Program-made: the position numbers and the translations under genes
From: Sphaerolaimus hirsutus
Taxonomy: Eukaryota > Nematoda > Chromadorea > Monhysterida > Sphaerolaimidae
Assembly (NCBI GenBank): GCA_964036195.1
Contig: OZ038455.1
Span: 11,921,855 to 11,985,854 of the forward strand
Direction of reading: 5' to 3'
Length of the DNA stretch: 64,000 nucleotides
Notes under the pieces: model-generated
Told to the model about the DNA's origin: nothing
The model's input: only the letters and a program-made list of their open reading frames with translations
The model's database searches: none
Shown here: positions 1-64,000 of the stretch, piece after piece
How the letters are laid out: every line of letters starts with the position of its first letter
How positions within the stretch are numbered: position 1 is the first letter of the stretch

Positions 1-109
1 TCTGGAATTATGTACATCATGTAGGTACCCTGTCGCGAAATACACCCATCCTCAAAATTTTCACTCTGAAAACATAACCCCCCTGGGGGGGTATTTCGAG
101 GAAATACGG
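1..109. mobile_element. Right half of a TA-flanked MITE (TCGAAATACCCC subfamily)
   Basis: The segment ends in GGGGGTATTTCGAGGAAATA then CGG, followed by TA, which matches the right terminus of complete copies at 30709-31156 and 34520-34915. The left half lies outside the window. It is non-coding. Confidence 0.7.
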
Positions 110-113
110 TAGT

Positions 114-1030
114 TTGAAAACAAAAAAATAACTTGCACCGCGTGATCACAGGGCCAGCGGGTCAGGAAGACCTACCGCGATATAGCCGAGGCTGTTTAGG
201 GCACCGTGTGGGGAGGCAGGTTGGTACTGGCCGCGCAGATAACTGAAATCGTGATGACCTGTATTTTGTACATTGTGCTCGCCAGTGCGTTTACCATTTT
301 TTTGTTACCAAAGTATACCTCAGTCATCTTACACCATACACGAGTGGTACCCGCTGGAAAAGTGCCAACGATTTTTTTCACTTCATTTTCATAAAAAGTT
401 GAAAAAAGTCATCTCTGTTATAACGGTATATGTTAACTTATCCACAACAATGATTTTTCAATCTTTTATACAAAAGTCGCATGCTTTATCATCATTGGCA
501 CTGGCACGCTTCCAACGTGAGTTATGTTTGAATTGATGCTCTGATATCGAAATGTCAATTATGCTACATTAAAAATAATAGGCACATTTGAATGAAAAAT
601 GTGTGAAAAGGTTTGGTGAAAAAATAGAATGACAGCTCATTTCCGCAGCCATTTTTTGCAGCCGTATCAATTTGTTTGGGTGGTTTTTGCTGTTTATGCA
701 CCACAAAAATTTTCTCAGTTGCATTTTCTGTACTCGCGTATTTTCAAAAAGTATGAGAGTAAATGAAAGTGAGTACTGATATTTTTGGGAGGAAAAGTAA
801 ACATATTTACACAGTACTCGAGTATATGTTAATATGTTTTAACAACTATTTTTTGAACTATTGATATAATGACTAGTCAGTTAATGAGTTTTGAGTGACA
901 AGTACAAATTACCTGTATCTTGGCATGTGTAAACACTCAAGTAGTGTGTATACGTTCCCGCCTTGACTCTCTGCTCTGAATTTAGTGGAGTATTGTTTAA
1001 TTAGTAGAATAAATAGTAAATAAGAATGTG
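114..1030. other. Unannotated AT-rich stretch
   Basis: Only short open frames are present, with no recognisable motif, splice-consistent exon or RNA gene. A fragment at about 720-790 (TTTTCTGTACTCGCGTATTT) resembles the interior of the element at 10737-11183, so at least part is transposon relic. Confidence 0.4.
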
Positions 1031-1032
1031 TA

Positions 1033-1444
1033 CCGTATTTCTCCATGTAAACCGCCCCCCCCCGTGCACAACGCCCAGGGCGTTATACAGCTTTATAGCG
1101 CCCCCGGGGCGCTATACTTGGTTTCAAAAACTTAAGCCAAGTTGAAATATTTATATGTCAAATCGAGCTGCACAGTAATGAAGCGTTCAGGTCGTTTGAA
1201 TTTTTGAATGCTGTGACTTTGTGGCATGCATTGTTATTCAGCGTATGCACGTTTTTCATTTAATTCGCTGCACGCTGGGAACAAAACATATTTATGCAGA
1301 TATGTAAGCGAAATGTTTTCCGTGTATAACACCCCCCTCCCCAAAAATTTAACGCCCGGGCGTTATACAAGTTTTAAAAAAAAGGTTGCTGAAAAGTGCC
1401 TCGGTTTTGTATAACGCCCGGGCGGTTTACACGGACAAATACGG
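1033..1444. mobile_element. TA-flanked MITE, GTTATACACGCCC subfamily
   Basis: The ends are TA-CCGTATTTCTCCATGTAAA on the left and TTTACACGGACAAATACGG-TA on the right, an imperfect terminal inverted repeat with TA on both sides. The interior repeats the word CGTTATACA next to CGCCCGGGCG in both orientations. There is no coding capacity. Confidence 0.75.
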
Positions 1445-1561
1445 TAATGCGCAACTGGCATTGTTGAATGTTGCTCCAATTGCTTCCACTGAAACATTGT
1501 TAACTCAGCTACACGGATCACATTTTCCTGCTAACATTGGAGGGAAGCCTGGGGGCAGTCC

Positions 1562-1722
1562 CAGACCCTGTAAAATGCCATGTCAAATGTCATGCAAAGT
1601 GTCAAAAGTAATGTAAAATGCCCTGCAAAATGGCAAACATACATTTGTTATTTTGACGGGCATTTTACATTACTTGACACTGCATGACATTTGACATTTT
1701 ACTGGGAATTTCACAGGGTCTG
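1562..1722. mobile_element. Short foldback element, CAGACCCTGTAAAATG family
   Basis: An inverted repeat starts CAGACCCTGTAAAATGCC and ends in CAGGGTCTG. The interior repeats ATGTCATGCAAAGTGTCAAA. Related copies lie at 57409-57566 and 62924-63130. No clear target-site duplication is seen. Confidence 0.6.
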
Positions 1723-2376
1723 GTATTGGCACCTGGCTGACTGGTCCACATTCAAGCCTATGCTGCGCTGGACACACGCCACCGCCGCCACGTTTAAATC
1801 AGTTTTTGGTTTGATCGGCTTCCTCACTTTCTGCCAGTTAACTCAACAGGAAGTGCCAAATAATGTGCCGGGACAGTTTTTCAAGGTGGGTGAGAATGGC
1901 CTTCATTGGCGGTTTTTGTGTGATAAGCATTCACAAAATCACCTACTTTTGGAAAATATCATATTTCCTCGAAATACCCCCCCCCCCTTCAAATTGAGTG
2001 TCAAATTGAGGGGGGGTTAAACGAGGGGGTGGTATTTTGAGGGTGGCTTATTAGTTCGCCAGAAATTTTTTGAAATTCCAGTACTAAATTGTCATCAGTA
2101 ACGTACACAGATGTAGAAAAATGCAACAATAACCACTATATATAAGAGTCTATGCAGGGGTCTCCAGGATTTTGGCCCTCGCGGGGGGCTGGATAGATAG
2201 CAAATCGCTCCTCCAGAGGGATAGATAGCTGAAAATGTTTCTAGGGGGGGGCTGGGGGGGCTTGGGGGGGGGGGGGCTGGGGGGGCTTGGGGGGGGGCTG
2301 GTGGGGCGTGGGGGCACAATATATAGGCTTTTTCAAGGTTAAGGTAGAAAGGGGAAATAATAATCAGTTAAAAGTA

Positions 2377-2790
2377 CCATATTTCTCTGTGCATAAGGCC
2401 CTGGGCACTATACAAATTTGATGGCTTTTTTCAAACACTTTCCAAGTGCTGTGCATAGTGCCCGAGCAGTATGCATTTCACCCGACAATGTCTTTGTATA
2501 CCAGAAAGGTCACCGCCAATGCAGATAGCCTTGTGAAAGTCCCATCAAATGAAAATGCTAGACCAGACGCGTGCACGTGCACCAGATGCGCGTGGCGCGC
2601 CGCAACATATTAAATTGTTGCAACAGGCGCCAGCATGTGAAAATTTGGTCCATTTGTGAACTTAATCTGACTTGAGTGGCAAATATTTTTTTCTGTATTG
2701 CATAGTACCCGGGCACTATGCATGGAACTTGTTGCAGTGTATAATGCCCGGGCACTATGATCGGGGGGCCTTATACACGGAGAAATACGG
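2377..2790. mobile_element. TA-flanked MITE nested in the hAT-like element
   Basis: TA-CCATATTTCTCTGTGCATAA on the left and TTATACACGGAGAAATACGG-TA on the right form the terminal inverted repeat. The interior repeats GGGCACTATG and TGCCCGGGCA words. It sits inside 2155-3347, so it is the younger insertion. Confidence 0.7.
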
Positions 2791-2843
2791 TAGCTAAAAG
2801 TGGGTTTAAAATGGCTAAAAATAGGTATATAACCATCTATATA

Positions 2844-3043
2844 NNNNNNNNNNNNNNNNNNNNNNNNNNNNNNNNNNNNNNNNNNNNNNNNNNNNNNNNN
2901 NNNNNNNNNNNNNNNNNNNNNNNNNNNNNNNNNNNNNNNNNNNNNNNNNNNNNNNNNNNNNNNNNNNNNNNNNNNNNNNNNNNNNNNNNNNNNNNNNNNN
3001 NNNNNNNNNNNNNNNNNNNNNNNNNNNNNNNNNNNNNNNNNNN
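2844..3043. other. Assembly gap (200 N)
   Basis: A run of exactly 200 N. The flanking sequence (AAAATAGGTATATAACCATC) is the same on both sides, so the gap probably sits in or beside a tandem repeat and its length is a placeholder. Confidence 0.95.
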
Positions 3044-3499
3044 AAATTGGCTAAAAATAGGTATATAACCATCTATATAGCCGGAAAGCACAACTTTGAA
3101 GGTGAAAAACTATAAAAAGGTGCGAAAATTAGTGATTTTGAGGCAAAATTTCTCAAAAACCACTCCAGATAGATAGCTGAGCGATTTAAGGGAGGGGGGG
3201 GTCTTTGGGGGTAGTAGCCAAAAAATTTGCCTTGGGATAGATAGATAGATAAGTGGCCTCCGGGATAGATAGATAGCTGAGCGGCCTCCAGGATAGATAG
3301 ATAGCTGGCCAATTTGGGGGGTGTAGCCCCCCCCCAGGAGACCCCTGAGTCTATGGACTTATATAAGTGTGTAGATGGCATAAAGACTGTTCTGATGTAA
3401 CAATCCATTGTTTTTAACGTGTGTTTTGCATTGCCGAATCACAAACCGCAGGTTTTGTCATTAATGTTCTCTTTACACTCAATTAGTGGAGGTGAAAAT

Positions 3500-3720
3500 C
3501 GTTAATAAGGTATGAAAAATAGCGATTTTGAGCGAAAATTGGGGTATAGTTTCTCAAAAATCGCTACAGATACGTAGATAGCTGAGTGATTTGGGGGAAG
3601 GTTTGGGCCAAAAATTTTGCCTCCGGGATAGATAGATAGCTGAGCAGCCTCCGGGATAGATAGATAGCTGGGTGGTTGGGGGGGGGCGGAAACCCACACA
3701 CCCCTCATTCGATACCCCTG
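3500..3720. mobile_element. Fragment of a CAGGGGTCTCC-family arm
   Basis: Repeats of GGGATAGATAGATAGCTGAG and the neighbouring GAAAATTGGG sequence match the right arm of 2155-3347. No terminus is present. Confidence 0.5.
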
Positions 3721-4060
3721 CATTCAGTGACCACAAAAAAGCCACCAACCATTCGCCTCAACAATGGCCCACAAATTTGGTGATCGTGCCCATTTGGTGC
3801 GTGGCGCACACGAGCACATACTCAGTGTCTAGGCATGTTGGTGTTGGCATGTGGTCTTGCGTGTTTGCCATCAGCCAAGCTGTTCGTGTCCGCGCCCGAG
3901 CTGGCCGACACTTTGCCCATGCGGTTCAGGAACGTGTCTGATGGGAGATGTGAAAGTGGAGTCGCAGGGGTCAAAAGGCATCCAGATTCAGGGTTGCAAC
4001 AAAATAGCAGGATTTTTTGGTACAGTGCCAATACCAAGAAATTAAAATATCAGTTCCAAT

Positions 4061-4763
4061 TAGGGTTGGCCGATGTTTTTTTAACGTTTTATTTGAAAAA
4101 ACGTTGTTTTATTAAAAAACACGAAATCCGAAACATTTTTTTTATTAAAAAAAACATCGGCCAAAATTTTTAGTACAAGCACTAGGTATTTTGCACAATT
4201 TTTGCACGCAAGCGCACAATTTGACATTGGTGGTTGTTGGTGGTTGTTTTCATTGGGTTTGTGGCATTTTTGGTATCGAAGCAACCATTTCTATGTGCTA
4301 CCATGGGTTAATAAGCTGTCATATGTTGCTGTAGTATATAATATTGAGGTAATGTGCTTCCAATGTACCTCCACAGTGTGTAACATCACTCCCAGAGTAA
4401 CAACCCCCTTTTTATAACCTTGTTTGATCACTATACCATGCCAAACTTCACCTGAAGTCACAAAAATTCAGCTATAAGACGATATACAAACATGTTGACA
4501 AAAATGGACATTTTTGACACAAATCACCACTTATAATGCTATCCCATGGCTCCACAGCCATTATATGGTCATATATAACATCGCAGAGTATTGTCACTTG
4601 TCTGATATACCTATATATGTAAGTTGACCCAGAGCCATATCTGGTTTTTTATATAAATAACAAAGTTTTTTATATAAAAAACGTTTTTTTTAATAACAAA
4701 GTTTTTTATATAAAAAACGTTTTTTAAACATGGAGTTTAAAAAAAAACGTTTTTTCCAACCTT
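4061..4763. mobile_element. TAGGGTTGG-family hAT-like MITE, old copy
   Basis: It starts TAGGGTTGGCCGATGTTTTT and ends in a decayed CCAACCTT. Subterminal arms are runs of T and A separated by ACGTTTTTT words. The interior (ATGGTCATATATAACATC) matches copies at 7846-9165 and 18792-19519. No target-site duplication survives. Confidence 0.65.
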
Positions 4764-4875
4764 GAGAATTCACTTGTTTTGTTACGGCCATAGTTCATAC
4801 AAGATTGGAACCATGTGATTTCAGTTGTTAAAAGCAGTGAATTTATTTAAGATAAAAGTATTTTTATTTTATCTA

Positions 4876-5131
4876 CTGTATTTCCTCAAATTACCCCCTG
4901 GGGGTTTATTTTTTCAGAGTGAGCATTTTGAGCTTAAAACGTGAAAAATGCAACAATAACCACCATTTATAAGTTTTTACAACCTTTTATAAGGATGTAG
5001 ATGGTATAAACAATGTTCTAACGTAACACAGTAAGTGGTTTGAACGTCTATTATGCATTTCTTGGACCACAAATTCATAGTGCACATTTTGAGGGGGGTA
5101 TTTCGAGGGGGGGTATTTCGAGTTAATACTG
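4876..5131. mobile_element. TA-flanked MITE, TCAAATTACCCC variant
   Basis: TA-CTGTATTTCCTCAAATTACC on the left and GTATTTCGAGTTAATACTG-TA on the right. The interior matches the TCGAAATACCCC subfamily. Confidence 0.6.
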
Positions 5132-5232
5132 TAGTACAGAAAACAAAGTTTTTACTTTACACTCTATCAAGCCGAGATTACAGCTCAGCATAATTTTGAC
5201 GTAAAATAACATCGTAAAATTAATTACAGGAC

Positions 5233-5334
5233 TGGATGATGCTACAGGTCTACAATTGTTATGCATAATATGTATCAAGACCTTAAACGTGTATATTATT
5301 ATCCATAAAAATTGTAGACCTGCAGCATCATCCA
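5233..5334. repeat. Short perfect-arm palindrome
   Basis: TGGATGATGCTACAGGTCTA is matched on the opposite strand by the arm ending at 5334, with arms of about 24 bases and a single mismatch. This may be a tiny foldback element; no target-site duplication was found. Confidence 0.5.
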
Positions 5335-5407
5335 CTCACATAATTAATATCACAAAGTCAATTTTTGTCAAATTCAGAGCTGTAATCTCTGCTCAAAAGT
5401 GAGTAAA

Positions 5408-5724
5408 TTACTTCCTTTTCTGCTGAACATAACTCAGTGGAATCCTCAGCAGATAAAATTGGCACAGCGCCAAAAACCCGCCAACCTTCAGCGTCAGCGG
5501 TGAAACACACTCCAAATGGCGCAACCATTCCCGGACAAACGGCGGCCGCTTGTTCTCCGGCATCCGTCCCAGCGCCGCCTCGTGCAACAGTCGCACTGTT
5601 CCATGACGATGTGACGCGGGAACGAACCGACCGACGAAATATATCCACGGTAGAAACACAAGCACCGAGAAAGTTATGTCACCCAAAGAGCGTGATCTTA
5701 ACGCGATCATCAGAAAAATATTAA
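5408..5724. other. GC-rich open region of uncertain coding status
   Basis: A GC-rich island is open on both strands. The + frame from 5437 would be Ser/Thr/Ala/Pro-rich; the - frame 5408-5710 would start with a hydrophobic stretch. Neither shows a recognisable domain. A possible acceptor (CATAACTCAG) ends at 5433. Similar Ala/Gln/Pro-rich composition recurs at 9690-9970, so retroelement ORF1 debris is as likely as a host exon. Confidence 0.2.
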
Positions 5725-7630
5725 TTGAAATTGCCGTGTAAAGTGACTAGTTGATACAACGTTTAGCCCCATATCAAAATCGTTTTTGGATCCAATCAAA
5801 AAACCGTCAACCGTGCAAATAAATTTGAATGTATTTTTTGAAAAAATGGCAAATATTTCGCAACACCCCACGAACACTAGATGCGAATTAGTATCAACTG
5901 AATGTCGACTAGATTTTTTAAAGCATCACATTTGAGAAACAATGGAAATTTCGTAACAGGCAGGTTGGTTCAACCAACCAAAGTTAAGTCAGTTGAAACA
6001 ACCTTTGTGTATGCGCATAGAGCAAAATTCTGACTTTTCGATCTGTTCGCATTTTCAATCTGGTAAAGAAGGTAGAAAACAAGCTACAATGCCAAAAAAA
6101 CGAAACTTTGCAATTGATTTTTTCCGATCGTTCGCGAGACAACACAAAGGGACCTCTGCACGCCCGGTGTGTTGTCGCGCAAACCACACCAAACACCGGC
6201 GGCTTTTATCACCTCTGCATGATAAAAGCCATATGGGTACTTGATTGATGTCAAAATATTTTAGATTCGTTTTTGCAGTTATGTGATGCCACACCAAAGT
6301 GTTTATCCGCAAAAATTAGAATGCTGGACTACAGAAGGCATTCGACAGAACTCATATGAATATTTACATCAGAAATCCTAATGATTCATACAATTTAACC
6401 AAATAAATAAAAATATCTACTCGGTGCTGTAGTTATTAGAACCTGAAAACGTGAAAAAGGTATAGTAAACGTGCCAGGAGCACTCAAACACATAAATAGA
6501 GACATCAGATCAGATGAGATATTTAGAAGTGGGTGCCGCAGCCGAAGCTACACAGCCCCCGCATCGGCATCCGAAAACCAAATAAAATACGAAACAATTC
6601 TGAGCGAAAACTTCAATTTCATTGATTTTTTTTGGCGTTACCATGCAAAAATATGCCATGAGCATATTGATTGCACAAAATACCTGACCAAAAACAGCCC
6701 ATAACCGCACATGCCAGCGCAGAGGAACCGGCATGCTCGTGTGATTTTGCAGATATATTTGGCAGAGGACAAACAGATCTGCAGCTATTCAAGCGTGACG
6801 ATAATGAAGGATCTTACACAAGAATCGAAAATCGAAAATCAACAAATAGAAAATCGAAAATCAACAAATAGAAAATCAACAAATACATATCGAAGACAAG
6901 AAACATTTAGAATACAGAAGGGATACACAAATGCCTATAGTATTAGTAATTACATATCATAAACAATAATTACCGGAAAATCGTCTGCACATTATACATA
7001 CCCCAACCCCTACCACGAAATGCACGGGGTAACTACCTAGTATAAGATGTACGCAATCAAAAAAAACCACCAAGAAACAGATCACACCAAGGACGTAGCC
7101 AGCCCTTGCCCAGTCCAGACAGAAAAGATGCCAGGAATGGCACATTCGTACAGCGATTTTGCAGGTATTTAGCAGAAACATTTCCGCGCATTTCAGCACC
7201 TCGTGATACATTTTATTCTTTACGTTTCAATGGTATAAATAACTTGACAAATAACTTGACAGACATTCGGTGCGCTGATTATACATTTGGGTTCGGTGCG
7301 CTGATTATACATTTAGGTATATCTATGTTCTTGTAGGTTAACGCCAACGCCAATCAAGCCATGGCGCGGCTGCTACAAATGGCGCCAGCGCCATGACTCC
7401 ATACTGCTCAAATTTTAGGGGGGGGGGGGGGTAGAGCCCCCCTCGTTCGCCGGCCTCCGTATACATACAATCCCCTTGGCTAAGTTCCTGCATCACACAA
7501 TATTTTCAGGACAAAGTCAAAATGAAGAGTATCTGCTCAGATCAATAGTAAATAAATATATCCATGAATAAGTCGCCCACTTGAACGAGCCCACTCGTTT
7601 GGCACTCATCAAGTACCCAGTCTAAACATT
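5725..7630. other. Gene-poor stretch with small repeats
   Basis: No convincing exon is visible. At 6824-6884 the unit AAAATCGAAAATCAACAAAT is repeated in tandem about two and a half times. At 7089-7180 there is a piece of the CAAGGACGTA element family. The rest is unassigned. Confidence 0.4.
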
Positions 7631-7845
7631 GGGCCCCCACACACTGGATGCCAACTGAATTCGTGTCAACTAAATGTCAACTGAATTTAAGTGATACTGT
7701 GATTTCAACTTATCTATCTGATAGAGCATAGTTAATTTTACATCATGACACTTCATTTTCATTGTTCCTGTTAAGTGTGATGCTTTTTACAAACTTCTTG
7801 TTTTATTCAATTAACACTGAGTTGACGCGAATTTGCGATGTCAAC

Positions 7846-9165
7846 TAGGGTTGGAAAAAAAAACGTTTTTTTTTAACTCGATGTTTTTTATAAAAAAAAC
7901 ACGTTTTTTTTAAAAGCTCCCAGATATGACCTCGCGTCAACATAAATATATAGGTATATCAGACAGTGGCAATACTCTGTGATGTTATATATGACCATAT
8001 AATGTCTGTGGAGCCATGGGATAGCATTATAAGTGGTGATTTGTGTCAAAAATATCCATTTTTCGTCGACATATCATTCGTATATCGCCTTATAGTTGAA
8101 TGTTCGTGACTTCAGGTAAAGTTTGGCACGGAATAGTGATCAAACAAGGTTATAAAAGGAGGTTGTTACTAGGGTTGGAAAAAAACGTTTTTTTTAACTC
8201 GGTTTTTTTTTTAAAACGTTTTTTTTTTAAAAGCTCCCAGATATGACCTAGTGTCAGCATATATAGGTATATCAGACACTGGCAATACTCTGTGATGTTA
8301 AATATGACCATATAATGGCTGTGGAGCCATGGGATAGCATTATAAGTGGTGATTTGTGTCAAAAATATCCATTTTTCATCGACATATCGTTCGTATATCA
8401 CCTTATAGTCGAATGTTCGGGACTTCAGGTAAAGTTTGGCACGGAATGGTGATCAAACAAGGTTATAAAAGGAGGTTGTTACTTTGGGAGTGAAGTTACA
8501 CACTGTGGAGGTACATGGAAGCACATTACCTCAATATTATATATTACAGCAACATATGTCGGCTTATTCACCCATGGTAGCACATAGAAATGGATGTTTT
8601 GATACTAAAAATGCAACAAAACCAATGAAAACAACCACCAATGTCAATTTGTGTGTGAAATTGCGCGCTTGCGTGCAAAAATTTTGCAAAATACCTAGTG
8701 CTTAGTACTAAAAATTTCGGCCTATGTTTAAAAAAAAAAAACATTTCAGACGTCATGTTTTTTTTTTTAACTTTTTTTTTATTTAAAAAACGTTTTAAAA
8801 AAATCGTCGGCCAACCCTAGTTGTTACTTTGGGAGTGAACTTACACACTGTGGAGGTACATGGAAGCACATTACCTCAATATTATATACTATAGCAACAT
8901 ATGACGGCTTATTAACCCATGGTAGCACATAAAAATGGATACTTTGATACTAAAAATGCCACAAAACCAATGAAAACAACCACCAATGTTAATTTGTGTG
9001 TGAAATTGCGCACTAGCGCGCAAAAATTTTGCAAAATACCTAGTGCTTAGTACTAAAAATTTCGGCCAATGTTTTTTTAAAAAAAACAACATTTCGGACG
9101 TCATGTTTGTTTGTTTTTTTAAACGTTTTTTTTTTTAACGTTTAAAAAAACATCGGCCAACCCTA
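7846..9165. mobile_element. TAGGGTTGG-family hAT-like MITE with 8-bp TSD
   Basis: TAGGGTTGG at the left and CCAACCCTA at the right are flanked by identical ATGTCAAC (7838-7845 and 9166-9173). Arms are TTTAACG/ACGTTTTTT repeats. It contains a second copy of its own family at 8170-8819. Confidence 0.9.
8170..8819. mobile_element. TAGGGTTGG-family hAT-like MITE inserted in a sister copy
   Basis: TAGGGTTGG and CCAACCCTA termini are flanked by identical GTTGTTAC (8162-8169 and 8820-8827). It is 650 bp and lies wholly within 7846-9165. Confidence 0.9.
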
Positions 9166-9405
9166 ATGTCAACTAGTGTGTGTGGGCCTTATATGACGGA
9201 AAAAAAACTCCCAGGTGAGTCACTCAAGGATTTACGGTACATTGCTTCCTCTCTGGGAAATATTACAGCAGTACAAAACAAATGGGCGGGTTAATCGCAC
9301 TACAGAATGCTCAGGAAACGGTAAAGTAAACGATGGACTGTAAATGGTGGACGAAAAAACGTTCTTCTGTACAAAGAAAACTAAGCAATTGCAGTCTTCG
9401 GTACC

Positions 9406-9626
9406 CAGGGGCGTATCCGGGATTTTTGAGCGAAAAATGGGGCGCATGTCTGAGAATTTTACGTCTATAGGGTGGGAGCGATCTATTACTCTGCATGTGG
9501 ATCCATAAATCAAAATTTTTATACAAAATTTTGAAAAATTCATGGTGAAAGTTGCATTTTCGTGAACGTTCCTAGTCACCCGGGAACTGTGGGGGCTGCA
9601 GCCGCCCCCCCCCGGATACGCCACTG
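9406..9626. mobile_element. hAT-like MITE, CAGGGGCGTATCC family
   Basis: Termini CAGGGGCGTATCCGGG and CCCGGATACGCCACTG. Flanks TCGGTACC and TCAATACC match at 6 of 8 positions, a decayed target-site duplication. Confidence 0.7.
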
Positions 9627-9689
9627 TCAATACCCCATCTCACATCCGGAAAAGTACTGATACCTCTCACACACCCAAAAACCAAGCAT

Positions 9690-9970
9690 CAGCGACAACA
9701 ATTATCAAATGTCCGCGCGGTACCAAAACATCGCAGTCTAAGCCTACAACAAACACACACAGTCCGAAAAAAAGAAACTACTCGTCCGAGCAGCCGGCGC
9801 GAGCACAGCAGAACCCGCTGGCACAGCGCCAAGACGCGGCAGCAGGCGCGAGCACAGCAGAACCCGCTGGCACAGCACCAAGACGCAGCACTGCGCAGAG
9901 TCGGCCGCCCGGGACACGGCGGCGATCCAGGTTGGCGGCCCAGCAACTGCGGGAATAGTCTGTTAGGGGA
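9690..9970. other. GC-rich Ala/Gln/Pro-rich open stretch with a 49-bp tandem duplication
   Basis: The unit beginning GGCGCGAGCACAGCAGAACC occurs at 9796 and again at 9845. The + frame is open to a stop at about 9957 and would be Ala, Gln and Arg rich. No domain is recognised; retroelement ORF1 debris is possible. Confidence 0.25.
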
Positions 9971-10736
9971 CAAAATAAACTGAGGGGCACACCATATTGC
10001 CCAAATGTCTCACTCAATGTCCCAGATAGGGTGGGCGGCAGGGATGGAAAAACGGTTTTATTTCCGGTTTTAATAGGGTCGTTGACAAGAGTCAGGCACG
10101 TGTGCACGCAAACTCTCAGTGCACGTAAACTCCCGGCTATTGTGCAAGGGTCTTCTAGGGGGTATACTTTTTCACTCTAAATCGCGGCTTTCGCCTATAC
10201 ACATTTACACACCATTTTTAGCCATTTTTGCCATTTTTAGCTACTTTTAACCTGTTTTGGCGATTTTTCCCCTTTCTGCCTTCTATTCATTGAAAAAGCC
10301 TATATATTTTGCCCCCGCGAGCCCCTGCACAGGGGATTTTGTGGGTAGCATTTTAGGGGGGGGGGGGGGGTTAGCCCCCGAGCACATGCTTATTTTCCAG
10401 ATACCGCTTGGCGAATTTTGTTTATATTCAAATATAATATGGTTTCAGGTCGGGGCTCTCTCAGATTTCGACGAAATGTTTCTACGGCGCCAGACCGGTG
10501 CACAAGTAAAACCGGTGCACAAGCAGGGCCGGTGCACAAGTTATAATACCCGGCCCCGGCATTTACTTGGGCACCAGACGGATGTTTACTCGGCACCAGA
10601 CGGATGTGCACCGGGCAGGTGTAAGCGCCCCACCCGGTGCACAAGAATGGGTGGATCCTTGGGTGGGTGGTGCACCCAGACGCCAACAATTAAATGTCAC
10701 TATTTCAGAGGGGGTCTCTAAAAAGGTGGACATTTG

Positions 10737-11183
10737 CAGAGTTGTTAAAAGAGTACTGCATAAATACGTTTACTTTCCTCGCGAAAAAAATACCGGTACT
10801 CACTTACTGCGTACTTTTGAAAGTACGCGAGTACAGAAAACATTTTTAGGGGACAGAAAATGTCATTTTCCCAAACAGAAAGTGACAAACATAAGACGTT
10901 TTCCTAAGAAATACTTAGCAAGAGAAAAAACACTATTTTTCAAATTTTTACTCTGATATACAAAAATATCTGACTTTTTTGTGCGAAAAATACTAACTTT
11001 GACGTTTTCTGTGAGAAAAATCCCTCGTTTTTACATTTTCTCTGAAAAAAAAGTATTTTACTCACGTTTTACGCAGTGTATTTTTAAAATACTTTACGTT
11101 TTCTGTACTCAGGGGTGAGTAAAAGAAAAATAATTTACGTTTACGTTTTCTATTCAAAAAGTTCAGTACTTTTAACAACTCTG
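10737..11183. mobile_element. hAT-like element, CAGAGTTGTTAAAAG termini
   Basis: CAGAGTTGTTAAAAGAGTACT and AGTACTTTTAACAACTCTG form the ends. Flanks GACATTTG (10729-10736) and GTCATTTG (11184-11191) match at 7 of 8. The arms repeat ACGTTTTCTGT and GAGTACAGAAAA words. Confidence 0.75.
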
Positions 11184-11232
11184 GTCATTTGCGAAAATTT
11201 TGGCTGTCGCTCAGAACATGCAAACTTTGCAC

Positions 11233-12005
11233 TAGGGTTCAAACGATATGACTTTTCAATATCGATATTCGATATTTTTTCAAAATTTTTGATATCGATA
11301 TTCGATATTTTTTTCTGTAACTCGATATTTGATATCGATACGATATGGAACCTCAATATCGATATTTGATATTCGATATTGAAAAATGGTCGATATTCGA
11401 TATTTTCAATATTCAATATTGCGATATGCTTTTGGTATAGCAAGGCATATTTCAAGTGGCATATTGTATTTTCATGTGGTTGCACACATGTTTAATCATC
11501 TCTTTACTGAAATTTGAATGGTGCAAGTGATTTTAACAAGCTTTACATCACTCAATGGTAGAAAATAGAAAAAAAACATGATGAATCAAAGTGTATCAGA
11601 CAAATAACAATTGGTAGATATTACAGTTCATCCTAACCTAATTGCTTAAGGGCATGTTGCAAAAAAAGTATATCAGCATTTTCTGGCTTCAAATTTAGCA
11701 CTCCAACAACAATGACATTATAAATACTGTACTTTTACTCATCAAATACAATACCATAAGCACATTAGATCAACCATAAACATCTCAAAATGAAAATGAA
11801 AAGTACATTTGGGGCCACAATACAGGTTCGATATATCGAAAAAATGGTCGATATTCGATATCGATATTCAATATTTTTTCAAAATTTTCGATATCGATAT
11901 TTGATATTTGATATTTTTTCAAAATTTTCGATATCGATATTCGATATTTGATATTAAAAAATGGTCGATATCCGATATTCTATACGATATATCGTTTGAA
12001 CCCTA
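11233..12005. mobile_element. TAGGGTTCAAACG-family hAT-like MITE with ATCGATATTCGAT arms
   Basis: Ends TAGGGTTCAAACGATAT and ATCGTTTGAACCCTA are flanked by identical CTTTGCAC (11225-11232 and 12006-12013). Both arms are tandem repeats of ATATCGATATTCGATATTTT words. The middle is ordinary AT-rich DNA with no gene. Confidence 0.92.
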
Positions 12006-13189
12006 CTTTGCACATCAAAAACTCGACTATTTATGGGCCGATTTGTATCGTTTAACACTTAAAATGATCAGGACAACCTGCAGATTTTATATTTTTAGTT
12101 ATTATAGTGATGTCTAAATCCCATATGCCGATTTGACCCGGTTTTTCAACACGAACAATAATAACATGAATTGAATTTCTGAACATGCTATCATATACTT
12201 TAGACAACGAGAATTCATATAAAACAAAACTGAGTTCAATATCTCTTTCCAATAAAAGTTATAGCGCTTCAAAAAATTTCTCCCACCTGCATCAATAACC
12301 ACATGATGAACAATGCATGCAAGTACAAAACTCCATATCGGCTGAGAAATGGTAGAGATATGGAGTTTTGTACTTGCATGCATTGCTCATCATGTGGTTA
12401 TTTATGCAGATGGGAGGAAATTTTTTTGAAGCGCTATAACTTTTGATTGGAATGAGATTTTGAACTCGTTTTTGTTTTATATGAATTCTCGTTGTCTAAA
12501 GTATATGATAGCATGTTCAGTAAAATTTATTGTTTGTGTTGAAAAACCGGGTCAAATCGGCACATGGGAGATAGACATCACTGTAATAATGAAAAATATG
12601 AAATCTGCAGGTTGTCAAGTGTTAAACGATCCAAATCGGCCCAGAAATAGCGGAGTTATTGATGTGCAAAGTTTGCATGTTCTGAGCGACAGCCAAAATT
12701 TTCGCAAACTTTTTATAGACCCCCCATATCTCCGGTCTGGGGGCTCGTAGAAAAATTTCATCGAAATCTGAGAGAGCCCCGACCTGAAACCAATTTATAT
12801 TAAAAAATCAACAGTTTTCGCCAAGCGGTTCCCAAAATATAAGCACTTGCTCGGGGGCTAACCCCACCCCCTAAAATGCTAACCCCAAAATCCCCTGTGC
12901 CTCCCCAGAAAATTTTTCAGTTATCTATCCCTACGGAGGAGCGATTTGCATCCATCCGGCCCCGCGAGGGCAAAAATCTTGGGGACCCCTGCTATTGTGT
13001 TACAATTTATGATATCACAGCTAGGGATGGGCGGTGTTTTTTAACCATCTTTTAAAAAAAAATGTTGTTGTTCTTTTCAAAACAGAGGCATCGAACCCGT
13101 TTTTTTTACATCAGCCAAACTTTTGTATTTATGCACCAGGTATTTTGCAATTTTTTGCGCACAAGCACGCAATTTCACATACCCACAAG

Positions 13190-13625
13190 CAGGGACGTAC
13201 GCAGGATTTTTGAGCGGGGGGGGGCGGATTGTTTACGGAGCTCGGCGAACGGGGGGGGCGGCGCCCCCCCCCCTAAAATTTGACCCTATAGTAAAGGAAT
13301 GGAGCCATGGCGCTGGCGCCATTTGTAGGCGCCAGCGCCATGGCAGTATTGGCGTTGGCGCTGGCGCCAACGTATACTCTATAGGTACCGATTTACACCG
13401 ATATATAGGACTAAGACCATATTGGACACTTTTATTATGTTTTATAGGCTCCTGAAAATACACATTGAACAATGGGGTGGGGATTTGCGCGCTTGCGCGC
13501 AAAAATTTTTGAAAGTGCCAACAAAATCGCTTCAGAAAAGTGCCATTCCTGGCGAATTTTTATGTCCGGCCCGGGAACGGGGGGGGGCGGCCGCCCCCCC
13601 CGCCCCCCCCCTGCGTACGCCCTTG
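13190..13625. mobile_element. hAT-like MITE, CAGGGACGTACGC family, with 8-bp TSD
   Basis: Termini CAGGGACGTACGCAGG and CCTGCGTACGCCCTTG are flanked by identical CCCACAAG (13182-13189 and 13626-13633). A truncated sister copy (GACGTAGCCAGGGGGGG) abuts it at 13630-13775. Confidence 0.88.
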
Positions 13626-13784
13626 CCCACAAGGACGTAGCCAGGGGGGGCGGGGGGGGGGGGGGGGCGGCCGCCCCTCCTTCCCGGGCCGGACCGAAAA
13701 ATGTGCCAGAAATGGCATTTCCAGAAGACGATTTTGTCGACAGTTTGAATAATTTTTCCGCGCAAGCGCGTCTAGGGTTGGCAC

Positions 13785-14671
13785 TAGGGTTCAAACGGGA
13801 CCAGTTTTTCGGACCGGGACCGGGACCAGAAATTTTCTAATGTCGGGACCGGGACCAGGACCGGGACAAGGACCGGGACTGGGGTATCGGGACCGGGACC
13901 TGGACTGGCTTTTTTCAATTGTCGGGACCGGGACCGGGACCGGGACTGGGGGGTCGGGACTGGGACTGGGATTTGCCGAACCAGGTACCGGCACCGCGGT
14001 ATTGTTTGAACCTTATTGGTATGTAATATCTAGCCAATGTTGTTCCACACACCTCCACTGTGTGAAGGACCACTCTCAATGTATTAGCCTTTTCTTATAA
14101 CATTATTCAAGCAGTATTCCATTGCCATCTTCACTTGAACTTGTGAATATATGATGAAACGCAATGAACGCAGGATTTTTTTGGGAGTGGGGAGGGGCGG
14201 TGCCAGTTGTAGGTGCCAACGCCATGGCAGTATTGGCGCTGGCGTTGGCGCCAACGTCTACAATATAGGTATCTTTATATACCTATTTTTCGTACTAGAA
14301 TCATGTTGGGGACCTTTCTAACGCTGTCACATTATGGGAAAATACATAGTAATCATTGGCTGGGTATTTGCACGCTTGCGCGCAAAATTTTTTTAGATGT
14401 TCCTACAAAATCGCTTTAGAAAAGTGCCCTTTCTGGCAAAAAAATTTTTAAAATACGTTTTTTCCATCCCTTGTCGGGACCGCTATAAAATTCCGGGACC
14501 GGGACCGGGACTGGGTGGTCGGGACCGGGACCGGGACCGGGACTGGCTTTTTTTCATTGTCGGGACCGGGACCGGGACCGGGACTGGGGTGTCGGGACCG
14601 GGACCGGGACCGCCCCAGTCCCGACTTTTTGCCAAACCATGTACTGGGACTGCGGTCCCGTTTGAACCCTA
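13785..14671. mobile_element. TAGGGTTCAAACG-family hAT-like MITE with GGGACC arms
   Basis: Ends TAGGGTTCAAACGGGACC and GGTCCCGTTTGAACCCTA (one base differs) are flanked by identical GTTGGCAC (13777-13784 and 14672-14679). Both arms are GGGACC-type microsatellites. It shares its first 13 bases with the ATCGAT-armed element at 11233-12005. Confidence 0.9.
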
Positions 14672-15039
14672 GTTGGCACTTGATTTTTTTAAACTGAATT
14701 TTTTTTTTCTGAAGATTACCCACAACTGACCAAACCCAATCAAAATGTTGCAAATTTCCAGATTTTTGTGTTAGTGCTTTAGAAAAAAGCGCTGGGACCG
14801 CTGCGCTTTTTAAAAAAACGGCTCAAAAAGCACCGCCCATCTCTAGTAGCTAAAAATTATTTTAAATTCCTACTCGACAGTGTAAGTTGGCAGACAGTAG
14901 ATTTTATTTTTATTTTTTAACAATGGGATTCAGGGCCCTACCCCTTTGCAGGGTTTCGTACTTCCCTCACTAACGCTCGATTCACAGCTGAGAAATTCAG
15001 CTCGATTTTCAAAGAAGTGTATCAAGTAAGATGTTTTTT

Positions 15040-15830
15040 CTTTGCCTATCTGTCATGCAGATGGCTGGTCCCATAGACCAATAATTTGTCTATCTCCCTC
15101 CTGTGATTATGACATACTGAACCGCCGAGTGGGTTGCTCGCCCAGCTGCATGGAACTGAGCATAGAACATTCTTAAGTTTAGATCTTAGTTCTTCCGTCC
15201 CCCGGCACACATATAGTATGTGGTGTAAGTCACTATTTTTGTATATTTGTTTGAACAAAGGCTGCATAGTTTGTGACCGCCATGACCCCGTGTGTGTAGG
15301 GCATTAAGTTTTGCTCCAAACCAATTTAGTTCATTGTAGTGAAGACCTTTAACCTCTATTGATTGTTCCTCATTATTTCTGTATGAAAGTGCCGTTTGAC
15401 CCTGTAGAGTTTTTATTGTCGCAGTTCTGCGATGTCTGTAAATATGTGTCTTTATGTCTTCTTTAGTTAGAACATTTGTATCTATATTCAGGTCTAGGTT
15501 TGTTTTGGCACCATCTCTTATAGTCCTAGTGTTATCAATATGTAATCTCTTATTCCCTGCAAGAGTACTGTCAATATCCCACGCTCTAAACAGCCATCTA
15601 GTTTTGTCTACCCGTGACATATAGTTATCATTTGTTAGCACAAGTTGATAATATTTATCTGACGGTAAGATACCATCTAGATCATGCAGCATTGCTGCAC
15701 TGCTTGTTTGACAAGGCAATCTTTCAATACAATGTAGTGTTCGAATGTATATTCGGTCCATTTCTGTTAGCGCTGCTTTGGACAAGCCAGTAATCTCTAC
15801 ACCAAACATACTAGCTGGTTCAACATATGC
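15040..15830 (-). pseudogene. LINE reverse-transcriptase C-terminal fragment
   Basis: The - strand frame 15186-15809 encodes a region typical of the part of non-LTR retrotransposon ORF2 that follows the RT domain: a V-E-I-T-G-L-S-K-A-A-L type segment, then D-R-I-Y-I-R-T-L, then a helical stretch and a terminal C-S-L-C zinc-knuckle-like motif before TTYYMCAGG. The product appears to continue in another - frame (15046-15267, LYVCRGTEELRSKL), so at least one frameshift breaks it. There is no upstream RT or endonuclease, so this is a 5'-truncated, dead copy. Clade not assigned. Confidence 0.6.
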
Positions 15831-16270
15831 CTACCAGGTTATTTTTCCATTATATAGTGGTGCACCTGAGTTTCGTGCAGCAGATATTGCAAGACTGGAT
15901 AGTTGCACACAAATCACCCAACGTTAGATCGTTTCTTACATCTACATCTAACAAACAGTGCCGGAGCCCGGAGCACGCACACAAATCACCCAACAAAACC
16001 GCTCGGAAACGTAACATAGACACCAAACCCTAAATACCAAACTCACAAGTGAGCATCAACTGACGTAGCGATAATCTGCATGCAGACACGCGTCAAAAAC
16101 CCCCAGCGTCGCTGCGACGGGCGCAGCACCAAAACGCAGTGCCGCCCCTCATACAGCCATCCAGCATCTGCGAGAGATGGAAAAGAATAGCCCAACGGTT
16201 AACTATGCAGTAAAATACTGTCTCTCAACAAGGGATCAGAATGGGGTTGGGCGGATCAGTAAAAAACGCC
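15831..16270. other. No gene recognised
   Basis: The stretch ACACAAATCACCCAAC occurs twice, near 15908 and 15980, and the rest is moderately GC-rich without a convincing exon. It may be more LINE debris. Confidence 0.3.
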
Positions 16271-16275
16271 AGCTA

Positions 16276-16722
16276 CCCTAGATCCTCGAATAAGACCACA
16301 GAGGAGTTATTTTTCCTCAGACGTTGTTGAGGGGGGAGTTATTCAAGGGGGAGTTTTCCAAGGGGGGGAGTTATTTTTCCTCAGACGTTGTTGAGGGGGG
16401 AGTTATTCAAGGGGGAGTTTTCCAAAGGGGGGAGTTATTTTTCATCCGAAAACTTATGAGTATGGATGCGGTCTGTAAACTCATGTAATTCAGGTATTTC
16501 ACTGTTGAACAACAGCAAAAAGGATGTGTATACTTGCATACACATCACGTATTTGCTGTCGCTGCTCTAGGCTAATATTCTTTTGTATTTTTGTATTGTA
16601 CCATTTACATACATAGGGGGAGTTATTCAAGAGGGGGAGTTATTTTTTCCTCACCTCGCCAACATAGGGGGAGTTATTCAATGGGGTGTTATTCGAGGGG
16701 AGTCTTATTCGAGGATTTGCGG
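16276..16722. mobile_element. TA-flanked MITE, TCGAATAAGTCCCC subfamily
   Basis: Left TA-CCCTAGATCCTCGAATAAG and right CTTATTCGAGGATTTGCGG-TA. The interior repeats GGGGGAGTTATTCAAGGGGG and GAGTTATTTTTCCTCAGACG. It directly abuts the next element. Confidence 0.7.
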
Positions 16723-16728
16723 TATACA

Positions 16729-17394
16729 CCGTATTTGCTTGAATAGTTCCCCCCTGAATGATTCTGCCCTCAAAAAATTCCACCGTAAGACGAGTGAGGA
16801 AATAACAATTCCCCTAGAATAATCCCTCTTGAGAAATTTGATCAATTTATTGTGCCCAATTTTAACAAAAATGGCACGTTATTGTGTTAATATAGCATAT
16901 TTCATTAAACGAGTTGATAGAAACATGCTTGTAAATTTCGACAAAATAATAATCCCCCTACCCCGTTCGAATACCACAAATCCTTGAATAAGACCCCCCT
17001 CGATAACTCCCCCCTTTTGGTGAGGTGAGGCAAAAATAACTCCCCATGTGTATGAAAAGGATACAATACAAAATACATAAGAATATTAGCCAACGGCAGC
17101 GACAGCAGATAAATACATGATGTGTATGCAGTGTATACACATATTTTTGTTGTTGTGTACAGTTTAATACCTGAACAACATGAGTTGGCAGACTGCATCT
17201 GCCATGATTTGAGTCCAAATTTTTTTGAGAAAAAAATAAGTCCCCCCTCGAATAAGTCCCCCCTCAAAAACGTCTGACGAAAAAATAACTCCCCTGGGGT
17301 CTTATTGGAGGAATTAGGGTAGTTCCCCCCTAAAAAAAGTCTGACGAAATAATGATTCCCAGCTGGATTTTCAAGCAAATACGGTATCTATCTG
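16729..17394. mobile_element. TA-type MITE, TTGAATAATTCCCC subfamily, with nested element
   Basis: Left CCGTATTTGCTTGAATAG and right TCAAGCAAATACGG-TA form the ends. Interrupted at 16974-17319 by a member of the TCGAATAAGTCCCC subfamily. Confidence 0.7.
16974..17319. mobile_element. TA-flanked MITE nested inside a related subfamily
   Basis: TA-CCACAAATCCTTGAATAAG at the left and TCTTATTGGAGGAATTAGGG-TA at the right. Shows that the two subfamilies were active at different times. Confidence 0.6.
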
Positions 17395-17905
17395 GAGCGA
17401 TATTTCAGAAATTTTGACTGAATTTTCACTCAATATCACTGATTTTCGGACCACGTTAGTTTTTCACCTTCAAAATCGCTATCGTAATTTTTCCGACTTC
17501 AAAATCAGTGTAGTTCATGTGAATAATGGCCTACTATTGCGTGATTTCAATAATTTTTGGCTATTTTTATAGGTATGTGCTTGTACACCTATTTCTAGTC
17601 ATTTTCACCTATTTTTACCTATTTTTCCTTCCTTTTACCTTTCTACGTCTTGGAAAAACCTATATATGTGACCCCCGCGACCCCCCCCCCCAATTTTTTC
17701 ATTTCTAGTCATTTTCACCTATTTTTACACATTTTTCGACCCTTTTACGACTCTACGCCTTGAAAAAGCCTTTATATTGAACCCCCTGCGACACCCCCCC
17801 CCCAAAAAAAAAATTGTTTTGTCAGCTATCTATCCGACCGGAGGAGCGATTTACTACCTATATAACACCCGGAGGGGTGCAAATTCATTAAACCCCTGCT
17901 CTCAA
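17395..17905. mobile_element. CAGGGGTCTCC-family relics
   Basis: Words shared with 37108-37612 (ATCTATCTGGAGCGA, TTTTTACCTATTTTT, CTATCTATCCGACCGGAGGA) end at AACCCCTG near 17900. The left terminus is missing. Confidence 0.5.
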
Positions 17906-18097
17906 CTGCGGGAACAACCAAAACACACTGAAACCAACCTGATGGTAGACTGGGACGGCATAAAGCAGTACCGTTGTCAGTGCAGCCGCAGCCACGAGTT
18001 GACAGCAACAATGGCGATCGTCGATGGCGATCTGTGAAGGGAAACGTTAGTGCACTCTGTAAACGCGGTAAATCTCGGTTTCGGTTTCGGTCACGGG

Positions 18098-18763
18098 TAG
18101 GGATGGCCAGTGGGTTTTTTCAAGGTTTTTTTAAATAAAAAACGTTTTATTTATTTAAAAAAACCAACCATCGAAACCGTTTTTTGATATAAAAAAACCT
18201 TGGCGAAATTTTTTGGTTCTAAGCACTAGGTATTTTGCAATTTTTTTGCGCGCAAGCGCGCAATTTCACTTGTACTTTACCATTTGTGGTGGTTTTCATT
18301 GCTTTTGGAGCATTTTTATCGTTAAAGGTTCCATTTGTTTGTGCTATTATGTCATAATAAGCCATGATATGTTAGTGTAGTATATAATATACAGCTAATT
18401 TGCCCCCACATACTTGTACAGTGTGAAACACCACTGCCAATGTGTTAGCCTGCTCTTATATCCTTATTTAAGCACTTTTCCACACCCACCATCACTTGGA
18501 AGTCACAAATGTTCAACAGAAAGCGATATCAGTAATAAGTCGACATAAAACGGATATTGTTGACAGAAATCACCACTTATAATGCTATCCCATGGCTCTA
18601 AAGCCATTCTATGGCTATATATAACATCACAAAGTACTGTCACCTGTCTGATTTACCTGTATCTGGGAGCTTTTGAAGAAAAAAAACGGTTTTATTTAAA
18701 AATAAACCCGTTTTTGAAAAAAAAACGGGTTGTAGTTGAAAAAAAATTTTTCGGCCATCCCTA
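18098..18763. mobile_element. TAGGGATGG-family hAT-like MITE with 8-bp TSD
   Basis: TAGGGATGGCC and GGCCATCCCTA termini are flanked by identical GTCACGGG (18090-18097 and 18764-18771). It is 666 bp and non-coding. Confidence 0.9.
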
Positions 18764-18791
18764 GTCACGGGTTAAATAACCCGGCTCCAGC

Positions 18792-19519
18792 TAGGGTTGG
18801 CCGATGTTTTTTTAAACGTTTTTTAATTAAAAAAACGTTGTTTTTTTTAAACAAAATGACATCCGAAATGTTTTTTTTTTAAAAACATCGACTGAAATTT
18901 TTAGTACTAAGCACTAGGTATTTTGCAAAATTTTTGCGCGCAAGCGCGCAATTTCACACACAAATTGACATTGGTGGTTGTTTTCATTGGTTTTGTGGCA
19001 TTTTTAGTATCAAAGTATCCATTTAAATATGCTACCATGGGTTAATAAGCCATCAAATGTTGCTGTAGTATATAATATTGAGGTAATGTGCTTCCATGTA
19101 CTTCCACATTGTGTAACTTCACTCCCAAAGTAACAACCTCGTTTTATAACCTTGTTTGATCACTATTCCGTGCCAAACTTTACCTAAGTCACGAACATTC
19201 GACTATAAGGTGATATACGAACGATATGTCGACGAAAAATGGATATTTTTGACACAAATCACCACTTATAATGCTATCCCATGGCTCCACAGACATTATA
19301 TGGTCATATATAACATCAGAGTATTGCCAATGTCTGATATACCTATATATGTTGACACAAGGTTATATCTGGGAGCTTTTAAAAAAAACGTTTTTTATTT
19401 TAAAAAAAACGTTGTTTTTAAAAAAAAAAACGTTGTTGTTTTTTTAAACATCGAGTTGAAAAAAACGTTGTTGTTTTTTTAAACATCGAGTTGAAAAAAA
19501 CGTTTTTTTTCCAACCGTA
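18792..19519. mobile_element. TAGGGTTGG-family hAT-like MITE with 8-bp TSD
   Basis: TAGGGTTGGCCGATG at the left and CCAACCGTA at the right are flanked by identical GCTCCAGC (18784-18791 and 19520-19527). Arms are ACGTTTTTT/AAAAAACG repeats. It lies 28 bp from the preceding element. Confidence 0.9.
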
Positions 19520-19619
19520 GCTCCAGCAATCAAAAATCTAATTTTACAGGCCGGATAGTTGCGGTGGTCGCGAGAACCAAAATGCTAAAGAAATCGGCAC
19601 TACGGAAAATAATCAAAAG

Positions 19620-19885
19620 TGGAACGTAGCAGAATTTGAGGGCTCGCGGGGTAAAATATATAGGCTTTTTCAGTGCATAGAAGGTAGAAAGGGGGAAAAA
19701 TCGCTAAAAACAGGTCAAAGTACACAAAATGGGCTAAAAAGTGGTATATAAACATGCGTATATGCAAAAGCCGTGATTTTGAAAATTTCTCAAAATAGGT
19801 CCAGATAGGTAGGTAGCTGAGCAGCCTCCGGATGGATAGGTAGATAGATAGCTGGCAAATTTGGGGGCAGACCCCTGACTACGGG
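19620..19885. mobile_element. CAGGGGTCTCC-family fragment
   Basis: Carries GCTCGCGGGG, GGATAGGTAGATAGATAGCT and a terminal GCAGACCCCTG. The other end is absent. Confidence 0.45.
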
Positions 19886-20230
19886 GGGGGGGGGGGGTTG
19901 CAAATCTACAAGACCCCCGATTCGCTGAGATGTCATCAGCACGTGAATCTCCATCAAGAAAATCAGCACAACCAACCGTCGCTACAGGCAGTCGGGGCCA
20001 GTGAACTGCATAATTTACCATTATAACGAATGCAGCAAATGTGCAGCTGGACAAACTTTAAACCACATCGTCGCCGATACGCTGCAGCGTAAGTTGGGAC
20101 GTCTCAAATTGACAACTCGCAAAAGATAAGCCGGATAAAGTTAGAGCGCTACCGCGCAAAGAAAGAAACCAACCACGAATTGGCGGCCGGATGAGCCGTT
20201 GGCACTCTGCCAAAGTTTTCGGAATATTAA

Positions 20231-20410
20231 AAACGGACAAAACAATAAGCGATGATGCAAGAGATGATCAACCAGAGGGTTGTCTAGCATGCGTAGTTGA
20301 GCGTATTACCTGCGCAGGGAATAAATTTCAGTGTAACATCGAGAAACAAACGACACTACAGTGCGCGCAGAAAGGGGTTGATACGGCAGAGGTTCGAAAT
20401 ATCCTTTCCC
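20231..20410 (+). pseudogene. Fragment with PHD-like Cys pattern (retroelement ORF1?)
   Basis: The + frame in 20191-20487 contains C-L-A-C, then I-T-C, N-K-F-Q-C-N and L-Q-C, a spacing reminiscent of PHD-type zinc fingers found in some LINE ORF1 proteins. About 130 bp is nearly identical to 40617-40746. Frame 20191-20487 has an ATG at its start but no domain beyond this. I treat it as a dispersed retroelement fragment, with low certainty about which family. Confidence 0.35.
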
Positions 20411-20521
20411 AAAACAGCCGGCTGCCAATTATTTCTTTTTGGATTTGGGCAGTCGCCAAAAATAATGAAACAAATATTTTGCAATGAAATTCAACATCTT
20501 ACTGAACAGCGAAGTGCAATA

Positions 20522-20968
20522 CAGTCATCCCCGGGTTATCGGGTGGAGTGAAATTCTCGAAAACTCACCCGATAATACGGGGAACCCGATAATCGGGGGG
20601 TGAAATGTTTGGAAGTTTTATAATCAACAGCAAAGATGATCGATATCAGATAGTAAAAACAGTCGATATTTCATATTTTTCACAATAATATTCTAAATAT
20701 GTCAAAAAATGGTCGATTATTTGATTTGATTCGAAAATTTGATATTCTATACGGTATGCTTTCATTCAATGCTTAAAAATACCCTATAACCGAGCCATTT
20801 TTATATAGAAATGCAGTCGTTTTTCTCAAATTCCACCCGATAACCCGGGAATGCGGGGAAACCTACAATCCGGGGAATTTTGTTCTCACATGTCCCCGTT
20901 TTGCACAATTCCACCCCTTAACACGGGGAACCCGATAAGTGGGGGAACCGTTAACCCGGGGACCACTG
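20522..20968. mobile_element. TA-flanked MITE with CAGTGGTCCCCGGGTTA ends (Tc1/mariner-pogo-like)
   Basis: TA-CAGTCATCCCCGGGTTATC at the left and TTAACCCGGGGACCACTG-TA at the right. CAGT termini and a TA duplication fit the Tc1/mariner/pogo group. The interior repeats ACCCGATAA and CCGGGGAA words. Confidence 0.7.
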
Positions 20969-21918
20969 TACATCTTAAATACGGTAGAAAAACGGTGCAC
21001 AGTGGGTCGTAAATATGTCAATATGTATAGTCGACGGACATATCATTCTACAAAATTGGAAAGTTATATTTTGTTCTTGTAGAGCGAACGAGAAAGGAAT
21101 TTAGTAAAAAAGAAAATATAAAGATAGTAAGAAGGAAAATAAAAATGTGCTGTTCTTTACGCACTCGTTTACTCCAATTTTTGTGCCGATAGGTGCTGCA
21201 AATTTTTGATTATACGTTTACCTACGTTTAATCTAATTCATATTTAGAAAAGTTACACGCTATCGATTCATTTTGACGAAAACTTGTTACGTTCAAAATT
21301 TTGAATTCAGAAAACGTTCCCTCTTTGTATTTATTCAGATCCAGACGACGCTTGGATGGCATCATGCCAAAAAACTCAACTACACTTTGACGGGGGTTTG
21401 AATTGTGCGGGCACAATTGAATAGTTTCATTCCGTATATGCGTAAGCACGAGTCACCAAAACAGAGTTCTACGGGTTGGATACAGCGTGCATGATATGAC
21501 ATCATGCAACTCATTGTATAGTATCATGTCTGCCGAGTATATTCTAATGGGGTGTTTCCCTCAGGTTGCTCAGACATGGGCGTATTTCAGTGGAGAGGTG
21601 TTAAATTGAGGAAATACGGTAAATGCACAAATGCACTAGAATAGGCAACATGAGTGCTTGGATTGTGCCTCATTTTTGTTTGGATTACGCCTGCTTGGAT
21701 TACGAGTGTTTGGATTTTGAGCTTTCACCATTCTATCGCCTAGCATTGAAAAAAACGACTGATTTTGAGAAAATATAATTAAATATTATCTCAGAAAATC
21801 TCTCAAGAAAAAAATATAATTAAATCTCTTGGGTCATTTTTGAAAATATAATTAAATCTCTGAGAAAATCTCTTGCAGTTCAAAAAATCTCATAAAATCT
21901 CTCAACTTAAAGTATGAT

Positions 21919-22348
21919 CTGATAAAAAATGTCTAAAGCCAACAAAAAGTGGACACTGCACCTAACCATGTGTATGCTTTTGAATGCACAAAAGTAATAT
22001 ATCATATACCATGCCATTTTCTGATTGAGCTATCAAGAGATGTATATCAAGGGAAATGTACACAAATGTACACGCAGCGTGAGCTGTGTCAAAGTGCTGC
22101 AAACATTAAATATACAAAAAGCTCATGCTGCCATGCAAAAGTTTGGTGAAATTGTTTCTTGTGATGCAGTTTGCTGTGTTGATAGCCTATATTATTAGCA
22201 TTTGTGTACATTTCCCTTGATATACATCTCTTGATAGCTCAATCAGAAAATGGCATGGTATATGATATATTACTTTTGTGCATTCAAAAGCATACACATG
22301 GTTAGGTGCAGTGTCCACTTTTTGTTGGCTTTAGCCATTTTTTATCAG
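21919..22348. mobile_element. TIR element CTGATAAAAAATGGCTAAAGCC
   Basis: Long inverted repeats (CTGATAAAAAATGTCTAAAG at the left, CTTTAGCCATTTTTTATCAG at the right) extend inward over more than 130 bp. A relative with a nested insertion lies at 43441-44279 and is followed by the same tail and the same kind of minisatellite. Confidence 0.7.
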
Positions 22349-22489
22349 ATATACTTCTTTTTCAGGGCCACAGGCCCAAAAGTTTATAAGTTATTGCAAA
22401 TCAAGCAAATGCCAAATGTGGCAGTGAGCAATACAATCTATTGTCAAGAAGAAGCCAAATACTAAGATTCAAAAGATTTTCAACCTGAC

Positions 22490-23275
22490 ATTTAGAACCT
22501 GAAAGTGATCACTTGACATTTATGACTTGAAATTACGCACTTGACAATAACTTGACATAAACCACTTGACATTTATGACTGAATGGCATCACTTGATATT
22601 TATGACTTGACATGAACTGCTTGCCATTTTTTCACCTGATAGTTTTCACTTGACATAAACAACTTGACAAGTATCACCTGAAAATTGTTACTTGACATAT
22701 TACTTGACATTTGACATGACATTTATCACTTGACATTAAACTTGACATTTCACTTGAAATTTATCACTTGACATTAAACTTGACATTTGACATGACATTT
22801 ATCACTTGACATTAAACTTGACATTTCACTTGAAATTTGTCACTTGACATTTGACTTGAAATGTGTCACTTGACATTTGACATGACATTTGACATTACAT
22901 TTCACTTGAAATTTATCACTTTACATTTGACTTGACATTCGACATGACATTTATCACTTGACATTAAACTTGACATTTCAATTGAAATTTATCAGTTGAC
23001 ATTTGACTTGAAAGTTATCACTTGAAATTTGACTTGATACTTTATCACTTGATATTTTATTACTATCTATCACTTGACATTTATCAATTGACATTTCACT
23101 TGAAATCTACCACTTGACATTTATCACTTGATATTTGACTTGATATTTGATCACTTAATATTTTATCACTAGACATCTATCACTTGACATTTATCACTTG
23201 ACATTTGACTTGACATTTATAACTTGACATTTGACTTGACATCAACCACTAGACATTTATGACCTGATAGTAATC
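22490..23275. repeat. Minisatellite of ATCACTTGACATTT units
   Basis: Dozens of imperfect units of about 14 bp (CACTTGACATTTATC and variants with TTGAAATT or TTGATATT). A second array of the same unit is at 44450-44870 in the same position relative to a related TIR element. Confidence 0.85.
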
Positions 23276-23889
23276 AGCATGCAAGGTCACATGCTCAGTA
23301 TCACATGAAGCAGTAGTTCAGGCATGTTTGCGCATTTTACACAAAATAAGCAAACTTGAATAACTTTTGTAAATCTGTACCAAAATTGCCAAAAATTGGC
23401 TCATTTGAAAGCTCTAGTCATGGCACACATCAACAAATTTTTTTTATTGCCCCATTTGTATTTAAATTTATTGAGGTTTGAAAATTTCAAACAGTTACCG
23501 TACCAAAGTGGGCGGAGCCTGTGAAAAAAAATACCGAAAATAAGAAATGGCATCATATTCTCTTTCAAATGAGCCATCAACCATGAAAATCGGTCATGTT
23601 TCAAGGACGTTATTGCAGTTTGGAGATTTTCGGGAGAACAAGAACAACAACAACAACAAGAACACTACTTGAAAAAGAAAATGCGTAATAACTTCCTCCG
23701 AACTCAACCGTTGGATCTGAAAATTTGCATGGTGGTACTTTTCGACACGGGCTTTTTAATGGTGCAGTCGGTTCTGCACTAGCGCATTGCGTTCCGAAGT
23801 TATTGCGATTTTCAATTTGCGATTTCCGCATTTTGGTGTGTCTGACCATATTATGGGTGGGTGGCTTGCGCCCTCCCTCGGCAGCGAGT

Positions 23890-24430
23890 TTTCTGTGTAA
23901 TACTCAGGTTGCTACACGACGAACCGAGCATACACTGTTGACTGCACTTCAGGAGGAATGGCGAGAGAACCTGCACGACTACAATTATTAAGGTTAGATG
24001 TTGTTTGTGCGCGCTGATTGTAGACGGTGAGTTCAATGCCACGGTTAGCTGAGTTACAGAATACCAGCACAAGCGGTCGTGACCCGGCACCTCGTTTATT
24101 AGAATATAAATAGACACACAAACACAATAATACTCAGCAGACAGGGCAATGGAATCACTTGCCACCTTGACTGCTATTCGGGGAGAAATCTCACAAAGCA
24201 CAGCTGTTATTCTCAGGCCACAGCTTAGCCAGTCTAGACTTATTTATAGCTTCTTCACAACTCCGGTAGACTACCCCGAATAGCCCTCAAGCGGCTACTT
24301 TTATACTCAATCCTCACTAGCTTACAACCAATCAGCATGGTCCCTCAAAACATGATATTGATTGCCAAAAGGTACAAAACATAACTTAATCAAAACCCTG
24401 ACATAACTTCATCACTTTTGGGCCTAAACA
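23890..24430 (-). mobile_element. Possible solo LTR on the - strand
   Basis: Read on the - strand, the segment shows in order a CCAAT-like box (GATTGGTTGTAAG), two TATA-like boxes (GAGTATAAAAGTAGCC and GCTATAAATAAG), an AATAAA signal (TCTAATAAACGAGG) and a possible terminal GAGTATTACA. This promoter-polyA arrangement is typical of LTRs, but no internal genes, primer-binding site or target duplication were found. It could also be an unrelated promoter. Confidence 0.3.
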
Positions 24431-25694
24431 TTTGGATACATTGAGATATTCAACTGACTTTGTTACTTCGTAGCATAGAGTACGCAACCTAAAGTATAGA
24501 ATACATGACAAAACATTGAATACATGACTGAGCACATGACATAAACAAAGAGTACGCAGTATAAGGTATAACATACTTGGCGATGCACTAAATACCTATG
24601 ACTAAGCATATAACACGAGGGATGGCGCTGGCGCGCCCACCCGATTTAATCGATATTTCAAGGTGTTTGAACCATAGAGAGTAGATATTAAGCACATTAT
24701 GTGTCGTTAAACATTTTCATTCACAATGACATGATAACAGCATATTGTCTACTGACAGCACACTCTGTTCTACCATGTGGTATCTGAATAATGAACAAAG
24801 ATATGATTTAGGTACATTTGTCCTTGTAGAAGACTACATTGCTTTCATGTGTGATGATCCCGGCAGAATTTATCAGACAACCTTTTCACCAAAATATGGT
24901 GACTATATTTCCAAAGCATGCTGTCAACTCGTTATTTGTTAAAATAGCTAGAACCCAGTGCACAAATTTACCCGGTGCACAAGTAAACAGCAACCTCCAG
25001 TGCCAATGTAGACCTCGGTACAGCCCCCATACTTTTGAGTACTAGGTCTTACTAGTACTAGTACTAATTTTTACACTTTATTTCTTTGAAAATTTATGAT
25101 AACTTTGTTCTAATACATGACGTTGACTCCACAAAAGATTTGGTTGAGTTCAGTGATACATTTCACTTTTACATTTGAATATTTATTACTTATTATTTTA
25201 CACTTATATTTCTGCTGATTTCTATTTCTTAATTTTTCACATTTCCGCGTTGTGATTTCGCTCACCGAGTGCATGGGTGAATTTAGTAATGAATTTTTGC
25301 TGAAAAACTGGAACATGCTAATGTGAATACGCTCTGCGGGGCGTTAGAAAACATGACAGATATAATGCAAGTAACTCAACATTTCTTCGCTAGTCCTCCT
25401 TTTTCCAGTTTAACGTTTAAAGCAACATTAAACATGGCATTTAACAAGCAATTAGAGGAGATCTGGGACCGGCTTTTAAGAGTGTACCGGGGCCAGTCGG
25501 TACACTCGGCATGCCCAGGCAACCTCCTATTAAAAGGTGGGAACCCTATTTAGGGTACCAGCCCGCCGATAAAGGCCTTTTTGGGCTCAAAAGTACTGGC
25601 GCCTTTTTCTCCTGCCCCTGGACAGGGCCAGCCAGGGTGCAGTACTTGGCCTGCTACTCATCCAAACCTTCCCTCTCACCCTTTCGCTACTTGA

Positions 25695-28451
25695 ACATGC
25701 ACGGTTGTGAATGATGGTACATCCATCGGTGTTACACAAAGACCACGTTCCGGAGAAATACTCACCACACAGTCATGCGGAAACTGCACATACTGCAATT
25801 TTATCAACTCAAAAGAATACAGTGATGCAAATAGTGTTGGCTATTCATTTTGCACACAACAAAATGGGCTGGCAAACTGCAACACTAAAAATGTAGTCTA
25901 CCTAATGACCTGCACAGAATGTAAAATTCATTATGTTGGTGAAACCTGCAGGAAACTGAAAATACGCATTGGGGAACATGTGAGGAGTTTCATCAAGGGC
26001 AAAATGCAAACAGAATTGGTCAAGCATTTTGCAAGACCAGGTCATAATCCAACATTTAAAATTTTGGGTATATATGAAAAAGAACATTTACTAGCAGCAG
26101 AAAAAGAATGGATTTTACTCTTGAATACGGCCTTCCCCTATGGTTTGAACACAAAGATTCAGGGCTATGGCACAATCAAAAAAGGGTGTATTCCTAAGTT
26201 CAATAATAGCCCATACTTTTGCCGACCAGTTCCACGAGACCACAGCGACAGAATACGCGGCAGAAAACGCAAACGAAAACGTTGGTCAATAACTGAAATT
26301 TGCTCCAAATTACTGGCAACAAAAGTTGATGAAATGAATTTCAGTGAAGTTATTAAACAGCTAAGGCGATGTAAAACACAGGAGCTTGCTGAAATGCAAA
26401 GAAAAATAATTGAAATACACAGAAGGCTTTGTGATAGTTCAACAGATCTCGCCTTGGCTGTACTAGGATTTTTGACAAGTAAAGGGGATCTTAATAAAAC
26501 GCCACAAGTAGATCTCAGAAAATGTCACTATTTCACATGCAAATTTCCAGGACCTACAATGGATTGCATTAGTCCAGCTAAATTTGTCAATAGTAAAAAG
26601 TTCTGTGACAAAATAAGTAATGACTGGCTAAAACTGAATAAATTTGTAATAAGTTTCACTTATGAAAAACCACTTTCACATCTACTATGCAACCACAACA
26701 AAGCATTCAAATCAATCAATGTGGAAAACCTAAAAACCATTTTAAATATGGATTGCCACTGCCATAGATCGAAATTTAGTAATAAATTTTATGGACATAT
26801 AATAACTGGGGACTTAAATGTTCTGGACAATAAAATTATTGAAAATGCCCTGAAACTGGGAGCTAAATATAGAAGCACTATAGACAAAAGCATTTCCGGG
26901 TGTAAAAACGAGATACTAAATCTTTTTAATAAAATTGGGGAAAAGTTACACTTACAAATCTCAGAAGAAATACAACAAGATCTGAATACCTATGTGAAAA
27001 AACGTACAAAACATTGGCATGATAATTACCCAGATCAGATTGACATAAACTACATAAAAAATGCCTGTCATGACCTACATAAAAAATACCTAATTGCACC
27101 AGCAGATAAAGCTACAAGCAATTTAATTGTTGTTTGTATAAAATTTGCTGCCATTGCATTGTGTAAAGAACTAGGGGTTTCATGGGTTGATGGTCAAATG
27201 AAATGTGATGGGAATGCCACTTACAAACCAGTGCCTGGCACAGAAAGTGAAATTATTGACAGACATAATAATATATTAGACAATTTAAACATCCATAAAA
27301 ACACTGAATGGCAGACTTTACCTAGATTATTTCCTATACCTAAAATGCATAAAAAACCACCAAAATTTAGATACATTAGTGGAGGCAGTAAGGCACCCAT
27401 TAAACCAGCAGCAATTACACTTCACAGAATTCTCCAACACTTCAAACAGCACATGCGAAATTACTGTTACAGTATTTCTGATGCAAACAACATAAGCTGT
27501 AATGCATATTGGCCATGTGAAAGTTCACTGGAAGTACAAGAATTTGTGGAACACCTATCCACTGAAGGTAGACAGGTTAAATGTTTCAGTGGTGACTTCT
27601 CCACACTTTATCCAAACATGTGTCATGAAGAAATATGCTGCTGTATCTACAAACTAGCCAACAAGTGTTTTACCAATGCTAATAAAAATTTTTTAATAAT
27701 AGGCTGGCATAACACATGGTATAGTGCAAGCAGACACACAAAACTACTGTCTTTTGATATTGAAGAGGTAATAAATTTACTTAAGACTGTACTTTCAGAG
27801 TCCTATCTCATTTTTGCCAACCAATTATTCAGACAAACTTCAGGACTTCCTATGGGGTGTGCCTCAGCACCTAGTATTGCATGTGCAAGTCTAATGTGGC
27901 GAGAAATTGAATGGGTGCTGCGCAATAGAGAATTGCAGAGAAATATGTTTCGATGCTTCAGATATATTGATGATTTATTGATATGCTACAAAGACGGGAA
28001 GGGAATAAATGCCGATGAAATAGTGAAGGAAATATACCCTGCAAATCTACCACTAAATCGTACAGATAGAGAGGGAACATCGACAGACTTTTTAGATATG
28101 ACACTAAATTTTGACACCATGACTTGGAAACTATATGATAAAAGACTAGATTTCTCATTCAAATGTATTATAGCCACCAACTTTAGAAGTGCACAGGCAC
28201 TGTGTGTGAAAAAAGGCACATTTTTTGGTCATTGGCTTAGAGCAATGAGACTATGCTCCAGCTGGGATAATTTCTGTTTAAGTATCAAACCAATTATTAA
28301 TGGTCACCTGGAAAATGAATATACTTATGACATTTTATTTGAAACTGCCATCAAATGCACATCTAGGTATAGAGATTTACTTTGGAAATTCAACATGCAA
28401 CTTGACATAAACACATTGGTAAAAATAAGAAACTTGATCAATAGAAAGTAA
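25695..28451 (+). CDS. GIY-YIG endonuclease / reverse transcriptase polyprotein (Naiad-type PLE)
   Basis: One open frame encodes the retroelement protein that nicks target DNA and copies the element RNA into it. Numbering from codon 25707: C24-x2-C27-x2-C30; GIY-YIG core at V64-Y65 and Y76-V77-G78 with R87, H91, H107, H113 and a catalytic-region Glu near 132-134; a basic run at about 186-193; the linker motif D349-C350-H-C352 that marks permuted PLEs, followed by G-D-L-N-V-L; RT fingers F542-P-I-P-K-M-H; motif A G629-D630; motif B S712-G-L-P-M-G717; motif C Y753-I-D-D756. The endonuclease lies N-terminal to the RT, unlike canonical Penelope elements. All catalytic motifs are intact and there is no internal stop. 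No ATG precedes residue 67: the frame opens at 25695 after a TGA, so a non-ATG start or a spliced first exon is needed. An acceptor-like CACCACACAG ends at 25772 in phase 0. Confidence 0.93.
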   Translation, partial: TCTVVNDGTSIGVTQRPRSGEILTTQSCGNCTYCNFINSKEYSDANSVGYSFCTQQNGLANCNTKNVVYLMTCTECKIHYVGETCRKLKIRIGEHVRSFIKGKMQTELVKHFARPGHNPTFKILGIYEKEHLLAAEKEWILLLNTAFPYGLNTKIQGYGTIKKGCIPKFNNSPYFCRPVPRDHSDRIRGRKRKRKRWSITEICSKLLATKVDEMNFSEVIKQLRRCKTQELAEMQRKIIEIHRRLCDSSTDLALAVLGFLTSKGDLNKTPQVDLRKCHYFTCKFPGPTMDCISPAKFVNSKKFCDKISNDWLKLNKFVISFTYEKPLSHLLCNHNKAFKSINVENLKTILNMDCHCHRSKFSNKFYGHIITGDLNVLDNKIIENALKLGAKYRSTIDKSISGCKNEILNLFNKIGEKLHLQISEEIQQDLNTYVKKRTKHWHDNYPDQIDINYIKNACHDLHKKYLIAPADKATSNLIVVCIKFAAIALCKELGVSWVDGQMKCDGNATYKPVPGTESEIIDRHNNILDNLNIHKNTEWQTLPRLFPIPKMHKKPPKFRYISGGSKAPIKPAAITLHRILQHFKQHMRNYCYSISDANNISCNAYWPCESSLEVQEFVEHLSTEGRQVKCFSGDFSTLYPNMCHEEICCCIYKLANKCFTNANKNFLIIGWHNTWYSASRHTKLLSFDIEEVINLLKTVLSESYLIFANQLFRQTSGLPMGCASAPSIACASLMWREIEWVLRNRELQRNMFRCFRYIDDLLICYKDGKGINADEIVKEIYPANLPLNRTDREGTSTDFLDMTLNFDTMTWKLYDKRLDFSFKCIIATNFRSAQALCVKKGTFFGHWLRAMRLCSSWDNFCLSIKPIINGHLENEYTYDILFETAIKCTSRYRDLLWKFNMQLDINTLVKIRNLINRK

Positions 28452-28545
28452 CTTTTTAATCACCCATTTATGACTGAAAATGCCCTGAATATCAAGCAAA
28501 AAATCAATAGAAGGCGGAAATTTGAAAAAATTAGGTGCGCTCACG

Positions 28546-28554
28546 TATAAAAAG
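28546..28554 (+). promoter_or_regulatory. TATA box in PLE 3' region
   Basis: TATAAAAAG lies 34 bp upstream of an ATG at 28580 and within the element, 95 bp after the ORF stop. In Penelope-like elements the promoter sits in the pseudo-LTR, so this probably drives transcription of a following tandem unit. Confidence 0.55.
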
Positions 28555-28579
28555 ACACCGGGTTTACCTCACTTTCATT

Positions 28580-28672
28580 ATGACAAGGATTGGCTGCAAA
28601 CGCAAAATTGACACGCTGGGAGGCGATAATATGTCGAGCGCCGAATCTACGCCCACCGGCCCCGCCGCTCCA
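28580..28672 (+). CDS. Candidate first coding exon of the PLE (pseudo-LTR)
   Basis: From ATG 28580 an open 31-codon stretch (MTRIGCKRKIDTLGG..., second Met at 28631) ends exactly at a strong donor, CCA followed by GTAAGT at 28673. The phase is 0. In a tandem arrangement this exon could be spliced to the acceptor-like site at 25772 (also phase 0) just before the first Cys motif of the long ORF, which would explain the missing ATG. The peptide has no recognised domain. This is inferred from signals only; no transcript is known. Confidence 0.45.
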
Positions 28673-28710
28673 GTAAGTTTGTAGGGTTAGGTAGTTAGTT
28701 TAGGTAGTAA

Positions 28711-28815
28711 GTATGGTGGTCAGTACTGATGAGACCCTGCCACCACCCCGGAAAAAAACCCTGTCTACTGAAAAGGGTCGAAACAGGGTACCGGTTTGGA
28801 GGTGCTGAGGGAGTG
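28711..28815 (+). ncRNA. Hammerhead-ribozyme-like motif in PLE 3' region
   Basis: CTGATGA (28726-28732) is followed directly by GACCCT (28733-28738), whose perfect complement AGGGTC (28774-28779) is followed directly by GAAAC (28780-28784). This is the hammerhead core order with a 6-bp helix II and the expected G-C closing pair. A short helix III can be drawn as CAGG-GTA-CCGG with one mismatch, ending in GTT as the cleavage triplet. Helix I is weak (TCAG pairs with CTGA after an internal loop). The 35-nt helix II loop is long, and ACCCTGT (28759-28765) can compete by pairing with ACAGGGT (28783-28789). Confidence 0.5.
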
Positions 28816-29225
28816 CACCATGTGAAATTTCCAAGCCGCTTTTGTACTTTTTCTCACCTTTCCTTCAACCAGCACTTATTTTAAAAATATTCTCACTTCA
28901 TGGGACTGCAGGGGTTCAGTATGGTTCAGGAGGGTTTAAACCACATTTACACAAAAATACATATACTTGAATACTAAGTAAATACATCTAAATTTCCTCT
29001 GAAAACGTACCAGTATTCGTTTTTGTGTATAATAGTTTGTGTCTTTTGTTTGAAGGACTTTAACTCTAAATGTGTCTTTTGTTTGAAAGTACTATAGTAC
29101 AGAAATTGTATTCCGGATAGACTTTTTTATTGGCTCTTTCATGCCATAAAACAGAAAAAGGGGAGGAAAAACTACAAATAGGGGGGGGGGGAATACCCAA
29201 AAATGGCTATGTAAGAAAATATATA

Positions 29226-29339
29226 CCATAGTATATCTTATTATCCCCCCTTGAATTAACCCCACCCCTCAAATTAACCCCCCTAAAATTTTGCTGGCGA
29301 AATCATATACCCCCATGGGGTTATTTCGAGATAATATGG
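29226..29339. mobile_element. Short TA-flanked MITE (TTGAATTAACCCC variant)
   Basis: TA-CCATAGTATATCTTATTATC at the left and TTATTTCGAGATAATATGG-TA at the right. Present in both duplication copies (copy B about 46728-46840), so it predates the duplication. Confidence 0.6.
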
Positions 29340-30519
29340 TAGTTAAAAATAGATGAAAATTGGGAAAAAAGCACATGAACTAGTGAATTTGAGCTGAAAA
29401 TGGGCAAATATAGAGAGATTTTCTTGAGAGATTTTCCCAATCAGATGAATATATAATTATATCTCTCTGGAAAATCATGGAAAAAATATAAATCTCAGAA
29501 AATCTTATATTTTCCGAGATTTTCTGAGATTTTTTAAATATAAATCTCCCAGAGATTTTTTCAATGCTAATCGCGACCTAGGCAGGGCCGTATTGGTACA
29601 TGCACTAATGCATGGAAATATCATATACTTGAACTTTGAAGAAACTTTCCAAATCATTCATAATGTTTCGATTTGATTGTGTTTATTTGCATAGGTAAAA
29701 GTATTATTTCTTGAAGATGGGGTCTGCAAACAATGCATGGGGTGGCTGGCGGGCGATATTGATTACAACCGGAAGTGTCATACTTTATTTCGCACTTATC
29801 ACTTTCATTGGGCAATTGCGTGTTTGCCATGTAAATAGGTAGGTACAATCGGCAGGGTTACTGGGCGCAAAATTGTAATCCCCCTCACAAAATGCATGAA
29901 ATATAAGCTGATTTCTTGGTAATTCACCCGACATGTTTTTTGTGCAGCCCTATTTATTGTAAAATTGAATTTATTTTAATTGTAATTATTTTCTTAGGAC
30001 CGGCCAGTGAATAGTGTATCCGGCTGCCGAAAAAATCGTTGGGCTAAAGAATTACCTACGTAATTTCCCTACAAGAAACAAGAATGCTTTTCCGTCAGTG
30101 TCTATTTTAATGGTGATAGAAACAATGTTTATCGTGGAATTCGCGAAAATTCAAAATATGATTGAAATAATCTATGGAATTGGTTCAGTTTTCGCGGGTA
30201 ATCGATCGTTGACCGGGCGCAATAAAATATGGGTGAAGGCATTTCAGTATGCGCAATTTGTTGTTCTACTGTTTTATCAACATACTAAATATCCGACACC
30301 TTTGATTTGCCCATAAGCGGTTAATTCGGTAACATGTGATAATCCCCGTCGTTTTATGGTTGCGCGTCAGTTTATAAGTAGCGTGAATTTTGGGCAAATA
30401 TCAAGTTAACATTTGACGTTTTTATCATTTTTCATATTGAACTTTTGTCTTTGTCATACTAAAGAATTTGTCTTCTTGTCAAGACGTTATCCATAGCCAC
30501 ATGATTTGTCACATGGCCA

Positions 30520-30700
30520 CACATGTAAATTCCTCCTGCTCTTCTATTGGAAGCCGCCGTTCTATTATTTTCGTGACCAAAAGTGTGGAAAAACCTGCCG
30601 TTTCGTTTGGAGGCCCGCTTCTATCGCATCGGAGGTATGTCGTTCTATTGGAATGCGGTACATAGTGTGTCGATGGAAATACGGTACGCATTACTAGCTT
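30520..30700. repeat. CGTTCTATTGGAA repeat block, - orientation
   Basis: Words such as CCGTTCTATTATTTTCGTGA, AAAACCTGCCGTTT and GTCGTTCTATTGGAA are the inverse of the block at 33060-33190 (AATAGAACGGCACCTCCAAT). The two blocks are 2.4 kb apart in opposite orientation in both duplication copies, and may be termini of one larger element. Confidence 0.5.
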
Positions 30701-30708
30701 CAATATTA

Positions 30709-31156
30709 CCGTATTTCCTCGAAATACCCCCCGGGGGGTGATTGTTTCATAGTGGTCCCGAGAGGGGGGGGGGGGTAAACGAGGGGGGGTATTTCGAGGG
30801 GGGTTATTATTTCGCCAGAAATTTTTTCAAATCCTAGTACAAAATCGTCGTTTGTGATGTACACTGGGGTAGAAAAATGCATCAATAACTGACATGTATC
30901 GACTCCTGTAGACTAATAGTAGTAAGTAGATGGTATAAACACTGTTCTAACGTGATTACGACATTGTTTTAACGTGTGTTCCGCACTACGCAGAACACAA
31001 ACTGCAGTATTTGTCATGTATTTACGTTCTCTTTACACTCAATCTGGGGGGGTATTTCGAGGGGGGGTGATTGTTTCATAGTGGTCTCGAGAGGGGGGGG
31101 GGGTCAAACGAGGGGGGGGGGGTATTTCGAGGGGGGTGTATTTCGAAAAAATACGG
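30709..31156. mobile_element. TA-flanked MITE, TCGAAATACCCC subfamily, with known empty site
   Basis: TA-CCGTATTTCCTCGAAATACC at the left and TTTCGAAAAAATACGG-TA at the right. Copy B lacks the element and has a single TA (48214-48215) at the same place, which proves both the boundaries and the TA target duplication. Confidence 0.92.
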
Positions 31157-31391
31157 TATGTTGTTTAAATGCAGCGATCCACTCGCCGAAAGACAAAGTT
31201 TTTTTGCACATGTGTCAACTTGTTTCCCATCGTTAAACAAGTTTTGGATCGAGCTAAAAATGAAACGTAAAATTATCCGATATTCGCAAGCGCAGGTATT
31301 TGATTTCGAATGCATGTAATATGCATGGAAATAGCGGATACGCGTTGTGCTAGATGACACACTTGTAAATCGATGAAGTGTCACACGTAAC

Positions 31392-32212
31392 TAGTGATGG
31401 AATGGCGCCGTGGCGATGGCGGCACCCTTCACTGGCGCCAAAAGCCGCCAGCGCCATAGCGAATTTGGCTTTTTGCCATCAACAAAATGTAAAATGTAAT
31501 ATTTACATGGTGCTTTGTATTTACAATGAACATCCAATTAAGGCATCTAAATCTAAAAGTCGACAAGTCCACAAAATGTGATTTTGAGTAATTCACATTT
31601 TAGGTAAGTATCATTTCCAATTCACGACCCATGCTGCATATCCAATAGTGCTCTCTCATGCTCGCCGTTAAGTTCCAAATGTTGATAGGTTTCAAATTGT
31701 CAGCCCCTGCTCTCAACATATAAGATAAAGATTTGGTGTCCATATAATTCCATTTTGGCACAGCAAAACTGTTTTAGGGAGGGAAAAATGGACTTGTCGA
31801 CTCTTTTCTTGCACACGAAAACAATTTTGTCCGACACTGAGGCTGCATTATGGATAATTTATGGTCCACTTTTAGAAATCAGTGTCCAATAGCAGAATTA
31901 TCACATTTCTTTCTTTTTCCCAAGAAAAAAGGATGCAGAGGATGGATTTTTTGACCTTTGGCTGAAAACTACGTAGACTTGTCAACTTCTTGCCCAATTT
32001 TCGCATTTTTGCCCAAAAATGTCAAATTTGACACTTTCATATATGGCAAGTGATGTCAAAAAATTGATGGAAAATTGTGAAAAATGTGCAGTAGCAGCCC
32101 CAGATGACGTTTCTGAGCCTAACTTGACATTTTTCAAAATTTGGACTTGTCAACATTAGAATTGGACGCCTCAATTGCCGGTGCCATTTTCCTCGGCGCT
32201 TTTCCATCACTA
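31392..32212. mobile_element. TAGTGATGG-family hAT-like element, older copy
   Basis: TAGTGATGGAATGGCGCC at the left and GGCGCTTTTCCATCACTA at the right. No target duplication remains. Present in both duplication copies (copy B about 48850-49640). The interior repeats GACAAGTCCACAAA-like words and contains no gene. Confidence 0.65.
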
Positions 32213-33059
32213 CACTGATGCACTAAATCTGTGATGAGTGACCGTGAGCGGTCAACTGCGAGCGCGTCATTGCGGTATTTGGATACGAGGTGGCCAGACG
32301 TTCCCGTGTGTGAAGTCTTTTTCTCTAACTTTTGTTCCCGCTTGCGACACATTTATGCGATTGCGAGTGAGTGCATTGGTTCCTACTACTTGCCGGTTAC
32401 TTGACGCAATAGTTCATTTCATTGCATCATAGCTACGAAATAGGTATATGATTTTTAGGAAAAAAGCATATTAAGTTTGATCGAACAAATAATATAGGTA
32501 CCTAAATAGAATGGACCGACCAGTGACAACCAACTGCATGAATGTGCGTGCACGCACTCATTCATGCACACCCACACGCACAGGTGGATTTCAGTAAGCT
32601 CGGCTGCATGCGAGTGCGTTGCATGCGCGCGCCGCTGTAACGATGACCTTGCATGACCCCCATTCCGCGTCGCAAGCGCGACCGGCACCCGAACCTGAAA
32701 ATAGCCCCGCTTTAGAAATGATCTGTGCTTTTCGTTTGGTTCAGTGGGTTTTTTTTCTACGCGGATTTCTGTTGGAGATTATTGCTTTGTTTGTGTTTTA
32801 GATGTGGTGACCTATCTTGATTAGAGCGAAAAAAGCCCGTTTAAAAAATGTCAATGTTTCTGTATTTACCTGTATCTAGGCTTCCAGTCTGAAACAACCC
32901 ACAAATTAGCTTTGGCGAGTAAATTTCGATCTGGAGAGTTCAGTGGCACCGAAATTCAGACCGTGCCCAGTGGCCTTTCTCTAATTCGATGATTGCGCGC
33001 GGCCTGCCACCACATTTCACTTTTTACAATGTTTTATTTCTATATTTGCCTAAACATGG

Positions 33060-33190
33060 GTACCGTATATATTCTAATAGAATGGCACCTACAATAGAAC
33101 GGCAGGTTTTGGCACTTTTCTCACCCGATAAAAAATTGAATGGCAGCTTCCAATAGAACGGCACCTCCAATAGAACGACCCGTGGAAATT
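33060..33190. repeat. AATAGAACGGCACC repeat block, + orientation
   Basis: TTCTAATAGAATGGCACC, ACAATAGAACGGCAGG, TCCAATAGAACGGCACC in succession; the inverse of the block at 30520-30700. Confidence 0.5.
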
Positions 33191-33303
33191 ACTATGGAAC
33201 AGTGCTAAAACACAAATATTTGAAAAATAGGTGGTGAGAAGTGAGAACATCCTTCCCTAGGTATTCAGGATTATAATCCAGGGTTTGTTTTCACATTGTT
33301 TGG

Positions 33304-33482
33304 TATTGTTTGCTCTGATGCTCTGATATTGAAATACCCCCTCCCCTCGTTTGACCCCCCCCCCCTCTCGAGACCACTTTGAAACAATCACCCCCCCCCC
33401 TCGAAATACCCCCCAGATTGAGTGTAAAGAGAACGTACATGACAAATACATATTGTTTGCTTTGATGCTCTGATATTGAAAT
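33304..33482. repeat. Templated insertion with 32-bp flank duplication
   Basis: A 32-bp sequence ending CTCTGATATTGAAAT occurs at 33304-33335 and again at 33451-33482 with one mismatch. Between them, 33336-33450 is the inverse complement of part of the nearby TA element (about 31010-31130). Copy B has only one 32-bp unit and no filler (51643-51670 region). Confidence 0.8.
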
Positions 33483-33663
33483 GTTTAACATGAGAGCATG
33501 TGATATTTACCTTACCACACACTATACCTGCCATGTCAATCCAAAAAAATACCATACGAGTTGCACAGTTGTATCAAATGAGAAGACAGATTTTTCTTGT
33601 GAAGATGTAAAAAAAATCACCAATATTTTTGCTTCTATATTTTTCTACTATAGTATTTTTGAC

Positions 33664-33876
33664 CGTGTAACGCTGGCGCCATTTGAGGACGCCATAGCGC
33701 CCTTGGCGCTTGGCGCCCTTTTCCCGTGGTGCCCCTGGCGCATGGCGCCCTGTTTTTGGATGGCGCCTTGGCGCCCATGGCGCTTGGTGCATTTTTTGCG
33801 TGGCGCCCTTGGCGCCCGGCGCTCTTATGTGGAATCGGAATGGCGCCACCTTTTTTCTGGCGCTTTTCCATCACTA
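33664..33876. mobile_element. GGCGCC-rich fragment of the TAGTGATGG family
   Basis: Tandem GGCGCC/TTGGCGC words end in GGCGCTTTTCCATCACTA. The opposite terminus is not clear. Also present in copy B (about 51855-52056). Confidence 0.6.
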
Positions 33877-34519
33877 TTTCCAACAAATCCATCAGATTGC
33901 AAGATCAATCAAACTTCCCTTTCCGTTTGTTGCGACTTTGTTCTCGCCAGTACAGATATATTTTATATATGAACTACTATTTACTATCAAAGTAAAGTAT
34001 AATATTTTAATAGTCTGATATCATGTGATCATGGTTTAGTGTAGCGTCGCTTATTCAAGGTTACCCACAGATCCGCGACGCGGCAAGGCTGTTTCGTGTC
34101 ATGCACAAAAAGTATGTACTTTACGTTGTATTTAGTTATTGTATTGTAGTGTTCATCGGTTTTTACGCTGGTCTCCATGTTTTTATGCATACCTGAACCG
34201 TGTCCCATCTTTGTGGGCGAAATTTTCCGCTTTTTAAATATAGGTAGGTTTATTTTTTAAATTGTTCACTTTTAGATATTAAATTTAAGCGAAACACCAA
34301 TAAATACTACATAAACAATTGCTGAATGAAATCTTGAATGTTTTTTTCATACTACGAGGAACAACAACAAAAAATTGGAACAACCTGTATTACCTACTCG
34401 CCTGTATCGCCGGTGCAAAATAATTCCTAGTTTTTGGCGCCCTTTTAAGCCTTTTTACGCTCACAGTTGATGCGCTCCGATAAACACACCGCATTTTATC
34501 GGATTTGTTTTCAGATATA

Positions 34520-34915
34520 CCGTATTTTCTCGAAATAGCCCCCCTCGAAATACCCCAGGTGTTTTTGAGCTGAGGTAAAAATACCCCCCCCCCCTCGAAA
34601 TACCCCCATCTGGAATGATGTACATAATGTATATTCTATGTACATGATCTATTTATCAATGTTAGTTTGCATCGAAGGTACACATATACGCTAAGCTGTG
34701 AATAGATACGTTTATATGTTGGATATATCCTATTTGGACACGTTCATCACCGTTTTTTTAATATGTCAAACCGTATTCTACACTATGAATTTCTACGAAA
34801 TTTTCTGATGAAATAATAACCCCCCCCCTCGAATAAGTCCCCCCCTCGAAATACCCCCCTCAAAATTTCCACTCTGAAAAAATAAACCCCCTGGGGGTAT
34901 TTCGAGGAAATACGG
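34520..34915. mobile_element. TA-flanked MITE with known empty site
   Basis: TA-CCGTATTTTCTCGAAATAG at the left and GTATTTCGAGGAAATACGG at the right, followed by CA (mutated TA). Copy B has the uninterrupted CAGATATAGTACG (52674-52686). Confidence 0.9.
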
Positions 34916-35107
34916 CAGTACGTTCTGAACTTCTATCATACAACAGTTGGGAATCTCTAATTCAGCCCATTTCTGTCACAAAGGTAAAATTTTTGTGCGA
35001 ATTTCAGCGCCTAATCGACTATGAAGGCCACAGTTTTTTCACGCGTATGGCTCTCAATTTTGTATCGTTTTCTCTAATTTTTCACAAAATGGACTAAAAA
35101 CCCACCT

Positions 35108-35300
35108 GGGGCCAGTTCCGCAAAAAGAGAAGTGAGAAGTGAAATGGCAAAAACGAAGTAAAAAATAAAAATAAAAAGTAATTTCTCTTCGCTTTCGCCA
35201 TTTCACTTGCCAATTCACTTGCCATTTCACTTCGCCTTTGCGCTTTTACTTAGCCTTTGTCATTTTACGTCTCACTTCTCATTTTGCGGAACTGCAGGGT
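35108..35300. mobile_element. Palindromic element, CCAGTTCCGCAAAAAGAG termini
   Basis: GCCAGTTCCGCAAAAAGAGA at the left is mirrored by TCTCATTTTGCGGAACTGC at the right, with GAAGTGAAATGGC words inside. Copy B lacks the block. The exact target duplication is not clear. Confidence 0.65.
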
Positions 35301-35504
35301 GTGGCGGATGCCAGGGAAGTGGCATAAAATGCACTGGAGGTTTCCATTCACATTTCTCTGTGCGTAAAAATCACTTGGAAAATTTGGCAAATATTTCAAT
35401 TTAACGGTATTGGTGAAATTTTATCGAGATCAGGATTTGAAAGTTTTGGGCCGTGGGGATCAGGATCAGGATCCATGAACCCCGAAAATAATCTGGGTCG
35501 GTAC

Positions 35505-35653
35505 TAGTGATGGAAAGGCACCGGGGCACCGGTGCTGGTGCGGTGCGGTGCCATTTTTCGGGGGTGCCCTGCCGGTGCCGGTGCCATTTTTTTCCAGAAT
35601 AGCACTTGTGCCGGTGCGGTGCGGTGCCATTTTTCAGCTGGTGCCAAAGTAAA
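35505..35653. mobile_element. TAGTGATGG-family hAT-like element, left part (GGTGCC arms)
   Basis: TAGTGATGGAAAGGCACCGG followed by GCACCGGTGCGGTGCGGTGCC repeats (read with interruptions) runs into the second assembly gap. It marks the end of duplication copy A. Confidence 0.6.
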
Positions 35654-35853
35654 NNNNNNNNNNNNNNNNNNNNNNNNNNNNNNNNNNNNNNNNNNNNNNN
35701 NNNNNNNNNNNNNNNNNNNNNNNNNNNNNNNNNNNNNNNNNNNNNNNNNNNNNNNNNNNNNNNNNNNNNNNNNNNNNNNNNNNNNNNNNNNNNNNNNNNN
35801 NNNNNNNNNNNNNNNNNNNNNNNNNNNNNNNNNNNNNNNNNNNNNNNNNNNNN
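35654..35853. other. Assembly gap (200 N)
   Basis: A run of exactly 200 N within a GGTGCC/GGCGCC-rich hAT-like element; length is probably a placeholder. Confidence 0.95.
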
Positions 35854-35994
35854 GCTTTATGTAGCTTTACATTTGAACCTTTGTTCCTGGCGCCATGCAA
35901 AAGTATCGCCAAGCTCGAAAAGTGTCACGGCGCCTTCCATGGGTGTGGCGCCAAACCCCAATGGCGAAATAGCGCCAGGCGCTTTTTTACCCAC

Positions 35995-36104
35995 CTTTCC
36001 TGCTGCTGCATGGCGCGATGTATGGCGATGCTGGGGAAGTTCTGTTCGACCAGCAGCTGGTTGAGGGCGATGGAGCGCTGCACCGTGCGCACAAAGATCA
36101 CCAC
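35995..36104 (-). CDS. UAP56/DDX39B-type DEAD-box helicase, exon 2 of the visible part
   Basis: Read on the - strand, the exon follows an acceptor (CTGTCCGCAG) and begins [14 protein letters not shown], then [14 protein letters not shown], the start of the second RecA-like domain of UAP56-family helicases, which act in mRNA splicing and export. It ends at a donor-like GAAAG/GTGGGT (35994) in phase 2 inside the Q-E-R motif. Family members normally have H-R-G-M here; this copy has H-R-A-M, and Q-Q-Q-E replaces the usual P/T-Q-E-E. Downstream exons (SAT-like follow-up, Q-R-I-G-R motifs) were not found in the remaining 36 kb on this strand, so the gene either has a very long intron or is truncated. 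Confidence 0.85.
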
Positions 36105-36129
36105 CTGCGGACAGGTTGCCATTTTATTG

Positions 36130-36270
36130 GGCATTTACACGACTTTTGACACTTTGAATGACATTTCACATTTCACATTACTTTCGATAAATTGAATGAT
36201 ATTTTACATTTTACACGACTTTTGACACTTTTAAATGACATTTACCATTAATTTTGACAATTTGCATGAT
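36130..36270. repeat. GACACTTTTAAATGACATTT repeats
   Basis: Short repeats of CACGACTTTTGACACTTT and ATGACATTTTACATT words, related to those at 38545-38690 and 57409-57566. Confidence 0.5.
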
Positions 36271-36422
36271 ATTTTTTTTAATGGTTTTTTTTAACTCCAT
36301 GTTTTTATTATTTAAAAAACATTTTTTAAATAAAAAACGTTTTTTTTTAAAGCTCCTAGATATGGCTGTGGGTCAACATATATAGGTATATCAGACAAGT
36401 GACAATACTCTGTGATGTTATA

Positions 36423-37628
36423 TAGGGTTGGGACGATATATCGTATCGAATATCGAATATCGGATATCGACCATTTTTTCATATCGAATATCAAGTATCG
36501 ATATCGAAAATTTTGAAAAAATATCGAATATCGATATCGAATATCAACCATTTTTTTCGATATTTTTCAATATTATGATATTGATTTTGACCTATTTTTG
36601 ATCCCATACAAATGAGTGAAGCCAACAAAAAGTGGACGCTGCAGCCATAACATGTGTATGCTTTTGAATGCACAAAGTAACAACTAACAACTGCACTAAC
36701 AAAATACAAGCTATTAACAAAGGAAACTGCATCACAAGGACTCAATTTCATCAAAATGTGGCTAAGAAATTCTTTTTTTACAACAACCCCCTAGTTACAA
36801 GTATAAAATGTAAATGTCTGCTGAAAAATTTTTCACCGGATTAATTGAACACCCTGTTCTTATTTCATCCTTTCATTTTGACTGTTGTGAGACCCATTTA
36901 AAAAAATGCTCAACCATGTTTGTGACCAAATGGAAATACAATATACCCCCTTGCATGAAAATATCGAAATATCGAAAATATCGAAATATCGATATCGAAT
37001 ATCGAGCATATTTTCATATCGATATCGAATATCGGGGGTCAATATCGTATCGATATCGAGTTTCAGAAAAAAATATCGAATATCGATATCGAAAAGTCAT
37101 ATCGTCCCAGGGGTCTCCTAGGGGGGGGCTGGGGGGGGGGGGGGGGCTGCCCCCCCCAAATCGGCCAGCTATCTATCTATCCCGGAGGTCGCTCAGCTAT
37201 CTATCTATCCCGAGGCAAAATTTTTGGCTACTACCCCAAAAGACCCCCCCCCCCCCCAAATCGCTCAGCTATCTATCTATCTGGAGTGGTTTTTGAGAAA
37301 TTTTGCCCCAATTTTCGCTCAAAATCACTAATGTTCGCACCTTTTTATAGTTTTTCACCTTCAAAATCGTGCTTTCCTGCTATATACATGGTTATATACC
37401 TATTTTTAGCCATTTTATACCTACTTTTGGCTACTTTTAACTGATACTTAGCGATTTTTTTCCCCTTTCTGCCTTCTTAACCTTGAAAAAGCCTATATAT
37501 TGTGCCCCCGCCAGCCCCCCCCCCAGAAAATTTTTCCAGCTATCTATCCCTCCGGAGGAGCGATTTGCTATCTATCCAGCCCCCGCGAGGGCCAAAATCC
37601 TGGAGACCCCTGTATCGTCCCAACCCTA
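36423..37628. mobile_element. hAT-like MITE with TAGGGTTGGGACG ends and ATCGAT arms
   Basis: TAGGGTTGGGACGATAT and CGTCCCAACCCTA (interrupted by the next element) are flanked by identical ATGTTATA (36415-36422 and 37629-37636). Arms are ATATCGAATATCGATATCG repeats. Confidence 0.9.
37108..37612. mobile_element. hAT-like MITE, CAGGGGTCTCC family, third nesting level
   Basis: CAGGGGTCTCC and GGAGACCCCTG are flanked by identical TATCGTCC (37100-37107 and 37613-37620), inside 36423-37628. Confidence 0.92.
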
Positions 37629-38091
37629 ATGTTATACACATGTTCGTATATCGCCTTATAGTCGAATGTTCGTGACTTCAAGTGAAGTTTCGCACGGAAT
37701 AGTGATCGAACAAGGTTAAAAAAGGAGGTTGTTACTTTGGGAGTGATGTTACACACTGTGGAGGTACATGGAAGCGCATTACTTGAATATTATATACTAC
37801 AGCAACATATGACGGATTATTGACCCATGGTAGCACATAGAAATGGTAGCTTTGATACTAAAAATGTCACAAAACCAATGAAAACAGCCACCAATGTCAA
37901 ATTGTGTGTGAAATTGCGTGCATGCGCGCAAAAAAATTTGCAAAATACCTTATTACTAAGTGCTATTATTATTAAGTGCTTATTACTAAAAATTTTGGCC
38001 GATGTTGTTTTAAAAAACGTTTCGGACCTCGTGTTTAAAAAAACGTTTTTTTATAATAAAACGTTAAAAAAACATCGGCCAACCCTACTTT

Positions 38092-38539
38092 CAAGGACGT
38101 ATCCAGGGGGGGCGGGGGGGGGCTGCAGCCCCCCCCTTCCCGGGGTGAGACGTGAAAACCCCCCGGAAATGCAACTTTTAGTACAAATTTTCGACGGTGT
38201 ATGAAAAAATCTTGCGCGCGAGCGCGCATTTGCCACCTAAACACACGGTATTATTAACATATCCGTCCCCGTGGACACATATACCTGAAAATGCACCCAA
38301 TAATGTATCTTTCGCTGTGAATGTACGTATATCTACATACGTTTACAGCGCTTTCTGGCGCTAGCGTCAACGCAAATGGCGCCATGGTGTTGCGCCTACG
38401 AATGGCGCCAGCGCCATGGCGCCATTCCGTCACTGTACAGGTAAAATTTTAGGGGGGGGCTGAGCCCCCCCCCCCCGTTCGCCGGGCTCCGTAAACAAGC
38501 AGCCCCCCCCCCCGCTCAAAAATCCTGGATACGTCCCTG
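38092..38539. mobile_element. hAT-like MITE, CAAGGACGTATCC family, with 8-bp TSD
   Basis: CAAGGACGTATCCAGG and CCTGGATACGTCCCTG are flanked by identical CCTACTTT (38084-38091 and 38540-38547). It inserted across the right edge of the TAGGGTTGG element. Confidence 0.9.
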
Positions 38540-38689
38540 CCTACTTTTGACACTTTTAAATGACATTTGACAGTTCGACAATTTGCATGATATTTACATT
38601 TTACACGACATTTTACAAGACTTTTGACACTCCGCACGACATTTGTCATTTCCCACAACTTTTAACACTCTCATGACATTCGCCATTTT

Positions 38690-38845
38690 GGGCCCCCACA
38701 CGCTAGTTGACATCAACACCAAATGTCAACTGGTGCCGATCCCGATTCAAAGCTTGTTGATGAGCCAATGAATGACGTTCAAACGCAAGCTTTGAATCGG
38801 GAACGGAACCAGTTGACATTTGGGGTCGATGTCAACTAGCGTGCG
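38690..38845. mobile_element. GGGCCCCCACACGCTAGTTGACA foldback element
   Basis: A palindromic unit: CTAGTTGACATCAACACCAA at the left and GATGTCAACTAGCGTGCG at the right, with AAGCTTTGAATCGGGA words between. Related to 7631-9188 and 39312-39676. Confidence 0.65.
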
Positions 38846-38899
38846 CAGCACCTTTACAGCGCATTTAGTTTGACATTTTCCATGATCCGAGAGTGTCAC

Positions 38900-39022
38900 C
38901 TGGTTGAACTCGAGGGCGTCGAGCAGCTCGAACAGCTGCTTGTTCTCGGCCAGCTTCACGTAGTACTGCTGCAGCCCGTGCAGCGTCAACTTGGCCTCGT
39001 CGTCCACGTAGATCTCCAGCGG
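38900..39022 (-). CDS. UAP56/DDX39B-type DEAD-box helicase, exon 1 of the visible part
   Basis: A 41-codon exon on the - strand starts after an acceptor (TCAACTCGCAG) and reads [20 protein letters not shown], then [21 protein letters not shown] in two short runs, ending at a GTGACA donor (38899) in phase 0. This is the linker and start of the C-terminal RecA domain of UAP56-type ATP-dependent RNA helicases. Relative to the usual family sequence it is about three residues shorter between KL and LF. It joins in phase to 35995-36104; the 2.8-kb intron is packed with nested MITEs. The N-terminal domain exons (Walker A, DECD) are not visible. Confidence 0.88.
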
Positions 39023-39311
39023 CTGCGAGTTGACACGGTTTACTTAGTTGGCGAAGATTTGGGGGATTTTGGGGTTGGAACGAGTTCTGGATATCGAAAA
39101 TGAATTTACATTTGGTAGTTTTCGAAATGTTTTTGAATGGACATACATATACTCCAGTTACTTTACACCCTGCACGCGTGGTTCCGCTGGAAGCGTGCCA
39201 ACTACTTTTTTAAACATGCGAAACAAAAATCGCATGCTTTATCATCATTGACACGGTTTCAACGTGAGACATAAATGAGTACGATAGCAGAGTATCATGT
39301 CCGCCGAGTAT

Positions 39312-39676
39312 ACACTAGTTGACAACTACACTAAATGTCAACTGGTTCCGATTCCAGTTCAAAGCTTGCTGACGAGCCGAAGAATGACGTTCAAATGCAA
39401 AAGTGTTGCAAATCAAGCTGCTGCAGTTTATAAAAATATTTTTTCATCGCTAGTTGACATCGACACCAAATGTCAACTGGTTCCGTTCCCAATTGAAAGC
39501 TTGCGTTTGAACGTCGTTCGTCGGTTCGTCAGCAAGCTTTGAATCGGGATCGGCACCAGTTGATGTCGATGTCAACCAGCGTGTGTGGGCCCAATGTCGG
39601 CGTCGTGTACTCGTCAATAAGCTTCGAATTGGGATGGAAACCAGTTGACATTCGGTGTCGTTGTCAACTAGTGTGC
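39312..39676. mobile_element. Compound CTAGTTGACA foldback element
   Basis: Repeats CACTAGTTGACA, AATGTCAACTGGTTCC and GAAAGCTTGCG in both orientations, ending GTCAACTAGTGTGCG. An inner boundary with GTGTGTGGGCCC at 39580-39591 suggests two overlapping copies. Confidence 0.55.
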
Positions 39677-39867
39677 GTATTTACAACCAATGGGTAGTCG
39701 TCATTTGACAGACAAACGTTGCTCGCTATGCGAGAAAAAACATTAAAGGCATTTAACATGAAATCAGAAAAGTCGCTCCAACCCCACATGAAATTCGCAC
39801 AGAAGTACTGCAGTACCGAGCATTGCAAAAAACACGGTTGATGTGTTCTTTGCGCGGACATCTTTAC

Positions 39868-39970
39868 GTCCATATGTAAGTGGCTGGCGACGACGATGTC
39901 GCAGACGAACGTGTCCCTGCGCCACTGCACCGGCACGCTGCTCAGCGCAGACTCCCCCTCGCTCGTGCCT
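39868..39970 (-). CDS. Candidate exon, protein not recognised
   Basis: A GC-rich block on the - strand follows an acceptor-like CACCTACGCAG and reads T-S-E-G-E-S-A-L-S-S-V-P-V-Q-W-R-R-D-T-F, then VCDIVVASHLHMD, ending at a GTAAAG donor-like site. Composition matches the helicase exons and stands out from the AT-rich surroundings. It does not match UAP56 helicase sequence, so it probably belongs to another gene. Confidence 0.35.
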
Positions 39971-40239
39971 GCGTAGGTGCGCGTTAAGGGACCGATTCAA
40001 TTAGAACGTAAGGTGCTCGAAAAGCAGAAGTTGTGCGTGTTTTGCACACGCAATGCAGAATCAAATATACCGGGCGGACCGCAAAGTATGCGCAGAATCC
40101 TACCGTAATTTAATGAATAAAAACTGTTTTGTAATTTACGCCTCCATAATAAAAACCATGTATTATGATTACAAAACTGTAAAAATTTGTAAAAAGTGGG
40201 TACTTGTCAACCCGCAAAACAAACAATTACACTAACGTT

Positions 40240-40340
40240 TGTACGGTTGAGCGCACAAGAGCATGATGTCCATGAGGGGGGACTTGAGCAGGGGCAGGAT
40301 CACCTGCGTCTCCGGGTCGCCCAGGCGTTGCGTTGAACTA
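40240..40340 (-). CDS. Candidate exon, protein not recognised
   Basis: On the - strand the GC-rich block reads Q-R-L-G-D-P-E-T-Q-V-I-L-P-L-L-K-S-P-L-M then DIMLLCAQPYK and meets a GTTAGT donor (or an in-frame TAG one codon later). It lies 270 bp upstream of the candidate exon at 39868-39970 and may be its neighbour in the same transcript. No family is recognised. Confidence 0.35.
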
Positions 40341-40616
40341 AGCCCATAAGCGCCCATAAGCCATGGCGGCCCATAAGCGATAAGGAACGTCCAAGGAAGA
40401 GCGCAAGGCTATTTTTCTTTTTTTTGAATTTTATCAGTCGCGAATAAGGTGGAGCTTATGGCTCTAGTTCTCATAAAAGGCGTGGTTTTAACGTGAATTA
40501 TTGGTCCCAATGTATAAAACATTACGTTACGTAAATTACTGGTTGACGTAAAGTGCGTTATCATGGCACTACGCCAATCCGCCAAAATTTTCCTAACCCC
40601 GATCGTTCCAGTACCA

Positions 40617-40746
40617 AAACGGACAAAACAATAAGCGATGATGCAAGAGATGATCAACCAGAGGGTTGTCTAGCATGCGTAGATGAGCGTATTACCTGCG
40701 CAGAGAATAAATTTCAGTGTAACATCGAGAAACAAACGACACTACA
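40617..40746 (+). pseudogene. Second copy of the PHD-like Cys fragment
   Basis: About 130 bp almost identical to 20231-20362, encoding G-C-L-A-C, I-T-C and N-K-F-Q-C-N. The matching continuation (ACTACAGTGCGCGCAG) is displaced to about 40980 by a 235-bp insertion. It is a broken copy. Confidence 0.4.
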
Positions 40747-40984
40747 ATACACCAAATCAAAGGAGAAAGCAAAAAAAAGTAGTTTTGTGCGAAAAAGATT
40801 ACGGTAGATGGGGAAAGGTACTTCAAAGGAGGAGCCAAGTACGGCAAGAACAGAAACTTTTTTGTAAATGATCGTCAAATGGGCAATGAAAATACTTATT
40901 TTTTTAACATTTTGACTGATATTGTGCAGCATTTGAAGTATACTGATACTTTGTTGGCGACGATATGACAAATTGAAACTACAG

Positions 40985-41930
40985 TGCGCGCAGAAATTCC
41001 TGTGCATATTGGCACCGACCCAAGTGCCACTGTTACTCCGCGCACTCGCGCCAGCCTACATCTTAAAACTGCACGCGAATTTTGGCCCGGCCGCGCGCCC
41101 CGTTTTCCCTATACAAACTTGTGATTTTTATGAACCTTTCGAGGCCCACCACGCGCTTGAAAATGGTAATTATGGGTCGAGCATACGCACGGGGGGCTAA
41201 ATATATGTGCGTTCTCTGTCAAATGTAAAAAATCGTAGAAAATTAACTGTCGTTATTGAGCTCACACACAAAAAAAGACGAGCTTGACAGAACATTCGTG
41301 ATTTTTGGGGTTAGCGCTAGTGGGCATTTACACGAAAGTGGGCGGAGCTTACGCTGACCGCCGCATGCAAAGCAAAATATCTGCGCGCACCGTAGTAGAT
41401 ACGTGGCTCTCCGAAGTTTGAAACAAACAAACTGCCAGTGCAAACGGAAGATACCTAGTCTGTCAACTTGGCAGTTGGCCAAAAAAATTCACAATCCCTA
41501 AAAATATAAATAAAATCGGCCAAAAATAGCTACATGGCCGTATAGAGATGAAAACAGCGATTATAAGGGTGAAAATTAGCGAAATGGAGCAAATTTTAGC
41601 GATTTTGCGCACTTTGAGTTCTTTTGTATTATACGCAACTTGTAACTTGGACGTGCGCCAAGTTGACATCCGTATCCGACTCGATCCGAACAAACATTAA
41701 AGAAACCCCGCCTTTTTCGTTCACTTTCAGATTGTGAGGAACAAGTAACATGCTCGCTCGTACTATGGAGCAATTTTATGTAAAAGTATATCATGTATTG
41801 TATTGTATTGTAGTGCAGTGACGCCCCCATTATGAACAACGGTGAATCTGAAATGGCAGTATTTTAATCAGTAAATATCATTTTATGGCATAAATAACAT
41901 CCCAGACCGATATCCCTGAAGCACCTCACA
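40985..41930. other. No gene recognised
   Basis: Mixed-composition DNA with short open frames only. 41480-41640 resembles the GGTATATA and GAAAACAGCGATT words of the CAGGGGTCTCC family. Confidence 0.35.
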
Positions 41931-41932
41931 CC

Positions 41933-42015
41933 TAGTGATGGAAAAGCGCCATGGCGCTTTTGGCGCTTGGCGCCGCCAGTACGAAAAGCGCCATGGCTAT
42001 TTTGGCGCTCGGCGC
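41933..42015. mobile_element. TAGTGATGG-family hAT-like terminus (GGCGC arms)
   Basis: TAGTGATGGAAAAGCGCCAT followed by GGCGCTTTTGGCGCTTGG. The other end is not identified; a relative ends at about 44952. Confidence 0.55.
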
Positions 42016-42103
42016 TAATAATAGCTGGCCTGGCATTTAAAAAGCATCAGGCAGTGAAAAACAGGTATATAAGACAATCACATACATATTCACACACAAT
42101 ATA

Positions 42104-42510
42104 CCGTATTACCTCGAAATACCCCCATGGGGGTTTATATTTTCACCAGCAAAATTTGAGGGGGGGGTAATTCGCGGGGGGTTATTCGAGGGGGGGTTGT
42201 TTTTTTGTCAGAAGTTTTTGTAAGGATCGTTGTAAATAGTAGGCATTTGTATACCCAAAACAGGTAATAAGTGTGTCCAAACAGGATATATTTGGACATA
42301 AAAACTTAGCTACACAAATATATGTGTAGCTGCAATGCAAATTAGCAGTAATATACATCATGTACATGGCATACATGACATATTTATCATGTACATGATG
42401 TACATCATTCTGAAGGGGGGGGAGGGATATTATTTCAGCAGCCCATTTTGAGGGAGGGTTAATTCGAGGGGTGGGTAAATTTGAGGGGGAGATAATTTGA
42501 GGTAATACGG
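42104..42510. mobile_element. TA-flanked MITE, TCGAAATACCCC subfamily
   Basis: TA-CCGTATTACCTCGAAATACC at the left and TTGAGGTAATACGG-TA at the right. Interior GTACATGATGTACATCATTC is shared with other copies. Confidence 0.8.
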
Positions 42511-42512
42511 TA

Positions 42513-43440
42513 TACAGGTATATAAGACAGGTGCCAGTACTTTATGATGTTATATATAGCCACAGAATAGTTGTGGGCAGGCTGTCTGCGAAAAGATACC
42601 CTGTGGTATACAAGCGGGGGAAACGAGGCGGGAACATCATTTTGTTTATCCCACAGTAGTAATTATTTGCGCGGTTTTGTTTATATTGAGTTACGCTAAC
42701 GCGACACATTACGGGTTATGCGGGGTGTGCGCAACAGGGGTCAAATCACAATGCGCGGTACTGGAGTTCACTAACACACATAATTTGGCGCATATCGTGT
42801 GGCACACTTTTGTTAACCACTCTGAAAATTTTTTGGCGGGTTAAGCGTGGTATAACTGGACTGAACCAGAGTCTGTAAAAGTACAAAAGACTGTAAAAAC
42901 TCATAAAAGGTGGTTATTGTTGCATTTCTTCATTTTTTCCGGGGGGTTATTCTAGGAAATATGGTATGAAATTTTCTCTCGAATCTTTCCTCCATGTCAC
43001 CCAGCACATATCTGGAAAATTATCAGATCTGTATTTTTCTATAACAAAATTTACGTGGTATATATAGTCGGTATCCCACGTTCTGGTCGTTTTTCTTCGA
43101 ATCAGTCCGTGGTATACGTTTTTGTTCCCGCGCATCCAATAAATGCCTTACCTTACAATGAGGTAAACAAATACACATCTCCCGCCTGTTGTGTGGTTTT
43201 GAAACATAGGCTTTTTGTGCGCTTGCTCATTTGCGTGTTACACAGGTAAGGTATTGATTTCAGGTGACCTCTTTTTACCTAATAAAACAATTGGTGTGTG
43301 TTGCACGGGGTATATCTGCTATTATAAGCGTGGTACATGGTATACCGAAAAGTGCGGGATCTCGTGGACAGCCTGGCTGTGGGGCCATGTTATAGCATCA
43401 TAAGTGTTGTTTTTTTAGGGGGCTCTTTTTACCTTTTTAC
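42513..43440. other. No gene recognised
   Basis: Contains fragments of MITE interiors (GATGTTATATATAGCCACAG, GGGGGGTTATTCTAGGAAAT) and short open frames without motifs. Confidence 0.35.
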
Positions 43441-44279
43441 CCATAAAAAATGGCTCAAGCCAACAAAAAGTGAACCCGCAGCTAAATGTGTGTATGTTTC
43501 TGAATGCCCAAAGGTAATATATCATATCATATACCTTGCCATTTTCAGATTGAGGTTGAGCCATCAAAAGAAGTATATCAATGGTAATATTTCTACACAA
43601 ATCCTAACAAAATAGGCTATCATCACAGCAAACTGCATCATAAGGAAACAATTTCACAAAACTGTTGCATGGCAGCGTTAGCTGTGTCACTGTGCAGCAC
43701 ACTTTAAAGACACAAAAGTCAAAAAGCTCTCATTGCCATGTAAAAGTTTGGTCAAATTGTTTCCTTGTGATGCAGTTTGCTGTGCTGTTAAGGGTGTCAA
43801 ATTTCCACTTTCCATTTTCCATTTTCCGCAGGCAAACATTTTTCCATTTTCATTCCGTTTTCCACCAAGTGCAAAAAATATTCCATTTCTGTTTTCTGTT
43901 TTCCGGCAAGTGCAAAAAAAATTCCATTTTCACAGGCAAATTTCTTCCTGTTTCTGTTTCCGCTTTCAGCAGGCAAATTTTTTCAGTTTCCAGTTTTGTT
44001 TTCAGGGAAGTGCAAAAAATTTTCCATCTGCATTTTCCGCCAAGTGCAAAAAAAGTTCCATTTCAATTTTCTGTATAAAAAATTTGTTGACACCCTAGTG
44101 CTGATAGCCTATATTATTAGAATTAGAACATATTACCATTAATATACTTCTTTTGATGGAACAATCTCAATCTGAAAATGGCAATGTAGGTATATGATAT
44201 ATTAGTTTTGGGCATTCAGAAACATACACACATTTAGCTGCAGCATCCACTTTTTATTGGCTTTAGCCATTTTTTATGG
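43441..44279. mobile_element. TIR element CCATAAAAAATGGCTCAAGCC with nested insertion
   Basis: CCATAAAAAATGGCTCAAGC at the left and CTTTAGCCATTTTTTATGG at the right, with long inverted repeats (AGCTAAATGTGTGTATGTTT). Related to 21919-22348 and followed by the same tail sequence and minisatellite. Confidence 0.7.
43790..44097. mobile_element. hAT-like MITE with TTTTCCATTTTC arms
   Basis: AAGGGTGTCAAATTTCC at the left and TTGACACCCTA at the right, flanked by GTGCTGTT and GTGCTGAT (7 of 8). The interior is a pyrimidine-biased repeat (TTCCATTTTC, TTTTCCGGCAAGTGCAAAA); the Phe/Ser-rich open frames here are a by-product. Confidence 0.75.
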
Positions 44280-44449
44280 ATTTACCTTTTTTAGGGGGCC
44301 ACATGCCCAAAAAATTCCTAAGTTATTACAAATCATCAAGTAAATGCCAAATGTAGCACTGAGCATTACACAATTGTCAAACTATTGTCAAGCAGAAGCC
44401 AAATATTAAGATACAAAAGATTTTCAACTCAAATGTCACAAATTTTTGG

Positions 44450-44870
44450 TTTGGATTATTACAATTACTTGACCTTTATCTGAAATTTTTCACCTGAAAG
44501 TTGTCACTTGACCTGACACCCTGACATTACCAACTTGAGATGTATCACCTAACAGTTATCACTTGACATTAACCACTTGGCATTTGGTCACTCGATCTTG
44601 ATAACTTGACATTTATTATGTGAAAGTTATCACTTGACATTTCTAACATGACATTTAGATTTCCATTTGATTCGACATTTGGTATTGATCACTTGACATT
44701 AATCATCTGGCACTGATCACTTGGACAATTGACATTGATCACTTGAAACTTATCACTTGACATTTCTGATTTAACATTACCCACTTGGCATTGATCACAT
44801 GAAATTAACTACTTGACATTGCCCACTTGACATTGATCACTTGAAATTAACTACTTGACAAATGTTTAGT
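44450..44870. repeat. Minisatellite of ATCACTTGACATTT units, second array
   Basis: Imperfect CACTTGACATTGATC units, same unit as at 22490-23275. Confidence 0.8.
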
Positions 44871-45000
44871 TAATTAACTGCACCGCCACCAGGTACCATT
44901 GGCGCCGCAGAATAAAAGGGCATCAAGCGCAAGTGGCGCCATTTTATCACTAGATGTAGGGCATAGACGCCTCGGCAAATCATTCATGTATTAGTATGTT

Positions 45001-45507
45001 CAATTGATTCCCAACGCGTCATTTTTGAATGAAAACTGCTCAAATTTGGTATGGGAGTAGATAAATCTCCCCCATTTGTTGTGATAAATGCATACCTAAT
45101 TTCATATCACAAGATTTCATGTTGGAACGTGAAGGACAGATCCATATGTGTGTGAACATGTCCCATTGTTTTTGGAGGCGCATGCAGTGCAAAATAATTC
45201 AACAGCAACAGCAAAATGCTGAACTTTCAAGATGCAGTCAAGCTGACAAATTAACATTTTAATGGGGTGCATTTATCTACTTTCATGCCAAATTTGAACT
45301 ATTTTTATGAAGAATTGGTGCTTTGGTAGATGATTTAAGCTGTGCACCACGTTCAAACACGTATGAAACTGTGCTTCACGTTCCAACATGATACCTTGCG
45401 ATATGAAATTATGCACATAACACAGCAAATTGGGGACATTTATCTACTCCCATACCAAATTTGAGCAGTTTTCATTCAAAATTGACGCGTTGGGAGCCGA
45501 TTGAAAC
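45001..45507. mobile_element. Foldback element with long inverted arms
   Basis: ATTCCCAACGCGTCATTTTTG at the left is mirrored by AAAATTGACGCGTTGGGAGC at the right, and the arms stay complementary through GGTATGGGAGTAGATAAAT and TTTCATATCACAAG. No target duplication is evident. Confidence 0.7.
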
Positions 45508-45839
45508 CATGTGCCTGACATGCGCCACCCAGTATATCTACACAAAGTAGTGTATGTGTAGATACAAAGCAAATGGGCAGCATTTAATATGTCATGTACA
45601 TTGCATACATGATGTACATTATTTCAGAATGGGGGGTATTCTAATGGGGTGTTTCCCTCAGGTTGCTCAGACATGGGCGTATTTCAGTGGAGAGGTGTTA
45701 AATTGAGGAAATACGGTAAATGCACAAATGCACTAGAATAGGCAACATGAGTGCTTGGATTGTGCCTCATTTTTGTTTGGATTACGCCTGCTTGGATTAC
45801 GAGTGTTTGGATTTTGAGCTTTCACCATTCTATCGCGAC

Positions 45840-47072
45840 TAGCATTGAAAAAAACGACCGATTTCGAGAAAATATAATTAAATATTATCTCAGAAAATCT
45901 CTCAAGAAAAAAATATAATTAAATCTCATGGGTCATTTTCGAAAATATAATTAAATCTCTGAGAAAATCTCTTGCAGTTCAAAAATTCTCATAAAATCTC
46001 TCAACTTAAAGTATGATTTAATCGATATTTCAAGGTGTTTGAACCATAGAGAGTAGATATTAAGCACATTATGTGTCGTTAAACATTTTCATTCACAATG
46101 ACATATGATAACAGCATATTGTCTACTGACAGCACACTCTGTTCTACCATGTGGTATCTGAATAATGAACAAAGATATGATTTAGGTACATTTGTCCTTG
46201 TAGAAGACTACATTGCTTTCATGTGTGACGATCCCGACAGAATTTATCAGACAACCTTTTCACCAAAATTTGGTGTCAACTCGTTATTTGTTAAAATAGC
46301 TAGAACCCAGTGCACAAATTTACCCGGTGCACAAGTAAACAGCAACCTCCAGTGCCAATGTAGACCTTGGTACAGCCCCCATACTTTTGAGTACTAGGTC
46401 TTCATGGGACTGCAGGGGTTCAGTATGGTTCAGGAGGGTTTAAACCACATTTACACAAAAATACATATACTTGAATACTAAGTAAATACATCTAAATTTC
46501 CTCTGAAAGAGTACCAGTATTCTCTTTTGTGTATAATAGTTTGTGTCTTTTGTTTGAAGGACTTTAACTCTAATGTGTCTTTTGTTTGAAAGTACTATAG
46601 TACAGAAATTGTATTTCGGATAGACTTTTTTATTGGCTCTTTCATGCCATAAAACAGAAAAATGGGAGGAAAAACTACAAATAGGGGGGGGGGAAATAGC
46701 CAAAAATGGCTATGTAAGAAAATATATACCGTAGTATATCTTATTATCCCCCCTTGAATTAACCCCACCCCTCAAATTAACCCCCCTAAAATTTTGCTGG
46801 CGAAATCATATACCCCCATGGGGTTATATTGAGATAATATGGTAGTTAAAAATAGATGAAAATTGGGAAAAAAGCACATGAACTAGTGAATTTGAGCTGA
46901 AAATGGGCAAATATAGAGAGATTTTCTTGAGAGATTTTCCCAATCAGATGAAAATATAATTAAATCTCTCTGGGAAATCATGGAAAAAATATAAATCTCA
47001 GAAAATCTTATATTTTCTGAGATTTTCTGAGATTTTTTAAATATAAATCTCCCAGAGATTTTTTCAATGCTA
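45840..47072. mobile_element. TAGCATTG-family hAT-like element, intact copy B
   Basis: TAGCATTGAAAAAAACG and TTTTTTCAATGCTA are flanked by identical ATCGCGAC (45832-45839 and 47073-47080). Arms repeat AAATATAATTAAATCTCT; no transposase is encoded. It holds the empty site of the Penelope-like element at 46407-46410. Confidence 0.9.
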
Positions 47073-48295
47073 ATCGCGACCTAGGCAGGGCCGTATTGGT
47101 ACATGCACTAATGCATGGAAATATCATATACTTGAACTTTGAAGAAACTTTCCAAATCATTCATAATGTTACGATTTGATTGTGTTTATTTGCATAGGTA
47201 AAAGTATTATTTCTTGAAGATGGGGTCTGCAAACAATGCATGGGGTGGCTGGCGGGCGATATTGATTACAACCGGAAGTGTCAGACTTTATTTCGCACTT
47301 ATCACTTTCATTGGGCAATTGCGTGTTTGCCATGTAAATAGGTAGGTACAATCGGCAGGGTTACTGGGCGCAAAATTGTAATCCCCCTCACAAAATGCAT
47401 GAAATATCAGCTGATTTCTTGGTAATTCACCCGACATGTTTTTTGTGCAGCCCTATTTATTGTAAAATTGAATTTATTTTAATTGTAATTATTTTCTTAG
47501 GACCGGCCAGTGAATAGTGTATCCGGCTGCCGAAAAAATCGTTGGGCTAAAGAATTACCTAAGTAATTTCCCTACAAGAAACAAGAATGCTTTTCCGTCA
47601 GTGTCTATTTTAATGGTGATATAAACAATATTTATCGTGGAATTCGCGAAAATTCAAAATATGATTGAAATAATCTATGGAATTGGTTCAGTTTTCGCGG
47701 GTAATCGATCGTTGACCGGGCGCAATAAAATATGGGTGAAGGCATTTCAGTATGCGCAATTTGTTGTTCTACTGTTTAATCAACATACTAAATATCCGAC
47801 ACCTTTGATTTGCCCATAAGCGGTTAATTCGGTAACATGTGATAATCCCCGTCGTTTTATGGTTGCGCGTCAGTTTATAAGTAGCGTGAATTTTGGGCAA
47901 ATATCAAGTTAACATTTGACGTTTTTATCATTTTTCATATTGAACTTTTGTCTTTGTCATACTAAAGAATTTGTCTTCTTGTCAAGACGTTATCCATAGC
48001 CACATGATTTGTCACATGGCCACACATGTAAATTCCACCTGCCCTTGTATTGGAATCTGCCGTTCTATTATTTTCGTGACTCAAAGTGTGGAAAAACCTG
48101 CCGTTTCGTTTGGAGGCTCGCTTCAATCGCATCGGAGGTATGTCGTTTTATTGGAAGAAACACGGTACATAGTGAGTCGATGGAAATACGGTACGCATAA
48201 CTAGCTTCAATTTTATGTTGTTTGAATGCAGCGATCCACTCGCCTAAAGACAATTTTTTTTGTTGGAACATGTGTCAACTTGTTTGCCATCGTTA

Positions 48296-48673
48296 CACCG
48301 CAAAAAATGGATCTGTGAAGCGTGTGGAAGCGGGCTGGATGCGCGTGAAGCGGCGCGCTTCCACACGCTTCCACACGCTTCCACCAACATCACGAAAATC
48401 TCGGTGAAGTGTTTTCCACACACCTATCTTCACCGCGCGCTTCACGCGCATCCAAAATGCGGAAGACACTTCACCGCGCTAGCGCTTCCACACGCTTCTC
48501 CCATGCACACATTTGTCTGGGAGCGCCATATTTAGAGGCGTGAAGTGCCTTCACGCAGATTTTCGTGATGCGTGTGGAAGCGCCGGCATGCTTGGTGAAG
48601 CGTCGGGAAGTGTCTGGCGTGAAGACACTTCCCGACGCTTCACCGCGCATCCACACACCCATTTTTTGCTGTG
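48296..48673. mobile_element. MITE with CACAGCAAAAAATGG ends and TTA TSD (PIF/Harbinger-like)
   Basis: CACCGCAAAAAATGG at the left and CCATTTTTTGCTGTG at the right are flanked by TTA on both sides; copy A has a single GTTAAACAAG (about 31232) at the same place. A 3-bp TTA duplication suits PIF/Harbinger. Arms are GAAGCGTGTGGAAGCG repeats in both orientations. Confidence 0.82.
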
Positions 48674-49677
48674 TTAAACAATGTAAACAAATTTTGGATC
48701 GAGCTAAAAATGAAACGTTCAATTATCCGTTATTCGCTACCGCAGGTATTTGATTTCGAATGCATGTAATATGCATGGAAATAGCGGATACGCGTTGTTC
48801 TAGGTGACACACTTGTAAATCGATGAAATGTCACACCACACGTAACTACTGATGGAATGGCGCCGTGGCGATGGCACCCTTCAATGGCGCAAAATGCCGC
48901 CAGCGCCATAGCGAATTTGGCTTTTTGCCATCAACAAAATGTAAAATGTAATATTTACATGGTGCTTTGTATTTACAATGAACATCCAATTAAAGGCATA
49001 TAAATCTAAAAGTCGACAAGTCCACAAAATGTGATTTTGAGTAATTCACATTTTAGGTAAGTATCATTTCCAATTCACGGCCCATGCTGCATATCCAATA
49101 GTGCTCTCTCATGCTCACCGTTAAGTTCCAAATGTTGATAGGTTTCAAATTGTCAGCCCCTGCTCTCAACATATAAGATAAAGATTTGGTGTCCATAGAA
49201 TTCCATTTGGGCACAGCAAAACCGACTCTATTCTTGCACACGAAAACAATTTTGTTCCAGACGACACTGAGGCTGCCTTATGGATAATATATGGTCCACT
49301 TTTAGAAATCAGTGTCCATAGCAGAATTATCACATTTCTTTCTTTTTCCCAAGAAAAAAGGATGCAGAGGATGGATTTCTTGACCTTTGGCTGAAAACTA
49401 CGTAGACTTGTCAACTTCTTGCCCAATTTTCGCATTTTTGCCCAAAAATATCAAATTTGACACTTTCATATATGGAATGTGATGTCAAAAAATTGATGGA
49501 AAATTGTGAAAAATGTGCAGTAGCAGCCCCAGATGACGTTTCTGAGTTTAACTTGACATTTTTCAAAATTTGAACTTGTCAACATTAGAATTGGACGCCT
49601 CAATTGCTGGTGCCATTTTCCTCGGCGCTTTTCCATCACTACGCTGATGCACTAAATCTGTGATGAGTGACCGTGAG

Positions 49678-50567
49678 TAGTGATGGAAAAAGCGCCAGGC
49701 TTTTAGCGCCAAGCGCCAAAAGCGCCATGGCGCTTTTCCTGCTTACAGCGCCAAGCGCCAATGGCGCCAGAGCAAAATAGCGCCAAGCGCCAACAGCGCC
49801 ATGGCGCTTTTCTGGACCTCAGCGCCAAGCGCCAATGGCGCCAGAGGATAATGGCGCCAAGCGCCAATAGCGCCAGCGCCAAAAATTTTTTCTTCAATTT
49901 GTTTTTAGAGTTATGAATACATAACTGTGACGTACTGCTGATGTCGATGTAGTCTATTTAACTTTGGCCATTAAAGTTCAATCAACCATGTAAGGGGTAA
50001 GGGAAATTCTGGAAGGGGATTCAGTAGTTTGAAAAAATCTTTCTTTAAATCAATCATCTCTTGTGTTTTAATCATCAACGTTTATCAGTTGAGGCTTAAA
50101 ATTTAAAAAGGTGGATACAATACCAGTACATTTTTGTGAGAACAAAAGGTATTTAAACAAATATGAGAACCTTTGAAAAGAGCACCATTTTACACAATTG
50201 ATTGAATTCGATGTAAATAAAGTTGTCTCCTAATATTAATCAATCTTTTATAAATTATGTCCCATAACACCCTTACATCAATCAAAATTTATTCAGTTGC
50301 CCTCAAAGTTGATCAACTGGAGTTTCAATTTCACAGTATCATAGCAATTTTTTTTATCAAGGTTGGCGCTTTTTTGGCGCCATTAAAAATGCCGGCGCCA
50401 GGCGCCAATAGCGCCACCAGAAAATGGCGCCAAGCGCCAAAAGCGCCATGACGCTTTCTGAGATCCTGGCGCCAGAGCGTTTTAGCGCCAAGCGCCAAAA
50501 GCGCCATGGCGCTTTTTGCTTTGGCGCTAGCGCCAGGCGCCAGCGCCAAGGCGCTTTTCCATCACTA
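49678..50567. mobile_element. TAGTGATGG-family hAT-like MITE, young copy with empty site
   Basis: TAGTGATGGAAAAAGCGCC and GGCGCTTTTCCATCACTA are flanked by identical ACCGTGAG (49670-49677 and 50568-50575). Copy A has a single ACCGTGAG (32241-32248) and no insertion. Both arms are built from GCGCCAAGCGCCAA units; the middle is AT-rich and non-coding. Confidence 0.95.
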
Positions 50568-53057
50568 ACCGTGAGCGGTCAACTGCGAGCGCGTCATTGC
50601 GGTATTTGGATACGAGGTGGCCAGACGTTCCCGTGTATGATGTTTAAGTCTTTTTCTCTAACTTTTGTTCCCGCTTGCGACATATTTATGCGATTACGAG
50701 TGAGTGCATTGGTTCCTACTACATGCCGGTTACTCGACGCAATAGTTCATTTCACTGCATCATAGCTACTAAATAGGTATATGATTTTTAGGAAAAAAGC
50801 ATATTAAGTTTGATCGAACAAATAATATAGGTACCTAAATAGAATGGACCGACCAGTGACAACCAACTGCATGAATGTGCGTGCACGCACTCATTCATGC
50901 ACACCCACACCTGGTAGATTTCAGTAAGCTCGGCTGCATGCGAGTGCGTTGCATGCACGCGCCGCTGTAACGATGACCTTGCATGACCCCCATTCCGCGT
51001 CGCAAGCGCGACCGGCACCCGAACCTGAAAATAGCCCCGCTTTAGAAATGATGTGTGCTTTTCGTTTGGTTCAGTGGGTTTTTTCTACGCGGATTCTGTT
51101 GGATTATTGCTTTGTTTGTGTTTTAAATGTGGTTACCTATCTTGATTAGAGCGAAAAAAGCCCGTTTAAAAAATGTCAATGTTTCTGTATTTACCTGTAT
51201 CTAGGCTTCCAGTCTGAAACAACCCACAAATTAGCTTTGGCGAGTAAATTTCTATCTGGAGAGTTCAGTGGCACCGAAATTCACCGTGCCCAGTGGCCTT
51301 TCTCTTATTCGATGATTGCGCGCGGCCTGCCACCACATTTCACTTTTTACAATGTTTTATTTCTATATTTGCCTAAACATGGGTACTGTATATCTTCTAA
51401 TAGAATGGCATACCTCCAATAGAATGGCACCTACAATAGAACGGCAGGTTTTGGCACTTTTCTCACCCGATAAAAAATAGAATGGCAGCTTCCAATAGAA
51501 CGGCACCTCCAATAGAACGACAGGTGGAAATTACTATGGAACAGTGCCAAAACACAAATATTTGAAAAATAGGTGGTGAGAACATCCTTCACTAGGTATT
51601 CAGGATGAAAATCCAGGGTTTGTTTTCACATTGTTTGGTATTGTTTGCTTTGATGCTCTGATATTGAAATGTTTAACATGAGAGCATGTGTTATTTACCA
51701 CACACTATACCGGCCATGTGAATCCAAAAAAATACCATACTAGTTGCACAGTTGTATCAAATGAGAAGACAGATTTTTCTTGTGAAGATGTAAAAAAATC
51801 ACCAATATTTTTGCTACTATATTTTTCTACTATAGTATTTTTGACCCTGTAACGCTGGCGCCATTTGAGGACGCCATAGCGCCCTTGGCGCTTGGCGCCC
51901 TTTTCCCGTGGTGCTCCTGGCGCATGGCGCCTTGTTTTTGAATGGCGCCTTGGCGCCCATGGCGCTTGGTGCTTTTTTGCGTGGCGCCCTTGGCGCCCGG
52001 CGCTCTTATGTGGAATCGGAATGGCGCCACCTTTTTTTCTGGCGCTTTTTCATCACTATTTCCAACAAATCCATCAGATTGCAAGATCAATCAAACTTCC
52101 ATTTCCGTTTGTTGCGACTTTGTTCTCCCCAGTACATACCTATATTTAATATGAACTACTAGTTACTATCAAAGTAAAGTATAATATTTTAATAGTCTGA
52201 TATCATGTGATCATGGTTTAGTGTAGCGTCGCTTATTCAAGGTTACCCACAGATCCGCGACGCGGCAAGGCTGTTTCGTGTCATGCACAAAAAGTATGTA
52301 CTTTACGTTGTATTTAGTTATTGTATTGTAGTGTTCATCGGTTTTTACGCTGGTCTCCATGTTTTTATGCATACCTGAACCGTGTCCCATCTTTGTGGGC
52401 GAAATTTTCCGCTTTTTAAATCTAGGTATATTTTTTATACGTCTATCCAAGCTAAACACCAATAAATATTACATAAACAATTGCTGAATGTCATCTTGAA
52501 GGGTTTTTTTTTCATACTACGAGGAATAGCAACAAAAAATTGGAACCACCTGTATTACCTACTCGCCTGTATCGGTGCAAAATAATTCCTAGTTTTTGGC
52601 GCCCTTTTAAGCCTTTTTACGCTCACAGTTTTTGCGCTCCAATACACACACCGCATTTTATCGGATTTGTTTTCAGATATAGTACGTTTTAAACTTCTAT
52701 CATACAACAGTTGGAAATCTCTAATTCTACCCATTTTTGTCACAAAGGTAAAAATTTTGTGCGAATTTCAGCGCCTAATCGACTATGAAGGCCAAAGTTT
52801 TTATCTCGCGTATGGCTCTCAATTTTGTATCGGTATTCTCTAACTTTTCACAAAAAAGTCTAAAAATGCACTTGGATGCCAGGGAAGTGGCATAAAATGC
52901 ACTGGAGGTTTCCATTCACATTTCTCAGTGCAACAAATCACTTGGAAAATGTGGCAAATATTTGATCAATCACTTGATCAAGTATCGGTATTGGGGAAAT
53001 TTTTTATCGTGATCAGGATTTGAAAATTGTGGGCCGTGGGGATCAGGATCAGGATCA

Positions 53058-54110
53058 GGGTAGGTTTTATAAAAATCATTTGTATACAAATTGCATAAAA
53101 ATGTATTTGATTTTAATTTTATTCTCGTTTCATTTTTTCATTTTTTTTATTCCAAAATAATAATAAAATAATAAAATGGGACCATTTTACAAAATTTTTT
53201 ACAGAAATTTTACAAAAAAAATCAGAATCTTGCATGCAAGGCCAGAAAAATGTGATAATTAGACACGTGACAAATTTTTCCATTACTCTGCAAAAGTTGC
53301 ATGCAATAGGTATTGTTAGCTAGCTGCAAGTGTAAAGTTACAATTATCAATAAGAATGGTTTGCATTTTCAGTAGAAGGATTACTGGAGTGTGCTGGGCA
53401 CATTTGTAAAACGTCATGCAAAGTGTCAATTGTCATGACAAATGTAGTAGAGTCAATTGGCATCTCAAATGTCAAGCAAAGTATAATTGTCATGACAAAT
53501 GTCGTGCAGAGTGTAAATTGTGTATCTGAATCTTATGTTTTGGTATCCAAACCTTATGTTTTTGTATCTAAATTTCACATAAGATTTGGCTACAAAAACG
53601 ACAACAAGATTTGGATACAAAAGACAAGATTTGGATACAATTTGCTTTACAGTTTCCACTTTTATTTCTATTTGTCATGACAATTGACACTTTACTTAAC
53701 ATTTGTCATGACAATTGACACTACATTTGTCATGACAATTGACACTTTACTTAACATTTGTCATGACAATTGACACTACATTTGTCATGACAATTGACAC
53801 TTTCCATTTCGTTTCATGACATTTTGACACTTTATATGGCTTGGGACTGCCCCAGCTCCGCGAAAAAACACGTTGAACAATAAACAACAGAAAATTTTTT
53901 TTACAAATATTATTAATTTTTATACGATTTTTACAAAAATATGAATTTGTATGCAATTTTACAAAAAAATACAAAAATTCGAATTTTTATACAATTTTTA
54001 TTTTTATTTTGAAATTTTCCATTTTATTTTATTTTATTTTATTCTTCAATCTTCCATTTTATTTTAATTTTATTTTTATTCTTTTCTGAGATTTTGCCAA
54101 ACCTGATCAG
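53058..54110. repeat. AT-rich insertion in copy B with palindromic minisatellite
   Basis: Copy A passes from GATCAGGATC directly to the sequence that follows this block. The block contains repeats of TTGTCATGACAATTGACACT (53400-53470 and 53670-53830), TTTGGATACAAAAGACAAGA words and TATTTTATTTTATT runs near its end. No coding region is visible. Confidence 0.7.
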
Positions 54111-54416
54111 GATCGCTGAACCTCGAAAATAGTCTGGGTCGGTACCAGGTTTTCTGGATGTCCGAAAAATATTCGTAGGAACCGTTCCAGTACATTAGCT
54201 TCGCCCATTCCCTTCACCATGGCGGTTTATGTGAATTCAAGTGCGCGTAATCGAGTCACACAAAAGCGCATTAAATACCTTGCCTTGCCTCGGAAATTCC
54301 TGGAAAATGCAGATTCCTGTTACCTATGCATCACTGTAATCAAAATTCCCATATACCAAATATGTCCATTAACCTCGTGTTGAATTATGACTTGATAATC
54401 AATATACCGTATTTGC

Positions 54417-54724
54417 TTGAATAATTCCCCGGGGAATCATTATTTCGTCAGACTTTTCTTGTGAGGGGGAACTATTCAAGTCGAGGCATTATTATTTCAT
54501 CCAAAATTTTAAGCACGTTTCTATCGACTCATTCAACGAAATATGCTTTATTCACACAATAACCAATAACGTGCCATTTTTGTAAAAATTGGGCACAACA
54601 ATATGATCAAATCTCTTAAGGAAGGCTTTATTCAAGGGGGGGGGTTATTTTTTAATCACTCATCTTACAGGAGAATTATTCGAAAGGGGGATTTATTCAA
54701 GAGGGACTATTGAAGCAAATACGG
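54417..54724. mobile_element. TA-flanked MITE, TTGAATAATTCCCC subfamily
   Basis: TA-CCGTATTTGCTTGAATAAT at the left and ATTGAAGCAAATACGG-TA at the right. Confidence 0.8.
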
Positions 54725-54726
54725 TA

Positions 54727-55575
54727 GGTGTGTCCAAAAAATCTCCTTTTGTCGGGAAATGTATACCCATTCGATTTTTCAACTTTTTCCCGTCGTATAA
54801 CTTTAGTGCATGGATTCCACGGAATGGAACCATCTCGGATGGAACCCTTTGTGCACGTGCATCAGGTTTCCTGTCCCGCCGTAAATACCTTTATGTTTAT
54901 GACTATCGCCCATAAACACATTCGAATGGTGATTTCGAGAAATGCCTGCACACGTCCCGCGGCTGGCGGCATAAAAGGCCCCATAAAACAGATGTGCCGT
55001 GACCCCGGCGACCTTGACGGCCAATTTCAGTTCGCTTTTATTTGATTCAAATGGCCAGATTATGCGTAAAAATTTTTTATGTAGGCATAATGAGATTTTC
55101 TTCCACGCGCATTTTGCGGAATTTTCCTAAATACTTCGCGTGTGTATTTAGTGTGGGCGGTGCGTAACCGTGCCGCGAGGGCGACCTTCACATGTCAAAC
55201 ACATTTCCACATTTTATCCATTTCTCCATTGAAACTTGCATCTGCAGGGTGGGAAAAGTCGACACAATGACATCATAATTTGAACATTATCTAAATGCCG
55301 ATTCCGACGTTAACGCAAGGTTGCGGAAAATGCTGCTGAAAAAATGGACGCAAGACATTTTTTAGGAAAATCATTAATTTTGGTAAGTCGCGTGGCTTGA
55401 CGAACGGACCATGTCGAGTTGATGAAGGTTATCTATTGTTCCGAATTGGTGCAAACTCAAACGCTGCCCATTTCACATATCGTTTTGATGTTAAGTTTAT
55501 GCATGCACCTTTGAAAAATATAAATTTTTGTATGTCAACACAGAAATTGAGTCAGAGAATAAACATTGTAAAATC
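54727..55575. other. No gene recognised
   Basis: Mixed-composition sequence with open frames on both strands (for example 54728-55045) but no recognisable domain or consistent splice pattern. It may include upstream sequence of the cuticlin-type gene. Confidence 0.3.
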
Positions 55576-55578
55576 ATA

Positions 55579-55973
55579 CAGTAAATCCTCGAAAAAGTCC
55601 CCGGGGGAGTTATTTTTTCGTCTGAATATTTTGAGGGGAAAGTTAATCGAGGGGGGAGTTATTCGAGGGGGGAGTTGTTTTTTCTTCAGAATATTGTGTA
55701 CATAAGTACGTACATCGCCGCTTTAGGTAAAACATTCATTTGTGTTTACGTTGCATACGCTGCACTACCTTTACATTCGATGAACCAAACCATGGCTTTT
55801 TTTGTTTGTCTCTGGCTTGATCGAAATGTTTTTTATGTGACACGACTTAGTTGCATCGAACATAGGCGGGAGTTATTCGAGGGGGGAGTTATTTTTTCCT
55901 CACGCTCGCAAGAGGGGGGAGTTATTCGAGGGGGGAGTTATTCGAGGGGGAGGACTTATTCGAGGATTTACGG
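55579..55973. mobile_element. TA-flanked MITE, TCGAATAAGTCCCC subfamily
   Basis: TA-CAGTAAATCCTCGAAAAAG at the left and CTTATTCGAGGATTTACGG-TA at the right, with repeated GGGGGAGTTATTCGAGGGG words. Confidence 0.8.
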
Positions 55974-55975
55974 TA

Positions 55976-56860
55976 TTTAAAAAAAAAACGAAGAAAACAT
56001 TTTGAATCATTTGATTATTGCAGTGATGGTCCTGAGTATTTTTCAGCATTCTCCACTAAAAAAAAATGCTTCCCATATTTCCTCAAAATACCCCCTCAAA
56101 ATACATTACAAAAATAAACCATCCATCCCCACTGTCACCATCATTCTTCCATCAACTTGCAGTAGAAACTAAATGTCAGTTTTATTGTTGAATTTGTTTT
56201 TTGGAACAAAATGATTTTTATCGTACTGAATACTATGGAGCAGAATTATTGGTATTTTACATAGGGGGAAGGAATTGTCACACATGCTCTCTTCCCTTTT
56301 TTAGCAACATGAATTTTGATTTCAATTCCAATTTTGAAATGAAATTTTTAATGAAATGAAGTATATACCTATACTTTATTAAGTGACATTTATTGCATTC
56401 ATTGAATGAAGCTGCTTGTGGCAGGTAAAACAGTGAGCTTGTTAAATGCAACAGAAATCTCCTGCAATTATGTCCGTCCATGAAAAATATTGGGATAAGA
56501 TGCTTCTTAACTTGATCTTTTGAATTACATTGTATAAGCGGCAAGGTTACTCGATCCGTTTGTCATTGATAAGGTCAAATGACCGTTAGTCAACTCAATT
56601 TTCAGCAAAATACCAAGGGCAGATAAATTACAAATTCCAATTTTAGACGCATAGATAATTGACTCGATCAGTTTCACAATTGCTTCGGTTGATGACAATG
56701 CAACGTTTTATTTTTGAAATATAGGTAGGTACCTAGTTCACACAGATTTCATTCATTTATTCGTTTATTTCACGCAACGCATGTGTTGCATCTTCCACAG
56801 TACAGTATTCCAATATTCCAACGAATCAAGTGGATTTGCTGCAAATAAGTAGATAATGTA
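55976..56860. other. No gene recognised; MITE fragment at its left
   Basis: A fragment near 56083 (CATATTTCCTCAAAATACCC) is a MITE end. The remainder is AT-rich with no motif. Confidence 0.3.
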
Positions 56861-56935
56861 ATGCCGATTATTATGTTTCTGCGATGCTCAGGCTGTGTTT
56901 ACCTCACTTCTCTTATTTATTCATTTCATTCGCAA
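56861..56935 (+). CDS. Possible signal-peptide exon of the cuticlin-type gene
   Basis: ATG at 56861 opens 25 codons that begin MPIIMFLRCSGCVYL and stay hydrophobic, and end at CAA/GTTATT in phase 0, compatible with the phase-0 start of the next exon at 57164. The donor is weak and no transcript is known, so a different upstream exon remains possible. The 57007-57111 MITE would lie in this intron. Confidence 0.3.
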
Positions 56936-57006
56936 GTTATTGCCGTTCACCGAAAAAATCACCGTACCAGACCGCACTGTATCCAACTGCTCGCGACTCA
57001 TAACTA

Positions 57007-57111
57007 CCTAAAATCCTCGAAGAAGTCCCCGGCGGGTTATTTTTCGAATAAGTCCCCAGTCGTTTTTGAAGGGGGGAGTTACTCAAGGGTGACTTCTTCG
57101 AGGATTTGCAA
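57007..57111. mobile_element. Small TA-type MITE, TCGAATAAGTCCCC subfamily
   Basis: ATCCTCGAAGAAGTCCCC at the left and GACTTCTTCGAGGATTTGC at the right. It lies about 50 bp before the acceptor of the first secure cuticlin exon. Confidence 0.6.
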
Positions 57112-57163
57112 TATGCACCCACATCTCCCGACAGTTCAAAACCTCGCAAATACCCCACCACAG

Positions 57164-60100
57164 GCGACCATGGCGCTCAACTCCGTGCTCGGCCAGCTGC
57201 AGCTGATCGACAACGCCGTCGTGGGCGAGCCAAGCGTCATCTGCGGCGCCGACGCGATCACTCTGGGCGTCAGGACCAGGACCCCCTTTCAGGGCAACAT
57301 TTTCGCCAAGGGCAGCTTTGATAGCGAGAATTGTAGAACTGGACCCACTTTGACGCAGGTGTGTTCGGTGGGCTCGGTTTTCTGTGCCACTTCCAGAGAA
57401 CGTAAATAATGGCATGTAGAATGTCAAAAGTCATGTAAAATGTCGTGTAAGATGCCCTGCCAAATGTCATGCAAAGTGTCAAAAGTAATGTAAAATTCCA
57501 TGCGAAATGGTGAAATGTTTACAGGGCAAAGGGCATTTTACATGACATTTGACACTTTTACAGGGTCTGCGTGCGAGTTTCCCTCGTTTTAGTAACGGCA
57601 AAACTTAAAACTGGCACCTGATAAAGCTGAAACTTTCGACCCACCTCGCAGGACGCCTCGCTCACCATTCCAATGGCGTTGTCTGGAAATTGTGGCGTGA
57701 GGCGAAAAAGGACATTGGCGCCACAAAATGGAGTCTACGTGTCCGTGGTGCTAATTGTCAGCTTCCATCCAATGTTTATCACCAAAGTGGACCGGGCGTA
57801 TCATGTCAACTGTTTCTACATGCAAACTGATAAAACGGTGACCATGAATTTGGCCGTCAAGTGAGTTTTGGTAGATTTGGATCAGAGGGCCTTGTGTTGC
57901 AGATGATTTCCGATCCGCAGAGAAACTCGAGTTAATGCGAGCTGTTATGTATTGGCTCAGCGTACACTAGTTTACTGCCAGAATTTTGTAAACTCTTAAT
58001 CTGCTCAGAACACATTTGAGTTTACCAGAATGATGTGTCGTCAACTGCAGTTGATGGGGATTAGCATTCAAAAAATCACTGATTTTTTGGAAAATATAAA
58101 TATATCACTCCAACATTGGAAAAAATATAAATATATATAAATCACTCTAGGTCTCCAGAAAATATAATTAAATTACTGAAAAAATAACTCTAAGGTTGAA
58201 AAAAATCGCAAAAAATCACTTGCGCTATATTTCAATTTCAAGCGATATTCGAGGCTTTATTTACCATTTGCAAGCACAAAAAATGTACTCTAATACCCCA
58301 CAGTCCATTTATTATCATTCCACAAGCAGTATTCATTTATACAATATTTTATAAGTGAAAACATAAAGCAAATATCACAACAGAAAAATTCAATGAAAAC
58401 TTCAAAAACACAATAGTGCCTGGTTGTGGCAATGGATGTTTGACCAAATAGGTTCTCAGCACTAGCAGCAGTACCAGGTGTGCTGAGAAAGTTTAGTGCA
58501 AGTTCATTCAGTTGGAGCTACCAAAAAAATTTCATTCAATTCAATTTAATAAGCATTCAATTTTCTATTTTTTGATCACATCAAATTGGTATTTTTTATT
58601 GAAAGTCATGTTTTATTTCAGATGTATGTTATAAGATAGATAAGATAGATGTTTATACCAACAACATGACAAAAGAATTGATGGCAGGATGACATAAAAA
58701 AGTTACTAAAACAGTTTACATCATTGTCACATACAAAACGAAGACCAAGTGATGGTGATATCACCATCTGTCATCATTTGAGTTTTCACATTAGGTAAAC
58801 ACAGTGGCAAACTAGTGACTAGCCAATGCCACCCCACCAACATTCATTCCATTTGTGAAAACTGAACATATACAGCATTCAATAGTGGAAAACTGGATGG
58901 AGACATTTCACCATTTTTGGCCATTTCAATTTTCAAAAAAGTTATGGTGAAAACTAGTGTGTGTAAGTACAATATTTACCTGCTTCAAATACTATTTTAA
59001 CCCAATAATGCTCCACATGAGGAGAGAGAATTTCTGGAGAAAATCTCTTGCAAATTTCTCTTGCAAAGATTACATGTTTTAGTCATAAAGCGCAATCATT
59101 GCACCAAAATGTATCCAGTATGAGTGATTTTCTCGGTGATTTTTTTTCAAATTCAAAAAATATATATAAATATATCACTCAGAATTTGAAAAAAATATAA
59201 ATATATATAAATCACGGGTTATTTATATTTATTGTGATTTTCGAAAATATAAATCACGGGTTATTTTTCGAATGCTAATGGGGATTAAGAATAGGTAATT
59301 CATTCCAGTTAACTAAAATGCGTTCAAAGCCGATTTATGAGTTTACCAAAATCTGGCATGTAAACAAACATAATAAACTAGTGTAGCAGTTGATTACTAG
59401 TACGCATGCACATGCACACCCATAACACGGAAAAATTTTAATGATATAATGAGTCAAAAAATGTTAAAATTAATTATAATTTGATTTTTTTCGGTCAACA
59501 CAACCTTACAATTAGGTGTTGAAAAAGTAAGTCCACTGACCCACACAGGATGGGCGGCGATCAACTGCAACAGGTGCTGGTGGTGCTGGGCGGGACCGAT
59601 TCAGACGTGCAGACGTTGGCCGCCCACGTGCGCAACGAGTCCATGCCCGAGGGCTTCGACGACAGGTCGGTCACTCTCACAAGTCACATGCGAGGGACCG
59701 TGTTTCGTTGCCCCCTGCTATGTTTAGTGTATTTACTTGAATAATTCCCCCTCTTGAATAATTCCCCATCCTCCTGTTTAGACGAATAAGGATAATATAT
59801 TCCCCCTCTGGAATTATTCTCCACAAATAAATCCTGCTTGAATAATCCCCCCTGTTATATGAGTGAAAAAAATATCCACTCATCGAATAATTCCCCCTTT
59901 AAGGCCATAGAATCAATTTTCAATATCCAATTTGAACAGAAATGGCATGTTTTTAGTGTGTTTATTAAGCATATTTTGTGGCATCAAATATAATCATGCT
60001 TCAAAATTTCGACGAAAGATAATCTCCCCTCTTTAATACCCCCCCCCCCCCTAAATAATTCCCCCAACACACGAACAGTACCCCCGCACACTCCGCAGCA

Positions 60101-61755
60101 ACATCCCGACTGAACTACTGACGCAAACCGTGGCGGCGCCCCAGTGCAAGTACGAAGTGCTCACCGGGCCGAGCGGACAGCCGGTCCAGTTCGCCACCGT
60201 CGGCCAGCTCGTTTACCACCGCTGGTCGTGCAAGGGCGATCCCACTAGTGAGTGATGCTCTGGGACTGGGTGCTGCTGCCGTATTACCTCGAAATACCCC
60301 CTTGAAATACCACTATACCACTATGAAATACTCCAGGTCTAAACGAGCTGAGGAAAAAATACCCCCCTTCGCAATACCCCAGCTCTAAACGAGCTGAGGA
60401 AAAATACCCCACCCACCCCCTCGAAATACCCCTTACAAATCTGCACTCTGAAAATAAAACCTCTGGGGGTATTTCGAGGAAAAACGATGAATAAAGTGTA
60501 GAGGCCGTTTTTAAATGACATACGCTCAAAGAGTTGCAGTGGCGTGAAACAAATTGTATCCGAAAATATGTAAACTTTTTCCAGCCGATGGAATTTTCTG
60601 CATGACGGTGCACTCGTGCACGGTGGACGACGGCCGCACCGGGGACCAATTCAGAATACTAGATGAAAATGGCTGCGCCACCGACACCGATCTCATCGAC
60701 CGACCGCAGTATACGACCGACTTGGCAGCGGGCCAAAGTGCAATGGTTTTCAAGTTTGCCGACAAGCCGAGTGTCTATTTTCAGTGCCAGATAAGGCTGA
60801 CACTGAAGGTGGATGGCATATGCAAGGTGGGCTACAGACTGTTAGGTAATAGCAGCACATGATGGAGGGCTTAATCGAGACTTTATACTCTCCAGTATTT
60901 CATCTACCGTATTACCTCCAATTTCCCCCCCCCTCGAATTGACCCCCCTCGAAATATCCCCATGTCTGAACGACCTGACGAAAAAATAACACCCCTCCTA
61001 ATAAAAGAAATACCACCCATGTTTGTGTAGATATATCCCTATATTTTTATGTCCAAATATATTCTGCTTGGTCTCATTTATTACCAGTTTTGGGTATGTT
61101 TTGGCCTATTCGTTACTACGATACATCACAAAATTTTCTGATGAAATAATAACCCTTCCGCCTTAAATAAGCCCCCGTCGAATTCCCCCCCCTTAAATAA
61201 GCCCCCCTCGAATTAACCCCCCCCCCCCCAAATTTGCTGGCGAAATGATAAACTCCCCTGGAGGTATTTCGAAGAAATTGGTAAATACTACGATTGTAAT
61301 TTGATTGTGTGCACTCGCAGCGAAGCACGGACACGTGTCTGGGGGCGGTGCCGTTCACCCGCCGCCACCGCCGCTGGTCGCCTTCAAGCGAGCGCGACCT
61401 TCTCAACGTGGACGTGTCCGCGCAGAAGCTGAACGTGCTCGACATCGACGACGACATGCCCGTGTATCTCGCTGACACCGACGATTTCCGTTCTCGGCTC
61501 ACCCACGTTGGCAACGTTCCAAAAATAGACGCTCACAAATCGACCATGTGCCTGCAGCCGCGCACTGCCAAAATGCTACTGTCTGCAATGGGTCTGATAT
61601 TGATATTCTCAGTCGCACTTGTGGTTGCGTTGTTGATGCACCTGAAAAAGAATGCGTTGAAAATAGAGGGGAAAACAAATGAGGGTTGGGCCGGATTCAC
61701 GTTGCAAAGATTAGAGGCATCGGGTTCACGGATTGTAGCTGCGCCCAGAGTTTAG
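57164..61755 (+). CDS. Cuticlin-like ZP-domain membrane protein (5' end missing)
   Basis: Six exons join in phase: 57164-57358, 57652-57860, 59549-59665, 60099-60247, 60585-60826, 61321-61755 (TAG). Every junction has AG acceptors and GT donors (GTGTGT, GTGAGT, GTCGGT, GTGAGT, GTGGGC) and the sum is 449 codons. The protein matches nematode cuticlins, secreted or membrane-anchored ZP proteins that polymerise in the cuticle. Visible landmarks: D-N-A-V-V-G-E-P near residue 16-23; SFHPMFITKVDRAYHVNCFY-like ZP-N core in exon 2; CKYEVLTGPSGQPVQFATVG in exon 4; CMTVHSCTVDDG, DENGC and FKFADKP...YFQCQI of ZP-C in exon 5; a furin-type site RRHRR at about 318-322; and a membrane segment at about 389-412 followed by K-K and a short tail. 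Exon 3 (39 codons) is not part of the usual ZP domain. The signal peptide exon is uncertain. Confidence 0.92.
57409..57566. mobile_element. CAGACCCTGTAAAATG-family foldback in cuticlin intron
   Basis: Inverted ATGTCAAAAGTCATGTAAAATG and CATTTTACATGACATTTGAC words, ending CAGGGTCTG. It occupies about half of the intron between the first two secure exons. Confidence 0.6.
58062..59277. mobile_element. TAGCATTC-family hAT-like element in cuticlin intron, 8-bp TSD
   Basis: TAGCATTCAAAAAATCACTG and TTTTTCGAATGCTA are flanked by identical ATGGGGAT (58054-58061 and 59278-59285). Arms repeat AAATATAAATATATCACTC. It is 1,216 bp, close to its relative at 45840-47072, and explains most of the 1.7-kb intron. 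Confidence 0.92.
59727..60070. mobile_element. TTGAATAATTCCCC-type MITE in cuticlin intron
   Basis: Starts TGTATTTACTTGAATAATTC and contains repeated TTGAATAATTCCCCC and GGAATTATTC words. The right end is eroded close to the acceptor at 60098. Confidence 0.6.
60279..60486. mobile_element. TCGAAATACCCC-type MITE in cuticlin intron
   Basis: CCGTATTACCTCGAAATACC at the left and GGGGGTATTTCGAGGAAAAA at the right. It fills most of the 337-bp intron. Confidence 0.7.
60907..61281. mobile_element. TA-flanked MITE in the last cuticlin intron
   Basis: TA-CCGTATTACCTCCAATTTCC at the left and GGTATTTCGAAGAAATTGG-TA at the right, with TTAAATAAGCCCCC and CGAATTAACCCCCC words. It leaves about 80 bp of intron before and 40 bp after. 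Confidence 0.75.
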
Positions 61756-62759
61756 CCTGGGTTGTCTCTGATGAATTTCAAGTTTCGTTTTTTTTCTTTG
61801 TGTGGCTGGTTTTTATCACGAAAAGCTCATGCTTCTGCTGATGATTAGAGGTATTTAATACATTGATGCTTTATCCCCTTATTATCCATCGATTTCGTTC
61901 CATCCAGTGTATTTTTCATTTAAAAATTCGCGTTAAATATCATATTAGGCTGCCATCGCGAAACAAATCGAGGGAAGGATATGCCATTTATATTCAAGAG
62001 CCACTCTACCTGGAAGTTTCCTTTTTTCAGACACCTTATTATTACGGGGGAGTGAATTCAAGTAAAATATTCAAGGGGACTTTTCAATAAAGTTTTTCAG
62101 GATTCAAAAATCTGAAGAAAAAAAACAATCCCGATCCCAAAAGTCAATCCCGTTTGAACTCTACTCAATATCCCTCACATGGGGCAGTTATTCAATGAGA
62201 TGGCTTTCGCTAGGGCGACTTTTTCGAGAATATTTGGCAAATCTATTTTTACCTGTAATTTGTTAAATAATATTGTATATCTATTGCAGCATATTTCAGG
62301 TCAATTTGATCAATGAAACATTCCGCATTTCTTCAATTAAATCTAGCATTGAAAAAATCTAAAATAATATACCTATTCATATTGAATTGTAATTTCTCAA
62401 AATCACCCATTTTTCAATGCTAATCACATTGTGTTGGTAATTATTACAATATTAAAAATATTCACCGGTAACTTTTTTCCAATTGAAATGTTCTGGTACA
62501 AACGCGTTGTGTTCTACATTAAATTCATTCCACTCATTCATCCGCCAAATCTCATCTCGATGTGTTTTTGAATGAGGTTTTTGGTGCCTTTATCTCATGT
62601 TCGAGATATCAAAATTTGCGTGTTTTTATTCACTGCCCTTCTTAATTACGTTTTTTATTCTTCTAATTTATATGTATCTGCGTTTCGTTTCTCTATTTTT
62701 GTACAACAAACAACATATACTTTTTCTTGGTACATTTATTTTGCTGTAATTCACCGCAG
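61756..62759. other. 3' flank of the cuticlin-type gene; no gene recognised
   Basis: AT-rich. At 62344-62423 a tiny inverted repeat starts TAGCATTGAAAAAATC and ends TTTTTCAATGCTA, a miniature relative of the TAGCATTG family. Fragments at 62040-62240 resemble the GGGAGTGAATTCAAG words of TA elements. Confidence 0.4.
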
Positions 62760-62914
62760 CTCACATCAACAATAGCAAATGTTATAAAAATTGCGTGTGC
62801 ATTGTGGGAATACCCCGGGCCAAAATTGGCAAGCCTTCAGCATCTCTCACGAAATTTACCCAAGCACAGTGCAACGAATATCAATGCGGTAGTTGCGCCT
62901 CGAAACTCGCACAG
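62760..62914 (+). CDS. Candidate exon of an unidentified Cys-rich protein
   Basis: A pyrimidine-rich acceptor (TAATTCACCGCAG) precedes a 155-bp block. With one carried-over base it encodes 51 codons without stop: N-N-S-K-C-Y-K-N-C-V-C-I-V-G-I-P-R-A-K-I then a stretch with Q-A-Q-C-N-E-Y-Q-C-G-S-C. It ends at CACAG/GTGCCG in phase 0. Six or more closely spaced Cys suggest a secreted disulfide-rich domain, but I do not recognise the family. The donor is weak. Confidence 0.35.
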
Positions 62915-62923
62915 GTGCCGATC

Positions 62924-63130
62924 CTAGACCCTGTAAAATGCCATGTAAAATGTAAAATGTCATGTAAATTCTTAAAAGTCATGTGAAATGCCCTGGAAAA
63001 TGGCGAACGTACATTCACATTTTGCAGAGCACTTCACAGTTGCACAGTTGCATTTTCACAGTTTGCACTTCACAGACTTTAGGCAATTTGCATGACACTT
63101 GACATTTTACAGGGCATTTTGCAGGGTCTG
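62924..63130. mobile_element. CAGACCCTGTAAAATG-family foldback
   Basis: TAGACCCTGTAAAATGCC at the left and TTTTGCAGGGTCTG at the right, with ATGTCATGTAAA words. It would sit in the intron between the two candidate exons. Confidence 0.6.
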
Positions 63131-63387
63131 GGACTTCACTATTGATTGTTAACAATTGATAACACTTCTACCAGTGGCCTTTCCAAATAGGGCACATCAG
63201 CCGCGTTTGATACAACAGGGACGAAATTGAATTGATCCAACACGTTTTTATTAGCCCGAACAAATATACCTAGGTAGTTCAGATTGGCTGGTTGGCATGA
63301 ACAAGCGTAATGGGTTTATTGAATTTTGTCCCTGAACAGAGTGAAACTGATTTTTAAGTGTTTTTGGTGTTCACCCACTAATTGCAG

Positions 63388-63444
63388 AACTTTTATCTGA
63401 ATTTTGAGCCGGTGGACATTAGATTCAAACTATTGCCGGGATAA
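63388..63444 (+). CDS. Candidate terminal exon of the same Cys-rich gene
   Basis: An acceptor CCACTAATTGCAG is followed by 18 codons, N-F-Y-L-N-F-E-P-V-D-I-R-F-K-L-L-P-G, and TAA. Phase 0 fits the end of the candidate exon at 62760-62914. Support is limited to splice signals and phase. Confidence 0.3.
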   Translation, partial: NFYLNFEPVDIRFKLLPG

Positions 63445-64000
63445 ATATGTTTTTATTCATAGGCAGAAACTCGCTCGAACGAGGAGTTTTCCCCAATTTC
63501 CAATTTTTTTAGCACCGCACCTTCAGAGCGGCTTCGCACAGAAAAAAATTCGGCAAAATAATCCAAATGCTATATTTAATTTAAAAATATTGTAACGCGT
63601 AGCTGAACAGAAAATCACATCCACGAAACAATTAATGCTTAGCGTGTCGACAGAATCGGATGCGTCTTGGATTAAGCAGAGGGCATAAAAAATGGTTTTC
63701 TCGCTACTGATTTGACGCGCTGCTAATCAGTGCAGCTTATGCGCATGGGGAGAAAGGCATTGATTTATTCACTAGCATGGATTAATGAATATTATGGTAG
63801 ACCTGGAATAGGTACCCTGCCCTCATCTCCATTTTTCCACAATCACACACCTCTTTTTTTAGACTTGGGTACACATTTTCTGTGGTGGTGCGTGCGAGTT
63901 ATATCACCTTCAAGAATTTTGGTGTTGCCCTACCTACAGTAAAAAGTGTTCATTCATTGGACATGGTCACAATGAAAGATCAATGCCTTCTCGACTAAAT
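63445..64000. other. No gene recognised
   Basis: Mixed-composition sequence without a recognised motif or repeat family. Confidence 0.4.

What the first reader, a model, noticed from the sequence alone, without database searches (positions are those of the whole stretch)
25051..28898. Intact Naiad-type Penelope-like element with its empty site preserved 21 kb away
The ORF shows GIY-YIG endonuclease before RT with a CxC linker, the permuted order described for Naiad elements. The second copy of the segmental duplication carries the uninterrupted target (46397-46411), so the element's exact ends, its tiny or absent target duplication (CTT at most) and its relative age are visible in one window. 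All catalytic motifs are intact, so it may be active.
Basis: partly seen in the sequence, partly recalled or inferred. Interest (0 to 1): 0.8.

Follow-up and report, generated by a model that had tools for sequence, protein, structure and literature searches.

The report
Jumping gene with virus-like translation switch
The inserted element is a shortened copy of a two-gene jumping element of this animal genome, whose relatives carry two folded RNAs not expected there: one shaped like the start-anywhere translation switch of certain insect viruses, the other a rearranged self-cutting RNA that a 2023 study knew from only two stray sequences.

Summary
The insertion is real: 25051-28898 interrupts copy A of a segmental duplication; copy B keeps the empty site (CTT, 0-3 bp). 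The ORF has GIY-YIG before a telomerase-like RT: Naiad-type. It is not intact: it is 5'-truncated relative to ~5.8-kb units elsewhere in the genome, and an in-frame stop (25692-25694) breaks the ORF.

(1) At 28714-28788 lies a hammerhead core in non-circular strand order C-S-G, found at 29 of 31 places read, with strong covariation; Eckert 2023 had two type-CSG sequences, without a host element. (2) A 193-nt RNA (25460-25652) with two covarying pseudoknots ends directly before an in-frame GCU; in one subfamily (7 of 7) UGA lies two codons upstream and no usable splice acceptor follows. This is the layout of a dicistrovirus intergenic (type 6) IRES, though its PKIII was not found. (3) Full units carry a spliced ORF1 upstream of that RNA.

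Best reading: these Naiads are dicistronic, intron-bearing retroelements that translate EN-RT from an IGR-like IRES and carry a permuted hammerhead. Function is inferred; all copies come from one genome; the Naiad paper (Craig 2021) was not held.

The parts
25051..28898 (+). 5'-truncated Naiad-type Penelope-like element
   Evidence: absent from duplication copy B; 3' end shared with other copies; full units in this genome are longer upstream
25460..25655 (+). IGR-IRES-like structured RNA with its first codon (model R1 hit, 174.5 bits; the window copy is in the training set as L009)
25461..25467 (+). helix P0 5' strand (pairs 25514-25520); outer stem of domain 1, P1.1-like
   Evidence: 7 of 7 pairs with two-sided changes
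25480..25507 (+). hairpin P1 (P1.2-like) whose loop holds the first pseudoknot strand
   Evidence: 9 of 9 pairs with two-sided changes
25492..25497 (+). pseudoknot a (PKII-like) 5' strand GCCAGT, pairs ACTGGC 25595-25600
   Evidence: 100% of cells paired, two-sided changes at 2 of 6 pairs
25536..25567 (+). helix P3 GGTGGG:CCCGCC enclosing hairpin P4 with loop TATTTA (SLIV-like position)
   Evidence: P4-P3 pattern unique in the window, expected 0.00
25574..25587 (+). hairpin P5 GGCC:GGCT (SLV-like position)
   Evidence: returned by the column-pair scan, 18 two-sided changes
25616..25637 (+). hairpin P6, whose loop holds the pseudoknot b 5' strand
   Evidence: 80.0% of cells paired, 5 of 6 pairs with two-sided changes
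25625..25629 (+). pseudoknot b (PKI-like) 5' strand GGGCC, pairs GGCCT 25648-25652
   Evidence: 100% paired, two-sided changes at 2 of 5 pairs; returned by the column-pair scan as 6 bp
25653..25655 (+). deduced first codon GCT (non-AUG) of the EN-RT ORF, directly after pseudoknot b
   Evidence: this codon is in the ORF frame in 19 of 20 copies
25653..28451 (+). EN-RT ORF (GIY-YIG, CxC linker, telomerase-like RT), interrupted by an in-frame stop at 25692-25694
25692..25694 (+). in-frame stop codon; of the 19 in-frame copies only this one has a stop there; the sister copy L010 is open
28546..28552 (+). TATA-like sequence ahead of exon 1 (read by eye)
   Evidence: sequence
28580..28672 (+). exon 1 of ORF1 (31 codons, MTRIGCKRK...GPAAP), ending at a GT donor (28673) in phase 0
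   Evidence: ORFs at the matching place in the families read; found upstream of ORF1 in full units
28714..28745 (+). hammerhead helix IV (bridge of stems I and II): TGGTGG 28714-28719 with CCACCA 28740-28745
   Evidence: 91.7% of cells paired, 5 of 6 pairs with two-sided changes, in 16 of 21 cores
28721..28737 (+). hammerhead block C: stem I 5' CAGTA, CTGATGA 28726-28732, stem II 5' GACCC
28759..28770 (+). hammerhead block S: stem III 3' CCCTGT, C17 at 28765, predicted cleavage 28765/28766, stem I 3' TACTG
28775..28788 (+). hammerhead block G: stem II 3' GGGTC, GAAA 28780-28783, stem III 5' CAGGG
46397..46402 (+). uninterrupted target (empty site) in duplication copy B

Best explanation
The window holds a recent, 5'-truncated and stop-bearing copy of a Naiad-type Penelope-like retroelement whose full units in this genome are dicistronic. 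A promoter region and coding exon 1 sit in the 3' region, which doubles as the pseudo-LTR. Exon 1 is spliced over an intron that contains a type-CSG (non-circularly permuted) hammerhead to further exons encoding ORF1p. After the ORF1 stop an RNA laid out like a dicistrovirus intergenic (type 6) IRES places ribosomes on a non-AUG codon (mostly GCU) right after its 3'-terminal pseudoknot and starts the EN-RT protein without AUG. Seen in the sequence: the anatomy, the covariation, the reading-frame logic, the splice signals, and low dN/dS in three of the six ORF pairs compared. Inferred: that the RNA binds ribosomes and starts translation, that the hammerhead cuts at 28765/28766, that cutting yields uncapped RNA which still makes EN-RT through the IRES, and that reverse transcription starts ~130 nt downstream of the cleavage site, at the shared 3' end.
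For: Hammerhead: one CSG hit in the window (stems 6/6/6 bp), none on the other strand; hits in 36 of the 38 loci L001-L038, which are 29 of 31 distinct places; null 1 hit at >=12 bp and 0 at >=13 bp in 60 x 64 kb of first-order Markov sequence, one strand. On 21 distinct cores 95.6% of 432 cells pair, 16 of 22 pairs have two-sided changes, covariation 0.607 against 0.164 shuffled and at most 0.124 slid. Exact genome patterns: 46 and 67 places, 0 for the reversed controls. 5' RNA: 20 copies, 46 pairs in 8 helices with 2 pseudoknots, 93.4% of 920 cells paired, 28 pairs with two-sided changes, 0.569 against 0.155 shuffled and at most 0.128 slid. A scan of all column pairs without a given structure returned 6 of these 8 helices, a further hairpin (P5) and one weak other pairing. 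A P3-P4 pattern has 10 matches in the genome (control 0), 9 of them 145-228 nt upstream of an EN-RT match. Start: the codon after pseudoknot b is in the ORF frame in 19 of 20; in group C UGA lies two codons upstream in 7 of 7, with no phase-0 acceptor between it and the conserved RTYC in 7 of 7 and no AG at all in 3 of 7. dN/dS 0.078, 0.124 and 0.156 (the last two share a copy). ORF1: exons 2-6 in L062-L065, parts of exons 2-5 in L066; exon 1 at both ends, peptide-identical, for L063, L064 and L066; ORF1 stop ~345-381 nt before the RNA in 4 of 4. IGR IRES anatomy and start codons: PMC10516663 and PMC4132737, passages.
Against: No experiment and no transcript data. Rfam 15 gives no hammerhead or IRES hit. 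PKIII of type 6a/6b IRESs was not found. Seven of 20 copies have an in-frame AUG upstream before any stop, so the AUG-less argument rests mainly on group C. L024 is out of frame; L031 scores only 35.8 bits and L036 none with the 5' RNA model; the 5' regions of the four deepest families (L052, L054, L056, L058) have no hit either. Their 3' regions (L051, L053, L055, L057) and L059 show no CSG hammerhead. L015 and L018 miss the hammerhead scan. Copies within a family share changes, so the two-sided changes stem from about five families, not 20 independent events. Anchor motifs were used to cut out the copies and allow only [GCT][CT]T as first codon. All copies come from one genome; cross-species conservation was not tested (searches found nothing). 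dN/dS is 0.756 for window copy against sister (16 changes) and 0.492 for L013/L014 (3 changes); L011/L012 is saturated.
Confidence: 0.76

Rival explanations
1. The 5' RNA is not an IRES but the recognition or packaging structure for the RT, as in the Anolis Poseidon element, where the first 172 nt of the ORF are needed; translation starts at a near-cognate codon by scanning.
For: PMC11167929 (parts 1-2 of 4 read) maps the RT-binding RNA and the RT start near the ORF start. The 5' stretch is more conserved than the rest: 71-79% in the ten relatives (window copy and 99% sister aside), against 65-72% for most long matches.
Against: The close copies here end downstream of the hammerhead, not near the ORF start. 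Pseudoknot b abuts the first codon and keeps its frame in 19 of 20 copies. Scanning from a cap would have to cross ORF1 and ~190 nt of structure. Both roles could coexist.
Confidence: 0.15
2. EN-RT is made by splicing of exon 1 or ORF1 exons into the ORF, which would explain the missing AUG.
For: Exon 1 with a GT donor in phase 0 is conserved in the 3' region, and introns exist upstream.
Against: In group C an in-frame UGA precedes the ORF and no phase-0 acceptor lies between it and the conserved coding, 7 of 7. Exon 1 fits ORF1 exon 2 in phase.
Confidence: 0.06
3. The CSG hammerhead fold is not catalytic in vivo and is kept for another purpose, for example RT recognition of the 3' region.
For: L015 and L018 miss the scan threshold. 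Group C has an extra U after CUGAUGA. In the Anolis element hammerhead mutants did not affect insertion in vitro, and no RNA ends at its cut site were seen in reads.
Against: CUGANGA, GAAA and UH are in all 21 distinct cores used, which were selected by that motif, while the stems covary. Two type-CSG RNAs of the same order cut in vitro at 0.004 and 0.026 per min (PMC10085705).
Confidence: 0.12
4. The A/B difference is an assembly artefact rather than an insertion.
For: No reads could be inspected.
Against: The aligned blocks of the two copies are 85-98% identical with other indels, so they are not one sequence assembled twice; the element ends at the family's shared 3' end.
Confidence: 0.03

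Closest known systems
Naiad clade of N-terminal EN+ Penelope-like elements (Craig et al. 2021; recalled, not held)
   Same: GIY-YIG before RT, CxC linker, CCHH in the EN, pseudo-LTRs, telomerase-like RT
   Different: a spliced ORF1, an IGR-IRES-like RNA and a non-AUG start, which I do not recall from that paper and could not check; a hammerhead is present although its abstract, as recalled, says canonical hammerheads are lacking
Type-CSG hammerhead ribozyme (Eckert et al. 2023, PMC10085705; parts 1, 3, 4 of 8 and passages)
   Same: block order C-S-G, core nucleotides, a helix bridging stems I and II, short link from stem I to stem II
   Different: there two metagenomic sequences with modest covariation; here many copies of one retroelement clade in one genome, with covariation in four helices and a place in intron 1 / pseudo-LTR
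Dicistrovirus type 6 IGR IRES (Abaeva et al. 2023, PMC10516663, passages; Ren et al. 2014, PMC4132737, passages; Murray et al. 2016, PMC4861600, passages)
   Same: ~190-200 nt, domain 1 with internal loop and a downstream-pairing apical loop, two hairpins at the place of SLIV/SLV, 3'-terminal pseudoknot of 5-6 bp abutting a GCU or similar codon, position between two ORFs; the layout of the helices is partly recalled
   Different: the host is a retroelement; PKIII not found; no Rfam hit; ribosome binding untested
Anolis Poseidon PLE (Frangieh et al. 2024, PMC11167929; parts 1-2 of 4 read)
   Same: hammerhead at the pseudo-LTR/ORF border, RT start downstream of the cut site
   Different: C-terminal EN, hammerhead drawn in the usual form, ORF with a start codon, one ORF

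Membership tests
Naiad (N-terminal EN+ PLE; features recalled from Craig 2021) | GIY-YIG endonuclease N-terminal to RT | tested here: met
   Pfam order in the ORF, RVT_1 below its cut-off; conserved EN and RT residues in 18 proteins
Naiad (N-terminal EN+ PLE; features recalled from Craig 2021) | CxC linker motif | tested here: met
   C354 and C356 invariant in 18 of 18
Naiad (N-terminal EN+ PLE; features recalled from Craig 2021) | CCHH in the EN (separates Naiad from Chlamys) | tested here: met
   C73, C76, H95, H111 invariant in 18 of 18; that these are the CCHH is my reading
Naiad (N-terminal EN+ PLE; features recalled from Craig 2021) | telomerase-like RT | tested here: met
   ranks 1-18 of the PDB fold list are telomerases; model pLDDT 78.4, pTM 0.60
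Naiad (N-terminal EN+ PLE; features recalled from Craig 2021) | RT phylogeny inside the Naiad clade | not testable with these tools
   no reference PLE sequences at hand; two searches found no relative
Naiad (N-terminal EN+ PLE; features recalled from Craig 2021) | lacks canonical hammerhead | tested here: met
   no Rfam hammerhead in 24500-29500; the hammerhead present is non-canonical
type-CSG hammerhead ribozyme | core CUGANGA, GAAA, UH and stems I-III in order C-S-G | tested here: met
type-CSG hammerhead ribozyme | helix bringing stems I and II together | tested here: met
   helix IV, 91.7% of cells paired in 16 of 21 distinct cores; the 5 group B cores were set to N for this helix
type-CSG hammerhead ribozyme | self-cleavage at the predicted site | not testable with these tools
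   needs in vitro transcription
dicistrovirus-type (type 6) IGR IRES | 3'-terminal pseudoknot immediately upstream of a non-AUG first codon | tested here: met
   pairing and frame; use as start codon is inferred
dicistrovirus-type (type 6) IGR IRES | domain 1: stem, internal loop (L1.1), stem with apical loop pairing downstream (PKII) | tested here: met
   P0, internal loop, P1, pseudoknot a; equivalence of the loop to L1.1 is by position only
dicistrovirus-type (type 6) IGR IRES | PKIII with SLIV and SLV (types 6a/6b; reduced or absent in 6c-6e) | tested here: inconclusive
   hairpins P4 and P5 at that place, no PKIII pairing found
dicistrovirus-type (type 6) IGR IRES | lies between two ORFs | tested here: met
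   ORF1 stop ~345-381 nt upstream in 4 of 4 group C units; the window copy itself lacks ORF1
dicistrovirus-type (type 6) IGR IRES | factor-free ribosome binding | not testable with these tools
   needs toeprinting
dicistrovirus-type (type 6) IGR IRES | match to an Rfam IRES model | tested here: not met
   no IRES family among 3 hits up to E 10; so it is called IGR-like in layout, not a member

The most novel reading that the evidence does not exclude
Naiad retroelements are dicistronic mobile elements that use a dicistrovirus-type, factor-free, non-AUG IRES to make their EN-RT, coupled to a type-CSG hammerhead inside the first intron and pseudo-LTR, so that the same RNA either splices to a capped ORF1 mRNA or cuts itself to an uncapped, IRES-dependent EN-RT mRNA. 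This would give the rare type-CSG ribozymes a natural home and place an IGR IRES outside RNA viruses, with exchange between viruses and retroelements possible in either direction.
Probability: 0.6. Interest if true: 0.93.

Novelty: new variant of a known kind. Interest (0 to 1): 0.87.

Why it matters
Three open points meet here. How Penelope-like elements without canonical hammerheads process their RNA: perhaps by a strand-permuted one. Where type-CSG hammerheads come from: two orphan sequences gain a host clade with ample covariation. And whether type 6 IGR IRESs exist outside dicistro-like RNA viruses: an animal retroelement appears to carry an RNA of that layout, between two ORFs. Each is testable with short RNAs in standard in vitro assays. 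It also adds a spliced second ORF to elements for which I recall one ORF.

Tried and rejected
Rfam at permissive thresholds for the element, ten relatives' flanks and the 5' RNA: only sub-threshold hits, none a hammerhead or IRES. Splicing of exon 1 into the EN-RT ORF as the source of the missing AUG: rejected for group C. Readthrough or selenocysteine at the stop of the window copy: judged unlikely, because the sister copy and the other 18 in-frame copies are open there. Relatives in IMG/VR and in prokaryote contigs: none. ORF1 protein in Pfam: no hit; in the PDB: two hits above E 0.06, taken as chance. A direct repeat (pseudo-LTR) inside the window copy: none beyond 15-18-nt matches. A PKIII pairing: looked for, not found.

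Full report
Observation. The element at 25051-28898 is present in copy A and absent from copy B of a segmental duplication; downstream flanks align at 97.7% and the empty site is preserved. The junction repeat is CTT, so 0-3 bp. Two close copies sit elsewhere: C15 (L002, 99.3% over query 280-3845) and C4 (L007, 99.5% over 736 bp); their target repeats read as about 3 and 7-8 bp. Five of the 50 matches listed, the window copy included, end at query 3845-3848, so the 3' end is fixed while the 5' end varies.

Protein. The ORF (stop to stop 25695-28451, 918 aa) has GIY-YIG at 66-145 and RVT_1 at 683-770, the latter below its cut-off. Seventeen further proteins of this genome, 40-67% identical to it, share C354xC356, a CCHH-like set in the EN, and YIDD. 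AlphaFold2 on that alignment gives pLDDT 78.4, and ranks 1-18 of the PDB fold list are telomerases. This is the Naiad organisation as I recall it from Craig et al. 2021, which is not held. Six ORF pairs were compared for dN/dS: 0.078, 0.124, 0.156 (the last two share L020), 0.492 on 3 changes, 0.756 on 16 changes (window copy and sister), and one saturated.

No evident start codon. In the loci the first Met of the open frame lies at widely varying places, often deep in the protein. The stretch before the ORF is better conserved than the rest (71-79%, window copy and sister aside, against 65-72% for most long matches). A plain MAFFT alignment of 20 copies (207 columns) supports 8 helices: P0, a 3-bp stem, P1, P3, P4, P6 and two pseudoknots. 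93.4% of 920 cells pair, 28 of 46 pairs have two-sided changes, and covariation is 0.569 against 0.155 in shuffles and at most 0.128 when slid. A block alignment cut by motif anchors, without P6, gives 98.1% and 0.591. A scan of all column pairs (stacks of 3 or more, each paired in 85% or more, 3 or more two-sided changes) returned 9 stacks: P0, P1 (in two parts), P4, P6, pseudoknots a and b (6 bp), a further hairpin P5, and one weak pairing outside the model; the 3-bp stem and P3, which change little, were not returned. The model built from the 20 copies hits the window at 25460-25655 (window copy = L009, in training). Of copies not in training, L021 and L022 (close to L020) and L046 (another place) score 171, 171 and 157 bits; L031 gives 35.8, and L016, L026, L036 and the deepest families' L052, L054, L056, L058 give none. 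The 20 were taken from L009-L038; left out were near-duplicates (L010, L014, L021, L022), copies truncated there (L016, L017, L026, L028) and two without a readable module (L031, L036).

The 3' pseudoknot abuts the start. Pseudoknot b pairs a hairpin loop with 5 nt that end directly before GCU (17 of 20), CCU (2) or UCU (1); the anchor used to find it allows only [GCT][CT]T. The codon is in the ORF frame in 19 of 20; L024 is out of frame. The pairing changes in step: GGCC:GGCC in the 13 copies outside group C, GGUC:GACC in the 7 of group C, and the outer pair takes five forms. In group C the change makes an in-frame UGA two codons before the start in 7 of 7 copies, and between UGA and the conserved RTYC codons there is no phase-0 AG in 7 of 7 and no AG at all in 3 of 7. 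So in group C neither an upstream AUG nor ordinary splicing can start the frame. Thirteen of 20 copies have no in-frame AUG upstream before a stop; 7 have one. In the genome a P3-P4 pattern has 10 matches, control 0; 9 lie 145-228 nt upstream of an EN-RT match, and the one on C4:2408829 was not followed.

What it works like. Type 6 IGR IRESs are 126-205 nt, with a domain 1 holding an internal loop and PKII, a domain 2 with PKIII and in types 6a/6b SLIV and SLV, and a 3' pseudoknot PKI immediately upstream of a first codon that is commonly GCU, GCA or CAA, or in type 6e GCU, ACU/ACC or UCU/UCA/UCG (PMC10516663, passages). In the IAPV IRES the CCU triplet takes part in PKI and the P site, and the next codon the A site (PMC4132737, figure legend); 11 of the 13 copies outside group C read CCU GCU. 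The Naiad RNA has the same order of parts, as far as I recall the helices, and 193 nt before the codon. PKIII was not found, Rfam gives no IRES hit, and ribosome binding is untested, so I call it IGR-like in layout. By eye, the four deepest families also have a hairpin loop complementary to bases just before the frame (L052, L054, L056, L058), not tested formally and not hit by the model.

The hammerhead. [quoted passage not shown] A scan with pairing rules finds one hit in the window, at 28726, and hits in 36 of the 38 loci L001-L038; seven of these loci repeat a place, so 29 of 31 places; L015 and L018 miss, and L039-L050 hold 5' regions and gave none. The null gave 1 hit at 12 bp and none at 13 bp or more in 3.84 Mb, one strand. 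With laxer limits 31 distinct cores came from the loci held by then; they reduce to 21 distinct block sequences, on which 95.6% of 432 cells pair and 16 of 22 pairs show two-sided changes. The changes are shared within about five families, so they are not 21 independent events. Exact patterns match 46 and 67 places of the genome, loci already read included, with 0 for the reversed controls; these were not all checked for pairing. The 3' regions of the four deepest families (L051, L053, L055, L057) and L059 have no such core; L060 and L061 have. Eckert et al. 2023 (parts 1, 3, 4 of 8 and passages) named this order type CSG, had two sequences, exclusively from metagenomes, and measured 0.004 and 0.026 per min. 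The listings of my paper searches show no paper that joins Naiads or Penelope-like elements with such ribozymes or with IGR IRESs, judged by titles, abstract starts and term counts; one search listed 20 of 2,967, PMC10941475 mentions Naiad and was not opened, and the library lacks most subscription papers and preprints.

Full units. Seven pairs of group C hammerhead patterns lie 5.7-5.9 kb apart on one strand. Four such upstream regions (L062-L065) and one of group A (L066) were read. Between the upstream hammerhead and the IRES-like RNA they hold ORF1: exon 2 (coiled-coil-like, my reading), exons 3-5, and exon 6 with the stop. L063-L065 are 59-92% identical to L062 exon by exon; L066 matches parts of exons 2-5 at 40-55%, and exon 6 was not found in it. 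In L062 and L065, read by eye, phases fit with GT-AG at exons 2/3, 3/4 and 5/6, and 4/5 needs a GC donor. Exon 1 lies before the upstream hammerhead in L063, L064 and L066, identical as a peptide to that of the same element's 3' region, and for 43 residues in L065; none of the five query peptides matched L062, whose own 3' exon was not among them. The ORF1 stop is ~345-381 nt before the RNA, 4 of 4. So exon 1 and the hammerhead at the 3' end belong to the pseudo-LTR, and the upstream hammerhead lies in intron 1. The window copy starts 409 nt before the RNA, less than would reach the ORF1 exons as placed in L062-L066.

Mechanism, marked. Seen: anatomy, covariation, frame logic, splice signals, shared 3' ends. 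Inferred: a transcript from the upstream pseudo-LTR either splices to ORF1 mRNA or is cut in intron 1; the cut RNA is uncapped, and the IGR-like RNA still yields EN-RT. The shared 3' end lies ~130 nt below the predicted cut. In the Anolis element RT starts 111-118 nt into the ORF while the cut is 26 nt in, and insertion in vitro does not need the cut (PMC11167929), so RT start below a hammerhead may be a shared trait.

Correction to the finding. The copy is not intact: it is 5'-truncated and carries an in-frame stop 13 codons after the deduced start, where its C15 sister is open.

Noticed in passing
L051 and L057 (downstream of exon 1), L053 and L055: The four deepest Naiad families (30-32% identity) keep an exon-1-like ORF ending at GT but have no CSG hammerhead; L051 and L057 instead share another stretch (TGCAGATGGCC...GGCCATGCCACTCC plus a varying hairpin), possibly another structured RNA.
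   Followed up: partly
L052, L054, L056, L058: PKI-like complementarity (loop GGAC or AGAC with GUCC or GUCU) just before the EN-RT frame also in the deepest families, read by eye only.
   Followed up: no
window 21918-24643: Copy A of the duplication holds ~2.7 kb missing from B, with a minisatellite at 22636-23053 and a 99% inverted repeat (21917-22068 / 22199-22350).
   Followed up: no
window 8389-9138, 18131-19185, 37642-37934: A dispersed ~300-bp repeat family in direct and inverted copies (73-94% identity).
   Followed up: no
L061: Two CSG hammerheads 813 nt apart on one strand, both with CUGAAGA.
   Followed up: partly
G000:C2:29543624-29580034: Four group C hammerhead patterns within 37 kb on one strand, a possible array of pseudo-LTRs.
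   Followed up: no
G000:C4:2408829-2408849: The one P3-P4 (IRES-like) pattern match without an EN-RT match listed next to it.
   Followed up: no
L055 147-225, minus strand: Sub-threshold Rfam match to mir-2024 (31.2 bits, gathering score 69).
   Followed up: no
L068 (G000:C762): Mitochondrial COX1 with AGA at conserved Ser-like places and ATA/TGA as sense codons; code 5 preferred by eye, so the host is probably a protostome.
   Followed up: partly
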